Source of the DNA: Marinobacter pelagius
GTDB lineage: Bacteria > Pseudomonadota > Gammaproteobacteria > Pseudomonadales > Oleiphilaceae
DNA: 64,000 bases
NCBI RefSeq assembly: GCF_900114925.1
Contig: NZ_FOUR01000001.1
Location: forward strand, 558,001-622,000
Reading direction: 5' to 3'
Shown here: one piece after another, positions 1 through 64,000 of the stretch
How the letters are laid out: each line of letters opens with the position of its first letter
How positions within the stretch are numbered: position 1 is the stretch's first letter
Notes under the pieces: generated by a model
Told to the model about the DNA's origin: nothing
Databases searched by the model: none
Seen by the model: only the letters and a program-made list of their open reading frames with translations
Translations under genes and position numbers: made by a program

Positions 1-27
1 CTTGATCTCGCTGTTAATGATGCCCAT
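1..27 (-). CDS. Probable AhpC-type peroxiredoxin, N-terminal fragment at window edge
   Basis: Only the first nine codons (MGIINSEIK) lie in the window; the gene continues off the left edge. An ATG at 27-25 is preceded on the minus strand by an AGGAG ribosome site at about 36-40. The residues resemble the conserved start of AhpC (E. coli begins MSLINTKIK), the peroxide-reducing subunit of alkyl hydroperoxide reductase. An OxyR-like site about 85-120 bases upstream fits an OxyR-controlled ahpC. Nine residues alone are weak evidence, so the assignment leans on the regulatory context. Confidence 0.45.
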
Positions 28-109
28 TAAAGATAACTCCTGTTTGGTGCATTTGAGGGTTGAAGAATTTACGGGACGCAAAGATACGGATTTTTCCGGC
101 TTCGTTTAA

Positions 110-146
110 ATTGATAATTTCCAATCAAGGGATAGGTTCAGTCTAT
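110..146 (-). promoter_or_regulatory. OxyR-like operator upstream of probable ahpC
   Basis: The right half, ATAG-N7-CTAT at 132-146, matches the OxyR tetrad spacing exactly. Seven bases to its left lies a degenerate second pair, ATTG-N7-CCAA at 110-124, so the overall geometry is that of a full OxyR tetramer site. It stands 83-120 bases before the start codon at 27, the usual place for activation. Apart from this site, I see no gene between 28 and 333. Confidence 0.5.
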
Positions 147-333
147 CCAGGCGAAGCCCGGATCAACAACCCGCAGCCAATTCCATCCCGGGAAGTAACT
201 GCGGTTGTTGATATGGGGTCTTATCCCGCAAGTTCAATCTTGTGGAAATCCAGAATATTTTCCCTGGGTGACGATTTGATGGCAGCCACCTCGCTCCGTT
301 ACTTCGCCAGGATGCAGGCAAAGCAGGAAAGAT

Positions 334-546
334 TTATTTCTTACGACGGTAGTCCGGATTGGTCCAGCATACCGGCAGGGCTTCACCAGAAGGAAACACC
401 AGTTCCGATTTCCGGTAGAACTCGGGATCCTGGGCCTCCTCTCCGTAATGCAAACTGCCTTTGACAGAGTCGAGATGGGGATCAAACAAAGCTGCGGTAT
501 CAAGCACTTCAATCAAGTGCCCGGTGGCTTTCTCGGCAACAAACAT
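334..546 (-). CDS. Small conserved-looking protein of unknown function (70 aa)
   Basis: The start chosen is ATG at 546 (MFVAEKATGH), because a strong AAGGAGT lies just upstream; the same frame can be extended to 714 but that part has no ribosome site and overlaps the next gene. The protein is soluble-looking, acidic in the middle (LHYGEEAQDPE) and ends in a basic YRRKK. It carries a FPSGEALPVCW motif with a single cysteine. I do not recognise a family. It lies between the probable ahpC and the DUF3175 gene, all leftward. Confidence 0.65.
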   Translation of the reverse strand: MFVAEKATGHLIEVLDTAALFDPHLDSVKGSLHYGEEAQDPEFYRKSELVFPSGEALPVCWTNPDYRRKK

Positions 547-604
547 GGACGAACTCCTTCTCGGGGGATTATCCCTAAACTTAACAGAAGACCCGGCAGT
601 CTGC

Positions 605-928
605 TTATTTCCGGTCAACGGACTGTTTCCGTGGCCGCCCATACAGGGCTCGCAATTCATCCTTGGCCTGCTCCAGTCGTTGCCGTTGCTCTTCAGGAAG
701 ATGTTTACCCGCACGGTTGATGTAGAACGTCAGCATCGACATGGCGGCGCGGAAAGGTTTGGATTTCCGCCGTGAACTCTGTTCCGCTGAACGCTTCAGG
801 GATAACGCAATCTCCTTCGGATCCTCCAGGGTAAAAATACCGTCCTCGAGATCCAGCGAGTCACTGGTCTCCGTCACTCTCTGTGACCATTGGCTTGCAG
901 GCTCACTCCGGACTTTTTGTGAACTCAT
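605..928 (-). CDS. DUF3175 domain protein
   Basis: The 107-residue protein shows the DUF3175 pattern: an N-terminal QWSQRVTETSDSLDLEDGIF segment, then DPKEIALSLKRSAEQS, and a conserved AMSMLTFYINRAGK core near residues 61-74, followed by a charged helix. Family members are small and cytoplasmic and of unknown role. ATG at 928 is preceded by a GGAGGGG ribosome site. It shares the leftward direction of the 334-546 gene; a 58-base gap separates them, so they may be co-transcribed. Confidence 0.8.
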   Translation of the reverse strand: MSSQKVRSEPASQWSQRVTETSDSLDLEDGIFTLEDPKEIALSLKRSAEQSSRRKSKPFRAAMSMLTFYINRAGKHLPEEQRQRLEQAKDELRALYGRPRKQSVDRK

Positions 929-1047
929 GATCCCCTCCTGTGTGCGTTACCTCGGCCGTTCTTCACCATACATGGTTGAAAAACGGTCAAGCGGGTCCAG
1001 AGTTTAAACATTACTCCAAATTTTCCGGGCAAAGGTTTCTCTCGGCT

Positions 1048-1731
1048 ATGGCTATTGACCAGATTCAGGCCTTGATCGACAACTGGACCGGTCTCGGTAT
1101 CTGGCTGGCCCTCGTCGCAGCCAGTGTTGCGTGGGTGGTCTACGATCTGCGCACCAACAACAGCCACATCGCCTCCATGATGCAGTGGGTATGGGGACTG
1201 ACAGTACTCTATTCCGGCCCCATCGGTGTCCTGATCTACCGCTATTCGGGGCGCAAGCAGATAGCCACCGACAGTCTGTCCAGAAAAGGCTTCCGCTCCG
1301 TGGCCCACTGCTATTCCGGCTGCGGCATCGGTGAGATCCTCGGTGTCATTATCTCCGTCGGCCTGTTTGCCATGGGAAATTTCTGGGCTGCGATCATCAC
1401 CTTCTCGCTGGCGTACATCTTCGGCTTCGCCATGAATATCGGCCCCATGATGCAGAACGGCATGCCCTTCAAGGAAGCCTTCAAGGGTGCCTTCGTGGCG
1501 GAATCCATCTCCATCGTGGTCATGGAATCTGTGGCCATCACCACGGACCTGTACCTGGGTGGTGAAGCGACCATGAGCGATGCCCTGTTCTGGTCATCAC
1601 TCTATGTGTCCCTGTCGCTTGGCCTGTTCGCCGCCTGGCCGGCAAATCTGCTGCTGATCAAATATGGTCTGAAGGGCGGCATGGGCGATCCGAGAGACAC
1701 GGACGCGGCAGCGCATGCGCACTGCCACTGA
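1048..1731 (+). CDS. DUF4396 domain membrane protein
   Basis: A 227-residue polytopic inner-membrane protein with hydrophobic segments near residues 12-29, 40-60, 95-130 and 185-205. The stretch RKGFRSVAHCYSGCGIGE followed by a long helix pair and MNIGPMMQNGMPFKEAFKGAF is typical of DUF4396. The C-terminus is histidine-rich (HAHCH), which may bind metal. The reading frame is open from 940, but ATG at 1048 gives a compact N-terminus leading straight into the first membrane helix. Function is unknown; copper or metal handling has been suggested only by the His/Cys residues here. Confidence 0.75.
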   Translation: MAIDQIQALIDNWTGLGIWLALVAASVAWVVYDLRTNNSHIASMMQWVWGLTVLYSGPIGVLIYRYSGRKQIATDSLSRKGFRSVAHCYSGCGIGEILGVIISVGLFAMGNFWAAIITFSLAYIFGFAMNIGPMMQNGMPFKEAFKGAFVAESISIVVMESVAITTDLYLGGEATMSDALFWSSLYVSLSLGLFAAWPANLLLIKYGLKGGMGDPRDTDAAAHAHCH

Positions 1732-1776
1732 TCCGCTCATCAAGATTGGCGTTGAGTGAAAAAACTGACAGGAGCA

Positions 1777-3432
1777 TCAAAATGCTCGCGTGTCCTCGAT
1801 AATCACGACCTGTTCGGCATCGAAGGTACCATCTGTGGCGCACACACCGTAAACATCCACCGTCTGATCGGCCTCAAGGGTACCGCCATCACGGGAGGTG
1901 CTGCCGGAGTCAGTCACGGTCACGGTCAGGAACCGGGTCTCTGCATCGGTCACGATCTGCAGGTCACCGGCAGAATCACCACAGGGGTTATCGTCGGCGA
2001 TTGCAGTGGTCACGATGGCCGTCGAGCCATCCACAGTCTGGACGGTGCCGCTCAGGCGCTCAAGCCCCTGCATGGCTTCATCGAGAACCACCAGAGCAGC
2101 CCGGAGAGTGTTGCCGACCGAAGATGTTTCGAGGATGCCATCCACGGAAACCGGCGTTTCGGGGATGACTGCGTCGGTGCCCAAGTACGCTCCGGTTTTG
2201 GACACAATGCGCGTTCCATTTACACCAGCGGCCGTTGCCTGCAAAGCCACCGGAAGAGGATCGGCGGCGTCAGCCTGCACAGCTTCTCCGGGCCGTGAGG
2301 CCATGGTGAATGCGCCATCGGTGACGGGATCAACAACCGAGCCATCGACCCGAAGGAATTCGCCAAGCTCAAGGGCTATGGCATCCACAGCCATCAGTCC
2401 CCGACGGTCAAGGATGATCCGGGCATCGTGGTCAATAACCACCGTGTCAGTCGGCGCGGTCTCAACCAGCAGATCACAGGGTTTGGGTGGTGGCTGCTGG
2501 CCTGCTGGCCGCTCCGGATACCAGAGCTTGCACTCACCAGGCGGTGGCAGCTGGCCTGCCGGAATATCAAACTCGAGCACACCATGGCCGAATTCGCTGA
2601 CTACACCGGCAACAGCCAGGGTCTGACCGAGCTTGGCATCCATGAACAACTCTGAAAGCGCACGGGGTTCGCCATCGTAATTCAGATTATCGAACAGGGC
2701 TGTTGAATCGGTCAGGTCCACCCAGGCGCAACCCTGGTAGGTGTTATCAAAGTCATACCGCTGGACCGGCAGGCTGTCACACAACAGGATCCGCTGCTGG
2801 TCCTGGTCAAACTCGGAGATTTTACCTTCCAGGCGCACGAGGCGCTGACTACCTGGCTCCCGAATCACGTCCACGTAGAACACCGGGCGCATGAAATAGG
2901 CACCGTCTTCCTCGAAGATGGATTTGCCCAGGTCGATATCCAGCTGCACATTGACGACACCACCGGTCTGCACGTCAAGGCAGTCATCCGGCAGCAGTGT
3001 CACCAAGCCATCAGCGGGCAACCCGGTTGTCACAGTCTCTCCATCCGCCAGATCCAGCTTCACCTCATCCACCGTCAACCGGATCTCGCAATAACGGCCC
3101 TCCGGGATACCCTCACGGTAGCTCAGCGGCAAGGAATCATGGGTCAGGTTGAGTAAATCCACGGTGACCGGATCACCCTCACGGACAACGATTGGCTGGC
3201 TGCCATCCTCCGGAACCAGCTCAACCTGGCTCAGGGTTACATACACCGCTTCGAACAGATCGGGATCAGCGGGTGCATCGGTTACAAACATCGCCACCGA
3301 GCCCTGGGGCGACGTGGACTCCGCTGTTGTCGTCGAAGACGAATCAGAAGACGAGCCGCCACAGCCGGTAAGTGCGACTGCCGGGCCGATGAGCAACGCC
3401 AGCCAGGCGGCCTGAATCCGCGAAAAAGACAT
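1777..3432 (-). CDS. DUF4382 domain lipoprotein
   Basis: The 551-residue product starts with a lipoprotein signal; the lipobox is L-T-G-C with Cys24, followed by a Ser/Thr-rich linker. Residues about 40-190 match DUF4382 (GSVAMFVTDAPADPDLFEAVYVTLSQVE), a beta-sandwich found in secreted bacterial proteins. The rest consists of DUF5666-like OB-fold repeats, recognisable as VRLEGKISEFD, LSGTVQTVDG and VDVYGVC blocks. ATG at 3432 has an AAGGAGT ribosome site; the upstream extension to 3471 is not needed. Its promoter region holds a 13-base C tract. Role is probably surface-exposed but unknown. Confidence 0.75.
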   Translation of the reverse strand: MSFSRIQAAWLALLIGPAVALTGCGGSSSDSSSTTTAESTSPQGSVAMFVTDAPADPDLFEAVYVTLSQVELVPEDGSQPIVVREGDPVTVDLLNLTHDSLPLSYREGIPEGRYCEIRLTVDEVKLDLADGETVTTGLPADGLVTLLPDDCLDVQTGGVVNVQLDIDLGKSIFEEDGAYFMRPVFYVDVIREPGSQRLVRLEGKISEFDQDQQRILLCDSLPVQRYDFDNTYQGCAWVDLTDSTALFDNLNYDGEPRALSELFMDAKLGQTLAVAGVVSEFGHGVLEFDIPAGQLPPPGECKLWYPERPAGQQPPPKPCDLLVETAPTDTVVIDHDARIILDRRGLMAVDAIALELGEFLRVDGSVVDPVTDGAFTMASRPGEAVQADAADPLPVALQATAAGVNGTRIVSKTGAYLGTDAVIPETPVSVDGILETSSVGNTLRAALVVLDEAMQGLERLSGTVQTVDGSTAIVTTAIADDNPCGDSAGDLQIVTDAETRFLTVTVTDSGSTSRDGGTLEADQTVDVYGVCATDGTFDAEQVVIIEDTRAF

Positions 3433-3522
3433 ATCCCACTCCTTGTTTTTGGTCTGATACAACAAATCCACGCCAAACTGCCGCCAGCCGTTCCGACTGA
3501 ATCATGAAGGATTTGTTACCCG

Positions 3523-3535
3523 CCCCCCCCCCCCC
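3523..3535. repeat. Homopolymer of 13 cytosines
   Basis: An uninterrupted run of 13 C residues sits about 90-103 bases before the DUF4382 lipoprotein start and about 100 bases before the divergent DUF2897 start. Runs of this length are prone to slipped-strand length change and to sequencing error. Its position in a shared promoter region makes phase-variable expression possible, though nothing here proves it. Confidence 0.8.
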
Positions 3536-3635
3536 GGAAAAGGTCGAACGCGAGCGGTCGTAACCTCTGCAGGTTGCCTCCTGCCCGGAAGGTCCACTAT
3601 AAAGAGAGAACATCCCGCACCGGAGTCATAAGGCC

Positions 3636-3806
3636 ATGCCCCTCATAGGATGGATCATAATCCTGCTTGCCCTGGCCCTGATCGTCGGCAGCCTCATGCT
3701 ACTGCGCGACTCGGCCCACATGCGCCTTCCACCGGAGAAACTGGAGAAAATCCGCAAGCGCAAGGCCGAAATGGAGGAAAAAGACAGGGCAGAAGGCGAT
3801 GACTGA
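3636..3806 (+). CDS. DUF2897 family small membrane protein (56 aa)
   Basis: Too short for many gene callers. It reads MPLIGWIIILLALALIVGSL, a single N-terminal membrane helix, then a charged tail of Arg, Lys and Glu (EKLEKIRKRKAEMEEK) ending at TGA 3804-3806. This one-helix plus basic coiled tail layout is that of DUF2897, a family of small proteins in Marinobacter and pseudomonads with no known function. It is divergent from the DUF4382 lipoprotein. Confidence 0.7.
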   Translation: MPLIGWIIILLALALIVGSLMLLRDSAHMRLPPEKLEKIRKRKAEMEEKDRAEGDD

Positions 3807-3820
3807 ATGACGGCCCGCAT

Positions 3821-4003
3821 CTAACGAAAGAGAACGGCAGCCAGGTTAACCAGCACAACCCTGGCGAGAAACCACGCAATACCCGCTCCCAACATTGCAC
3901 CCCAGTTAAAGATGGCCCCGTTGGAAATCCAGATATAGAGACCGAAACCGAAAGCCAGGAGCTCCGCCAGGTAGTAGGCAAGCAGGACAATTTCATCTCT
4001 CAT
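3821..4003 (-). CDS. Small integral membrane protein (60 aa)
   Basis: Two hydrophobic helices (LLAYYLAELLAFGFGLYIWI and MLGAGIAWFLARVVLVNLAAVLF) separated by a short NGAIFNWG turn give a hairpin-like membrane protein. ATG at 4003 is used; GTG and TTG codons immediately upstream in frame are alternatives, and a GGGAGG ribosome site about ten bases upstream could serve any of them. No family recognised. It converges on the DUF2897 gene with a 14-base gap. Confidence 0.6.
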   Translation of the reverse strand: MRDEIVLLAYYLAELLAFGFGLYIWISNGAIFNWGAMLGAGIAWFLARVVLVNLAAVLFR

Positions 4004-4166
4004 CACCAAACAGCCTCCCTGGCCTTATCGATGCGTTGCACGGAACAGGCGCTGCGACAAACCATCGCAGGCAATGACGAGCCTCCATTCTCCAAGCATA
4101 ATCGTCCCTCTCGTTTCCGCCGGTGAATGCCGGCAAATTCGGCCCCAACAACAATGGTTACTTGCT

Positions 4167-5264
4167 ATGAAACGTCCCGTCAGAATCGCCATCACCGGCG
4201 CCGCCGGCAGCATCAGCCACTCTCTGCTGTTCAAGATCGCCACCGGTGAAATGATCGGCCAGGACCAGCCGGTTATCCTGCAACTGATCGAAATGCCGCA
4301 GGCCATGGAACCCCTGCGTGGTATCGCCATGGAGCTGGAAGACTGTGCCTTCCCCCTGCTGCACAGCATCAGCCTGCACGACAATTTCGAGGAAGGTGTG
4401 GTCGGTGCCCACTATGTGTTGCTCATTGGCGCCAAGCCCCGCGGACCGGGGATGGAGCGCAGCGAACTGATCGCCACCAACGCGCCGATCTTTGCCCATC
4501 AGGGCCAGGCCATCAACAAATTGGCGAACCGGGATGTGAAGGTGCTGGTAGTCGGTAACCCGGCCAACACCAACGCCCTGATCGCCAGCCGCAACGCCCC
4601 GGATCTGTCACCCGCCCAGTTCACCGCCCTCACCCGTCTGGACCACAACCGGACCCGGGGCATCATGGCCAACCATACCGGCGCCAATCCCAAGGATATC
4701 CGCCGCGTCACTGTCTGGGGTAACCACTCCTCCACCCAGTTCCCGGACCTGCACCACGCCACCATCTATGGGGAACCGGCGCTGCCGCAGATCGACCAGG
4801 ACTGGTACCGGGACACCTTCATCGAGAAGATCCAGAAACGTGGCTCTGCCATCATCGACGCCCGTGGCCATTCCAGCGCCGCCTCCGCCGCCCAGGCCAT
4901 CATCAACCACATGCACGACTGGATTAACGGCACCCCCGAGAACGACTGGGTCAGCATGGGGATTGTCAGTGACGGCAGCTATGGCATCGAGAAAGGCATC
5001 ATCTACTCGTTCCCGGTGCGCTGCGACTACGGCCGCTACCAGATCGTTCAGGGCCTGGAAATCAGTGAGTTTGCCCGGGAAAAAATGACCCTGTCCGAGC
5101 AGGAACTGCTCACGGAAATGGAAACCGTGAAAGACCTTCTGCCGAAGGAAACCGGGGAATCCCACCGCAACCTCTCCGTGTGCCTGCGCTCGGGAACCAC
5201 CCTGTACGACGACGGTATCTCACTGCCGAAGAAGCAATACCTGCAGACCGATCGCGTTCGCTGA
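4167..5264 (+). CDS. mdh: Malate dehydrogenase (NAD-dependent, type 2)
   Basis: Oxidises malate to oxaloacetate in the TCA cycle. Catalytic and substrate residues of the cytosolic/Thermus-type enzyme are all at their usual numbers: Arg92 and Arg98 in PRGPGMER, Asp159 and Arg162 in LTRLDHNR, and His187 in [10 protein letters not shown]. Two oddities: the dinucleotide motif reads GAAGSI (residues 11-16) where the family usually has GAAGQI, and the 365-residue chain runs about 38 residues past the normal end at VKDLLP. The start at 4167 ([10 protein letters not shown]) is preferred over the in-frame ATG at 4074. A hairpin follows the stop. Confidence 0.88.
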
Positions 5265-5272
5265 TCTGCATC

Positions 5273-5299
5273 TGCCCGGGCGTGATATCCGCCCGGGCA
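5273..5299 (+). terminator. Stem-loop after mdh
   Basis: TGCCCGGGCG pairs perfectly with CGCCCGGGCA across a 7-base loop, 8 bases after the mdh stop codon. There is no T tract, so it may act as a weak terminator or as an mRNA 3-prime stabiliser rather than a textbook intrinsic terminator. Confidence 0.5.
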
Positions 5300-5450
5300 A
5301 GATTCGCTCAGGCCCGCCTGATCAGGGCACTTTTTGACCAAAAACCTCGTTACTGCCCCCACAGCTGCTATATTTTTCTTGGGATTTCACAAAATTTCAC
5401 AGCCGTGATCACCCCCACCCAAGGAAATGTCTGAACAAGGGAGTTCATGC

Positions 5451-5828
5451 ATGCAGCCACACATCCGTTTCTCACGCACCTTCATCATTCTGGGATTCGC
5501 AGCCACCCTTGCGGCCTGTGCGGGTCCCGGACCACGCCCTGACAGCGATTTGCAGCTGGCCACCGGGTCCATCTCACAAGCTGAGGCCGCCGATGCCCGC
5601 CAGTTCGAGCCGGTTCTGCTGAACCAGGCCCAGAACAAGGTGGCCGATGCCCGCGAACTGATCGATCGGGAAGAATACAGGGAAGCCGAGCGCTTGCTGG
5701 AGCAGGCCGCGGTGGACGCACAGTTGGCCGGAGCCCGCTCCGAGACCGAGAAAGCCAGGCGCGCCGTGGAGGAGATCAATGCCAACATCGAGAACCTCCG
5801 CAGACAGCTGGAAATGGACCAACAGTGA
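5451..5828 (+). CDS. DUF4398 lipoprotein
   Basis: A 125-residue lipoprotein: signal helix then lipobox L-A-A-C with Cys23. The mature part is an amphipathic helical repeat (NQAQNKVADARELIDREEYREAERLLEQAA) typical of DUF4398, probably periplasmic and coiled-coil. ATG at 5451 has a GGGAG ribosome site. The next gene, 22 bases downstream, encodes a DUF4398-OmpA lipoprotein, so the two probably form a pair that links outer membrane and peptidoglycan. Confidence 0.8.
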   Translation: MQPHIRFSRTFIILGFAATLAACAGPGPRPDSDLQLATGSISQAEAADARQFEPVLLNQAQNKVADARELIDREEYREAERLLEQAAVDAQLAGARSETEKARRAVEEINANIENLRRQLEMDQQ

Positions 5829-5850
5829 GCCCTGAAAGGAGATCGACACC

Positions 5851-6636
5851 ATGAATCGTACACTGTCCCTGATTACCACGGTCGGGCTGTCGGCGCTGAT
5901 GTTTGGCTGTGCCAGCGCCCCCGAGCAGAACACCAAAGTCGAAGAAGCACGAATGGTCTACAACAAGATCGCGGAAGATCCCTACGTTGCCCGCAGCGGT
6001 TCCAGCCAGCTCCGCAGCGCGCAGACTGAACTGGATCGGGCAGACGCCTTGCTGGCGGACGACGAGGATATCGTGCTCGTCGAGCAGGCTGCCTACCTCG
6101 CCAAGCGTCATGCCGAAATCGCCGAGCAGCAGGGCTTGCGCGCTGAACTGGAAGAGGAAATCAGCTCTGCAGAAAAGCGGCGCCAGGACATCATGCTACA
6201 GCTCAAAACCAGCGAAGCCGACGCGCTCCGGGCGCAAATGGAGGCCCTCCAGGCGGAGCAAACCGAGCGCGGCATGGTACTGACCCTCGGTGACGTCCTG
6301 TTCGACCTCAACAAGGCCGATCTGAAACCCGCCGGTATGCGCACGGTACAGAGGCTCTCGGACTTCATGCTGCAATATGAAGAGCGCCGGGTGCGGGTCG
6401 AAGGCTACACCGACAGCACCGGCGCAGAGTCATACAACCAGGACCTGTCCGAACGCCGGGCCATGGCCGTGCGCGATGCGCTGATGGCCGAGGGAGTTGC
6501 GCGAAGCCGGGTGGAAGTGATCGGCTACGGCGAGGCTTATCCCGTAGCGAGCAACGACACCAGTGCCGGGCGACAACAGAACCGACGGGTGGAGATCGTC
6601 ATTTCCGACGAGAGCGGCGTGATCCAGACACGCTGA
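5851..6636 (+). CDS. OmpA-family peptidoglycan-binding lipoprotein with DUF4398 region
   Basis: The 261-residue protein has a lipoprotein signal (lipobox M-F-G-C, Cys20), a helical DUF4398 region at about residues 30-135 and an OmpA C-terminal domain at about 145-255. The latter shows the peptidoglycan-binding pattern GYTDSTGAESYNQDLSERRA and ends in QNRRVEIVI. It would anchor the outer membrane to the cell wall. It is co-directional with the DUF4398 gene and converges on the DUF2784 gene with a 3-base gap. Confidence 0.88.
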   Translation: MNRTLSLITTVGLSALMFGCASAPEQNTKVEEARMVYNKIAEDPYVARSGSSQLRSAQTELDRADALLADDEDIVLVEQAAYLAKRHAEIAEQQGLRAELEEEISSAEKRRQDIMLQLKTSEADALRAQMEALQAEQTERGMVLTLGDVLFDLNKADLKPAGMRTVQRLSDFMLQYEERRVRVEGYTDSTGAESYNQDLSERRAMAVRDALMAEGVARSRVEVIGYGEAYPVASNDTSAGRQQNRRVEIVISDESGVIQTR

Positions 6637-6639
6637 GGA

Positions 6640-7041
6640 TCATTTCCGGGGCCGTCCTGGCCTGACCAGGAACCAGCTGGCCAGGACCACGCCCCCGAAC
6701 ACAGTATAAGCGAGGATGAATACCCACTCCGGGGCGCTGTAATAGAGAATGGATTGCAGCCAATGCTGGATGAAGGAGCCCTCATAGCCGGCCGTTCCTG
6801 CCTTTTCACGTAACGCCATCTCCCAGGCTGTCAGTGGACAAAGAACGCCAAGCCAGGCTTGCAGGACGACGATGCCGATCACCACCAGGTGAGTGACCCG
6901 GAACCAGACATTCCGCACCCAGTGCCAATGCAGGAAGGGGCCGATAAAAATTGCTGCCAGGCCGAAAATGACAAAGGCCACCAGCAGTACATGCAGCACC
7001 AGCAGTGAATCCGCCAGCGCGAGATAGAACTCAGGGGACAA
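6640..7041 (-). CDS. DUF2784 membrane protein
   Basis: A 133-residue protein with four membrane helices. The opening ALADSLLVLHVLLVAFVIFG, the WHWVRNVWFRVTHL loop and the CPLTAWEMALR segment (with conserved Cys and Glu) are DUF2784 hallmarks. The family is widespread in proteobacteria and has no assigned function. Its start overlaps the end of the upstream 100-aa gene by 11 bases, indicating translational coupling. Confidence 0.82.
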   Translation of the reverse strand: MSPEFYLALADSLLVLHVLLVAFVIFGLAAIFIGPFLHWHWVRNVWFRVTHLVVIGIVVLQAWLGVLCPLTAWEMALREKAGTAGYEGSFIQHWLQSILYYSAPEWVFILAYTVFGGVVLASWFLVRPGRPRK

Positions 7042-7333
7042 GAGAATACGCCTTTTTTACCTGAATCATGGCGATTCGGGCATCCTCCGGCTTCATCCCG
7101 TTTTTCCGCAACTGGGGCATCACCATGGCACCAACCCGGGAACACCGAGACTGGTCAATGTCGTGCCTGGCAAAAATATCCGCGATGGTGCGGGTATCAG
7201 CATCCGGATCTGAATTCAGCAAACTTCCGATTTCTTTCGCACAGGCCTGTTCCGCCGGATCGATGTTCTTTTTACTCCGATAGATCAGAAACAGCACCAC
7301 TCCCACAAAAATTGCGATGACGAGTAATTTCAT
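7031..7333 (-). CDS. Hypothetical membrane-anchored protein (100 aa)
   Basis: A single N-terminal helix (MKLLVIAIFVGVVLFLIY) is followed by a soluble domain with two cysteines (EQACAKEIG and QSRCSRVG) that may form a disulfide if exported. The rest is helical and ends KKAYSLVP. I do not recognise the family. ATG at 7333 is preceded by a GGGAGG-like site, and the gene overlaps the DUF2784 gene by 11 bases, so they are probably co-expressed. Confidence 0.7.
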   Translation of the reverse strand: MKLLVIAIFVGVVLFLIYRSKKNIDPAEQACAKEIGSLLNSDPDADTRTIADIFARHDIDQSRCSRVGAMVMPQLRKNGMKPEDARIAMIQVKKAYSLVP

Positions 7334-7487
7334 GGTCCGGCACCCTCCCGATGCTGTGCGTGAACTCCCACTTTAAGGGCCTAAGCGCCAATAGAACATC
7401 CCCGACTGTTTCCCGAGAATCACCGCCTTTCTCGACGGCTACTTCGGCGAGCCACCCTATTGGGACCGGTTCGGCTGGGGTCGGACC

Positions 7488-9683
7488 TCAGCCCTTGGCC
7501 ACACCCGCTGCACGCGCCCGGGCCGCGTGCAGCTTCTTGTAGCTGTCGACCAGTCGCAGGTGCTTCTCCAGACCTTCGAGCTGCATGTTGGTCGGCGTCA
7601 GGCCGTGGAAGCGCACGGTGCCCTCGACAGAGCCAACCACCGCATCCATGGTGTCATCGCCGAACATGCGGCGGAAGTTGGCGATGTAATCGTCCAGCTC
7701 CAGATCCTCGTCCAGGGTCACTTCCAGCACCGCTTGCATGGCCTGGTAGAACAGGCCACGTTCGACGGTGTTGTCGTTGAACTGCAGGAACATCTCGACG
7801 AATTCCAGCGCTTCCTCGTGCCAGCCCAAGGCCAGGCAGATCAGCAGTTTGAGCTCGAGGATGGTCAGCTGCCCCCACACGGTGTTTTCATCAAACTCCA
7901 CGCCGATCAGGTTGATGATGGTCATGTAGTTATCGAGCTGGCTGGCTTCCAGCCGCTCCGCCAGGTCCGCCAGCTGCTCGTCACTCAGGGAGTGCAAGTT
8001 GAGGATGTCTTCCCGGTAGTCCAGGGCCATGTTGGTGTTGTCCCAGATCAGGTCCTCCACCGGATAGACCTCGGAGTAGCCCGGCACCAGAATGCGGCAG
8101 GTCGGGGCGCCAAGAGCCTCATGCACAGCCACGTAAACTTCCTTGCCCAGGTTCGCCAGGATGCCAAAGAGAAAATCGGCCTCTTCCTCGTTAGTCCCGG
8201 AAAAATTCCAGTCACTGAACTCGTAGTCGGACTTCGCGCTGAAGAAGCGCCAGGACACCACGCCGGTGGAGTCGATGAAGTGCTCCACGTAATTGTTGGG
8301 CTCGGAGACCGCCAGGCTATTGAAGGTGGGCGGCGGCACGTCGTTCAGGCCCTCGAAGCTGCGGCCCTGCATCAGCTCGGTCAGGCTGCGCTCCAGGGCC
8401 ACGTGGAAGCTCGGGTGCGCCCCGAAGGAGGCGAACACGCCGCCGGTTTTCGGGTTCATCAGGGTCACACACATCACCGGGAACCGGCCGCCGAGGGAGG
8501 CATCTTTCACCAGCACCGGGAAGCCCTGGGCTTCCAGCGCCTCGATCGCTTCCACGATCTCGGGATAGCGCTCAAGCACATGCCGGGGCACATCCGGCAG
8601 GGCAATCTCTTCCTCGATGATCTGCTTCTTCACCGCCCGCTCGAAAATCTCGGACAGGCACTGAACCTTGGCCTCAGCAAGCGTGTTACCGGCGCTCATG
8701 CCGTTGCTCAGGAACAGGTTCTCAATCAGGTTGGAGGGGAAATACACCACCTCACCATCAGACTGGCGCACGAACGGCAGGGAGCAGATACCCCGGTCCA
8801 CCCGACCGGAGTTGGTATCAATCAGGTTGGAACCACCAAGCTCCCCCTCCGGGTTGTAGATGGCCAGGCAGTGGTCGTCCAGGATGCCTTCGGGCAGCTC
8901 GTCCTCCGGGCCCGGCTGGAACCACTTCTCATCCGGATAATGCACAAAATCGGCGTTGGCGATGTCCTCGCCGAAGAACTGATCGTTGTAGAAGAAGTTG
9001 CAGTTCAGCCGCTCGATGAACTCGCCCAGGGCCGAACACAGGGCACTCTCCTTGGTGGCACCCTTGCCGTTGGTGAAGCACATGGGCGACGCCGCATCGC
9101 GGATGTGCAGGGACCACACGTGAGGCACGATGTTGCGCCAGGAAGCGATCTCGATCTTCATGCCCAGCTCCCGCAGGATGCCGGTCATTCTGGCGATGGT
9201 CTGCTCCAGCGGTGCGTCCTTGCCCTCGATGAACGTGTGGTGCTCGCTGTCCGGCTCCACCATCAGCAGCGCCTGGGCATCCTCGTCCAGGCTTTCCACC
9301 GTCTCGATCTCGAAATTCGGGCCGGTCTGCACCACCTTCTTCACGGTGCAGCGGTCGATTGAACGCAGGATGCCCTGCCGATCTTTCTCGGGCAGATCCT
9401 CCGGCAGCTCCACCTGGATCTTGAAGATCTGGTTGTACCGGTTCTCCGGGTCCACGATGTTGTTCTGGGACAGCCGGATGTTGTCGGTGGGAATGTTACG
9501 CGCCAGGCAGTACACCCGGACAAAATAGGCCGCACACAGCGCTGAGGATGCCAGGAAGTAGTCGAAAGGACTCGGGGCCGAGCCATCGCCCTTGTAACGG
9601 ATGGGCTGATCGGTGACGACAGTGAAGTCGTCGAACTTGGCTTCAAGGCGGAGGTTGTCGAGAAAATTGACTTTGATTTCCAT
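7488..9683 (-). CDS. ycaO: OsmC domain/YcaO domain fusion protein
   Basis: The 731-residue chain joins an OsmC-like domain (about residues 1-140; it keeps SALCAAYFVRVYC) to a YcaO domain (about 150-720). YcaO landmarks include the GKGATKESALCSALGEFIER segment, expected to help bind ATP and Mg, then EAKVQCLSEIFERAVK. E. coli YcaO assists RimO in methylthiolating ribosomal protein S12; other YcaO enzymes activate peptide backbones with ATP. No peptide precursor or partner gene lies nearby, which argues for the housekeeping role. The OsmC fusion is a known architecture in marine gammaproteobacteria. Confidence 0.85.
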   Translation of the reverse strand: MEIKVNFLDNLRLEAKFDDFTVVTDQPIRYKGDGSAPSPFDYFLASSALCAAYFVRVYCLARNIPTDNIRLSQNNIVDPENRYNQIFKIQVELPEDLPEKDRQGILRSIDRCTVKKVVQTGPNFEIETVESLDEDAQALLMVEPDSEHHTFIEGKDAPLEQTIARMTGILRELGMKIEIASWRNIVPHVWSLHIRDAASPMCFTNGKGATKESALCSALGEFIERLNCNFFYNDQFFGEDIANADFVHYPDEKWFQPGPEDELPEGILDDHCLAIYNPEGELGGSNLIDTNSGRVDRGICSLPFVRQSDGEVVYFPSNLIENLFLSNGMSAGNTLAEAKVQCLSEIFERAVKKQIIEEEIALPDVPRHVLERYPEIVEAIEALEAQGFPVLVKDASLGGRFPVMCVTLMNPKTGGVFASFGAHPSFHVALERSLTELMQGRSFEGLNDVPPPTFNSLAVSEPNNYVEHFIDSTGVVSWRFFSAKSDYEFSDWNFSGTNEEEADFLFGILANLGKEVYVAVHEALGAPTCRILVPGYSEVYPVEDLIWDNTNMALDYREDILNLHSLSDEQLADLAERLEASQLDNYMTIINLIGVEFDENTVWGQLTILELKLLICLALGWHEEALEFVEMFLQFNDNTVERGLFYQAMQAVLEVTLDEDLELDDYIANFRRMFGDDTMDAVVGSVEGTVRFHGLTPTNMQLEGLEKHLRLVDSYKKLHAARARAAGVAKG

Positions 9684-9877
9684 AGCGGGAGCACCAGGCT
9701 TGGAGAATTTCGGCGAGCCGTCAGGCTAAAACCCGTCATTATCCAGTTTTTGCAAGGCCTCGTCTCTCCGTATTACTGCGGCTGACTGGCAAAGTTCCCT
9801 CAGTGGGCTAATCTTGCTCATGACGGGTTTCGAGTACCTGTACTTGCATCTGTCACACCGCTATTGAAGGAGAACTT

Positions 9878-10588
9878 ATGGCAAATCAGGATTCTGCATC
9901 ATGTGACCGGCCCACCGGCTCGGTCGAGAGCGGCCCACCGCCGGCAACAACTGAACCAACAGCAAAGGAAGAGGTATCTGTGATGGCAGCGCGCGTTGGG
10001 CAAAAAGCCCCCGGCTTCACAGCACCGGCTTATCACAAGGGGGGATTCACCAACGTGTCGCTCTCCGATTATGCCGGCAAGTGGGTGATGCTCTGTTTCT
10101 ATCCGGGTGATTTCACATTCGTCTGAGCTACTGAAGTGTCGGCGGTCGCCGCAAATTATCAGAAGCTCCAGGACCTGGGTGTTGAAGTCATATCTGTCAG
10201 TGTCGACAGTCAGTTCGTGCACAAAATCTGGGATGAGCACGAACTGAGCAAAATGATTGGAGGAGAAGTCCCCTTCCCGATGGTGGCCGATCAGAACGGC
10301 GCCTTGGGCCGGGCCTACGGTTGCTGGGAAGAAAACCAGGGCGTTGAGCTCCGCGGTCGGTTCATCATCGATCCCGATGGTGTCATCCAGGCCATGGAAA
10401 TGCTCACCCCGCCAGTTGGCCGCAAGCTGGGTGAAACCATCCGGCAGATTCAGGCCTACCAGCACGTTCGTGCGACTCAAGGCAAAGAAGCCTGTCCGGC
10501 CGGTTGGGAACCGGGCAAGACCACCCTCAAACCCGGGCCGGATCTGGTCGGGAATGTCTGGAAGGTCTGGAATCCCTCCATGGAATGA
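9878..10588 (+). CDS. Selenocysteine-containing peroxiredoxin (in-frame UGA at 10124)
   Basis: A 2-Cys (AhpC-like) peroxiredoxin of 236 residues in which TGA at 10124-10126 encodes residue 83, the peroxidatic position. The context is PGDFTFV-U-ATE where relatives read PxDFTFVCPTE, so P76, T80 and U83 form the PxxxTxxC motif. Both sides of the TGA are in one frame and continue without a break through the resolving Cys206 in EACPAGW and the conserved Arg in [10 protein letters not shown]. Start ATG 9878 follows a GAAGGAGA ribosome site; ATG 9983 ([12 protein letters not shown]) is an alternative and is closer to the usual family start. A SECIS-like hairpin follows the TGA and selA, selB and tRNA-Sec lie just downstream. 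It would reduce H2O2 or organic peroxides. Confidence 0.9.
10127..10162 (+). promoter_or_regulatory. Bacterial SECIS element within the peroxiredoxin gene
   Basis: Directly after the UGA, CGGC (10140-10143) pairs with GCCG (10148-10151) around a GGTC loop that begins 17 bases after the stop triplet. The E. coli fdhF SECIS has the same GGUC apical loop at nearly the same distance. A lower stem CTGA/TCAG (10131-10134 with 10159-10162) closes the element across an internal loop. This is where SelB would bind. Confidence 0.8.
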
Positions 10589-10617
10589 TCGGTCTCGTCT
10601 TGTAGCCGACCATCATG

Positions 10618-10646
10618 AACCCCGTCCCAGTGACGGGGTTCTTTTT
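10618..10646 (+). terminator. Rho-independent terminator between peroxiredoxin and selA
   Basis: AACCCCGTC pairs perfectly with GACGGGGTT over a 5-base loop and is followed by CTTTTT. It closes the peroxiredoxin transcript 29 bases after its stop and implies that selAB has its own start of transcription or depends on read-through. It also rules out the in-frame ATG at 10615 as the selA start. Confidence 0.88.
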
Positions 10647-10686
10647 GGCTGGAAGGCGGGACGACGACAACAAATGGAACTCCACG

Positions 10687-12096
10687 ATGAATGCTCTTTC
10701 GAAGTTGCCTTCGGTCAGCCATCTGCTAACCCATGACCGCATCGAGGGCCTGGTTCAAGCCCATGGTCGCGCCGTCATTACCGGCCTGATTCGCGACCAG
10801 TTGGCCGAAGCCCGTGAAGCCGGCCGGAATGGCGCACCGATTCCGGATGAATCAAGCTTGATCGAAGATGTTTCCGCCGCCGCGCAGGCACAGGCCCTTC
10901 CCCGCCTGTGCCCGGTGTTCAACCTGACCGGTACCGTGCTGCACACCAATCTCGGCCGCGCTTCACTGCCCGAGGAGGCCATCACGGCTCTGGTCGAGGC
11001 GGCCCGCAACCCCTGTGCACTGGAGTACGATATCGAGCAGGGCGGCCGCGGTGATCGTGACGACGTGGTCGAGCAACTGCTTTGCGAACTGACCGGCGCC
11101 GAGGCTGCCACGGTGGTCAACAACAACGCCGCTGCAGTGTTTCTGTTGCTCAATACCCTGGCCCACAAGAAAAAAGTGGTGGTTTCCCGGGGTGAGCTGG
11201 TCGAGATCGGTGGTGCATTCCGGGTCCCGGATATCATGAAACGGGCCGGTGCCAAGCTGGTCGAGGTTGGCACCACCAACCGCACCCACCTCAGGGATTT
11301 CGCCGGCGCCATCAGCCCGCGCACCGGCATGTTCATGAAGGTACACACCAGCAACTATGCCATCGAGGGCTTCACCCACGCCGTTCCCGAACACGAACTC
11401 GCCACCCTCGCCCATGAGCATGAATTGACCTTCGCGGTGGATCTGGGCTCAGGTACCCTGACCGATCTCGAACGCTGGGGATTGCCCCATGAGCCCACCC
11501 CGCGCGAGAGCATCGAGGCCGGCGCCGACCTGGTCACCTTCTCCGGTGACAAGCTGCTCGGCGGCCCGCAGGTGGGAATGCTGGTGGGCCGCCGGGACCT
11601 GATTGCCCAGATCAAGCAGAACCCGCTCAAGCGGGCGTTGCGCGTCGGCAAGCTGACCCTGGCCAGCCTGGAAGCGGTACTGCGCCTGTATCGCGATCCC
11701 GATCGGCTGTCACAACGCCTGACCACCCTGCAACAACTGACCCGGCCCGAGGCCGAAATCCGCGAGGCCGCCCAACGGCTGCTGCCAGAGCTGCAATCCG
11801 CGCTCGACGCATGGCCGGTGGACGTGGAGATCGTCCCGCTGCGGTCCCAGATCGGTTCGGGTTCGCTGCCAGTGGATCGCCTGCCTTCTGCCGGCCTGGC
11901 GGTGCGTCCGCAGGGGCGCAGCAGTGGCGTACTCAACCGTCTTGAGGCCGGCTTACGCTGCTTGCCCAAACCGGTGGTCGGGCGCATCGAGGACGGCGCC
12001 CTGCTGCTCGACCTGCGCTGCTTGCCGCCCGAACAGGAACCGGATTTCACGGCGCAACTAACGCAACTGGACCTATCCCAAACACCAACACGCTGA
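10687..12096 (+). CDS. selA: L-seryl-tRNA(Sec) selenium transferase
   Basis: SelA is the PLP enzyme that converts seryl-tRNA(Sec) to selenocysteinyl-tRNA(Sec) using selenophosphate. The 469-residue protein begins MNALSKLPSVSHLL, as the family does, and carries NLTGTVLHTNLGRA, GRGDRDDVVEQLLCELTGAE, and TFSGDKLLGGPQ with the PLP lysine at residue 289. Start 10687 is chosen because the ATG at 10615 falls inside a terminator; its ribosome site is weak. It is followed 10 bases later by selB. SelD, which makes selenophosphate, is not in the window. Confidence 0.95.
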   Translation: MNALSKLPSVSHLLTHDRIEGLVQAHGRAVITGLIRDQLAEAREAGRNGAPIPDESSLIEDVSAAAQAQALPRLCPVFNLTGTVLHTNLGRASLPEEAITALVEAARNPCALEYDIEQGGRGDRDDVVEQLLCELTGAEAATVVNNNAAAVFLLLNTLAHKKKVVVSRGELVEIGGAFRVPDIMKRAGAKLVEVGTTNRTHLRDFAGAISPRTGMFMKVHTSNYAIEGFTHAVPEHELATLAHEHELTFAVDLGSGTLTDLERWGLPHEPTPRESIEAGADLVTFSGDKLLGGPQVGMLVGRRDLIAQIKQNPLKRALRVGKLTLASLEAVLRLYRDPDRLSQRLTTLQQLTRPEAEIREAAQRLLPELQSALDAWPVDVEIVPLRSQIGSGSLPVDRLPSAGLAVRPQGRSSGVLNRLEAGLRCLPKPVVGRIEDGALLLDLRCLPPEQEPDFTAQLTQLDLSQTPTR

Positions 12097-12106
12097 GCTC
12101 TACACC

Positions 12107-14032
12107 ATGCTGATAGGCACCGCCGGCCACATCGACCACGGCAAAACCACCCTCGTTAAAGCGCTGACCGGCGTCGACGCCGACCGCCTGCCGGAGGAGA
12201 AAGCCCGCGGCATCACGGTCGACCTGGGCTATGCCTATAGCCCCCTGCCGGACGGTTCGGTGTTGGGATTCGTTGACGTACCCGGCCATGAAAAGCTCAT
12301 CCGGAACATGCTCGCCGGCTCGACCGCCATCGATTTCGTGCTCCTGGTCATTGCCGCTGACGACGGCCCGATGCCCCAGACCCGGGAACACCTGGAACTG
12401 CTCGACCTGCTGGACCGGAAACAGGGCGCGGTTGCCCTGACCAAGATCAATGCGGTCTCGCCCGAGCGGCTTGAACAGGTACAAGAAGAAATCATGGAAC
12501 TGCTCGCCGGGACCGGGCTCAGGGACAGCCCGATCTTCCCCCTGTCCGGCCAGACCGGCGAAGACGTGCCGGCTCTGCGGGAGTATCTGGAAGCCGCCGC
12601 AGCCGCCTGGCCCACCCGGCCGGCAAAAGGCCGCTTCCGCCTTGCCATCGACCGGCGCTTCTCGATTACCGGCGCAGGCACGGTCGTAACCGGCACGGCC
12701 CACGCAGGCACCATAACCGTCGGCCAGACAGTCATGGTCTCACCGGCCGGCCTGACAGCGAGGGTGCGAGGACTGCATGTTCAGGACCGGGAAGCTGAAA
12801 CCGGCCGTGCCGGCGACCGCTGCGCCATAGCGCTGAAAGGGGATTTCGACAAGCAGGACATCGAGCGGGGCATGTGGCTGATCGACCCGTCACTGCACCT
12901 GCCGCTCACGCGGTTCCAGGCAGAACTTCGGGTTCCGGCCGGCCAGCAGCCGGTCAAACACATGCAGACCGTGCATGTACACCTGGGCGCCGATGACATC
13001 ATGGGGCGAGTGGCACTGCTGGATTGCAAGAAGGTGGAATCCGGCAGCACGGCACTGGCGGAAATCCTGCTGGAGCGCGAAACCCTGGCCCTGCGCGGGG
13101 ACCGCTTCATCCTGCGCGATGCCGGCGCTCGTCGTACCGTCGGCGGTGGCAGGGTGCTCGACATCTTCCCGCCCACGCGCCACAAACGCACTGAACAACG
13201 CCTCGCGCTGCTTGATCAGATGCGCCAGGACGATCCGCTGGTCACACTGCAAACCCTGGCAAAACAGGCTGCGGCCGGCGTTGATTTGCAGCGTTTCACC
13301 CTGGCCTGGAACCTGGCGGATGAGGAAGCAGAAAAGCTCTGGGAGCGGGCAGGGCTCAAGGTGATCCGGGATCGGGAGACCGCCACCGGTTTCACCCAAC
13401 CGGCCTGGAAGGCACTCAAGGCCCGGTTGCTCGATACCCTTGCCCGCGAACACGACAACAGCCCGGACATGATCGGTGTCGAACCTGACCGTCTTCGCCG
13501 AATGACTGCCGCACGACTTGGCCGGGCTCCCTTCGACGCGCTCTGCAACGAACTGCTGGCATCCGGCCAGATCATCCAGACCCGGGCCTGGCTGCATCTG
13601 CCAACGCATCGCGCCAATGTCACGGACGAAGACCGGGAGCAATTTGCCCGGCTCAAGCCGCTATTGGACGAACAGCCCTATAACCCGCCGCGCGTACGGG
13701 ACGTGTTCCACGCCACCGGCGTACCGGAGCACGAGGTGCGGCAACTGTTCAAACGCCTCGCCCGTGCCGGCGAACTCTACCCGGTCGCCCACGACCACTA
13801 TTTCACCGCCGACGCCGTGGCTGAGCTGGCCGGGATCGTCCGCCAGCTCAATGAAACCTACGACGGCGCCCGAGCAGCGCCTTTTCGGGACATCCTCTAT
13901 CCGGACGGCAGCGGCGGTCGCAAGGTGGCTATTCGCATTCTCGAATTCTTCGATCGCATCGGCTACACTCGGCGTGTCCGTGACGACCATGTCATTCGTG
14001 AGGACAGTACTGCACCACCTTGGTCAGTATGA
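12107..14032 (+). CDS. selB: Selenocysteine-specific translation elongation factor
   Basis: SelB delivers Sec-tRNA(Sec) to UGA codons by binding the SECIS hairpin. The 641-residue protein has an EF-Tu-like GTPase domain with GHIDHGKT (residues 7-14), DVPGHE and TKIN, then two beta-barrel domains ([11 protein letters not shown]) and C-terminal winged-helix repeats that read mRNA, ending with [27 protein letters not shown]. The length matches the family. It lies between selA and tRNA-Sec, completing a compact selA-selB-selC unit. Confidence 0.95.
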
Positions 14033-14042
14033 AAACACTTAA

Positions 14043-14138
14043 GGAAGAGATCGTTCCCCGGTGGGGCGCCCGGTCTTCAAAACCGGGAGGGGTTGTCAAG
14101 CAATCCCTGGTAGGTTCGACTCCTGCTCTCTTCCGCCA
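14043..14138 (+). tRNA. selC: tRNA-Sec (anticodon UCA)
   Basis: A 96-base tRNA including an encoded CCA. It has the tRNA-Sec signature: an 8-bp acceptor stem (GGAAGAGA with TCTCTTCC), 5-bp T stem with TTCGACT loop, a long variable arm (GGGGTTG with CAATCCC, one wobble), and a 6-bp anticodon stem CCCGGT/ACCGGG holding CTTCAAA with anticodon TCA at 14077-14079. It starts 10 bases after the selB stop codon, so it is likely processed from the selAB transcript or has a promoter within selB. Confidence 0.95.
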
Positions 14139-14247
14139 TCTCTACCCTTCCCGACTATTCGCCTGGCAGCCCCGAGACGAACAGAACTTTTCGCCGCTCG
14201 CCTCGTATTTACACTGCTGGATCAACAACCAATGAGGAGAAAACACA

Positions 14248-14619
14248 ATGATCGGCTACGTCACCATCGGTGTCAGTGACATGGAACGGGCAAAAGCCTT
14301 CTACAGCGAACTGCTGAGTGATCTGGGCGCCAAGGTACTGTTGGACATGGGGCGCATTGCCTTCATCGGCAAGAGCATGCGCGAACCGATGCTGGCGGTG
14401 TGCATCCCCTTCAATGAAGAGCCCAACCATCCGGGCAATGGCAACATGCTGGCGATCCACCCCGGCCCCAAAGAGGCCGTCGATGCCCACTACAAAAAGG
14501 CCATCGAACTGGGCGCCACCTGTGACGGCGAACCGGGGCAGCGGATTCCCGGGCAGTTTTATGGGGCCTACGTGAAAGACCCGGATGGTAACAAGCTGGC
14601 GTTTTACTACTTCGGGTAA
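14248..14619 (+). CDS. VOC family (glyoxalase/dioxygenase-like) protein
   Basis: A 123-residue protein with paired beta-alpha-beta-beta-beta modules: MIGYVTIGVSDMERAKAFYSEL at the start and YVKDPDGNKLAFYYF at the end. These match the vicinal oxygen chelate fold, which usually binds a divalent metal through His and Glu. Substrate cannot be read from sequence; many such proteins are annotated as glyoxalase-like. ATG 14248 has a GAGGAG ribosome site. It stands alone between tRNA-Sec and a hairpin. Confidence 0.85.
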   Translation: MIGYVTIGVSDMERAKAFYSELLSDLGAKVLLDMGRIAFIGKSMREPMLAVCIPFNEEPNHPGNGNMLAIHPGPKEAVDAHYKKAIELGATCDGEPGQRIPGQFYGAYVKDPDGNKLAFYYFG

Positions 14620-14639
14620 GACGGCGATTCAATAAAGAT

Positions 14640-14667
14640 GCAGGCCGCAGCCATGAGGGCGGCCTGC
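14640..14667. terminator. Stem-loop between convergent genes
   Basis: CAGGCCGC (14641-14648) pairs with GCGGCCTG (14659-14666), extended by a G-C pair at 14640/14667. It lies between the VOC gene and the YbjN-like gene, which point at each other, so it may terminate both. There is no T tract on either strand. Confidence 0.45.
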
Positions 14668-14698
14668 CAGAGTAGTCATTCCGAACCAAAGCTGATTG

Positions 14699-15181
14699 TC
14701 AGTCCTTGATCACTTCCGTCTCGAAGCTCCCCAGCACGGTGCGCCAGTAATCAAAGACCTCTTCAAGATTATCGGCACTGACCCCTCCCTCCAGAATCAC
14801 CGGCAACTCGATGACCGGATCGTTCTCATCATCCAGATAGGCCATGCCGACCAGCATTCTGGTGTTCCAGCCGTTGAGCGTCTCCCAGTCGACATTGTCA
14901 GATATCCAAGCCGCTCTCAACAGGATCACGCCGCAGTTCTCACCATTGGTGCAATTATAAAAGTGAATAACGAAGCGGTTACCATCGATACGGCCAGTGA
15001 TCATCGGGTCGCCGTCATCATCGGTGTCCAAGGTGGCGTAGCCGAAACCCTTGGCAATCTCCAGGATATCCCCAGGCTTACTGCCATCGATCATCTTTGC
15101 AGCATGCGCCATACCGCCACCCAATAAGATCGCAAGGCAAGCAAATGCCATCAGCAGATACTTCAAATGTTTATCGTTCAA
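14699..15181 (-). CDS. Exported YbjN-like domain protein
   Basis: A 160-residue protein with a Sec signal peptide (LLMAFACLAILLGGGMAHA). The mature part begins AKMIDGSKPGDILEIAKGFGYATLDTDDDGDPMITGRIDG and includes FVIHFYNCTNGENCGVILLRAAW, the pattern of YbjN family proteins (type III secretion chaperone-like fold) that are often periplasmic in marine bacteria. I use a TTG start at 15181 because a GGAGG site lies 7 bases upstream; ATG 15151 is an alternative that would shorten the signal peptide. Function is unknown. Confidence 0.72.
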   Translation of the reverse strand: MNDKHLKYLLMAFACLAILLGGGMAHAAKMIDGSKPGDILEIAKGFGYATLDTDDDGDPMITGRIDGNRFVIHFYNCTNGENCGVILLRAAWISDNVDWETLNGWNTRMLVGMAYLDDENDPVIELPVILEGGVSADNLEEVFDYWRTVLGSFETEVIKD

Positions 15182-15328
15182 AAAATGTTCCTCCAGATTA
15201 TGTACGGCCAGAAGTATACCAATACGGACTAGCAATCACCCTGTCAGCGGGGAGCTCTTGCTTGATCAATCCATGCCCATTCTCCTCGAACTTGCCATAA
15301 TAAAAATTCAAAAGTTCGGGAGCACAGT

Positions 15329-16003
15329 ATGCGTCCCCACCATCTTGCCTGGAGTGTTTGCCTGATACCCATCATCGCGGCTCACGGGTCGTTTTTATTT
15401 GGATTATGGGAAGGGGTGGCAAACGAATGTGTGCCCTATGTCGGGGGGTGCACATCCATCAGTCGCGCCGCCCGTGAAGGCAATGCGATCTTCCTGTTTC
15501 GTGGCCTGATGATGCCCGTGGCGGCTTTACTGGTTCTATTCTGGTACCTGCAAAGTGTCTGGTTAAAGCAGATCACACAAAAGGCCCATTTCTGGACCTT
15601 TGTTTCAGGGGCTATTGGCGCGCTCTTCCTGATCCTCTATGTGGACTTCCTGGGAACCGAGGGGGATTTCTACCGGTTCCTGCGCCGGTACGGCACGACG
15701 CTCTATTTTGCCCTGACGGTACTGGCCCAGATGTTCAGTATTCGAAGCCTTCAACAGAAATCTGCCGAACTGGACACCCACATCCGCCGCTACCTGAACC
15801 TGCAGTTCCTGTTAATGGTGCTCTATTGGTGCCTGGGCATCGCCAACGTTGTCATCAAAGCCACCGGCGTCAGCTGGGCTGATCAATCGGAGAACGTCAT
15901 CGAATGGCACTTTGCGTTGTACATGTCCTTCTACTTCGGGTTATCCGCGATGATGTGGAAGCGAAGCAGGTTTGACTGGCAGTTCAGTGTTGGGAAACCG
16001 TAA
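15329..16003 (+). CDS. Polytopic membrane protein, possibly Frag1/DRAM/Sfk1-like
   Basis: A 224-residue protein with about six membrane helices. The first loop contains ECVPYVGGCTSISRAAREG, with two cysteines, followed by IFLFRGLMMPVAALLVLFW; this order resembles the Frag1/DRAM/Sfk1 family of membrane proteins. The similarity is recalled from pattern only. It converges on rlpA with a 30-base gap. Confidence 0.6.
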   Translation: MRPHHLAWSVCLIPIIAAHGSFLFGLWEGVANECVPYVGGCTSISRAAREGNAIFLFRGLMMPVAALLVLFWYLQSVWLKQITQKAHFWTFVSGAIGALFLILYVDFLGTEGDFYRFLRRYGTTLYFALTVLAQMFSIRSLQQKSAELDTHIRRYLNLQFLLMVLYWCLGIANVVIKATGVSWADQSENVIEWHFALYMSFYFGLSAMMWKRSRFDWQFSVGKP

Positions 16004-16033
16004 CTGGTGTCCGCTGCATTCTCTCGCTTTGCG

Positions 16034-16420
16034 CTACCTCAGCACTTCGATTTTCACGTCGATCAAGCCCGACGATGTACTGCCGATACTACTGAACGCA
16101 GATTTAGAGAGATCAATGATACGCCCCTTCACGAACGGCCCACGATCGTTGATCTCTACAACGACATCTTTGCCATTCTCTACGTTGGTGACTTTCACCT
16201 TTGAACCGAACGGTAGCTTCTTGTGTGCCGCTGTAGGGAGGTCGTGCTTATAAATTGCACCACTGGCTGTCTGCCTGTTCTGAAATTTATCCGCATAGTA
16301 GGACGCCTGCCCGGTTTCAGTGAATCCGGCCCAGCTACCCCCGGCCACGGGCTGGACACTTGAACATCCTGCGATCAGGCTGAAACATGCAACTACGACT
16401 ATCTTTTTGAACGTATTCAT
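16034..16420 (-). CDS. rlpA: RlpA-like septal ring lipoprotein (lytic transglycosylase family)
   Basis: A 128-residue lipoprotein (lipobox I-A-G-C near residue 19) with a double-psi beta-barrel domain: GQASYYADKFQNRQTASGAIY, TAAHKKLPFGSKVKVTNVENGK, and INDRGPFVKGRIIDLSKSAF containing the catalytic-type Asp. RlpA cleaves denuded glycan strands at the septum. It lacks the SPOR domain of longer RlpA proteins. It marks the left chromosomal flank of the integron; the last attC lies just upstream of its start. Confidence 0.82.
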   Translation of the reverse strand: MNTFKKIVVVACFSLIAGCSSVQPVAGGSWAGFTETGQASYYADKFQNRQTASGAIYKHDLPTAAHKKLPFGSKVKVTNVENGKDVVVEINDRGPFVKGRIIDLSKSAFSSIGSTSSGLIDVKIEVLR

Positions 16421-16440
16421 CTTGGTCCGAGTCTTTTGTT

Positions 16441-16512
16441 GGGCTTACGCCCCGGCTTCGCGGCGTGCCAAAGCGCAGCGAAGGTGCGTCCGACAACAGT
16501 CACTGGTTGTGT
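16441..16512 (-). repeat. attC site a (leftmost, degenerate)
   Basis: The plus strand starts GGGCTTACGCCCC and ends GGTTGTGTG, with a central palindromic region GCGGCGTGCC...GGTGCGTCC shared with attC g. The left core box is altered (CTTAC in place of CTAAC), so this terminal site may be inactive. It ends the GFA cassette. Confidence 0.65.
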
Positions 16513-16521
16513 GATGGTAGC

Positions 16522-16923
16522 TCAAGTTGGCAGTCCCTCGAACTTTGGCACCTCCCCTAACCCCTCATCCCAAGCGGCTTTGCTGGATGAGAAGATATGC
16601 GCAGTTGGCACCATAGTGATTTCAGTGTCCAAACACCCTGCGGGAACGACAAGCAAACCTGCGATCTGAGTGTTTGGCAATGCTGAACCACACAACTTAC
16701 AAAAGCTCTTGTTATGACGAGTGCCTGGAAGCGTAAAGGAAGTCACTGCATCTGCACCCGACTGCCAGACCAATTTCGCTGAGTGCGAGAATAGATTTGC
16801 TGCATGAGCCGAACCTGTATCTTTTTGGCAATGCTGACAATGGCACAGGTAAAAGCTGTCGAACTCACCTTTTATCTCAAAGCTCACGGTACCGCACAGA
16901 CAAGAGCCGAAATGATCAGTCAT
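16522..16923 (-). CDS. GFA family zinc protein (integron cassette)
   Basis: A 133-residue protein with the full cysteine set of the glutathione-dependent formaldehyde-activating (GFA/Mss4-like) fold: SCLCG, CHCQHC and CKLCG, which bind two zinc ions. GFA proteins act on, or bind, S-hydroxymethylglutathione, but most family members have unknown substrates. ATG 16923 is used; an in-frame ATG at 16959 lies in the neighbouring attC. The gene reads leftward, the normal direction in this array, between attC b and attC a. Confidence 0.85.
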   Translation of the reverse strand: MTDHFGSCLCGTVSFEIKGEFDSFYLCHCQHCQKDTGSAHAANLFSHSAKLVWQSGADAVTSFTLPGTRHNKSFCKLCGSALPNTQIAGLLVVPAGCLDTEITMVPTAHIFSSSKAAWDEGLGEVPKFEGLPT

Positions 16924-16955
16924 CAGAACTCCTTCCCTGGACTGTGGGTGAAAAC

Positions 16956-17050
16956 ACATAACGCATTGGCTTTGCGGCCATGCCGCGCAGCAAAATGGGC
17001 GCCCAGTGTAGGGCCGAAGGCCCGGAATGTACTACAACGACTTATTAACC
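16956..17050 (-). repeat. attC site b
   Basis: Begins with ACATAAC (RYYYAAC box) and ends ATTAACC. Between them are GCGGCC...GGGCGCCC and GGCCGAAGGCCCGG imperfect palindromes that also occur in attC c, d and k. The stop codon of the upstream membrane-protein cassette lies inside the right box. Confidence 0.75.
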
Positions 17051-17368
17051 ATACTTGATGGCAAGCAAAATTGCCGACACCGCCGCCGCAGCTAAAAACG
17101 GGGCCAGGAGTATGAGCAAAGAAACTCGATACTCCTTTACCGACTGATAAATCCAATAGGCAGCAATGAAAAAGGAAGCCACCCCTACCCCGTGGGCCCA
17201 CTTTCCCGAAAACTCGGCGAGTCCGGTACGTCCGGGTAGGGTCACATTGTCGAAATAGAAAGCTACTGTACCGGCAACCAGGAATACGAAGCTGAGTAAA
17301 CCATTAATAAATGACCAACGCCGACGATAATAGCCAGCATCTCGGAGGACTGGGTCAAACTTCCACAA
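17045..17368 (-). CDS. Small membrane protein (integron cassette)
   Basis: Three hydrophobic helices (FINGLLSFVFLVAGTVAFYF, GVGVASFFIAAYWIY and LLILLAPFLAAAAVSAILLAI) follow a short basic N-terminus WKFDPVLRDAGYYRRRW. The start is uncertain: TTG at 17368 has a GGAGAG ribosome site upstream, while the open frame runs on into attC sequence to an ATG at 17410. The last codons overlap attC b. No family recognised. Confidence 0.6.
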   Translation of the reverse strand: MWKFDPVLRDAGYYRRRWSFINGLLSFVFLVAGTVAFYFDNVTLPGRTGLAEFSGKWAHGVGVASFFIAAYWIYQSVKEYRVSLLILLAPFLAAAAVSAILLAIKYG

Positions 17369-17395
17369 TGATCGACTCTCCAGATTGCCAGTGTG

Positions 17396-17517
17396 GTTAA
17401 CGCCCGCCATCACTGTGGTTGCCAACGCTTAGCGGCGCCCATGCAGCGCAGCGAAATGGGCGCCCGTCGGGGGGCCATCGGCCCGGAACAGACTTAATGG
17501 CTTTGTTAATTGCCAAT
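17396..17517 (-). repeat. attC site c, composite
   Basis: The core attC (17420-17517) runs from TGCCAAC to GTTAATT and resembles attC b, d and k. It is preceded at 17396-17420 by GTTAACGCCCGCCATCAC, which is the opening of the different attC type seen at e and j. The arrangement looks like a truncated e/j-type site joined to an intact d/k-type site. Confidence 0.65.
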
Positions 17518-17922
17518 GGTCACCCCCGGCTCCAGAACCCAACAGCGATCATTGTGCGTGTAACCAATCTGACCATAGTACGAATTGGCTGCTGGTGCTG
17601 CGATGAGTATCAATTTGCAGAGTGGCCCCAGCTGCTCCTGGGTCAGTGACTGTAACCGTTTACCTATTCCTGACTTCTGGTAGCTCTTGTGAACAGCCAG
17701 ATCTGACAGATAGCAGGCATAGTGAAAATCCGTGACACTGCGGGCTATACCGACAAGCAAAGCACCATCCCAAGCGCTCACGATGAGATTGGAATTGGAA
17801 ATCATCCCCTCCATGCATTCTCGGTCGTGAATCGGCCGACGCTCCCCGAGGGTAGAACTCTCCAGCAAACGAGTGAACTGGTCTATGGTAATGGGGCGAT
17901 TCACCTTGAAACTGACAGCCAT
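17506..17922 (-). CDS. GNAT family N-acetyltransferase (integron cassette)
   Basis: A 138-residue acetyltransferase. The acetyl-CoA loop is visible as LAVHKSYQKSGIGKRL (the Q-x-x-G-x-G motif A), followed by NSYYGQIGYTHNDRCWV, the usual C-terminal strand pair. Substrate is unknown; GNAT genes are common integron cargo. ATG 17922 (MAVSFKVN) is preferred to the in-frame start at 17937. The stop codon lies in the attC c right box. Confidence 0.85.
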   Translation of the reverse strand: MAVSFKVNRPITIDQFTRLLESSTLGERRPIHDRECMEGMISNSNLIVSAWDGALLVGIARSVTDFHYACYLSDLAVHKSYQKSGIGKRLQSLTQEQLGPLCKLILIAAPAANSYYGQIGYTHNDRCWVLEPGVTIGN

Positions 17923-17935
17923 ACCTCTCCTTGGC

Positions 17936-18035
17936 AATTAACGCTGAATGTTAAGCGGCGCCTGCGGAGCGCAGCGTAGTGGGCGTCCGGCGGACGGCCG
18001 CCAGGCCAGTAGCGAACTTGAACGATTGGTTAGCT
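17936..18035 (-). repeat. attC site d
   Basis: Runs from AATTAAC to GTTAGCT. The interior (AGCGGCGCC, GGGCGTCCGGCGGACGGCC, CGAACTTGAACGATTGGTTAG) is closely related to attC k, which suggests that the two cassettes share a recent origin or that sites have been homogenised. Confidence 0.8.
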
Positions 18036-18053
18036 GTGACTGGCAAGGATCCA

Positions 18054-18314
18054 CTATTTTTTTCCAAGCACTAGGGCAACCCAATAGTCTTTACAGAACA
18101 GGGCCACTATGGTCCCAACAACAGAGAAAAAGCCAAATAAACCAATGACCAGCCAGACCCCGTCATTTGTCCATTGATACTGGAACTGGGCGTAGCCAGC
18201 CGACCCACACAAGATTCCGATAGCGAGGCTGAGGATCAACAAGACAGGACGCTTCCATTTCGCCTCCTGCGGCTGATAAACCCTCTTTGTCCATGCCTCA
18301 AACTTGTCAATCAT
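18054..18314 (-). CDS. Small membrane protein (integron cassette)
   Basis: An 86-residue protein with a charged N-terminus (MIDKFEAWTKRVYQPQEAKWKR) and two hydrophobic helices (PVLLILSLAIGILCGSAGYA and VWLVIGLFGFFSVVGTIVALF). ATG 18314 is used; the frame is open into the attC site to 18356. No family recognised. Single-gene cassettes for short membrane proteins are frequent in marine chromosomal integrons. Confidence 0.6.
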   Translation of the reverse strand: MIDKFEAWTKRVYQPQEAKWKRPVLLILSLAIGILCGSAGYAQFQYQWTNDGVWLVIGLFGFFSVVGTIVALFCKDYWVALVLGKK

Positions 18315-18328
18315 GGTCGTACCAAAAC

Positions 18329-18406
18329 AGCTAACGCCCGCCATCACCGGTGGCAAAACCGCAGCGAAGCGGAAGTTGTGGCATCCGGTGCATGGCCTGG
18401 TTACAC
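18329..18406 (-). repeat. attC site e
   Basis: Runs from AGCTAAC to GTTACAC with the interior GCCCGCCATCACCGG...AAACCGCAGCGAAGCGG...CATCCGGTGCATGGCCTGG. Nearly the same sequence recurs at attC j, 5.3 kb away. Confidence 0.82.
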
Positions 18407-18416
18407 CTCACTCTGG

Positions 18417-18704
18417 TCAGTGAAGCTGATTGAAAACTTCCGGGTGTTGCTCAGCAATGCGCAGAAGCGCAACCGCAGGCCCCTGCGGCTCTCGCCGACC
18501 CTGTTCCCAATCCTGAAGGGTTCGCACACTCACGCCCATAAGACCGGCAAATGCTGACTGCGACATGTTCAACTTCAGCCTGATCACTTTAGGCGGTGAG
18601 GGCTCTGATAGCTCGTGGGTTCGTAGAGCCAATTTGCCCTTCTTGAACTGCTTGATTTCATTGATGCCATCAAGAATTTCTGCCCCAAGGTTCCTGTCAC
18701 CCAT
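18417..18704 (-). CDS. HigA-like antitoxin with helix-turn-helix
   Basis: A 95-residue DNA-binding protein. The Xre/HTH part reads MSQSAFAGLMGVSVRTLQDWEQGRREPQGPA at about residues 47-77, the form seen in NadS/HigA antitoxins. It overlaps the toxin gene by 8 bases, the toxin coming first, as in higBA modules. It would neutralise the toxin and repress the promoter through the palindrome at 19019-19033. Confidence 0.85.
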   Translation of the reverse strand: MGDRNLGAEILDGINEIKQFKKGKLALRTHELSEPSPPKVIRLKLNMSQSAFAGLMGVSVRTLQDWEQGRREPQGPAVALLRIAEQHPEVFNQLH

Positions 18705-19008
18705 TTTTGATTGCCTCCGCTATCTGCTTGAGCGTATGGCCAGGAATGCTGGCGCGCTCTGATTTACTGTACAGCGTGAGCATCCATATCTCGTGGTCAG
18801 ACTTCTTCCAGTAGTAAATGGCTCTGATACCACCGCTCTTTCCCGAACCCGCTGGTGCCCATCGAACTTTACGAACGCCACCCGAGCCTTTGATTAGATC
18901 CCCGGCATCCGGCTTCTGCAAAAGGTAGGTTTGAAGCCCACGGTATTCCTCGTCCGTGAGGTAGTTCGGCAATAGCTTTGTGAACGTTGAGGTTTCGATG
19001 AACAGCAT
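18697..19008 (-). CDS. RelE/HigB-like toxin (integron cassette)
   Basis: A 103-residue protein: FTKLLPNYLTDEEYRGLQTYLLQKPDAGDLIKGSGGVRKVRW, then RAIYYWKKSDHEIWMLTLYSKSE. This is the HigB-2/RelE fold of ribosome-dependent mRNA interferases. ATG 19008 is preferred; a TTG lies six bases upstream. The promoter -10 box lies only seven bases from this ATG, so the message would be leaderless. It is paired with the antitoxin at 18417-18704. Confidence 0.82.
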   Translation of the reverse strand: MLFIETSTFTKLLPNYLTDEEYRGLQTYLLQKPDAGDLIKGSGGVRKVRWAPAGSGKSGGIRAIYYWKKSDHEIWMLTLYSKSERASIPGHTLKQIAEAIKNG

Positions 19009-19014
19009 TGCCAA

Positions 19015-19043
19015 AATATACGGCGTTGCCGTACGAGCGTCAA
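19015..19043 (-). promoter_or_regulatory. Promoter and operator of the HigBA-like module
   Basis: On the minus strand, -35 TTGACG and -10 TATATT are 17 bases apart, close to the sigma-70 consensus. A perfect palindrome TACGGC-GTT-GCCGTA (19019-19033) lies between and overlaps the -10 box, an ideal place for autorepression by the antitoxin. The predicted transcription start falls at or next to the toxin ATG. Confidence 0.78.
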
Positions 19044-19058
19044 GGCAAGATCAGTGAG

Positions 19059-19138
19059 GTGTAACGCCTGCCATAAGCGGCGTGATCTTGCACCGCGAAG
19101 CGGTGGAAAATCAGTCGCCGTGCAGCCGATTGTTAAAT
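19059..19138 (-). repeat. attC site f
   Basis: Runs from GTGTAAC to GTTAAAT, with GCACCGCGAAGCGGTG and AATCAGTCGCCGTGCAGCCGATTG inside. Its right half closely matches attC h. It closes the 2.8 kb segment that carries the three RNA-modification genes. Confidence 0.82.
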
Positions 19139-19210
19139 CCTTTTTTTATACCTCATACGGGGGCCTTTTCTCGCAGGATTCCGAGACCCGATCTGTGAGC
19201 GGCGTCGAGG

Positions 19211-19957
19211 CTAGCGATTCAGTTCGTACGCGCACATATTGACGACCGTGGCCAAATTCAGCGATTCAAGAACGCCGGCCCCTTTAATGGAATACGCGGT
19301 CACATCAAGCCTGGCCAGTTCGTCGTGGGGAACTCCGCGCGCTTCATTGCCAAATATAAAGCACTGTTGCGTTGTAAAGCTTTCACTGGAGAGTGGTGCT
19401 CCGGCAATATCCAGGCACGCAAAGTGATCAAAGCGCGTTTTCAGCTCGTTGATACTCACATCCAATTCAATGGGCACATGGAAAATCGCCCCCATACTCG
19501 CACGCACCACTTTTGGGTTATAGGGGTCCACACTGTTGGGGCTTAATACGCAGCGAAAACCGCCGAACCAGGCCAAGGTTCGCAAAATGGTACCCAGGTT
19601 GCCCGGGTCCTGAACTTCGTATAAATAAATGGTTTTTTCCTGGGGTGTTTCACCCGCATCAACAGAAGGCGCAGAGAGCGGCTCAGCGGTAAGAAATGGC
19701 ACCACCGCAACAATGCCCTGCGGGGTCTGCGTATCGGCAATCTTTTGCATTTGCTTGTCAGTAATACGTACCTGTTCCAGCGATGTCGCCACGTCGCCGT
19801 AGCTTTCACTGACATAAACTTTCGCCTGCCGGAATGCAGGAATGGCTCTGGCCGCCTTTTCCAGCTCCAGGATCAGGTGCTCGCCTTCCACCAAAAAACA
19901 GCCCAGATCTTTGCGGCCTTTCTTCTTATGCAGCTTTTTTATGTCATCCAGTTTCAT
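19211..19957 (-). CDS. TrmH/SpoU family RNA 2-prime-O-methyltransferase
   Basis: A 248-residue SPOUT-class methyltransferase. An N-terminal substrate-binding domain (FLVEGEHLILEL) precedes the knotted catalytic domain with motif 1 DPGNLGTILRTLAWFG, motif 2 CFIFGNEARGVPHDE and motif 3 IKGAGVLESLNLATVVNMCAYE. It transfers a methyl from AdoMet to a ribose in rRNA or tRNA; the target is not readable. It diverges from rlmE. The gene sits between attC sites g and f, unlike a normal housekeeping location. Confidence 0.88.
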   Translation of the reverse strand: MKLDDIKKLHKKKGRKDLGCFLVEGEHLILELEKAARAIPAFRQAKVYVSESYGDVATSLEQVRITDKQMQKIADTQTPQGIVAVVPFLTAEPLSAPSVDAGETPQEKTIYLYEVQDPGNLGTILRTLAWFGGFRCVLSPNSVDPYNPKVVRASMGAIFHVPIELDVSINELKTRFDHFACLDIAGAPLSSESFTTQQCFIFGNEARGVPHDELARLDVTAYSIKGAGVLESLNLATVVNMCAYELNR

Positions 19958-20080
19958 CGCGCGTTACTCACACCAATAAGCCACTGAATACTAGCATGGA
20001 TCGCGATTTTCCCATGTTACAGCCCCCTGCCGGAGCAGGTATAATCCGCGCACACTTCAGGTTCTATTCAGAGCAATGAC

Positions 20081-20701
20081 ATGGCCAGATCCAAAAGCAG
20101 CCAGCAATGGCTTGATGAGCACGTCAATGATGTGTACGTGAAACGCGCCCAAGCTGATGGCTATCGCTCCCGCGCCAGCTACAAGCTGCTTGAGCTGATT
20201 GAGAAAGACAAGCTGGTTCGCCCCGGCATGGTGGCCATGGACCTTGGCAGTGCACCGGGCGGCTGGTCGCAGGTATTGGCGACCAGGGTCGGCGCCAAGG
20301 GCCGCGTGATCGCATCCGATATTCTGCCCATGGATGCCATAGCGGGTGTGGACTTCATCCAGGGAGACTTTACCGAAGACGAGGTCTTTGACGACATCAT
20401 GGCCACCCTGGACAACGCCCCGGTGGACCTGGTGGTCTCGGACATGGCCCCCAACATCAGCGGTATCAATGTGGCCGACCAGGCAGCGTCCATGTATCTG
20501 GTGGAGCTGGCCCTGGATATGGCCCGCCAGGTCCTGAAGCCCGGCGGCTGTTTTGTCGCCAAGGTGTTTCAGGGGGTGGGCTATGACGAGTACCTCAAAG
20601 ACGTGCGTTCGTCGTTCAGCAAGGTCTTGATTCGCAAACCCGATGCGTCACGCGCCCGCTCCCGCGAGGTCTATGTAGTGGCCAAAGGCTTCAAAGGCTA
20701 G
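20081..20701 (+). CDS. rlmE: 23S rRNA (uridine-2552 2-prime-O) methyltransferase
   Basis: A 206-residue FtsJ/RrmJ homologue. The AdoMet motif [13 protein letters not shown] and the K-D-K-E catalytic set are visible: Lys in SYKLLE, Asp in SDMAPNISG, Lys in VAKVFQG and Glu in SREVYVV. The enzyme methylates U2552 of the ribosomal A-loop. In most gammaproteobacteria rlmE precedes ftsH; here it is between attC sites, opposite to the cassette direction and overlapping rluF tail-to-tail by 4 bases. Whether a second copy sits by ftsH cannot be seen here. Confidence 0.92.
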
Positions 20702-21681
20702 CCACGCGCTTTCTTGACGCTTGGCTTCCTTGGCCGTTTTGACTTCGGCCCTGTGTTTTTACCGCCGGGTTTCCCACCCGGCCGGTTTCTGTCACCGCCC
20801 TTGCCCGGTTTCTTAGGTTTGCCGGATGGTTTCCCGGGCTTATGCCTGCCATTGGGTTTAACGCCAGTTTTCTGGGCTTTAGGTGGGTCGCCACGTTTCG
20901 GACCGGACTTCTTACTGGCTGACCGTTTTTGCGTGGTTTTATGCCCGGCAGGCGCCTCAGACGAGGAGTCTTTAATGGCGTCCATAATGCCATTCAGCTC
21001 TTTTTGCGTGAGGTCGCGCCACTCACCAACGGCCAGGCCTTTGAGATCCACATTCATGATGCGAACACGTTCCAGCGTGACCACATCGTACCCAAAATGT
21101 GCGCACATACGGCGAATCTGGCGGTTTAAACCTTGCACCAGGGTGATTCTGAAGACCGTCGAAGATTCCTGCTGCACCTTACATTTTTGGGTGACGGTAC
21201 CGAGAATCGGCACCCCGTTGGCCATACCTTCAACAAAACCCTTGTTAATGGGTTTGTTCACTTCCACCAGATATTCTTTTTCATGGTCATTGCCAGCGCG
21301 CAAGATCTTATTCACCAGATCGCCGTTACTGGTTAAAAAAATCAAACCCTGGGAGTCTTTATCCAGGCGACCAATGGGAAAGATTCGGGTACCGTGACCC
21401 ACAAAGCGCACAATGTTATTGCGCTCACTGCTGTCTGTCGTACTGACAACCCCCACGGGTTTATTCAGTGCAATGAAAACGAAGTCGTCGGGCTCTGGCG
21501 GCTCGATCAGCTGCCCGTTAACCTTTACCGTATCTCCGGGCATGACCAGATCGCCCACCTCAGCACGCCGGCCATTCAGAGATACGTTGCCCTGTTCAAT
21601 GTAACGGTCCGCTTCGCGGCGCGAGCACATACCGCTGCTGCTGATGTATTTATTGAGGCGGGTCGACGAGGCATTCAACAT
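20698..21681 (-). CDS. rluF: 23S rRNA pseudouridine synthase RluF-like
   Basis: A 327-residue RsuA-family synthase: S4 domain [27 protein letters not shown], catalytic motif [20 protein letters not shown] with the active Asp, and [25 protein letters not shown], the RluF-type ending. RluF modifies U2604 of 23S rRNA. The last 80 residues are a Lys/Pro/Gly-rich basic tail ([15 protein letters not shown]) likely to bind RNA. ATG 21681 is chosen; a GTG at 21729 in frame is possible. It forms part of the RNA-modification segment. Confidence 0.9.
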
Positions 21682-21905
21682 AGGTAATGACTTATCTTGA
21701 TGATTGGCTTGGAAAATAAAACTGCGCACAGCACCCGGCTAAGACGGCACCACGCTCGCAGCTAGTCACCCGCCTATCTTATGGTATTCCCACCTTCTGC
21801 TCTATGGACGTCGCTTGGAACCGATAGTTATGTTTCGACATTTTTAGCGACGAGACCTACGTAAGGCTACTGTCACAAAGCCACCCAAAAGACTGAAGCC
21901 TTTGC
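21682..21905. other. Spacer upstream of rluF without recognisable gene
   Basis: This 224-base stretch between rluF and attC g should hold the rluF promoter but I see no convincing -35/-10 pair, no long palindrome and no supported ORF. It is less GC-rich than the chromosomal flanks. Confidence 0.4.
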
Positions 21906-21976
21906 CATTAACGCCCCGCATTGCGGCGTGCCGGAGCGACAGCGGAGGTGCGTCCGGCAACAGGCGTTGGTTAAAT
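21906..21976 (-). repeat. attC site g
   Basis: Runs from CATTAAC to GTTAAAT with GCCCCGCATTGCGGCGTGCCGGAGCGACAG... interior; the arms GCGGCGTGCC and GGTGCGTCC recur at attC a. It bounds the RNA-modification segment on the right and the ccdAB cassette on the left. Confidence 0.82.
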
Positions 21977-21982
21977 GCTTGC

Positions 21983-22002
21983 ATGCGCATTATCATGCGC
22001 AT
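21983..22002 (+). promoter_or_regulatory. Tandem palindrome, likely ccdAB operator
   Basis: The self-complementary octamer ATGCGCAT occurs twice (21983-21990 and 21995-22002) separated by TATC. It lies 40-60 bases upstream of the ccdA start, where the CcdA/CcdB complex would be expected to repress its own promoter. No other copies were noticed in the window. Confidence 0.6.
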
Positions 22003-22041
22003 AGACTCAGATTGTGGATTTGAAAGCTACTTGGAGGCCCC

Positions 22042-22287
22042 ATGGCCGAACTCTACAATTCAGCCGCGCCAAAAAAAGCAGCGAACCTTTCAATCAATAG
22101 CGATCTGCTGCGTAAGACCCGAGAACTGAACATTAACTTGTCTGCCACCCTGGAAAGAGCTCTAAAAGAAGAGCTTTCGAAACGCGAAGCAGCAAAATGG
22201 GTTGAGGAAAATCGTACTGCGATAAAAAGCTACAACGATTTCGTCGAACAACATGGATGCTTCGGCGATGAATTCAGGGAGTTCTGA
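22042..22287 (+). CDS. ccdA: CcdA-like antitoxin (integron cassette, reversed)
   Basis: An 81-residue protein: a short ribbon-helix-helix segment (KKAANLSINSDLLRKTRELNINLSATLERALKEEL) followed by an acidic C-terminal toxin-binding tail ending WVEENRTAIKSYNDFVEQHGCFGDEFREF, as in CcdA. ATG 22042 follows TTGGAGG. It reads against the cassette direction of the array and is coupled to ccdB, whose ATG overlaps its stop region directly. Confidence 0.88.
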   Translation: MAELYNSAAPKKAANLSINSDLLRKTRELNINLSATLERALKEELSKREAAKWVEENRTAIKSYNDFVEQHGCFGDEFREF

Positions 22288-22605
22288 ATGTCACAGTTTG
22301 ATGTGTACCCCAACCCAAGTAAAACTAGCAAAGCGCACTACCCTTACTTTGTCGATATTCAGAGCAGCCTCCTGAGCGATCTGGCAACTCGGATCGTTAT
22401 TCCTTTGGGCAAACGTTCTGCCTTGGGTGGCGAAGCCATGCAAGGACTCACTCCGGAAATCAGCTTTGCCGATCAGGAACTACTGCTGTTAACCCCCCAA
22501 ATTTCCTCCGTACCAGAAAAGCATCTCAAAAACCCAGTTGGCTCCCTCTCGCATTTTAGAGAGCAGATTGTTGGGGCTCTGGATCTTGCTGTCACTGGCA
22601 TTTAA
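22288..22605 (+). CDS. ccdB: CcdB-like gyrase-targeting toxin (integron cassette, reversed)
   Basis: A 105-residue protein with the CcdB pattern: MSQFDVYPNPSKTSKAHYPYFVDIQ, LATRIVIPLGKR, and C-terminal SLSHFREQIVGALDLAVTGI. CcdB poisons DNA gyrase. It starts at the base after the ccdA stop. The stop codon TAA coincides with the attC h core, so the ORF fills its cassette to the recombination point. Confidence 0.9.
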   Translation: MSQFDVYPNPSKTSKAHYPYFVDIQSSLLSDLATRIVIPLGKRSALGGEAMQGLTPEISFADQELLLLTPQISSVPEKHLKNPVGSLSHFREQIVGALDLAVTGI

Positions 22606-22677
22606 CGCCCGGCTCACGCGCCGGTTTGGAGCCGCGGAGCGGCGGAAAATCGGTCGCTGTGCAGCGGATTGTTAAAG
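22600..22677 (-). repeat. attC site h
   Basis: Runs from ATTTAAC, a perfect RYYYAAC box, to GTTAAAG. The interior GAGCCGCGGAGCGGCGGAAAATCGGTCGCTGTGCAGCGGATT is related to attC f. It belongs to the ParE/antitoxin cassette on its right. Confidence 0.82.
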
Positions 22678-22965
22678 CCTGCCCAGCCAGTACTGCGGAC
22701 GCCGCCGATCATGGGCAACGGCCAGAACCTGAAAACCATCAGGCCTCTCTCGGTAAACGATGGACAAGGGAAATCTGTGAAGGGGCGCTCTACGAATATC
22801 TGGTGGCAACTCGACTTGCCAGGCTTTTGGTGACTCGCCAACTAAATTGGCCAAGGCCTCAAATTCCTCTATGAAGGCACCACCCAATCCCGGAACTTTT
22901 GATTCGTAATAACCAACTGACTCCAGGAACTCGGCTTCCGCTGCCGGGTGAAAAGAATAGGTCAT
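22672..22965 (-). CDS. parE: RelE/ParE family toxin (integron cassette)
   Basis: A 97-residue protein with the ParE layout: MTYSFHPAAEAEFLESVGYYESKVPGLGGAFIEEFE helical hairpin, then RRAPLHRFPLSIVYRERPDGFQVLAVAHDRRRPQYW beta-sheet. ParE toxins inhibit gyrase, while RelE relatives cut mRNA; the HDRRRPQYW ending is ParE-like. It overlaps its antitoxin by 4 bases (ATGA) and its stop is in the attC h box. Confidence 0.88.
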   Translation of the reverse strand: MTYSFHPAAEAEFLESVGYYESKVPGLGGAFIEEFEALANLVGESPKAWQVELPPDIRRAPLHRFPLSIVYRERPDGFQVLAVAHDRRRPQYWLGRL

Positions 22966-23186
22966 TTGATCAGTGCTCTAGCCTTCCTCATGACATCCTC
23001 ACTAGACACAGCCTGAACTGTGCCATTGTCCAGCTCTTCGCCTCTACGTCGGGCCTCAAGTAACCAATCGGATCTGAGCTCTTCTTCTGAAGGAGACTCC
23101 AGACTCAATACCAGTCTCTGGATCAATTGGGCTCGCTCCTCTTTAGGGAGGTGCAGCGCCTCGTCTTCAATTTTCTGGAGATTCAT
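22962..23186 (-). CDS. Addiction module antitoxin
   Basis: A 74-residue acidic protein (MNLQKIEDEALHLPKEERAQLIQRLVLSLESPSEEELRSDWLLEARRRGEELDNG) typical of the TIGR02574-type addiction module proteins that precede ParE-like toxins. ATG 23186 begins the family pattern; the longer frame to 23246 is not needed. It would bind and neutralise the overlapping toxin. Confidence 0.88.
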   Translation of the reverse strand: MNLQKIEDEALHLPKEERAQLIQRLVLSLESPSEEELRSDWLLEARRRGEELDNGTVQAVSSEDVMRKARALIK

Positions 23187-23261
23187 GGACAAAACCTCTC
23201 GTTCACGTATCACCCAATTTTGACACGGATGGGTACCAGGTGCCACGACTCGACTTTTCAG

Positions 23262-23325
23262 CTTTAACGTTTGGAACTCACGAGCGCGAGCAACGCGAGT
23301 GTCTCGTGTAGTGACCTTGTTTGGC
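23262..23325 (-). repeat. attC site i
   Basis: Runs from CTTTAAC to GTTTGGC with ACTCACGAGCGCGAGCAACGCGAGTGTCTCGTG as the imperfect stem. It is shorter and less like the other sites, so confidence in the ends is moderate. It closes the ParE cassette's right border. Confidence 0.6.
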
Positions 23326-23378
23326 AGCCCAGTCCAGCAAAGTTACCAGGATCCACCTTCCTCTAAGTCCACTCCGGA

Positions 23379-23567
23379 TTATTGGGCATGCGACGTGGCT
23401 CCAGGCGAGTGGTTAACGACGTACTGAAAAGATGAGAATGGCAACAAAAAAGGTAACGCGATCGCTGATGAATGGCGTGCCCTCGGAGACTCACAGGTGG
23501 CGTTCTCAAGCCGCGTCTTGTGACGCACCTGTGAGTCTCCGAGGGTAGCTGAAAAAGCGTTCAACAA
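23379..23567 (-). CDS. Short ORF in the LexA-box cassette (62 aa, uncertain)
   Basis: The frame starts at TTG 23567 with AAGGAAG seven to ten bases upstream and lies 50-65 bases downstream of a perfect LexA box, so an SOS-induced peptide is possible. The product has a basic first half (VRHKTRLENATCESPRARHSS) and a hydrophobic IALPFLLPFSSFQYVV segment. Its coding sequence includes both arms of the 20-bp inverted repeat, which would fold the message. Non-coding use of the region is equally possible. No family recognised. Confidence 0.35.
   Translation of the reverse strand: MLNAFSATLGDSQVRHKTRLENATCESPRARHSSAIALPFLLPFSSFQYVVNHSPGATSHAQ
23480..23545. repeat. 20-bp perfect inverted repeat with 26-base spacer
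   Basis: Arms at 23480-23499 and 23526-23545 (beginning CCCTCGGAGACTC on the left) are perfectly complementary. Three more pairs (CGT/ACG) can form across one bulge. No T tract follows on either strand. It lies in the 370-base cassette between attC i and attC j. Confidence 0.85.
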
Positions 23568-23595
23568 CGATCTTCCTTATTTTGTTTCGTGGTTC

Positions 23596-23658
23596 AGATC
23601 TCAACTCGAAAAATACTGTTTGAATATACAGTTATGTTTGTCTAACTTGTTGAGATCT
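23596..23658. promoter_or_regulatory. LexA box flanked by a 10-bp inverted repeat
   Basis: CTGT-N8-ACAG at 23616-23631 is a perfect LexA box and shares the flanks TA...TTAT with the box before intI. It is bracketed by AGATCTCAAC (23596-23605) and GTTGAGATCT (23649-23658), a perfect inverted repeat. No clear -35/-10 pair was found, so the direction of the controlled transcript is uncertain; the only nearby ORF is 23379-23567. Confidence 0.7.
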
Positions 23659-23692
23659 TGGGCCTTTGGATTCATTGCACTTACTAAGGTCT

Positions 23693-23771
23693 GCCCAAAC
23701 GCCCGCCATCACCGGTGACAAAACCGCAGCGAAGCGGAGGGTTTGGCATCCGGTGCATGGCCTGGTTAGAA
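23693..23771 (-). repeat. attC site j
   Basis: Runs from about CCCAAAC to GTTAGAA and is nearly identical in its interior to attC e (GCCCGCCATCACCGGTG, AAAACCGCAGCGAAGCGGA, GGCATCCGGTGCATGGCCTGG). Confidence 0.82.
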
Positions 23772-23802
23772 GTGTTTAGGTCCTCCCGAGTGACGCGATT
23801 AC

Positions 23803-24372
23803 TCATGGGGCACGAACTCCTTCGTGACATATCCGGAGCCAATCCCCAGCTACGCGGATTGTGAAATCAGTTGAGTTACCATTCAGCTCTTCAATCTTCG
23901 ATGGAGTGATAGGCACCGTCTTCGCTAATCTTTTTTTGTTGCTTAAGCGCTCAACAAGGCTTTGAGAATAATATTCGCGGAGAATCCATTGGTTTTTACC
24001 ATCGATCTGGATTTCTTCCCATGTAAACAAGCCCTTGGATGCGGGACATGTGGTGCAAGCCTCGATGAATGTGGATGCGACGGTTACAGCCTCTTTGCCC
24101 ACGAACTTGTATTGCGGGATCGATCTTGGATTCTGTTGAAAGAAGTTTTGAATGGCTTTAACTGTGTCACGTTCAATGCTGGCATGGCGCTTCGCATCCG
24201 ACAGTCTTGAAAAGCTCGAAACTGCCACGAGAAATTGCGCCCACACCGTCTCTCCGCACTTTTTCTTGGCGGTTTGGGTAGCTTCAGAAAAATCTTTGCC
24301 CGAGAGCAGGAAAATATACCCATTCACGTGGAGCGCCCAAAAATCATCAAATCTAGAGATCCCTTCTTTCAT
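23803..24372 (-). CDS. Hypothetical protein (integron cassette, 189 aa)
   Basis: A soluble protein beginning MKEGISRFDDFWALHVNGYIFLLSGKDFSEATQTAKKKCG, with a CTTCPASKG cysteine pair near the middle and a basic C-terminal half. I do not recognise a family. Codon use is less GC-rich than in the chromosomal flanks. It reads in the normal cassette direction between attC k and attC j. Confidence 0.65.
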   Translation of the reverse strand: MKEGISRFDDFWALHVNGYIFLLSGKDFSEATQTAKKKCGETVWAQFLVAVSSFSRLSDAKRHASIERDTVKAIQNFFQQNPRSIPQYKFVGKEAVTVASTFIEACTTCPASKGLFTWEEIQIDGKNQWILREYYSQSLVERLSNKKRLAKTVPITPSKIEELNGNSTDFTIRVAGDWLRICHEGVRAP

Positions 24373-24417
24373 CTTCCCTCCACTTCAAAAGGCCAACTCA
24401 GACATTGGCGCCTATCC

Positions 24418-24522
24418 TTCTAACGCTTTTGTTCAGCGGCGACCTTTTCGGAGCGAAGCGGAGAAAAGGGCGTCCGGTGGAGGGCCTTCAGGCCCGGAAC
24501 GAACTGGAACTATTGGTTAGGA
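24418..24522 (-). repeat. attC site k
   Basis: Runs from TTCTAAC to GTTAGGA, with AGCGGCGACC, GGAGCGAAGCGGAG, GGGCGTCCGGTGGAGGGCC and CGGAACGAACTGGAAC interior blocks shared with attC d. It is the first attC counted from attI. Confidence 0.82.
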
Positions 24523-24523
24523 C

Positions 24524-25109
24524 TTACCCGCTACAACCACCAAATTTTTGCCAAGCTTCCCCGGCAATTATGTCCGATACATCTCGGGCAATTTCCAAGA
24601 ATTTGGCTGCCTCGTATTCTGAAATGCTTGCACTTAGCTCATGAACAGCTTTGTTTCGTAGAAGGCGCAACTCATTAATGATCCGCATATCGTTGTCGGA
24701 AAGAACACCTGCGGTTACGAGCGCCTTTATCGCTGATGAAGCAGTTACCCTCGCTCCCTCCGGCATTAGCTTAAAGTGCGTGGCGGTGGATACTGCTGAG
24801 GATTCGAGACCCAGCCATGCTTCGATGACGGCATTTCTTGGCGAGGATTCCCGAACCTGCTGCAAGTAATAGTCTAAATCTGCAACTACCGATTCGTCAG
24901 AAGGAGGAAGCGTAGTTTTTGACCGCGCGTCCCGAGCTTCTTCCCGGAGTTTGTCCAAATCTCTTTCAAACTCCAACTCCAGATCCTTGTACTTCAAGCG
25001 CTGCAACATTGGAATCAATGTCAGCGATGGGCCTCCGTAAGACGAACAGAGCGATGAGGGCCACTCCAGGCCAAGCTAAGGCTTCAATAATTCTGACTAG
25101 ATATTCCAT
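24524..25109 (-). pseudogene. Membrane-anchored HEPN-like protein, frameshifted (first cassette)
   Basis: Two overlapping frames make one protein. The first, from ATG 25109, encodes a membrane helix (MEYLVRIIEALAWPGVALIALF then VLRRPIAD); the second continues LIPMLQRLKYKDLELEFERDL after one extra base at 25019. Removing that base restores a chain of about 194 residues. The soluble part ends with ELRLLRNKAVHELS, an R-x4-H motif as in HEPN ribonuclease or nucleic-acid-associated domains (DUF4145-like). AGGA in the attI/cassette junction serves as ribosome site. It could be a true mutation or a sequencing error; the second frame could still be translated from TTG 25018 or a nearby codon. Confidence 0.65.
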
Positions 25110-25258
25110 ATCGTCCTAACAGCAATTGGACAACGTGCTGCATTATCGCGGAAATTTTACCGCTTCATGATTACGGGTTTTGAAACCGGCAGCATTTCGT
25201 CCAAAAATTTATAAAACAACAGCTTAGCCCACCGCATGGGTCGTTTCCACGTAATCAT
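25110..25258 (-). other. attI-like recombination region
   Basis: The first cassette joins at TCCTAAC (25114-25120), which reads GTTAGGA on the cassette strand, identical to the right end of attC k. To its right is a non-repetitive 140-base segment up to the intI promoter, the expected place of attI and of the cassette promoter Pc. I could not define the weaker integrase sites or a convincing Pc; TTATAAAT near 25210 on the minus strand is a candidate -10. Confidence 0.65.
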
Positions 25259-25305
25259 TTGACATCTGTGATCCGCTCCTCCAATAATACTGTATAGATA
25301 TACAG
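25259..25305 (+). promoter_or_regulatory. intI promoter with LexA box
   Basis: TTGACA (25259-25264) and AATAAT (25283-25288) are 18 bases apart and form a good sigma-70 promoter. A perfect LexA box CTGT-ATAGATAT-ACAG (25290-25305) covers the expected start point, so integrase expression should be repressed by LexA and induced by DNA damage, as known for several integrons. Confidence 0.85.
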
Positions 25306-25327
25306 TTATCGGCATGGAGCCTTCACT

Positions 25328-26287
25328 ATGCAGGAAAAGCAGCCCCGCCTGCGCGACCAGGTTCGCGCTGTTATTCGGGTTAATCACTACAGCGTCCGCA
25401 CAGAGAAAACTTACTGGTACTGGATCCGCCATTTCATTCGGTTTCATCAAATGAGGCATCCCCGGGACATGGGGCCGCGTGAGGTTAATGAGTTTTTAAC
25501 CTGGCTTGCGGTGCACCGGAATGTTGCTGCAGCGACGCAAGCTCAGGCTTTGAATTCTCTGGTGTTTTTATATGACAAGGTCCTGGACCAACCGTTGGGA
25601 GACATCGGCGAGGTTATTCGCTCAAAGAAACCCCGAAAGCTGCCGGTGGTGCTTAGTCACGAAGAGGCCATGCGTATCATCAATCAGCTTGACGATACTA
25701 ATAGGCTGATTGCCTCTTTGCTCTATGGATCAGGGCTACGTGTTACAGAGGCATGCCGACTCAGGATAAAAGATCTGGATTTCCCACAACAGGTGATCAC
25801 GATACGCGATGGCAAAGGGGCAAAAGACCGGACAACATTGATGCCTGCTTCTCTCATCGGATCGTTACAGGACCATGTGGAAGCCATCCGTAGAGCATGG
25901 AAACAACGAAGTGAACAGTTCCTGCATCCCGTAAGCCTTCCTTTTGCGCTGGCTCGAAAGTACCCGGGAGCCGGCCATTCACTGGAATGGCAATGGCTCT
26001 TCTCATCGCCCACTCTCAGCACGGATAATCTGGGCAATGTTTGCCGCCATCATCGCCACATATCCTCCGTGCAGAGGGCCGTACGTAACGCCGCAAGAGA
26101 AGCCGGCATCGGTAAAAAGGCCGGTTGTCACACGTTTCGCCACAGCTTTGCCACTGAGTTGCTGAAAAGAGGAACCGATATACGGACAGTACAGGACTTG
26201 CTGGGCCACTCGGATCTGCGCACCACCCAGATCTATACCCATGTGCTCGGGCAAGGATTTGCAGGGGTACGTAGCCCACTTGGTTGA
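25328..26287 (+). CDS. intI: Integron integrase (tyrosine recombinase)
   Basis: A 319-residue IntI. Catalytic residues are all present: Arg138 (GSGLRVTEACRL), His268 and Arg271 (CHTFRHSF), His294 (LLGHSD) and Tyr303 (TQIYTHV). The IntI-specific insertion is visible as LPFALARKYPGAGHSLEWQWLFSS, which separates integron integrases from XerC/D. It catalyses cassette insertion at attI and excision at attC. The gene points away from the cassette array, the standard integron layout, and converges on the CLCA_X gene with 9 bases between stops. Confidence 0.95.
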   Translation: MQEKQPRLRDQVRAVIRVNHYSVRTEKTYWYWIRHFIRFHQMRHPRDMGPREVNEFLTWLAVHRNVAAATQAQALNSLVFLYDKVLDQPLGDIGEVIRSKKPRKLPVVLSHEEAMRIINQLDDTNRLIASLLYGSGLRVTEACRLRIKDLDFPQQVITIRDGKGAKDRTTLMPASLIGSLQDHVEAIRRAWKQRSEQFLHPVSLPFALARKYPGAGHSLEWQWLFSSPTLSTDNLGNVCRHHRHISSVQRAVRNAAREAGIGKKAGCHTFRHSFATELLKRGTDIRTVQDLLGHSDLRTTQIYTHVLGQGFAGVRSPLG

Positions 26288-26296
26288 TCACGCCGC

Positions 26297-27070
26297 TCAG
26301 CGAGCCAGTCTTTGCAATGCACAGCCCAGGTTCTGGAAGTAATCCTTGAAGGCAAAGTTAATCCGCCCTCGCTGTTCACCCTGTGGATAAAGCCCCAGCT
26401 TTGCTTCTTCCGATTCCCGGGTTCCGCGCACCAGAAATGCATTCTTGCACTGTGCATCCTGCACAAATGCTTCAAAGGCCCGGGCGCAGAGTTCTTCCGG
26501 CTGGCTGTAGTAATGCACGCCGGCAGCCTTGTCGGCTTTCGCAGATTTTCGGAACAGGTCGCTGGGTTCGGTGCCGGCGTCGTTCAGCAGAACGGCGCGG
26601 TAGCAGGCTTGCAGGCGGTCGTTCAGGGGATGGGGGATGGCGTCTTCGCGGGTGAGCCAGAGCTTTGAGGCAAACTCGCCTTTGCCCGTACCTGTGAATA
26701 ACTTGTCGGAGATGTAATGGTCGAAGGCGTGGAACCATTCGTGGGCGATGCTGCCTGGGCCGGCGTTCTTGGCCAGGGCGAAGCTGCGGGTGGCGGGGCT
26801 GTAGTGGGCAGAAACACCAGGGCGGCCTCCGATGCCGTACTGCAGCGCCAGGGTGCCGCGCAGGGAGATGAGGCTCTCGGTGCCGCCGAGGATGGTCATG
26901 AGATCACACAGGGCATCGTAGAACAGGGCAGCACTGCGCTGTTTTTCCGGTTCGGTCACCCAGCGGCCGATCTCCACCGTGCGGAAATCGAAGCGGCGGC
27001 GAACGTCCAGGAAGGTCACGGGGGCATCGTCCCGATGGTCGGGGCCTCGGCGGTAGAAGGTTCTTGGCAT
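26297..27070 (-). CDS. CLCA_X family protein with zinc-protease motif
   Basis: A 257-residue protein with HEWFHAFDHYI (HExxH metalloprotease signature) near residue 110, and a later EELCARAFEAFVQD helix that can give the third ligand. This is the layout of the CLCA_X family in Marinobacter-like genomes; activity is not established. ATG 27070 (MPRTFYRRGP) starts the conserved part. It forms the right flank of the integron and diverges from the crotonase gene. Confidence 0.72.
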   Translation of the reverse strand: MPRTFYRRGPDHRDDAPVTFLDVRRRFDFRTVEIGRWVTEPEKQRSAALFYDALCDLMTILGGTESLISLRGTLALQYGIGGRPGVSAHYSPATRSFALAKNAGPGSIAHEWFHAFDHYISDKLFTGTGKGEFASKLWLTREDAIPHPLNDRLQACYRAVLLNDAGTEPSDLFRKSAKADKAAGVHYYSQPEELCARAFEAFVQDAQCKNAFLVRGTRESEEAKLGLYPQGEQRGRINFAFKDYFQNLGCALQRLAR

Positions 27071-27120
27071 GGGCCAATCATAGGGAGACAATCGCTCTGA
27101 ATCTACCGAACAAGGAATCC

Positions 27121-27927
27121 ATGATGACCAACCTGCCCCAGCTGACCGACGCCCTGCTCACCCTGGAAGACGGCGTGGCGGTGCTGACCCTGAACCGGCA
27201 CGACCTGCGCAATGCCCTCACCGGCTCGAATCTGATTGATGACATCGTCACCACGGCGGAATGGGTCAATCACTGCCAGGACGTCTCGGTGCTGGTGATC
27301 ACCGGGGCCGGCTCGGCGTTCAGTGCCGGCGGCAACGTCCGGGACATGGCCAACCGCAGCGGCGATTTCGCCGGGGATCCGGCCGAGTGTGCCGAGCGCT
27401 ATCGCAAGGGCATCCAGCGCATTCCACTGGCGATGCAGGCGGTGGAGGTACCGGTCATTGCCGCGGTGAACGGGCCAGCCATTGGCGCGGGTTTTGATCT
27501 GGCCAATATGGCGGATATCCGCATTGCCGCCGATTCCGCCAAATTCGGGGAAACCTTCCTGAACCTTGGCATCATTCCCGGCGATGGCGGGGCCTGGTTC
27601 ATGCAGCGGCTGATTGGTTACCAGCGTGCCTTCGAGCTGACGCTGACCGGCCGCATCGTGGATGCCGCCGAAGCCAGGGAACTGGGCATCGTGATGGACG
27701 TGGTGCCCGGCGAGGAGCTGATGCCGGCAGCCCTGAAAATGGCAAATAAGATGGCCAATCAGCCGCCCAAGGCCACACGGCTCACCAAGCGCCTGATGAA
27801 GATGGCCCAGCGCACCGAGCTGAAGGATTTCCTGGATATCTGCGCCTGCTTCCAGGGCATGTGCCACAACGAGCCGGAGCACCTGGACGCGGTGAACCGG
27901 ATGCTGGAGGCCATGGCCCGGAAATAA
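27121..27927 (+). CDS. Enoyl-CoA hydratase/isomerase (crotonase family)
   Basis: A 268-residue crotonase: GAGSAFSAGGNVRDM forms the first oxyanion-hole segment, NGPAIGAGFDLANMADIRIA the second, and GETFLNLGIIPGDGGAWF the active-site loop. It lacks the usual PE-x-x-LG Glu pattern (GETFLNLG instead) so the precise reaction, hydration or isomerisation in fatty-acid or branched-acid breakdown, is open. ATG 27121 is followed immediately by another ATG. It converges on nrdB. Confidence 0.82.
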   Translation: MMTNLPQLTDALLTLEDGVAVLTLNRHDLRNALTGSNLIDDIVTTAEWVNHCQDVSVLVITGAGSAFSAGGNVRDMANRSGDFAGDPAECAERYRKGIQRIPLAMQAVEVPVIAAVNGPAIGAGFDLANMADIRIAADSAKFGETFLNLGIIPGDGGAWFMQRLIGYQRAFELTLTGRIVDAAEARELGIVMDVVPGEELMPAALKMANKMANQPPKATRLTKRLMKMAQRTELKDFLDICACFQGMCHNEPEHLDAVNRMLEAMARK

Positions 27928-27978
27928 CTCAACCGGAGCTGCCCGGCAGATCGGACAGCTCCGCGCTTCCCTACCGGC

Positions 27979-29037
27979 TTACCACTCCAGCTGCGCGCCG
28001 GTCTGGTATTCGATCACCCGGGTCTCGAAGAAGTTCTTCTCCTTGCGCAGGGTGGCCTGCTCGTCCAGCCAGGGCGAGACGTTCTTCGCCCCCGGGAACG
28101 GTTCTTCCAGCCCCACGGTGCGGGCCCGCCGGTTGGCCACGAAGCGGAACTGCTCGCTGTGGTATTCCGCCGAATAACCCAGGATCGGGTCGCGCAGGAT
28201 GTAGTTGGCGTAGGCCGTTTCCGCCGCCTCGGATTCATCCCACATCTCGCGCACGGCTTTCGGGTCCAGGGTGATGTTTTCCTCCTCGAGGATCTGGTTC
28301 ACCACTTTCAGGCCAAAGGAGAAGTGCATGGCCTCGTCCCGCAGGATGTACTGCAGTTGCTCGCCGGTGCCGCGCATCAGGCCACGACGCTGGAGTGCGA
28401 AAATCGGGCTGAAGCCGTTGTAGAACCAGGCGCCCTCGAACACCGCCGCGAAGAACAGATAGGACATGACGAATTCCTGCAGGTCATAGGGGTTGCGCAG
28501 GTTCATGTCGGGGCGCATGGCGGCATCGAGCCGGCGATTGGCCATCCTGATCTTGCCGTGGATCTCCGGCACCACGCGGTAGCGGTTGTAGATCTCGCTC
28601 TGGTCCAGGTTCAGGGTTTCGATGCAGTGCTGATAAGCCCAGGTGTGCATGGATTCTTCGTACACCTGGCGGGCCTGATAGATCTGCAGCTCCGGTGCGC
28701 TCATCTTCTCCATCACCGCCAGGCCGATGTTGCGCATGGCCAGGATGTCCGAAGTGGTCAAATAAGCCAGCACGTTCTCGTACACGTGCTTCTCCGCCGG
28801 GTTCAGGCGGTGATGGTAGTCGTGGACGTCCTGGGCCATGTTCACGTCCAGCGGGGTCCAGTGGTTCTTGTTGGCGTTCATGAAGTATTCCCAGGCCCAG
28901 GGGTACTTGAACGGCGCCAGTTGGTTGATGTCGGTCTCGCCGTTGATTACCCGCTTGTCGTCCACATTCACGGGTGCGGGGCCGCCGGTGGCGGCAGGTC
29001 CGGATTCGGTTTTCGGTTCGTCGTCCCAGTTCAACAT
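27979..29037 (-). CDS. nrdB: Class Ia ribonucleotide reductase, beta subunit
   Basis: A 352-residue diiron/tyrosyl-radical subunit. Ligand segments are visible: DVHDYHHRLNPAEKHVYENV, YEESMHTWAYQHCIETL with ExxH, EGAWFYNGFSPIF and RDEAMHFSFG with the final ExxH. It supplies the radical to NrdA for reduction of ribonucleoside diphosphates. The gene lies 195 bases after nrdA, and a large palindromic repeat fills the gap. The C-terminal tail (QTGAQLEW) is the expected NrdA-docking end. Confidence 0.95.
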   Translation of the reverse strand: MLNWDDEPKTESGPAATGGPAPVNVDDKRVINGETDINQLAPFKYPWAWEYFMNANKNHWTPLDVNMAQDVHDYHHRLNPAEKHVYENVLAYLTTSDILAMRNIGLAVMEKMSAPELQIYQARQVYEESMHTWAYQHCIETLNLDQSEIYNRYRVVPEIHGKIRMANRRLDAAMRPDMNLRNPYDLQEFVMSYLFFAAVFEGAWFYNGFSPIFALQRRGLMRGTGEQLQYILRDEAMHFSFGLKVVNQILEEENITLDPKAVREMWDESEAAETAYANYILRDPILGYSAEYHSEQFRFVANRRARTVGLEEPFPGAKNVSPWLDEQATLRKEKNFFETRVIEYQTGAQLEW

Positions 29038-29088
29038 TGCTTTCTACCTCTGATTCCTTAGCCTGCCAGAACTGGTGATTGAACCGAT

Positions 29089-29184
29089 CTGGTATCCCCT
29101 CCCGAAAACCGCCCGTGAATACGTCCCTGTAGGGCTTGGCTGTAGCCATCCATGGCTACAGACATTTTCGGGAGGGGATACCAG
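29089..29184. repeat. Composite palindromic repeat between nrdA and nrdB
   Basis: Outer arms 29089-29108 and 29165-29184 are perfect 20-bp inverted repeats (left arm begins CTGGTATCCCC). Inside, CTGTAGCCAT and ATGGCTACAG (29140-29149 and 29152-29161) form a second perfect hairpin next to a GAATACGTCCCTGTAGGG block. The GAATACGTCCCTGTAGG and CCATCCATGG words are reminiscent of dispersed repeats in marine gammaproteobacteria. In the nrd transcript it would fold into a long cruciform-like structure and could set the nrdA:nrdB ratio. Confidence 0.8.
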
Positions 29185-29232
29185 CCCGGTTCTCCAGGCT
29201 TGGCAGTTATAGTCTGTTGTGTATGTCAGTAT

Positions 29233-31995
29233 TTACTGACACGCCTCGCAGTCCGGGTCGGCAATGGAACACACCTGCGGTTGCGGCGCGGCGACCGGGG
29301 CGATTTTTTCGGCGCCGGTGGCCCCCAGGGAACGCAGGTAATAGGTGGTCTTGAGCCCACGCTCCCACGCCAGCTGATACAGCGCATCAAGCTTCTTGCC
29401 GCTGGGTTCGGCCATGTACAGGTTCAGGCTCTGGGCCTGGTCGAGCCATTTCTGGCGCCGGGCGGCAGCCTCCACCAGCCATCGTGCATCGATCTCGAAG
29501 GCGGTGGCGTAGCGGGCTTTCAGTTCCGCCGGGATACGGTCGATCTGCTGCACCGAGCCGTCGAAGTACTTGAGGTCGTTGACCATCACGTTGTCCCACA
29601 GGCCCTCGGCCTTGAGGTCACGGACCAGGGAGGGGTTCACCACCGTGAACTCGCCGGAGAGGTTCGATTTGACGAACAGGTTCTGGTACGCCGGTTCGAT
29701 GGACTGGGACACGCCGACGATGTTGGAGATGGTGGCGGTGGGTGCGATGGCCATGACGTTGCTGTTGCGCATGCCGTTTTTGGCAATCAGATCACGCACC
29801 GGGGTCCAGTCCAGGCGCGTGTCGGTATTCACTGAGCAGTCGCCGTCCCGGCGGTTTTCCTGCAGCAGGTTGATGGAGTCGATGGGCAGGATGCCCTGGT
29901 GCCAGAGTGAGCCTTCATAGGTGTCGTAGGCGCCCCGTTCGCCGGCCAGGGTGGCGGAGGCGCGGATGGCGAAGTAGCTGAGCTGCTCCATGGCGACATC
30001 GGCAAACTCGACCGCCTCCGGGCTGGAATACGGCAGGCCCAGTTGATACAGCGCGTCCTGGAAGCCCATCAGGCCCAGGCCCACGGGACGGTGCTTGAGG
30101 TTGGAGTTTTTCGCCTGGGGCACGGCGTAGTAGTTGATGTCGATGACGTTATCGAGCATCCGTACGGCGGTGGTGACGGTGCGTTCCAGGCGCTGCACGT
30201 CCAGTTCGCCCCCAACGATATGGGCGGCCAGGTTCACCGAGCCCAGGTTACACACGGCGATTTCGTCGGCACTGGTGTTCAGGGTGATCTCGGTGCACAG
30301 GTTGGAGCTGTGGACTACGCCCTGGTGCTGCTGGGGTGAGCGCAGGTTGCAGGGGTCCTTGAAGGTGATCCAGGGGTGGCCGGTCTCGAACAGCACGGTC
30401 AGCATCTTGCGCCACAGCTGTTTGGCGGGGATCTTCTTGAACAGCTTGATCTTGCCCTGCTCCGCCAGGGCTTCGTATTGCTCGTAGCGCTCCCGGAAGG
30501 CGTTGCCGTACAGGTCGTGCAGATCCGGCACGTCGCTAGGGGAGAACAGAGTCCAGTCGCGGTCCTCGCGCATGCGTTCGATCAGCAGGTCCGGTACCCA
30601 GTTGGCGGTGTTCATGTCGTGGGTGCGGCGGCGCTCGTCACCGGTGTTCTTGCGCAGCTCCAGGAATTCCTCGATGTCCAGATGCCAGCTTTCCAGGTAG
30701 GCGCACACGGCGCCCTTGCGCTTGCCCCCCTGGTTCACTGCCACGGCGGTGTCGTTCACCACTTTCAGGAACGGCACCACGCCCTGGCTCTGGCCGTTGG
30801 TGCCCTTGATGTGGGAGCCGAGCGCCCGTACTGGTGTCCAGTCGTTACCAAGGCCGCCCGCCCATTTTGACAGCATGGCGTTGTCGCGAATGGCGCCGTA
30901 GATGCTTTCCAGGTCGTCCTGCACGGTGGTCAGGTAGCAGGAGGACAGCTGGGAGTGGCGGGTGCCGCTGTTGAACAGGGTTGGTGTGCTCGCCATGTAG
31001 TCGAAACTGGAGAGCAGCTCGTAGAACTCGATGGCGCGGGCGTTGGGGTCGTCTTCCCGCAGCGCCAGGCCCATGGCGACGCGCATGAAGAACACCTGGG
31101 GCAGCTCCAACCTGGCCTTGTTCCAGTGCAGGAAGTAGCGGTCGTACAGGGTCTGCAGGCCCAGGAAGCCGAACTGGTGATCGCGCTCGGGTTTCAGGGC
31201 CTCGCCGAGGCGTTCCAGATCAAAAGCCGCCAGGGCTTCGTCCAGCAACTCGTGGCGGATACCGGCGTGGATGAAGGCAGCCAGGGCCTGTGGATAGACC
31301 TCCGCCAGCGTTTGATTCCGGGGCAGGTCCAGGGCTTCGGCAGTTTCGAGGCGCAGCTGTTCCAGCAGCAGTCGGGCGGTCACGGCGCTGTAATCGGGCT
31401 CCTGCTCGATCCGGCTGCGGGCGGTCATGACCAGGGCCGAGAGCACTTCGGTTTCTTCGATGCCGTCGTACAGGTTGCGCAGGGCGTCTTCCACCAGGGA
31501 TTCGCCATCGATGCCGTCCAGGCCGGTAGCGGCCTGTTCCACCTGCAGCTTCATCAGGCCCAGGTCCAGCGGGGCGATGCTGCCGTCGGCCTTTTTCACG
31601 GTCAGGTGCGGGTGGGCCTCCATGGGTTCTTCCACGGCGCGCTTGCGGGCGTGTTCTTCCCGGTACAGTACGTAGGCCCGGGCCACTTTCTGTTCCTCGG
31701 CCCGCATCAGGGCCAGTTCCACCTGGTCCTGGATATCCTCGATATGAACCTTGCCGCCGGCTTTCAGGCGCCGGCTGATGGCCTGGACCACCTGTTCGGT
31801 GACCCGGTGTACGGCATCGTTGATGCGGGCGGAGCCAGCGGCCTTGTCACCTTCCACGGCAAGGAAGGCCTTGGTGACGGCAACACTGATCTTGGCCGGA
31901 TTGAATCCAACCAGAGTGCCGTTGCGTTTAATTACCTGAAGGGATTGGGTATCGGTGGAAGCGGCCGGCGGTTCGGCAAAGGCGGTGGCTGTCAT
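29233..31995 (-). CDS. nrdA: Class Ia ribonucleotide reductase, alpha subunit
   Basis: A 920-residue catalytic subunit, longer than E. coli NrdA because of two N-terminal ATP-cones: SLQVIKRNGTLVGFNPAKIS (about 20-110) and a second, HLTVKKADGSIAPLD (about 118-205), as in Pseudomonas NrdA. Landmarks include SNLCTEI and NLGSVNL, the catalytic Cys-Glu region, and the C-terminal cysteine cluster CSIADPDCEACQ that accepts electrons from thioredoxin. ATG 31995 follows CCAGGAGAG. It is preceded by a cobalamin riboswitch and NrdR-like box. Confidence 0.95.
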   Translation of the reverse strand: MTATAFAEPPAASTDTQSLQVIKRNGTLVGFNPAKISVAVTKAFLAVEGDKAAGSARINDAVHRVTEQVVQAISRRLKAGGKVHIEDIQDQVELALMRAEEQKVARAYVLYREEHARKRAVEEPMEAHPHLTVKKADGSIAPLDLGLMKLQVEQAATGLDGIDGESLVEDALRNLYDGIEETEVLSALVMTARSRIEQEPDYSAVTARLLLEQLRLETAEALDLPRNQTLAEVYPQALAAFIHAGIRHELLDEALAAFDLERLGEALKPERDHQFGFLGLQTLYDRYFLHWNKARLELPQVFFMRVAMGLALREDDPNARAIEFYELLSSFDYMASTPTLFNSGTRHSQLSSCYLTTVQDDLESIYGAIRDNAMLSKWAGGLGNDWTPVRALGSHIKGTNGQSQGVVPFLKVVNDTAVAVNQGGKRKGAVCAYLESWHLDIEEFLELRKNTGDERRRTHDMNTANWVPDLLIERMREDRDWTLFSPSDVPDLHDLYGNAFRERYEQYEALAEQGKIKLFKKIPAKQLWRKMLTVLFETGHPWITFKDPCNLRSPQQHQGVVHSSNLCTEITLNTSADEIAVCNLGSVNLAAHIVGGELDVQRLERTVTTAVRMLDNVIDINYYAVPQAKNSNLKHRPVGLGLMGFQDALYQLGLPYSSPEAVEFADVAMEQLSYFAIRASATLAGERGAYDTYEGSLWHQGILPIDSINLLQENRRDGDCSVNTDTRLDWTPVRDLIAKNGMRNSNVMAIAPTATISNIVGVSQSIEPAYQNLFVKSNLSGEFTVVNPSLVRDLKAEGLWDNVMVNDLKYFDGSVQQIDRIPAELKARYATAFEIDARWLVEAAARRQKWLDQAQSLNLYMAEPSGKKLDALYQLAWERGLKTTYYLRSLGATGAEKIAPVAAPQPQVCSIADPDCEACQ

Positions 31996-32026
31996 GGTGC
32001 TCTCCTGGGTTCGCGTTGGTTCCATT

Positions 32027-41292: not shown

Positions 41293-42432
41293 ATGAATTT
41301 CGCATTCAACGAAGAACAAAACGCGATCCGCGAGGTTGTGGCCCGCTTCAGCGCCGAGGTACTGGCTCCGGGCTATCGCAAACGGGACCGGGAAGGCGTG
41401 ATCGAAAAGGATGTCATCCGCCAGCTTGGCGAGATGGGCCTGCTCGGTGGCGAGCTGCCCGAGGAATTCGGCGGCAGTGGCATGGACTGTGTCACCAGCG
41501 GCCTGATCATCGAGGAAATCTCCAAGGGGGATTTCAACGTTGGCTACATTCCCCTGCTGACGTCCCTGAACGGACAGATCATTGCCAGCCACGCCGCGCC
41601 GGATCTGGCCAAGGAATGGCTGCACGGCATGACCTCCGGCCAGAAGGTGGCCTGTATCGCCCTGACCGAACCCCACGGCGGCTCCGACGCCGCCAACCTG
41701 CGCCTGAAGGCGGAGAAAAAGGGCGACGTCTACGTGCTCAACGGCGAGAAAACCTCCATCTCCATGGCCGACCAGGCCGACGTGGCGGTGGTGTTTGCCC
41801 GCACCGGCACGGTGGAGCAGCGCGCCTCCGGCATCAGCGCGTTTCTGGTGCCCATGGACAGCCCGGGCATCACCACCACCCGGTTCGAGGACAATGGTCA
41901 GCGCGCCATCGGCCGGGGCTCCATCTTCTTCGACAACGTGGAAGTGCCCGCCAGCCACATGATGGGTGACGAAGGCAAGGGCTTCAAACAGGTCATGCAG
42001 GGTTTCGACTACAGCCGCGCGCTGATCGGCCTGCAGTGCCTGGCGGTGGCCCAGCAGTCCCTGGAGGAAACCTGGCAGTGGCTGACCGAGCGCACCGCCT
42101 TTGGCCAGAACCTGTCCGCCTTCCAGGGCCTGACCCATCCGCTGGCGGAATACCAGACCTACGTTCATGCCGCGCGCATGCAGTGCTACCATGCGCTCTG
42201 GCTCAAGGACAACAACCTGCCCCATAACGCCGAAGCCGCCATGAACAAGTGGTGGGGCCCAAAGCTCGCTTTCGATGTGGTTAAACAGTGCCTGCTGGCC
42301 CACGGCCACACTGGCTGGGGCGAAGACCTGCCCTTTGCCCAGCGGTTGCGTGATGTCCTTGGCCTGCAGATTGGTGATGGTACCGCGCAGATCATGAAGA
42401 ACATCATCGCGCGCGAGTACCTCCCCAGGTGA
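41293..42432 (+). CDS. aliB: Cyclohexanecarboxyl-CoA dehydrogenase
   Basis: A 379-residue acyl-CoA dehydrogenase: TEPHGGSDAANL and NGEKTSISMADQADVAVVFA in the FAD-binding middle domain, and HGHTGWGEDLPFAQRLRDVLGLQIGDGTAQIMKNIIAREYL at the C-terminus. It would introduce the double bond giving cyclohex-1-ene-carboxyl-CoA. The catalytic base is in an atypical place, as in AliB-type and other branched-chain enzymes. It starts 24 bases after badI. Confidence 0.85.
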   Translation: MNFAFNEEQNAIREVVARFSAEVLAPGYRKRDREGVIEKDVIRQLGEMGLLGGELPEEFGGSGMDCVTSGLIIEEISKGDFNVGYIPLLTSLNGQIIASHAAPDLAKEWLHGMTSGQKVACIALTEPHGGSDAANLRLKAEKKGDVYVLNGEKTSISMADQADVAVVFARTGTVEQRASGISAFLVPMDSPGITTTRFEDNGQRAIGRGSIFFDNVEVPASHMMGDEGKGFKQVMQGFDYSRALIGLQCLAVAQQSLEETWQWLTERTAFGQNLSAFQGLTHPLAEYQTYVHAARMQCYHALWLKDNNLPHNAEAAMNKWWGPKLAFDVVKQCLLAHGHTGWGEDLPFAQRLRDVLGLQIGDGTAQIMKNIIAREYLPR

Positions 42433-42515
42433 CGCACCCCATGTCCTCCGCGATTCGGGGTGCCGGTGACAGCCTGCCCTGGCCCGAGAGCCCGGGCGGC
42501 ACGACAGGAGCACAG

Positions 42516-43007
42516 ATGATCGTCAACGAATCCGGAGGCGTACCCAACCGACTGTTTTTCCGGCTGTTCCAGACCGGAAACATCCTGCAGCGCCAGGTCC
42601 AGAACGAAATGGGCATCAGCGCTGTGCAGTGGGCGGTGCTGGGGGCGCTGTCACGGGAGGGGTTCGAGGAAGGCACCTCCTTCAACCAGCTCAAGGAATA
42701 CCTGTATGTCAGCCGCCAGAACCTGGACGGCGTGCTCAAACGCATGGAGCGGGATGGCCACGTGGTGAGAATTCCCGATCCTCAGGACCGCCGGGCGCGG
42801 CTGGTGGTGCTCACCGAATCCGGCCGGGCCTTCTGGAACCAGCTGCAGGACACCATCACCGAGTTCTACCGCCAGGCCCTGCTGGGGATGAGCTTCGATG
42901 ACGGCGTCAGCCTGCTGCACCTGCTCAAGAAACTCCAGCAGGACCTGTCCAACGTATCTATGACCTCCGAAGCCGAAACAGCTCCAGAAAAGCCCGGTAG
43001 TCCCTGA
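42516..43007 (+). CDS. badR: MarR family regulator, BadR-like
   Basis: A 163-residue winged-helix protein. DNA-binding helix and wing read LKEYLYVSRQNLDGVLKRMERDGHVVRIPDPQDRRARLVVLTESG. BadR of R. palustris is a MarR-type repressor of the same genes, released by 2-ketocyclohexanecarboxyl-CoA. ATG 42516 has ACAGGAG upstream; the frame is open to 42429. Its end overlaps the convergent pxpC end by 50 bases. Confidence 0.82.
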   Translation: MIVNESGGVPNRLFFRLFQTGNILQRQVQNEMGISAVQWAVLGALSREGFEEGTSFNQLKEYLYVSRQNLDGVLKRMERDGHVVRIPDPQDRRARLVVLTESGRAFWNQLQDTITEFYRQALLGMSFDDGVSLLHLLKKLQQDLSNVSMTSEAETAPEKPGSP

Positions 43008-43920
43008 GTACTTGCCCACTTCCGCGGGCCACGAACTTGACCTCCTGCCCTGGCAGGCACTGGGCCAGCCGGGATGCCGACAGCGGAGACAACGCCCCGA
43101 GCCGCGGGTAGCCGCCGATGGTCTGGCGGTCATTGAGCAGGGCAATGGGCTGGCCATCCGCTGGCACCTGGACGCCGCCCAGGTTGATGCCCTCGGAGAT
43201 CAGCGAGCCGATCCGGCACTGCAGCTTCGGGCCGAGCAAACGTACGCCCATGCGGTCCGCCCGGTCATCCACCCGCCACCAGGTATTGAAGGCATCGTAG
43301 AGGCTGCGGCCGGTGAACTCCCCGATCTGGGCGCCGGGCAGCAGCTCCAGGACCGGCGCTTCCCGGAAATCTTTACGGGCATGGCCCGGCGCCTCGGTCA
43401 TTCCCTCGGCCGTTTTCCCTTCCGGGGTATGAATTGCCAGCCGGTCGCCCTCCGCCAGCTTGCTGCCCCAGCCATCGAAGCCGCCCAACTGTTCGCGACT
43501 GACACAGGCAACGCTGCCCATCACCGGTTCGGCGGCAAAGCCACCCCGAACCGAGAGGTAGGCCCGCAGACCACTTACGGGCGAGGCAAAGATCAGTTTC
43601 TGGCCTTCCTTCCAGGTCACTCGCTGCCATAGGGGCACCGGTTGCTCATCGAGGGTCGCGCCGAGATCGGCGCCGGCGATGGCGATGTCCAGATCCCGTT
43701 CCGCGATCAGTTGCAGCCCGCCAAAGGTGATCTCCAGGCTCGCGGTACCCCAGGGGTTGCCAGCCAGGTAATTGGCCCAGGCCCAGGAGTACAGATCCGC
43801 CGGCCCGCCCTGGGTCACGCCCAGATGGCGCACGCCGAAACGGCCCCGGTCCTGCAGCAGCGCCAGCGGCCCGGCCCGGTGCACCCGGATGGCGGTTTCC
43901 GCCTTGCTTTGTGCTGTCAT
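42958..43920 (-). CDS. pxpC: 5-oxoprolinase subunit C (biotin-dependent carboxyltransferase-like)
   Basis: A 320-residue KipA/allophanate hydrolase subunit 2-like protein: IRVHRAGPLALLQDRGRFGVRHLGVTQGGPADLYSWAWAN opens the domain, LRAYLSVRGGF and GYPRLGALSPLSASRLAQ follow. With PxpA and PxpB it forms the ATP-dependent prokaryotic 5-oxoprolinase that opens 5-oxoproline to glutamate. It overlaps pxpB by 4 bases and is the last gene of the leftward operon. Confidence 0.9.
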   Translation of the reverse strand: MTAQSKAETAIRVHRAGPLALLQDRGRFGVRHLGVTQGGPADLYSWAWANYLAGNPWGTASLEITFGGLQLIAERDLDIAIAGADLGATLDEQPVPLWQRVTWKEGQKLIFASPVSGLRAYLSVRGGFAAEPVMGSVACVSREQLGGFDGWGSKLAEGDRLAIHTPEGKTAEGMTEAPGHARKDFREAPVLELLPGAQIGEFTGRSLYDAFNTWWRVDDRADRMGVRLLGPKLQCRIGSLISEGINLGGVQVPADGQPIALLNDRQTIGGYPRLGALSPLSASRLAQCLPGQEVKFVARGSGQVLRDYRAFLELFRLRRS

Positions 43921-44645
43921 CCCGCCGCCTCCATGGGGGTGGCATCACCGCCCTGGCGTTCGAATTCCTCGCGGCTGACGGAGACAAAGCGTACTTCGTC
44001 TCCCACTCTCAGCAGGCTGAAACCCTCCCGTTCACGGTCAAACAGCCGGGCACTGGTGCGGCCGAGCAGGTTCCAGCCACCAGGGGTGGCCGTGGGGTAG
44101 GCGGCGGTCTGGCGGGCGGCAATGGCGACACTGCCCACCGGCACCTTCTTGCGCGGGGTATCCAGCCTGGGGCATTCCAGTCGTGGATCAATCAGCCCCA
44201 TGAAGGCAAAGCCGGGAGCAAAGCCCAGGGCAAACACGCGGTAGGTTTTGCTGCTGTGGCAGTCGATGACTTGCTCCACGGTCATGCCGGTGTGCTCGGC
44301 GACCCGGCCCAGGTCCGGCCCGACGCTGGGGTCATAGAAAGTCGGCAGTTCGTGGACCTGGCCGGTGCCGAGGTCCTCGTCCGGTTTCAGGTCCGCCAGT
44401 AACCCGGCAATCGTTTGCCGTGCCTCGGCCGGAGACAACCGGACAGGATCGAAGACCACCAGCAGCGTGGTGTAGGACGGCACCAGATCCACCAGCGCGT
44501 CAGCAAACGCCGACTCGCAGTGGCGTGCCAGGGCCGTGATCCAGGGCAGGTTGGCCTCGTCGATCTGCTCGAACAGCCGGACCATCCAGCCATCGAGACC
44601 GGCGGACTCGAGCCGGGGCAAGGCGTTGGCCGGGCTACCGGTCAT
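43917..44645 (-). CDS. pxpB: 5-oxoprolinase subunit B
   Basis: A 242-residue KipI/allophanate hydrolase subunit 1-like protein with the typical [19 protein letters not shown] and [30 protein letters not shown] segments. The second matches the conserved substrate loop of the family. ATG 44645 overlaps the pxpA stop by 4 bases; the longer open frame to 44726 lies inside pxpA and is not used. Confidence 0.9.
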
Positions 44646-45397
44646 GCCCGGTTTCCCAGTGCCAGGATCGCCTCGCGGATCGACTGGATCGCGGCGATGG
44701 AGTCGTTGTTGTCCCCGTGCACGCACAGGGTATCGGCGTTCAACTCGATCTCGCTGCCGTCAATGGCGGTCAGCGGTTCGCCCTTGGCAATCTTCACAGC
44801 CTGCTCCAGGATCTCGTCGGGGTCTTCATGGACTGCCCCGGGTATGCGCCGGGATACCAGACGACCTTCCCCGTCATAGGCACGGTCGGCAAACGCCTCG
44901 AACCACAGCTTGATGCCGTAGCGATCCGCGATTTCCCGGGCCATGGAAGTGTCACAGGAGGCCATGGTCATCAAAGGCAGGTTGCCATCGAAATCCTTGA
45001 CCGCCTTGACCACGGCCTCGAACAGGCCGGGATCCTTGATCATGTCGTTGTAGAGGGCACCGTGGGGTTTCACGTAGTGGATACCCGTGCCCTCGGCCTG
45101 GCAAATGCCGGATAGCGCCCCGATCTGGTACAGCACCAGGTCTTCCACTTCGTCCGGCGAGCAGGCGATGGAGCGGCGGCCAAAACCCACCAGATCCGGG
45201 TAGGACGGATGGGCACCCACCTTCACATCGTGCTGTTTCGCCAGCCGCACCGTGCGCCGGATAACGTGCGGGTCGGAGGCGTGGAAGCCACAGGCCACGT
45301 TGGCCAGATCGACATGGGGCATGACATGCTCGTCCATGCCCATGACCCAGGGGCCAAAGCTTTCCCCCATGTCGGCGTTGATCATCAGAGTTCTCAT
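44642..45397 (-). CDS. pxpA: 5-oxoprolinase subunit A
   Basis: A 251-residue LamB/YcsF family protein: [56 protein letters not shown], and [11 protein letters not shown], which together carry the conserved Asp/His residues of PxpA. It catalyses the ATP-dependent opening with PxpBC. ATG 45397 follows GAGAGGG. It overlaps the upstream membrane gene by 4 bases and pxpB by 4 bases. Confidence 0.93.
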
Positions 45398-46194
45398 TTT
45401 CCCTCTCCCGTCTGCAGTGCGCGATAACGCCACTGGCTGATGACAAAAATACCCAGACTTACCATTATCGAGGCAAGCAGGGAGATGGCAAAGGTGGCCA
45501 TGGGTGGCAAGGTACCCACCATCAGGGCCAGCGCCAAGGCGAAAGCGACCAGACTCAGCATGCCTTTCTGGGCCATGCTGACCGTTGCCCTGGCCACTTC
45601 AGCGCCATAGCGCTCATATAACGTCCAGCCAATGGTGAACAGCCCCACCGGGAACCCCACCAGCATACCGGAAAGCAACGGCCCGGATTTCGCTGCCACG
45701 GTGGTCGCGAGGCTCACCAGAATTCCCGCCAACAGCCCCCGAAACAGCAGATCAAACCACCCGGACCGGGCAACCACCACTGTCTGGCCCAGTTTCAGGG
45801 CCCGGCGTATGGCTTCGGCCGCGAACAGCACCAGAGCGTATACCAGCAAACCACCCCATACCCCACCCGGCAACAGGGAAAACAGCAGGGCCGTCGGTAT
45901 CCAGATCCCGGTCGCCAACGCCAGGCTGGTGTACACGCCGAAACGCCCGGCGGCCACCACAAAGCAGATGGCAAAGATGAGGGTGGCGATCAGGGCATGT
46001 AGCGTCGACAGCGCGGCGGCCTGGAGGAACTCCACAGAGCGCTCCTGAAGCATGAAAAAGTAGCCGGGGCCCAGGATGATGGGTGTCCCTGCCAGTATGC
46101 CCCCAAGCCGCGGGCCCACCTTGCCCACCGCCACTGAAACGCCGATGACCACCAGGGCGGTGGCCACCAGCTTTGCGATCAGAACACTCAGCAT
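45394..46194 (-). CDS. Polytopic membrane protein in oxoprolinase operon
   Basis: A 266-residue protein with about eight membrane helices and two internally similar halves: [22 protein letters not shown] in the first and [22 protein letters not shown] in the second. The G-P-x-L-x-G-x-L-x-G-x-P repeat suggests a duplicated transporter or exporter. No family recognised. It is translationally coupled to the amidase gene (7-base overlap) and to pxpA (4-base overlap), so it belongs to the pathway. Confidence 0.75.
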
Positions 46195-47561
46195 GCTTCC
46201 CTGAGCGCCTCCTCGATACCCGCCGCGATGGCCAGCAAGCCGGCATCGGTACCATTGCGACCGACCAGCATCAGCCCCGAGGGCAACTCACCCGGCTCGT
46301 GGTTCGGCAGCGTGATGGCACACAGGTCCAGCAGGTTGGCCACCGTGGGATTACGCAGCACCAGCAGGTTCAGACGACCATAATCGTCATCACTGGCAAG
46401 CTCCTCAAAACGCGGCGGTGCAATCGGTACTGTCGGCGCAAGCAGGCCGTCGTAGGCCGCCAGCCACTGGTCAGCCTGTAGCTTGCGGTCAGCCCGGCGC
46501 CGGAGCAGTTCGATGTAATCCGCGGCCCCGAGCTGTGCGCCCCGCTCCATTCGGCTGCGGACTCTCGGATCATAGCGGTCCCCGTGGCAGCGCAACCATT
46601 CCCGGTGGATATGGTAACTCTCCGCGGCGGTGAGGCCACCACCTTCCAAAAGTTCCGGCAGGGTATCCAGCACCGGCACCGCCACTTCCTCGATCCGGGC
46701 GCCGGCGTCGCGAAGCAGTTTCAGGCTCCGGGTGAAGGCATCGGCGACCTCCCGGGAAACGTCGTCCAGCATGTAATTGGCGGGTACCGCGAAGCGCAGC
46801 CCGTCCAGTGGCCGGGGCCTGAGCGGTTGCCACTCCAGTCCGGCCAGCACCGCATCGACCCGGGCACAACAGTCCACGGAACGGGCAATGGGCCCGACCG
46901 AATCCAGGCTGTCCGACAGGGGAAAGGTGCCCCGCCTCGGTATGCGTTGCTGGGACGGCTTGAACCCGACCAGGCCACAGAACGCCGAGGGAATACGGAT
47001 GGAACCACCGGTATCGGTGCCGATGGCCGCAGCGGCCATATCACAGGCAACGGCCACGGCGGCACCCGACGAAGACCCCCCGGGAATCCGGCCCGGGGCC
47101 AGCGGATTGTCCGGGGTACCGTAATGGGGGTTCAGGCCGAGGCCGGAATAGGCAAACTCGGTCATGTTGGTGTGCCCGGTGATCACCGCCCCCGCACGCC
47201 GCAGGCGTGACACTATCAGCGCATCATGCTCGGCGGGGGTGTCCCACCACTGACTTCCGGCGTGGGTCACCTGCCCTGCCACGTCGAACAGTGCCTTGAG
47301 AGCCACGGGAATCCCCGCCAGCTCCCCCACCGGCACCCGCGCCTCGTACAGGTTATCCGCTGCACGCGCCTCGGCGGTCGCGGTCCGGTCAAAACGGGCG
47401 GTATAAACCTGCCGGGCGCGATCATCTCCGGTATCCATGTTGTGCTGACAGGTCTTCAGCAAGTCCGCGGCCTGCCACTGCCCCGTTGCCAGGCCATCCA
47501 GCAGGTCCGCCAGCGTCCCGGCCGGCAATGGCTTGAGATCCTCGGCTTTGAACTGGGTCAT
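46188..47561 (-). CDS. Amidase (amidase signature family)
   Basis: A 457-residue hydrolase with the Ser-cisSer-Lys triad: Lys89 in VALKALFDV, the GGSSSG loop (residues 161-166) and Ser187 in TDTGGSIRIP. It would hydrolyse a carboxamide; the natural substrate is unknown, but the operon suggests an amide related to glutamate or 5-oxoproline. ATG 47561 overlaps the DUF2848 stop by 4 bases. Confidence 0.88.
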   Translation of the reverse strand: MTQFKAEDLKPLPAGTLADLLDGLATGQWQAADLLKTCQHNMDTGDDRARQVYTARFDRTATAEARAADNLYEARVPVGELAGIPVALKALFDVAGQVTHAGSQWWDTPAEHDALIVSRLRRAGAVITGHTNMTEFAYSGLGLNPHYGTPDNPLAPGRIPGGSSSGAAVAVACDMAAAAIGTDTGGSIRIPSAFCGLVGFKPSQQRIPRRGTFPLSDSLDSVGPIARSVDCCARVDAVLAGLEWQPLRPRPLDGLRFAVPANYMLDDVSREVADAFTRSLKLLRDAGARIEEVAVPVLDTLPELLEGGGLTAAESYHIHREWLRCHGDRYDPRVRSRMERGAQLGAADYIELLRRRADRKLQADQWLAAYDGLLAPTVPIAPPRFEELASDDDYGRLNLLVLRNPTVANLLDLCAITLPNHEPGELPSGLMLVGRNGTDAGLLAIAAGIEEALREAC

Positions 47562-48235
47562 TTCACCACCGGCAGCGTCTGAATGTGATAACTGTGTTCC
47601 AGAGTGCGGCTGGTAACCGGATCCCTCAACACCATCCGGAACGCCTGGGCGGGACGGACCCCGCCAATAACCGGCAGGGTGCCGCACAGCATGGCCTGCC
47701 CGGGCGCCAGTTGTGGCTGGTCCAGGCCAAAACGGCGCAGCAATTCCTCCGGATGCAGCAGCCCGGTGACACCGCCCTCCTGGTAACGCACTTCCTCACC
47801 GTCAATGGTGGCGAACGACGCCATCTCCAGTTCATCCCAATGGTCGATCACGTCAGCGAGCCACCACACCTGGTAGCCCACGGGCTTGGCACACACCTGC
47901 TTGGAATGGGCCACCGACCAGGCCTCTGCTTCACGGTCGGTATGGTCGGAACCGATGCCCACCACCGTGCCCCGCTCGGTACCGAGCAGCAGCACCTCCA
48001 CCTCGCCGCTTGAGGCGTTGCCCAGGAACTGGACATTGCCCTCGGTGGTCAGCAGGTCCGCCGATACCCGATAGAACAGGGGGGTACTGGACGGCGGGGA
48101 AACCCCGATCGCCTTCAGCTCCTCGATATGCTCATCGATGGCCGCCTGTTCACGCCCTGCCCATCCGGCAATGATCAGTTCCCGGACGGTGATGTCCAGT
48201 TTTTCACCGGTATCGGCCAGCTGGAATTGTGTCAT
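47558..48235 (-). CDS. DUF2848 family protein
   Basis: A 225-residue protein: VRELIIAGWAGREQAAIDEHIEELKAIGV, PPSSTPLFYRVS, VGIGSDHTDREAEAWSVAHSKQVCAKPVGYQVW. The last segment, with SDHTDRE and SKQVCAKP, is the DUF2848 signature and recalls fumarylacetoacetate hydrolase-like folds. No activity is established. It links the TRAP genes and the amidase in one operon. Confidence 0.85.
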   Translation of the reverse strand: MTQFQLADTGEKLDITVRELIIAGWAGREQAAIDEHIEELKAIGVSPPSSTPLFYRVSADLLTTEGNVQFLGNASSGEVEVLLLGTERGTVVGIGSDHTDREAEAWSVAHSKQVCAKPVGYQVWWLADVIDHWDELEMASFATIDGEEVRYQEGGVTGLLHPEELLRRFGLDQPQLAPGQAMLCGTLPVIGGVRPAQAFRMVLRDPVTSRTLEHSYHIQTLPVVK

Positions 48236-48269
48236 TACGTGTCTCCTGTTGTTGTCAGCCGGTTACTGA

Positions 48270-49553
48270 TCAGTTCAAAAGATCCGGCAGGAACATGGCG
48301 ATGGACGGGAACAGAACCAGCGCCACTGCCATCAGCAGCATCATTGCCACATACGGCATCGCTCCGACCATCACATCGTTGAAAGAACCGCCCTGGCGCA
48401 CCCCCTGGACAACGTAGAGGTTGAGCCCCACCGGCGGGGTAATCAGTGCCATTTCGATCAGCAGGATCAGCAGAATGCCGAACCAGACCGGATCAAAGCC
48501 CATGCCGATGATGATAGGCGCCACAATCGGAATGGTAATAACCATCAGCGACAGGGTCTCGATGAAGAAGCCCAGGATAATGTACAGGGCGATCACCAGC
48601 AGCAGGGTCGAATAGGGACCCAGGCCCGCGGACTCCAGGAACGCCGTCAGCTCCCGGGTGATGCCCGCCGAGGCCAGAACGAAGTTCAGGAAATAGGAGG
48701 CGATAATGATCAGCATGATCATGCCGGTGGTGCGCATGGTGCCCTCAAGGGCTTCCATCACCACGGTCTTGGTCAGCTTGCCCATGGACAGGGCAATCGC
48801 GAAAGCCCCGATGACACCAAGCGACGCCGCCTCGGTGGGCGTGGCCCAGCCGGCGTAGATGGAACCGACCACGATGCCGAACAGCACCAGGACCGGCACC
48901 AGGTGTTTCAGCCCGGCAAACCGTTCGCCCCAGGAGTGATGGGTGCTCGGACCTCCCATCGAAGGCCGCCACAGGCAGATAAGCGCAGTGCCAACCACGA
49001 ACAGCAGTGCCAGCAACAGACCCGGGATCAGGCCGGCGGCGAACAGCTGGGGGATCGAGGTCTCGGTCAGGAAGCCATAGACAATCAGGTTGATGGACGG
49101 CGGAATCATGATGCCCAGGGTGCCGCCGGCGGCAATCGAGCCGGTAAACAGCCGTGGGTCGTAGTTCATTTCCTTGCCCTGGGGAATGGCCACGGTACCG
49201 ATGGTGGCCGCCGTGGCGACACTGGAGCCCGAGGTGGCGGAAAACAGGGTGGCTGTTCCAACGTTGGCGTGCAGCAGACCACCGGGCAGCCACGACAACC
49301 AGCTCTCCAGGGCCCGGTAGGTACCCTTGGCAATCCCCGTACGCACCAGGATTTCACCCAGCAGGATAAACAGTGGAATGGCAATCAGCAGGAAACTGTT
49401 GGACGCCGACCACAACACGTCCCCCATGGCATTGACCAGGGGAAACGGCGAGAAAAATTCATCGAGAAACAGTCCCAGCACGATCAGAGTGGCGGCAACC
49501 GGGACACTCAGCAGCAGAAGGACCAGCAGGACCAGCAGGGTTATCAGAATCAT
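48270..49553 (-). CDS. dctM: TRAP transporter large permease
   Basis: A 427-residue membrane protein of the DctM family with about 12 helices: MGDVLWSASNSFLLIAIPLFILLGEIL, TAATIGTVAIPQGKEMNYD, GGTLGIMIPPSINLIVYGFLTE and LITPPVGLNLYVVQGV are characteristic. It forms the Na+-coupled channel of a TRAP transporter with DctQ and the periplasmic DctP. It overlaps dctQ by one base. Confidence 0.93.
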   Translation of the reverse strand: MILITLLVLLVLLLLSVPVAATLIVLGLFLDEFFSPFPLVNAMGDVLWSASNSFLLIAIPLFILLGEILVRTGIAKGTYRALESWLSWLPGGLLHANVGTATLFSATSGSSVATAATIGTVAIPQGKEMNYDPRLFTGSIAAGGTLGIMIPPSINLIVYGFLTETSIPQLFAAGLIPGLLLALLFVVGTALICLWRPSMGGPSTHHSWGERFAGLKHLVPVLVLFGIVVGSIYAGWATPTEAASLGVIGAFAIALSMGKLTKTVVMEALEGTMRTTGMIMLIIIASYFLNFVLASAGITRELTAFLESAGLGPYSTLLLVIALYIILGFFIETLSLMVITIPIVAPIIIGMGFDPVWFGILLILLIEMALITPPVGLNLYVVQGVRQGGSFNDVMVGAMPYVAMMLLMAVALVLFPSIAMFLPDLLN

Positions 49554-50146
49554 CAGTTGGTTTCCCCTTTCTCATCACTGATCTGTTCATCCAGGGTCGG
49601 ACTACCCGCCAGCCACTGGACCTCATCCACGTGGCCACCGATCACGCCCAGCAGAACCCGAAGCGACATCAACACGACCGCGATGGAAAACCAGACCAGG
49701 CCCAGAAACCAAAGGGCCTGGGGAATCCATACCGGTGTGCCCAGGGGTGTATTGGCCCGGGCACCGCCGCTGAAGGAATGTTCGGTAACGCCAAAGGCAG
49801 CTCCCACCACCAGAACGCAGAACAGGGCCAGGGACAGCAAGGCCACCAGGTCCAGCACGCCACGGACACTGACCGGGAATTTCAGGTACAGCGCATCGAT
49901 CCGGATGTGGGCCTTGCGCATCAGCGTGTAGGCAAACGCCCAACTGGTGCTGATGGCCATGACATACCCGGTGATTTCGGTGGCATGCACGTTCGAACGC
50001 CCGAAAAACTGGCGGGACAGTACCTCGATGGTCACCAGGATCACCGTCAGAAGAATCAGAAGTCCGCCGGCCCGGGCCAGCCAGAGTGACCCGGTACGGA
50101 CGCCCTGAAGAATCCGGTCGAGTCCGGACGTTACCTGTTCCAACAT
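49553..50146 (-). CDS. dctQ: TRAP transporter small permease
   Basis: A 197-residue protein with four membrane helices: ARAGGLLILLTVILVTIEVLSRQFFGRSN and TEITGYVMAISTSWAFAYTLMRKAHIRIDAL follow the DctQ pattern, where the TE and R-x-H-x-R motifs are conserved. It pairs with DctM. It lies between dctP (64-base gap) and dctM (1-base overlap). Confidence 0.92.
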   Translation of the reverse strand: MLEQVTSGLDRILQGVRTGSLWLARAGGLLILLTVILVTIEVLSRQFFGRSNVHATEITGYVMAISTSWAFAYTLMRKAHIRIDALYLKFPVSVRGVLDLVALLSLALFCVLVVGAAFGVTEHSFSGGARANTPLGTPVWIPQALWFLGLVWFSIAVVLMSLRVLLGVIGGHVDEVQWLAGSPTLDEQISDEKGETN

Positions 50147-50210
50147 AGTGTTCTCCGGAACGGGCCGGCAGCTACCGGCCCGTTCTCTGTCTCTGGAAGG
50201 TTAAGCAGGG

Positions 50211-51275
50211 TTACTTGGAGGCCTTGAGACCGCTGACACTGCCAATGGTCTCGTTCCAGCGGTCCACCCAGCGCTGGTCCACCCGGGCGGCCCAGTTCGG
50301 CAGCAGGGTTTCTTCCAGGTGACGGGAGACCTGCTCGAAATCGCTCTCGGTAGCTTCCACCAGAACCATGTCGCCGGGCTCACCACGGGAACACTCACCC
50401 TGCCCGGTCAGGCAGGCAATACCCTCCTTGGTCTCGTCTACTGCGGAAGCCCATACCGGCTGTTCGTAGTTCTCCTTGATTTCTTTCAGCAACCATTCCT
50501 GGGTCTCGGGAGACAGGGATTTCCACTTGTTGCCATTCATGGCGGTGACCACATGGTCCCAGCCACCGACCGGCAGCGGGTACAGATGGGTCGAGACTTC
50601 ATACCAGCCGGAGCTGTAGCCGGAGAGGGAACCGGTGACGGCACAGTCGATAACGCCGCGCTGCAAGGCACCCGGTACTTCGCTGAAGTTCAGGGTGATA
50701 CCTTCCGCACCCAGGGCTTCCAGGAACTCGGCGGTGGTGCGGCCGCTGGCACGAACCTTCTTGCCGGCAAGATCCGACAGGCCACCAATCTCGGTATTAC
50801 AGAACACCACCTGGGACGGGTACGGGGCCACCGCCAGTACCTTGGCACCGTCAAACCGTTCGCTGAAGGCGTCATCCAGAACCGGCCAGTAGGCCTCGGC
50901 GATCTTGCGGGCGGTTTCCACATCCGGCGCGATCATGGGCATGTCCAGCCCCTCAAGTTCCGGCGCGTCCTGGACGGCGTAATCGGCCACCGTGGAGGTA
51001 ACTTCGATGACATTCCGGGCCATCAGGCGATACACCTCGCCGCCTCCCAGGCCCATCTGGTCAAAGGTGGTGACTTCGGTGGATATGTTGCCACCGGAAG
51101 CCTCGGGGATGTGCTTGCTCCAGAACGGCTGCTCGAAGTTCTGGTACAGGGACAGGCTGCTCCAGCTGCCGACGTAGGAAATGCTGGTCTCGTCGATCTC
51201 CTGGGCGGAGGCTTGACCAGCCAGGGCCAGGGTTACGGCAGCGACAGCGGAGGTAAGATGCTTCTTGTTGATCAT
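50211..51275 (-). CDS. dctP: TRAP transporter substrate-binding protein
   Basis: A 354-residue periplasmic protein: signal peptide LTSAVAAVTLALAGQASA, then EIDETSISYVGSWSSLSLYQNFEQPFWSKHIPEASGG. The family Arg that binds a substrate carboxylate is expected in KVRASGRTTAEFLEALGAE. The substrate is probably a carboxylate related to the catabolic genes downstream, such as 5-oxoproline, D-glutamate or an amide, but sequence alone does not tell. Confidence 0.9.
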   Translation of the reverse strand: MINKKHLTSAVAAVTLALAGQASAQEIDETSISYVGSWSSLSLYQNFEQPFWSKHIPEASGGNISTEVTTFDQMGLGGGEVYRLMARNVIEVTSTVADYAVQDAPELEGLDMPMIAPDVETARKIAEAYWPVLDDAFSERFDGAKVLAVAPYPSQVVFCNTEIGGLSDLAGKKVRASGRTTAEFLEALGAEGITLNFSEVPGALQRGVIDCAVTGSLSGYSSGWYEVSTHLYPLPVGGWDHVVTAMNGNKWKSLSPETQEWLLKEIKENYEQPVWASAVDETKEGIACLTGQGECSRGEPGDMVLVEATESDFEQVSRHLEETLLPNWAARVDQRWVDRWNETIGSVSGLKASK

Positions 51276-51310
51276 GGGATGGTTCCTCTTCTCTTTGTTG
51301 TCGTTCGTTT

Positions 51311-52102
51311 TTACAGCAGGGCCACGTGACTTTCGGGAATATCCGTTACCAGCATGTAGCCCGGATTGTGGGTGATCGCGAATGGAACGCCGGCATCCAT
51401 CAACACCTGTTGGGGTGTCACACCGCAGGCCCAGAAGACCGGGATCTCATCAGTATGGACCGAAACCGCGTCGCCGTAGTCCGGATGCGCCAGATCGGAA
51501 ATGCCGATCAGGGCGGGATCGCCCAGATGCACCGGAGCGCCATGGGCCTGGGGATAACGGGTGGTGATCTGGATGGCGCGGATGGCCTGGGCTGCCCGGA
51601 ACGGCCGCATGGATACCACCATCCGGCCAGCAAAACCGCCGGCGGTCTGGAGCGGGATCGAGGTCTTGAACATGGGCACGTTGCGGCCTTCGTCGATATG
51701 ACGCACGGCCACGCCGTTCTGCACCAGGGCGTGTTCAAAACTGAACGAGCAGCCCAGTGCGAAAGTCACCAGATCATCCCGCCAGAGGCCGGAGACATCC
51801 GGAAGGGTTTCGGACAGCTGGCCATCACGGTAGACACAGTAGGACGGCACGTCGCGGGCAATATCCAGGTCATCGGCCAGGATGTCACAACCGCGCTGGC
51901 CGGGCTCGCTGACGGCAATCAAGGGGCACGGCTTCGGGTTGGCCTGGCAGAATCTCAGGAACCCGTTGGCCTGGGCCTCGGGAAGTATGACCAGGTTGAC
52001 CTGAACGAAGCCGTTGGCCAGGCCGGCCGTTGGGCTGATCAGGCTACCATCACGGGCCCGGAGCCGGACCGCTTGAGCGGGGGAAGTATTGGAATTGGTC
52101 AT
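51311..52102 (-). CDS. DUF1445 putative hydro-lyase / D-glutamate cyclase-like
   Basis: A 263-residue protein of the DUF1445 (YcsI) family: [67 protein letters not shown] and [33 protein letters not shown]. The mammalian homologue converts D-glutamate to 5-oxo-D-proline. In Bacillus the ycsI gene is clustered with pxpABC (ycsF, kipI, kipA), as here. First gene of the leftward operon; a palindrome upstream may bind the LysR regulator. Confidence 0.88.
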
Positions 52103-52149
52103 TTTTTCGCCTTGTACTGGTTTCTACTTAAGTTAAGGCGAAAACAATG

Positions 52150-52165
52150 ATCAATTCCAATTGAT
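52150..52165 (-). promoter_or_regulatory. Palindrome upstream of the DUF1445 operon
   Basis: ATCAATT-CC-AATTGAT is a perfect 7-bp inverted repeat about 50 bases before the DUF1445 start. It has the size and T-N11-A character of LysR-type regulator sites and lies between the operon and the lysR gene. Confidence 0.5.
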
Positions 52166-52186
52166 AATAAGGATCTTAATTGATCG

Positions 52187-52219
52187 AAAAACCTGATCAG
52201 TTACAAAAATCAGGTTTTT
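52187..52219 (-). terminator. Terminator of the lysR gene
   Basis: AAAAACCTGA and TCAGGTTTTT form a perfect 10-bp stem whose descending arm ends in T residues on the minus strand, directly at the lysR stop codon. A-rich and T-rich stem ends make it suited to act in both directions. Confidence 0.65.
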
Positions 52220-53103
52220 TAGTCCTTTTCGGAAGCGACCAGCGCCAGCGACAGATCCGCCACCGCGCGAACCACATGCGCCCCGGGAGCCGTCATATAG
52301 GCGACGTTGAACACCAGGTCCGGAAGGGTCGCCTCCACCCGGAACTCCCGCAATTTGCCGGAGGCCAGCTCACTGGTCACGATCTCCCGGGGCAAGGCGC
52401 TAACGCCAATGCCGTCCACCGTCATCCGGATGATGGTTGAAAGCGACGAACTGGAGTGAATCTGGATGGAACGCCCCACGGGATGAACCAGTGACCGGAT
52501 ATGGGCGTGAGGCTCGCTCATGCGCGGGTAAGTGATGATCGGAATCCGTGCCAGTGAGGACAGGCTGAGCGGGTCTTCGGGCAGGGTCATTTTCGAGCTG
52601 GCAACCCAGGTCAGGGAATAACTGTAGAAGGGTTTGGTGACAAAATCCTCGTGCCGGACATCGCCGATCAGAAACGCGATGTCCACCTCCCGTTTGATCA
52701 GTTTCTCGGCAAGATTGATGGAGATGTCGACATCCAGCTCCAGGTTGATCGCCGGATAGGTTTCGTTGATCCGCTCGATCAGTTTCGGCAGCCAGGTGTA
52801 GGCAATGGTCTCCGCCACCCCGAGCCGGATAGTGCCGTGGATGGACTCCGGATCGGCTACCTTTTCCAGCAATTCCCGGTGAAGTTCCAGGATTTTCTCG
52901 GCATAAATCAGCAATTCCCGTCCTTTTGCCGTCAGCACGGCACTACGGCCGGAGCGGTCGAACAACTCGACACCAAGCTCGTCCTCAAGCCCGGAAATAC
53001 GGGCCGAAATCGTGGGCTGGGAGGCATAGAGCTTGTCACCGGTCGCGCGGAAGCTGCCCAGCTTGGCAATCCAGTAGAAGGTTTCGAGGGATCTGATGTT
53101 CAT
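52219..53103 (-). CDS. LysR family transcriptional regulator
   Basis: A 294-residue regulator. The N-terminal helix-turn-helix MNIRSLETFYWIAKLGSFRATGDKLYASQPTISARISGLEDELGVELFDR is standard, and the rest is the periplasmic-binding-like effector domain (AETIAYTWLPKLIERINETYPAINLELDV). It probably controls the leftward DUF1445-TRAP-pxp operon and the divergent hydrolase gene at 53377. The effector is unknown. Confidence 0.92.
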   Translation of the reverse strand: MNIRSLETFYWIAKLGSFRATGDKLYASQPTISARISGLEDELGVELFDRSGRSAVLTAKGRELLIYAEKILELHRELLEKVADPESIHGTIRLGVAETIAYTWLPKLIERINETYPAINLELDVDISINLAEKLIKREVDIAFLIGDVRHEDFVTKPFYSYSLTWVASSKMTLPEDPLSLSSLARIPIITYPRMSEPHAHIRSLVHPVGRSIQIHSSSSLSTIIRMTVDGIGVSALPREIVTSELASGKLREFRVEATLPDLVFNVAYMTAPGAHVVRAVADLSLALVASEKD

Positions 53104-53376
53104 CGGCTACCTGATCAAGATACCTGTTGAGCTGGCGTACCAACCGGCTGACACCGGTACCAAAGCACCGGAACTAACGTAGCAGGTGATTGCACCACCC
53201 GGGTGCTTCCCTTTTAGCCATTCGTTCAGTAGCTTCGGAGGGGATGATTACCTCTCATACCGGTTTCGCCTCCAGCATAAGTCGAGTCGGGGAGGAATGA
53301 CAGGTCTCGTTAATCCAGGTAGTTACGCAAGCCGTAATTCGGTTGCCAACGACGAATAAAGACAAAGGAGAGCATC

Positions 53377-53979
53377 ATGAGTAATCCCCAAACCCTTCGT
53401 GATCTGGTCGGGCTTGGCAATAGCGCAAGCCCCATCAGTTCCTCGGCACTGGTCATCATCGACGCCCAACAGACCTATCGGGAAGGCGTCATGCAACTCG
53501 AGGGTGTCGAGCCCGCGCTGGAGGAATGCCGCAAGCTGCTGGACCGGTTCCGTGCCGCCGGACGCCCGGTCTTTCATATCCAGCACGATGCGGGTGCCGG
53601 CTCCCCCTACGACATCAACGCCCCGATTGGCCAGATTGCCGATATCGTCGCACCGAAAGAGGGTGAGCCCGTTGTCACCAAGAACTACCCGAATTCTTTC
53701 GCCAGCACCGATCTGGACAAGCAGCTCAAGGAAGCGGGTATCGAGAACCTGATCCTGGTCGGTTTCATGTCACACATGTGCGTGAATGCCACAGCCCGGG
53801 AAGCGTTCTCCCTTGGTTACAACCCCACTGTAGTGGCTTCGGCCACCGCGACCCGGGCACTGCCATCCCCCATCTCAGGCGAGGTGATTCCGGCCGATCA
53901 GGTGCATATGGCTGCCCATACGGCGATCGCGGATCTGCCTTCGGCGGTGGTTGCGAGTGTGGCTGATGTTCCGGATTGA
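53377..53979 (+). CDS. Isochorismatase-like cysteine hydrolase
   Basis: A 200-residue cysteine hydrolase with the expected Asp-Lys-Cys triad: Asp in ALVIIDAQQTYREG, Lys in VVTKNYPNSF and Cys in LVGFMSHMCVNATAREAF. Members cleave amides or imides (nicotinamidase, N-carbamoylsarcosine amidase) or isochorismate. Its divergent position next to the LysR gene suggests that it acts on the same nitrogen compound as the neighbouring operon. ATG 53377 has AAGGAGAG upstream; an intrinsic terminator follows. Confidence 0.88.
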   Translation: MSNPQTLRDLVGLGNSASPISSSALVIIDAQQTYREGVMQLEGVEPALEECRKLLDRFRAAGRPVFHIQHDAGAGSPYDINAPIGQIADIVAPKEGEPVVTKNYPNSFASTDLDKQLKEAGIENLILVGFMSHMCVNATAREAFSLGYNPTVVASATATRALPSPISGEVIPADQVHMAAHTAIADLPSAVVASVADVPD

Positions 53980-54065
53980 ATTGCGATTGAAACTGTAGAG
54001 GCGAGTGTTCCCGGATCGTGCAGAAAGTTGGTTGGAGAGCCCGGGTCCACAAGCTCCCCAACCAG

Positions 54066-54088
54066 CGCCACGCCTGTGGCGACTTTTT
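54066..54088 (+). terminator. Rho-independent terminator after the cysteine hydrolase
   Basis: CGCCAC-GCCT-GTGGCG with a following ACTTTTT run, 87 bases after the stop. A longer stem GGTTGG...CCAACC (near 54031-54063) precedes it. It also lies just past the end of the convergent ABC transporter operon. Confidence 0.8.
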
Positions 54089-54809
54089 AGCGCACTTTTG
54101 AAAGGAACTTCTGGGTGAGCGGGTTTTGCGGATCGGTAATCACCTGCCTGGCCTCACCAATCTCGGCAATAACGCCCTGGTGGAAATACGCCACTCGATC
54201 GGAGACGTCCCGTGCGAAGCCCATTTCATGGGTCACGCAGATCATGGTCATTCCCTCTTCCGCCAACAGGCGCAAGGTGTCCAGAACCTCGCCGACCAGC
54301 TCCGGGTCGAGTGCGGAGGTCACCTCATCAAGCAGCATGTAGTCGGGTTTCATGGCCAGTGCCCGGGCGATTGCCAGGCGCTGCTGCTGGCCGCCGGACA
54401 TTTTGGTGGGGTATACGTCCAGCTTGTCACCCAGGCCCACGTGCTCGAGCTCCTTTTTGGCGATTTCCATCGCCTCGTCCCTGCTCATTTTCTTGACGAT
54501 CCGGGGGGCAAGCGCCGCATTTTCCAGCACCGTCATGTGAGGAAAGGAGTTCCACTGCTGGAAGACCATGCCCAGTTTCTGGCGCAACTTGTCCTTGTTG
54601 GTCTCTTTGGCATGGACATCCACACCATCAACCAGGATTTTTCCACTGTTGATCGTCTCAATGGCATTGATGCAGTACAGCAGGGTCGACTTACCGCTGC
54701 CAGAGCCCCCGATAACACTCACGACCTCGCCTTTTTCCACATCCAGGCTCACGCCTTTCAGTACTTCAAGGTCTCCAAAGGATTTATGGACATTCTGTAC
54801 GCTGATCAT
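54087..54809 (-). CDS. Polar amino acid ABC transporter ATP-binding protein
   Basis: A 240-residue ATPase of the GlnQ/HisP type: Walker A GGSGSGKST, signature SGGQQQRLAIARAL, Walker B YMLLDEVTSALDPE and the H-loop CVTHEMGFAR. It powers the transporter formed with the two permeases just upstream; its ATG overlaps the preceding permease by 4 bases. Confidence 0.95.
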   Translation of the reverse strand: MISVQNVHKSFGDLEVLKGVSLDVEKGEVVSVIGGSGSGKSTLLYCINAIETINSGKILVDGVDVHAKETNKDKLRQKLGMVFQQWNSFPHMTVLENAALAPRIVKKMSRDEAMEIAKKELEHVGLGDKLDVYPTKMSGGQQQRLAIARALAMKPDYMLLDEVTSALDPELVGEVLDTLRLLAEEGMTMICVTHEMGFARDVSDRVAYFHQGVIAEIGEARQVITDPQNPLTQKFLSKVR

Positions 54810-55459
54810 ATTGCCATTTTCCTCTCAACATACCGGCCGTAATGGGACAGCGGGTAGGAAATAATGAAGTAAAAGATACCAACGCCTATCAGGATCTCGA
54901 GCGGCTGCTGGGTTCTTGAAATCAGTTGCTCCGAGGTGCGCAGCAATTCCATGTAACCGATGACCGAGACCAGGGCCGAGTCCTTGATCACACTGAGCGA
55001 GACACCCAGCCAGGACGGGAACACGGCACGCAACCCAATGGGTAACCGGATGTGGTAGATGGTTTGCCACTTGGTCATACCGAGCGAGCGCGCAGCTATC
55101 TGCATCGAGGGGCTGACACTCTCGAAGCCACTGCGAAATACCTCGCTCATGAAGGCCATGGTGTACAGCGAAAGTACGATGGAGCCCGCCACAAACGGCG
55201 CCAATGGGTTCCCCATCGCACCGACAAAGGTGGAGAACAGGATAAGCTGGATGATCAGGGGAACACTCCTGAGCACGTCCAGCACGCTGCCGAAAAGGAC
55301 GTTGACAGCCTTGTTGCTCTCGGCACGCAGAAAACCGACGATCAAACCCAGTACAGTGCCCACAACGATTGCGACAACGGAGATGATGATGGTATTCCAG
55401 ATACCGGTCAGGATCAGGCCGCTATCGCTCCATGACAGGGGTGTGAATAAGGAATTCAT
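54806..55459 (-). CDS. Polar amino acid ABC transporter permease
   Basis: A 217-residue HisMQ-type permease with five membrane helices. The cytoplasmic EAA-type loop is RSLGMTKWQTIYHIRLPIGLRAVFPSWLG. It pairs with the permease encoded directly upstream, whose stop shares one base with this start. The substrate is not readable; the family carries polar or acidic amino acids. Confidence 0.93.
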   Translation of the reverse strand: MNSLFTPLSWSDSGLILTGIWNTIIISVVAIVVGTVLGLIVGFLRAESNKAVNVLFGSVLDVLRSVPLIIQLILFSTFVGAMGNPLAPFVAGSIVLSLYTMAFMSEVFRSGFESVSPSMQIAARSLGMTKWQTIYHIRLPIGLRAVFPSWLGVSLSVIKDSALVSVIGYMELLRTSEQLISRTQQPLEILIGVGIFYFIISYPLSHYGRYVERKMAI

Positions 55460-56124
55460 CAGATTTCCCCCTTGAAGAGTCTTCGAGCAAGCAGTGATGA
55501 GGTGAACAACACCAGCTTGGTGATGACAAAGTACATAACCGCCGCCACGATGAAGAACTCAAGCGTTCTGAACGACAATGACTGCAACCTCTGGGTGGTG
55601 CCGGAAAGCTCACTCATGCCCACAAGAATGCCCAACGAGCTCATCAGGATTGACCAGACAAACTGATTCGTCATCGGGTGATAGATGCGCCTGAGCATCT
55701 GCGGCAGGATGATGTACCGGTAAGCCTGAATGCTGGTCATGCCCAGGGATTTGGAGGCGCTGTACTGGGTAGCCGGAATCGACTGGAACCCACCCCGGAA
55801 GGTTTCGGTGAGGTAACCGGCATTGATGAACACCAGTGCACTCAGTACCGCAACATAGGGGCTCAGGTGTATGCCAAACGCCCCAAGGCCAAAATACGCC
55901 ATGTAGATCTGGAACAGAGCCGGCGTGTTTCGGGCAACCTCGACCCAGACCGTTGCGACGTAGCAGAAGGGTTTGCTGTTGTTCATTTTGGCAATCGCCA
56001 GCAATATGGCGATCACAACGCCCAGGAACATGGCTAGAACAGAGACGTGCAGGGTAACAAACGCGCCGTTCAGCAACTCGGGCATATTCTGGAACACGAT
56101 GTTCCAGTGAAATTCGTAGTCCAT
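55459..56124 (-). CDS. Polar amino acid ABC transporter permease
   Basis: A 221-residue HisMQ-type permease: VEVARNTPALFQIYMAYFGLGAFGI and the EAA loop KSLGMTSIQAYRYIILPQMLRRIYHPMTNQFV. It forms a heterodimer with the 54806-55459 product. A hairpin separates it from the more abundant binding-protein gene upstream. Confidence 0.93.
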   Translation of the reverse strand: MDYEFHWNIVFQNMPELLNGAFVTLHVSVLAMFLGVVIAILLAIAKMNNSKPFCYVATVWVEVARNTPALFQIYMAYFGLGAFGIHLSPYVAVLSALVFINAGYLTETFRGGFQSIPATQYSASKSLGMTSIQAYRYIILPQMLRRIYHPMTNQFVWSILMSSLGILVGMSELSGTTQRLQSLSFRTLEFFIVAAVMYFVITKLVLFTSSLLARRLFKGEI

Positions 56125-56220
56125 ACCTTGGCCATTTTCTTAGAATGGAAGGAAACTCGACCCACGCTGATTGATAGCCGTGATCAGAAATCCGAGCCAG
56201 GGCATATGGGAATTTGCGCC

Positions 56221-56239
56221 TGGCTCGTAAGACGAGCCA
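56221..56239 (-). other. Intercistronic hairpin after the binding-protein gene
   Basis: TGGCTCGT-AAG-ACGAGCCA is a perfect 8-bp stem in the 152-base gap between the binding-protein and permease genes. No T tract follows. Such hairpins often protect the binding-protein message and keep it in excess of the membrane components. Confidence 0.55.
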
Positions 56240-56276
56240 TGGCGACCCCCCGGTCGGGCGGCCGCCAATTCAGCGC

Positions 56277-57095
56277 TTACTTGTTGTCTCTCAGGGACTG
56301 GATCAGATCGGCGGGCGCGTCCACACCGAAATGCTTGTTGTAAGCCTTGTTCATGTTGCCGTCGCGGATCTGGTGAATCAGGAACAGATTCAGGTAGTTG
56401 ATCCAGGCGGTTTCATCCCGCTTGGCAATGATGCCTACAACATCGTCGTAGTTGGGAACGTAAGGGCCAGCGACAAACTCTTCGAATTCCTTGCTTCGCA
56501 ACTTGGTAGCGATGTTGGTGTTGGTTGAAATGATGGCGTCGACTTTGCCCTGGTACAGACCCAGGAAAGCATCGTTTTCAGATTTGAACGAGGTGTAATT
56601 GTCCCGGCCCCAGCCCTGTTGATCGGCATAAGCCAGGTATTCGGTTTCGTAGGTGGTTCCGAGAGCTGCACCGACTTTGAGATCCTTCAGATCCTCAAAG
56701 GAATCGATGTTCTTGTCTTCATGAGAGATCACCTGGAACTTGAAGACGAAGTACGGGTAGGTAAAGCCAACAGTCTTGGCACGTTCCAGGGTATCGGAGG
56801 TAGAACCGATTACAACATCGGTCTTGCCGGAAATCAGGGAGGGGATCCGGTCACCCCAGGTGAGGTTGAGGACATTCACGTCCACGCCGAGCACTTCGCC
56901 CAGGTCATTACAGTAATCGACGTCGAAACCGGCCGGTTCATTGTTTTCGTCGAAATACCCCATCGGCGGGAAATCCAGGACCACACCACAATTCAAAGTA
57001 CCTCGTTGAATCACGGTGTCCAGCTGGTCGGCAGTGGCGCTCACGGATGTGAGGGCAGCACACGCGAATACTAGCGTTGCAAGTTTACGGATCAT
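56277..57095 (-). CDS. Polar amino acid ABC transporter substrate-binding protein
   Basis: A 272-residue periplasmic SBP_bac_3 protein: signal peptide LATLVFACAALTSVSATA, then GVVLDFPPMGYFDENNEPAGFDVDYCNDLGEVLGV, GKTDVVIGSTSDTLERAKTVGFTYPYF and GKVDAIISTNTNIATKLRS. Ligand-binding Arg/Asp positions of the amino-acid family are retained (TLERAK). First gene of the transporter operon. ATG 57095 is chosen over 57125 because it starts a normal signal peptide. Confidence 0.92.
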   Translation of the reverse strand: MIRKLATLVFACAALTSVSATADQLDTVIQRGTLNCGVVLDFPPMGYFDENNEPAGFDVDYCNDLGEVLGVDVNVLNLTWGDRIPSLISGKTDVVIGSTSDTLERAKTVGFTYPYFVFKFQVISHEDKNIDSFEDLKDLKVGAALGTTYETEYLAYADQQGWGRDNYTSFKSENDAFLGLYQGKVDAIISTNTNIATKLRSKEFEEFVAGPYVPNYDDVVGIIAKRDETAWINYLNLFLIHQIRDGNMNKAYNKHFGVDAPADLIQSLRDNK

Positions 57096-57449
57096 AGTTT
57101 GTCTCTCTTGTTCTTTTATCAGCAATTATTGCGTAATCGATATGCTTACATAGCGCCCGCTATGTGCAGAGAGCATACGATTTAAATACTACCGTAGATT
57201 TTTTAGTGAAAATTCTTGAAATTTCCCGTTTAGCAGACAATTTTCCTAAATTTTTTAAATTTAACCGACTTTTTTAAGCTGAAAACTCAAGAGGTGGAGA
57301 AAACAACAAGAGAGGACGTCGCAGTTCTGCCTTGCTAATAGGCAGAACTGCAGGGGAATTGTAGGGATGTTTCAGATAATACGCTTCGGAAACGTTTGAA
57401 CTGGCAGCATTTTTGCGAGCTGGCGGCGACACTTGGCCATTGTTGGCGC
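57096..57449. other. Intergenic region between glmS and the ABC operon
   Basis: No gene is supported in this 354-base stretch. It is AT-rich at 57165-57290 and holds the ABC operon promoter. Nested inverted repeats TATGCT...AGCATA and ACATAGCG-CC-CGCTATGT (57141-57177) lie about 50 bases before the binding-protein start and look like an operator. A separate 11-bp perfect hairpin, GCAGTTCTGCC/GGCAGAACTGC at 57321-57351, may end one of the transcripts, though it lacks a T tract. Confidence 0.6.
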
Positions 57450-57472
57450 GACGGTGGAATTACTCCACCGTC
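57450..57472 (-). terminator. Hairpin enclosing the glmS stop codon
   Basis: GACGGTGGA and TCCACCGTC form a perfect 9-bp stem; the glmS stop codon (57462-57460) lies in the loop. No T tract follows, so it may protect the message end instead of ending transcription. Confidence 0.45.
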
Positions 57473-59292
57473 ACACTCTTCGCCAGATTCCGCGGCTGGT
57501 CCACATCGGTACCCTTCAGTACAGCCACATGGTAGGACAGCAACTGCAGCGGTACGGTGTACACGATCGGTGCGGTGATCTCGTGCACAGACGGGATCTG
57601 CATCACGTGGACGCCTTCCTCCGGCTTCACATCCGCCGCCTTGTCGGCAAACACGAACAGTTCACCGCCCCGGGCACGGACTTCTTCCAGGTTGGACTTG
57701 AGCTTTTCCACCAGGTCGTTGTTCGGTGCGACGGTTACCACCGGCATTTCACTGTCCACCAGCGCCAGCGGGCCGTGCTTGAGCTCGCCGGCGGGGTAGG
57801 CTTCGGCGTGGATGTAGGAGATTTCCTTGAGCTTCAGGGCGCCTTCCAGGGCGACCGGGAACTGGGAGCCCCGACCCAGGAACAGGCTGTGGTGCTTGTC
57901 CATGAAGGCTTTGGAGAGCTCCTGGATTTCGCCATCCAGGGCCAGGATATCGTTGACCTGACCCGGGAGCTGATGGATGGCCTGCACGATCTCGGCTTCA
58001 CGCTCTTCGCTCAGGCCATTGTGACGGGCCAGGGCCAGAGTGAAGATCAGCAGTGCGGTCAGCTGGGTGGTAAAGGCCTTGGTGGAGGCGACACCGATTT
58101 CCGGACCGGCCTGGGTCATGATCACCAGGTCCGACTCCCGCACCAGGGAACTGCCCGGTACGTTACAGATCGCCAGCGCTGCACGGAAACCGGCTTGCTT
58201 GGCCTGGCGCAAGGCGGCCAGGGTGTCGGCGGTCTCACCGGACTGGGAGATGCACAGGAACAGCGTGTCGGGCTGGATCACGTGCTTGCGGTAGCGGAAC
58301 TCGGACGCCACTTCCACGGAACAGGGCACGCCGGCCAGTTCCTCGATCCAGTAACGGGCCACCATGCCGGCGTGGTAGGAGGTGCCGCAGGCGATGATCT
58401 GGACATGGCGAACGTTGTCCAGCAGGTTGGCCGCTTCGGTACCCAGGGCTTGTTCCAGCACCCGTGAATCGGTCAGCCGGCCTTCCATGGTGGCCTTGAT
58501 CACTTTCGGCTGTTCGTAGATTTCCTTGAGCATGAAGTGGCGGTACTCGCCCTTGTCGGCGGAATCGGCGCCATGCTCGAAACGGGTGATCTGGCGCTCG
58601 ACCGGCGTGCCCTCACGGTCGTGGATCTCGATCCGGTCCTTGCGGATATCAGCCATGTCGCCTTCTTCCAGGAACATGAACCGGTCGGTCACCGGCAGCA
58701 GGGCCAGCTGGTCCGAGGCGATGAAGTTCTCGCCGATACCGACGCCCACTACCAGCGGGCTGCCTTCCCGGCATACCACCAGGTGATCCGGCTCGTCGGC
58801 ATGGACGACCGCCAGGGCGTAGGCACCGCGCAGGCGGGCAATCGCGGCTTTCACCGCAGCGTACAGTTCACCCAGTTCCCGGTAATTCTTCTCGATCAGG
58901 TGGGCGACCACCTCGGTGTCGGTCTGGGAGGTAAACTCGAAGCCGTCGGCTTTCAGTTCCTCACGCAGCTCCTGGTAGTTCTCGATGATGCCGTTGTGGA
59001 CAATGGCCAGGCGCTCACCAGACATGTGCGGGTGGGCATTGAGCTGGGACGGCTCGCCGTGGGTGGCCCAGCGGGTATGGGCGATGCCCAGGTGACCGCT
59101 CAGGGGATTGGCCTCGATGGCCTCGGCCAGGGCCGCAACCTTGCCGACTTCACGGGCGCGCTGCACTTCATGCTTGCCGTCGATGACGGCCATACCCGCG
59201 GAGTCATAACCCCGGTACTCAAGGCGGCGCAGTCCCTCGAGCAAAATACCCTGGACGTCCCGTTCGGAAACCGCTCCTACAATCCCACACAT
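57460..59292 (-). CDS. glmS: Glutamine-fructose-6-phosphate aminotransferase
   Basis: A 610-residue enzyme making glucosamine-6-phosphate for cell wall synthesis. The N-terminal nucleophile Cys2 (MCGIVGAV) begins the glutaminase domain; two SIS sugar-isomerase domains follow ([34 protein letters not shown]) and the chain ends [13 protein letters not shown], the conserved C-tail. Full length for the family. It follows glmU by 30 bases in the same direction, so both steps of UDP-GlcNAc supply are co-ordered. Confidence 0.97.
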
Positions 59293-59322
59293 GCTGTTGT
59301 CACCTGTTCGCTGATCGTTCGT

Positions 59323-60687
59323 TTATGCTTTTTTCGGCTTTTCCCAGCCGGAAATGTTGCGCTGGCGGCCACGGGCCACGGCCAGTTCGCTGTCTGCCAC
59401 ATCCCGGGTGATGGTGGAGCCGGCGCCGATGGTCGCCTCCGGGGCGATGGTAACCGGCGCGACCAGGGAGGTATTGGACCCCACGAAGACACCGTCACCG
59501 ATCACGGTCCGGTACTTGTTCACCCCATCATAATTGCAGGTGATGGTACCTGCACCCACATTCACATTACGACCCAGGGAGGCATCACCCACGTAGCTCA
59601 GGTGATTGATCTTGCTGCCCTCGCCCACCACGGCTTTCTTGGTTTCGACGAAGTTGCCCACCTTGGTGTTGGCGGCCAGCTCGGTACCCGGACGCAGGCG
59701 GGCGAACGGGCCGATCTGGGCATTGGCGCCAACCACCGCGCCTTCAATCACGCTGTTGGCCTTGATCTCGGCGCCGTCGGCAATGGTGGCATCCTTGATC
59801 ACGCAATTGGGGCCGATAACCACGTTGTTGCCGAGGCTGACCTTGCCCTCGAACACCGCGTTCACGTCGATCCACAGGTCGTTGCCGATAGTGAGTTCAC
59901 CCCGGACGTCCACCCGGGCCGGATCCGCCAGGCTGGCGCCTTCGGTCATCAGGCGTTCGGCCTGCTGGCGCTGGAACCAGCGCTCCAGTTCCGCCAGTTG
60001 CACCCGGTTGTTCACGCCCTGGACCTCGAAAGGATTGAGCGGCTGGGACACCGTGACTTCCAACCCATGCTCCACCGCCATGGCGATGATGTCGGTCAAA
60101 TAGTATTCGCCCTGGGCATTACTGTTGGACAGGGTCGGCAGCCAGCTTTTCAGATGCCTTGCGGAGACCGCCAGAATCCCGGTGTTCACTTCGTGGATGG
60201 CCTGCTGCTCGGCAGTGGCGTCCTTCTGCTCGACAATGGCCTGAACCTCACCCCGGTCATTGCGCACGATGCGACCATAACCATGGGGGTTGTCCATATC
60301 CACGGTCAGCAGCGCCAGGTTGCCCTCGTCCAGCTCGCTGACCATCGCCTCCAGGGTTTCCCGGCGGGTCAGGGGGACATCCCCGTACAGGACCAGCACC
60401 CGGGCATCATCCGGCAGGTCCGGCAGGGCCTGTGCGACGGCATGGCCGGTGCCCAGTTGTTCGGTCTGGAGTACCCAGTTCACCGTCTGATCGTCGAGGG
60501 AAGCACGCACCTGATCCGCACCATGGCCGATCACCGTGTGAATTTTCTCCGCCCCGAGCTGCTTGGCGGTATCCACCACGTGATGCAGCATGGCTTTGCC
60601 GGCCACCGGGTGCAGAACCTTGGGCAGTGCGGACTTCATTCTGGAACCCTGGCCGGCGGCCAGGATCACGACGTGTAACGGGCTCAT
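59323..60687 (-). CDS. glmU: Bifunctional UDP-GlcNAc pyrophosphorylase/GlcN-1-P acetyltransferase
   Basis: A 454-residue enzyme. The N-terminal uridyltransferase carries [20 protein letters not shown] and LYGDVPLT; the C-terminal left-handed beta helix carries hexapeptide repeats ([33 protein letters not shown]) and the acetyltransferase segment [27 protein letters not shown]. It makes UDP-GlcNAc for peptidoglycan and LPS. It lies between atpC and glmS. Confidence 0.97.
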
Positions 60688-60724
60688 GGAAAACTCAGGC
60701 TCCCGGGATGTTTGTTTGAATCAA

Positions 60725-60799
60725 TAAAAAAGCCGCAACCATCGGGGCCGGATCGCCAACGCAGGGCGCTGGTATTCCAGCCGCTCAGGATGCGGCTTT
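60725..60799 (-). terminator. Structured terminator between atpC and glmU
   Basis: On the minus strand AAAGCCGCATCC pairs with GGTTGCGGCTTT (one mismatch) and is followed by T residues; the 50-base loop contains its own GCTGG/CCAGC hairpin. It ends the ATP synthase operon and separates it from glmUS. Confidence 0.78.
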
Positions 60800-60828
60800 G
60801 GTGTTCGGCAAACCCGAAACGAAAATGC

Positions 60829-61251
60829 TCAGCGCATTTTGTTACGCAGCTGCTGGATGGTACGAAGCTGAGCAACAGCCTCGGCCAGTTCCGCAGCAGC
60901 ACGGGAATACTCGAATTCACCGGTCTTGTCGGCAAGTGCCTTCTCAGCCTCTTTCTGGGCTTCAAGCGCAGCAGCTTCGTCCACATCCTTTGCACGAACG
61001 GCTGTGTCTGCCAGCAAAGTCACCAGATTGGGCTGGACCTCCAGATATCCGCCGGACACGTAAAGAATCTCTTCTTCACCGCCCTGCTTGATGATCCGAA
61101 TGGGACCAGGCTTCAGCTGGGTCAGCAGCGGAGCGTGACCCGGGGCAATACCCAGGTCACCTTCAGAGCCCGCTGCGATCAGCATCTCTACCAATCCGGA
61201 ATAGATCTTTGTTTCGGCACTTACCACGTCACAATGCACGGTCATACCCAT
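60829..61251 (-). CDS. atpC: ATP synthase F1 epsilon subunit
   Basis: A 140-residue subunit: N-terminal beta-sandwich [49 protein letters not shown] and C-terminal helical hairpin ([19 protein letters not shown]). It couples rotation and inhibits ATP hydrolysis. Last gene of the atp operon, followed by a terminator. Confidence 0.95.
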
Positions 61252-61299
61252 GTCAGTTGCCTCTTTGATCGATCCGGAAATTCGGGCTTGGGCTTCAGT

Positions 61300-62745
<1,446 letters not shown>

Positions 62746-63609
62746 TCAGACCGAAGCCGCACCGCTCACAATCTCTGAAATCTCTTGGGTGATGGCTGCC
62801 TGACGCGCCTTGTTATAAGCCAGCTGAAGTTCGTCGATAATGCTACCGGCGTTATCAGTTGCGCTCTTCATGGCGATCATCCGGGCTGCCTGTTCACATG
62901 CCAGATTCTCTACCACACCCTGGTATACCTGGGATTCAATAAAACGTGGCAGAAGGCCATCGAGGATCTGCCTGGCATCGGGCTCGTAGAGATAATCCCA
63001 CTGGTTCTTGATCTCTTCTTCGTCTTCGCTCGGAGGCAGGGGCAGAAGCTGCTCCACCTTCGGGCTCTGGGTCATGGTGTTGACGAACTCGTTGCTTACC
63101 ACGTATAGGCGATCGATCTTGCCTTCCGAGAACGCGTCCAACATGACCTTGACGTTGCCGATGAGTTTTTCGGAGCTCGGGCTGTCACCCATATGGGTCA
63201 ATGCCGCAACGACGTTGCCGCCGTAGCTCCGGAAAAAGGAAGCCCCTTTCTGCCCGATGGCGCACAGATCGGTTTCGACCCCTTTTTCTTTCCACGCTTT
63301 CATTTCACGGACAAGCGCTTTGAACAGGTTGATGTTCAGACCACCGCAGAGGCCACGATCAGTCGACACCACGATATAGCCCACGCGCTTGACCTCGCGC
63401 TCGACCATGAACGGGTGCTTGTACTGAGCATTCGCCTTGGCAATGTGCCCGATCACCTGACGCATCTTGTCGGCATACGGGCGAGTCGCCTGCATGCGCT
63501 CCTGAGCCTTCCGCATCTTACTCGCAGCCACCATTTCCATGGCGCTGGTGATTTTCTGCGTGCTCTTGATGCTTGAAATCTGGTTACGTATTTCTTTGCC
63601 GACGGCCAT
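62746..63609 (-). CDS. atpG: ATP synthase F1 gamma subunit
   Basis: A 287-residue central stalk subunit: N-terminal helix [39 protein letters not shown] and C-terminal helix [44 protein letters not shown] are the conserved coiled coil. Located between atpA and atpD in the standard operon order. Confidence 0.97.
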
Positions 63610-63683
63610 AACTCACTGCCTTCTCAAGTTAGACACTCGTTGCTACGAAAGCGGCCCGCGACTGATGCCGCAGGCCCGATTTC

Positions 63684-64000
63684 TTACCAGCTCTGAGTGG
63701 TCTTGAATTTCTCAAGTGCAGCTTTCAGGCCGGAAGCGATTTCGTCGTTGTAATCGCCTTTCTCGTTGATCTTGTCGAGGAGGTCTTTCTGCTCGGAGCG
63801 CATCCAGTCGAGCATCTGCGCTTCGAACTTAACCACCTTGTCGACATCAACGTCGTCCAGGAAGCCTTCGTTGGCTGCAAACAGAACCGTGCCCATCTCA
63901 GCCACGGACATCGGGCTGTACTGGTTCTGCTTCATGAGTTCCGTAACACGCTGACCGTGCTCAAGCTGCTTACGGGTTGCTTCGTCGAGATCGGAAGCAA
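63684..64000 (-). CDS. atpA: ATP synthase F1 alpha subunit, C-terminal part at window edge
   Basis: The last 104 or so residues of AtpA, running off the right edge. The visible part reads [20 protein letters not shown], then [31 protein letters not shown] and ends [10 protein letters not shown], the normal end of the alpha subunit. The frame is open from the window edge; the start seen at 63935 is only an internal methionine. Confidence 0.95.

Follow-up and report, generated by a model that had tools for sequence, protein, structure and literature searches.

A recurrent Marinobacter integron cassette lacking a conserved open reading frame carries a LexA box and a covarying hairpin

Integron cassettes are usually regarded as passive cargo, with SOS control exerted through the integrase gene alone; LexA-controlled intI promoters have been described (Cambray et al., 2011; PMC3108266). 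Among cassettes that lack an open reading frame (ORF), TMB4 and MMB37 of oral Treponema are proposed to act on transcription of the array or of intI (PMC6557892), and ORF-less cassettes encoding small RNAs are known from sRNA-Xcc1, as cited in PMC8876359 and PMC6557892. Our study describes a family of ORF-less cassettes in Marinobacter that carries a LexA box and a long hairpin of its own. Such a recurrent cassette, the commonest first cassette at the attI sites studied here, would make SOS control itself mobile, and with it the role of ORF-less cassettes, a long-open question, becomes testable. Neither non-coding cassettes under LexA control nor orphan attI sites turned up in any paper of the open-access literature searched, which is weak evidence of novelty.

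The window, by which we mean the whole 64,000-nucleotide stretch of DNA analysed, holds an array with its integrase gene. As intI lies on the plus strand, the array extends leftward and its cassettes are read on the minus strand. The LexA-box cassette is the third from attI, spans 432 bp and has its own attC at the left end; its limits follow from the GTTRRRY recombination points at the attC sites and from where homology with relatives starts and stops. The first-pass annotation had placed a short cassette at 23326-23692; the cassette is real, but that interval misses its own attC (23268 to about 23330), and the attC at 23700-23768 is a property of the neighbouring cassette. Bounded by integron recombination points and with an attC at its 3' end, the element is organised as an integron cassette, with the following features in and around it:

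23268-23699, minus strand: whole ORF-less cassette, in the same sense as the array's other cassettes; limits placed at the G^TT points in the attC sites on either side, where homology across species also starts and stops
23268-23330, minus strand: the cassette's attC, at its 3' end; an inverted-repeat site kept at the same end of relatives, where the attC of subfamily B differs
23379-23567, minus strand: 62-aa ORF with a TTG start, without conservation and judged not a gene
23445-23574, minus strand: core spanned by covariance models R1 and R2 (E 4e-39 in the own genome)
23460-23472, minus strand: P2 outer stem, 3' arm
23480-23545, minus strand: P3 long palindrome, with a 20-bp perfect stem, an inner stem and a conserved apical AAG-N6-CTT with a bulged base
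23560-23572, minus strand: P2 outer stem, 5' arm, GATCGTTGTTGAA
23596-23605, minus strand: P1 3' arm (inverted repeat around the LexA box)
23610-23615, minus strand: -10-like hexamer TATTTT, immediately 3' of the LexA box on the sense strand, without a recognisable -35
23616-23631, no strand assigned: LexA (SOS) box, CTGTATATTCAAACAG on the sense strand; CTG-N10-CAG in 17 of 17 distinct intact members
23649-23658, minus strand: P1 5' arm (inverted repeat around the LexA box)
23700-23768, minus strand: attC of the intI-proximal neighbour cassette, 94% identical to the attC at 18333-18403
25110-25260, minus strand: attI region of the integron, matching sequence that adjoins relatives L003, L004 and L006
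25290-25305, no strand assigned: LexA box of the intI promoter, with TTGACA-18-AATAAT just upstream
25328-26287, plus strand: intI integron integrase, 319 aa (PF00589, E 1.5e-34; PF13495, E 7.7e-32)

Several relatives of the cassette likewise lie beside intI and others at an attI without intI; the integrase gene was detected in 94 of 124 Marinobacter genomes. The adjacent cassette (22672-23246) is probably a toxin-antitoxin cassette, in which a PF09720 antitoxin-like gene (22962-23246, minus strand) overlaps a 97-aa gene (22672-22965, minus strand). A tRNA-Sec gene lies at 14043-14134, just after selB and near the far end of the array, and an LPD1-domain gene (PF18796) at 26297-27091, directly behind intI.

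The perfect LexA box reported by the first-pass annotation, CTGTTTGAATATACAG, is present at 23616-23631, and its flanks do resemble those of the intI promoter, as had been claimed (84% over 31 nucleotides, 23605-23635 against 25279-25309). All 17 distinct intact members of the family share CTGT, T at position 6, AA at positions 11-12 and CAG within the box, while the immediate flanks differ. The own genome contains 35 matches to CTGT-N8-ACAG against 14 for the reversed control, and A/T-rich sites of this form precede recA, lexA, recN, dinB and imuA-like genes, which were assigned from their translations. The cassette box differs at two positions from the recA box of the same genome, CTGTTCAAATATACAG, and is of the type that the host places before these genes. 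Kept in 17 distinct members and sharing its motif with the SOS-gene boxes of its own genome, it is a genuine SOS box; family invariance and likeness to the host boxes together make LexA control of the cassette a well-founded prediction.

Promoter signals are sparse. A plain scan of 23200-23800 found no terminator and no sigma-70 consensus promoter of the kind expected of a TMB4-type promoter cassette, and a weight-matrix scan of both strands of the cassette gave best scores within the range of shuffled sequence, compared with 12.4 for the intI promoter. The sole conserved promoter sign is the -10-like hexamer that follows the box on the sense strand without a -35 (T 88%, A 76%, T 88%, N, N, T 94% across the family). 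In E. coli recA and umuDC, the -10 hexamer likewise comes after the LexA box. As the P1 repeat flanks the box, a transcript starting there would miss one P1 arm.

Both inverted repeats described earlier are in place, the 20-bp perfect repeat at 23480-23499 and 23526-23545 and the 10-bp repeat around the LexA box at 23596-23605 and 23649-23658, and the proposal of a folded region is borne out on both strands, each giving a much stronger fold than shuffled sequence (z -4.6 and -4.7). The repeats are also conserved in homologous cassettes, a point on which the earlier reading had been made to depend, and every intact distinct copy retains a palindrome of 20-25 bp. In an alignment of 18 distinct rows fitted to the covariance model, the 22 pairs of the P3 stem are 99.7% paired; 16 have changed on both sides, six are invariant and none has changed on one side only. 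Taken as a whole, the structure has a covariation score of 0.440; shuffled controls give 0.165 and slid ones at most 0.135. This is covariation beyond controls, as expected of a structured RNA, but P3 comprises 390 Watson-Crick cells and not a single G-U, so that copying at the DNA level is possible; the other helices do have G-U pairs. Such strictness is unusual under RNA selection and fits, indeed points to, DNA-level copying between the arms. Wobbles in P2 (six UG, eight AC) favour neither strand. The covariation thus supports a kept structure, but not RNA as the level at which it is kept.

Around this variable stem, the base of P3 (GCTACCCTC and GAGGG) and its apex (AAG-N6-CTT with a bulge) are kept. 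A 10-bp repeat of the P1 type is present in both subfamilies with different sequences, the arms of subfamily B (GTTTTCTTGC and GCAAGAAAAC) likewise surrounding the box, and is absent from L055. Two copies have been remodelled, L003 by loss of the hairpin loop and shortening of the stem and L007 by an inverted duplication within the hairpin, from which it follows that DNA-level rearrangement of the palindrome does occur. The duplication in L007 (1650-1740, the copy of genome G033) resembles the outcome of template switching during replication. A guide-like stem with a target was considered and rejected; the P3 stem arm has no second site in the own genome at up to 3 mismatches, and nine stem arms have no phage match.

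A BLAST search with the cassette over the 124 Marinobacter genomes found its relatives, and a covariance model of the hairpin core counts 26 sense copies in 17 of these genomes. The covariance search found none in 39 genomes of other genera of the family and none outside the genus among the 392 order and 369 class genomes sampled, in a search whose first look scores just 8-27 candidates per genome and may miss weak relatives. A 25-base core pattern run over 84,980 species returned Marinobacter and one gammaproteobacterial MAG (L055), which carries both the palindrome and the LexA box; two further matches in Coriobacteriia were put down to chance. The relatives fall into two subfamilies, A (the window copy, L003, L004, L005 and L006) and B (L008, L009 and L026-L036), in both of which homology ends at the cassette limits and whose attC sites are unlike. 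Several copies per genome occur in G107 (including tandem copies 425 bp apart), G034, G104 and G056, and L015, L007 and L006 are rearranged or truncated. That box and hairpin exceed chance, as had been suspected, is upheld by this recurrence in 17 species and by the strong covariation. Searched by blastn against 72,556 plasmids and 50,697 phages, copies of both subfamilies gave no match, and the core pattern is absent from all viral contigs searched; a phage or plasmid origin was rejected on these negatives. The copy in G102 (L028:876-1364) adjoins a gapped intI-like sequence, which is probably a decayed integrase gene.

The element often stands at the head of its array. Between 10 and 11 of the 26 copies lie directly at attI, and the element takes first place beside intI in G056, G034 and G104. 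Subfamily A copies adjoin an attI like that of the window in L003, L004 and L006 (alignment z 26, 24 and 14) and weakly in L005 (4.3); by the same alignment test no such attI adjoins the window copy itself. At 33 attI sites of a second type the element comes first at 8, one of them truncated by the end of a contig, and the other 25 first cassettes are mutually unrelated, making it the sole recurrent first cassette among the sites examined; 30 of these sites were chosen by attI similarity alone, with the element first in five, and three were added as element carriers. For comparison, PMC6557892 gives one ORF-less cassette among 42 first cassettes in a published marine set. Standing first so often may reflect either high mobility or a role at that position.

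Two IntI lineages occur in Marinobacter, about 75-100% and about 50% identical to that of the window; subfamily A pairs with the attI of the first and B with that of the second. The second-type attI is a 275-bp unit that ends at the palindrome GGAGTTTTGCGAACGCGTTCGTATAACTCC and is found in 72 of the 124 genomes (loci L031:1753-2037, L040, L053, L058, L009 and L077-L106). About half of its full-length copies have no intI nearby and run directly into ordinary chromosome. An rsmJ-like locus shared by G121, G059 and G114 has an orphan attI in common with differing first cassettes, as if such sites were loaded in trans.

We favour, tentatively and at a little under even confidence, the reading that this integron cassette, which has no ORF, bears as its payload a structured non-coding RNA under SOS control; of the earlier proposals, 'structured RNA' or 'SOS-responsive cassette' holds as a class, the SOS box and the structure both being conserved. 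We infer that LexA, bound to the box near the 5' edge of the cassette, would hold transcription off, by blocking either a start of the cassette's own beside the box or read-through from the array. DNA damage would remove LexA, and RNA would then be made from the sense strand. This RNA may fold to an extended hairpin of P2 and the long P3, whose base and apical loop are conserved, and could act either in trans or upon transcripts of the integron itself. The family of 26 copies and the MAG, the invariant LexA core, the covariation, the kept apex and base and the lack of an ORF favour an SOS RNA cassette, as do the recA- and umuDC-like placement of the -10 hexamer and the precedent of known sRNA cassettes. 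The stem without G-U, the lack of a -35, consensus promoter and terminator, and the position of P1 around the box count against RNA. A known RNA family was ruled out by Rfam, which gave nothing at gathering threshold in the cassette, neither sRNA-Xcc1 nor any other family, and up to E 10 just eukaryotic hairpin families.

The alternatives differ in what they take the conserved parts to be for. That the 62-aa or another short ORF encodes an SOS-induced type I toxin of the TisB/DinQ kind, as the first-pass annotation suggested, would suit a short ORF in a folded region downstream of a LexA box. The 62-aa ORF does exist, but it starts with TTG, its start is not conserved, and in relatives indels and stops interrupt the reading frame. 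The same annotation had seen no recognisable gene, and rightly so, as no ORF is conserved among relatives and no frame on either strand survives across members, in which no conserved short hydrophobic peptide was found. In subfamily B, variability by codon position (0.07/0.14/0.16 before, 0.06/0.08/0.07 in and 0.13/0.11/0.13 after the hairpin) lacks codon phase, with no third-position signal, and we consider the toxin highly improbable. A toxin ORF from the conserved GAGGGTAGC...GTTCAAC was also rejected; some members allow a protein to be read from it, but the frame is lost in the palindrome, and likewise in the copy in the window. A long, variable, perfect hairpin within a conserved outer stem recalls the a1/msd/a2 layout of a retron, whose RNA could be served in trans by a reverse transcriptase; we give this the least credence of all, as no RVT_1 domain is present in the own genome and none is listed for the element carriers G033, G107, G114 and G117, which refutes a retron for the own genome unless the enzyme lies in sequence missing from the assembly. 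Elsewhere, RVT_1 genes do occur at most a few kb from loci of the element or of attI (G056:C1:1680581 and 2069743; G102:C3:99973; G064:C22:175870) and are possibly attC-targeting group II introns. We also find it highly improbable that the repeat is due to chance or that a silent cassette is decaying as junk; the truncated or rearranged L015, L007 and L006 would fit decay, but covariation and the invariant LexA core contradict it, and box and structure are kept over two subfamilies with different attC and in one other lineage.

The all-Watson-Crick stem and the weak promoter leave room for a role in array gating or at the DNA level. LexA might block Pc read-through or repress a start on the box side, so that SOS opens the cassettes behind; in a variant, an element standing first in the array would let SOS open intI on the other strand. 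The hairpin would serve the switch as 5'-leader or insulator. We hold such a transcription switch to be unlikely, yet a serious contender. It would account for the frequent and singular occupation of the first place at attI and for flanks like those of the intI promoter, and promoter activity of ORF-less cassettes has been measured (PMC6557892); but the cassette's promoter scores stay inside the shuffle range, the conserved part is mainly a hairpin that a plain promoter would not need, and the window copy is the third cassette. Slightly less probable is a role of the palindrome at the DNA level, where as a hairpin or cruciform it would make the cassette a better recombination substrate or help it back to attI, the LexA box timing this with induction of the integrase. 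Integron recombination uses folded single strands, and the strict joint evolution of the P3 arms, the rearrangements in L003 and L007, the multiple and tandem cassettes in G107, G034 and G104 and the attI bias all agree with such a role. However, the bulged apical loop and conserved base suggest that the element is not just a palindrome, no attC-like boxes are present in the stem, and template switching can change both arms in concert without function. It is likewise doubtful, though conceivable, that the non-coding cassette works to the benefit of the integron, or to its own, and not to that of the cell: through its LexA box it would be tied to the same SOS pulse as integrase induction, and the palindrome, as DNA or RNA, might raise its return to attI or control transcription at the array head, including at orphan attI sites elsewhere in the chromosome that the integrase loads in trans. 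Whether or not its product is the SOS-controlled RNA that we favour, the cassette gives the impression of a functional non-coding element, and not of junk or a toxin gene.

Set against the described systems, the cassette shares with TisB and DinQ a short ORF close to a LexA box and a folded region, but has no conserved ORF, and with retron msr-msd RNA a variable long hairpin inside a conserved stem, but its own genome has no reverse transcriptase. With sRNA-Xcc1 of the Xanthomonas integron it has in common a non-coding cassette thought to yield a regulatory RNA; sRNA-Xcc1 is tied to HrpG/HrpX, whereas the present cassette has no Rfam match and is tied to LexA. The LexA-controlled intI promoters (Cambray et al., 2011; PMC3108266) have the same type of LexA box in an integron, with similar flanks, but here the box lies within a mobile cassette and not before the integrase. 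With TMB4 and MMB37, as the accessible part of PMC6557892 presents them, the cassette shares an attC, the lack of a gene and a possible first place at attI; a LexA box or long palindrome is not described in that part. Unlike those promoter cassettes, the Marinobacter cassette is without a sigma-70 consensus promoter, and it belongs to a single family that recurs across species.
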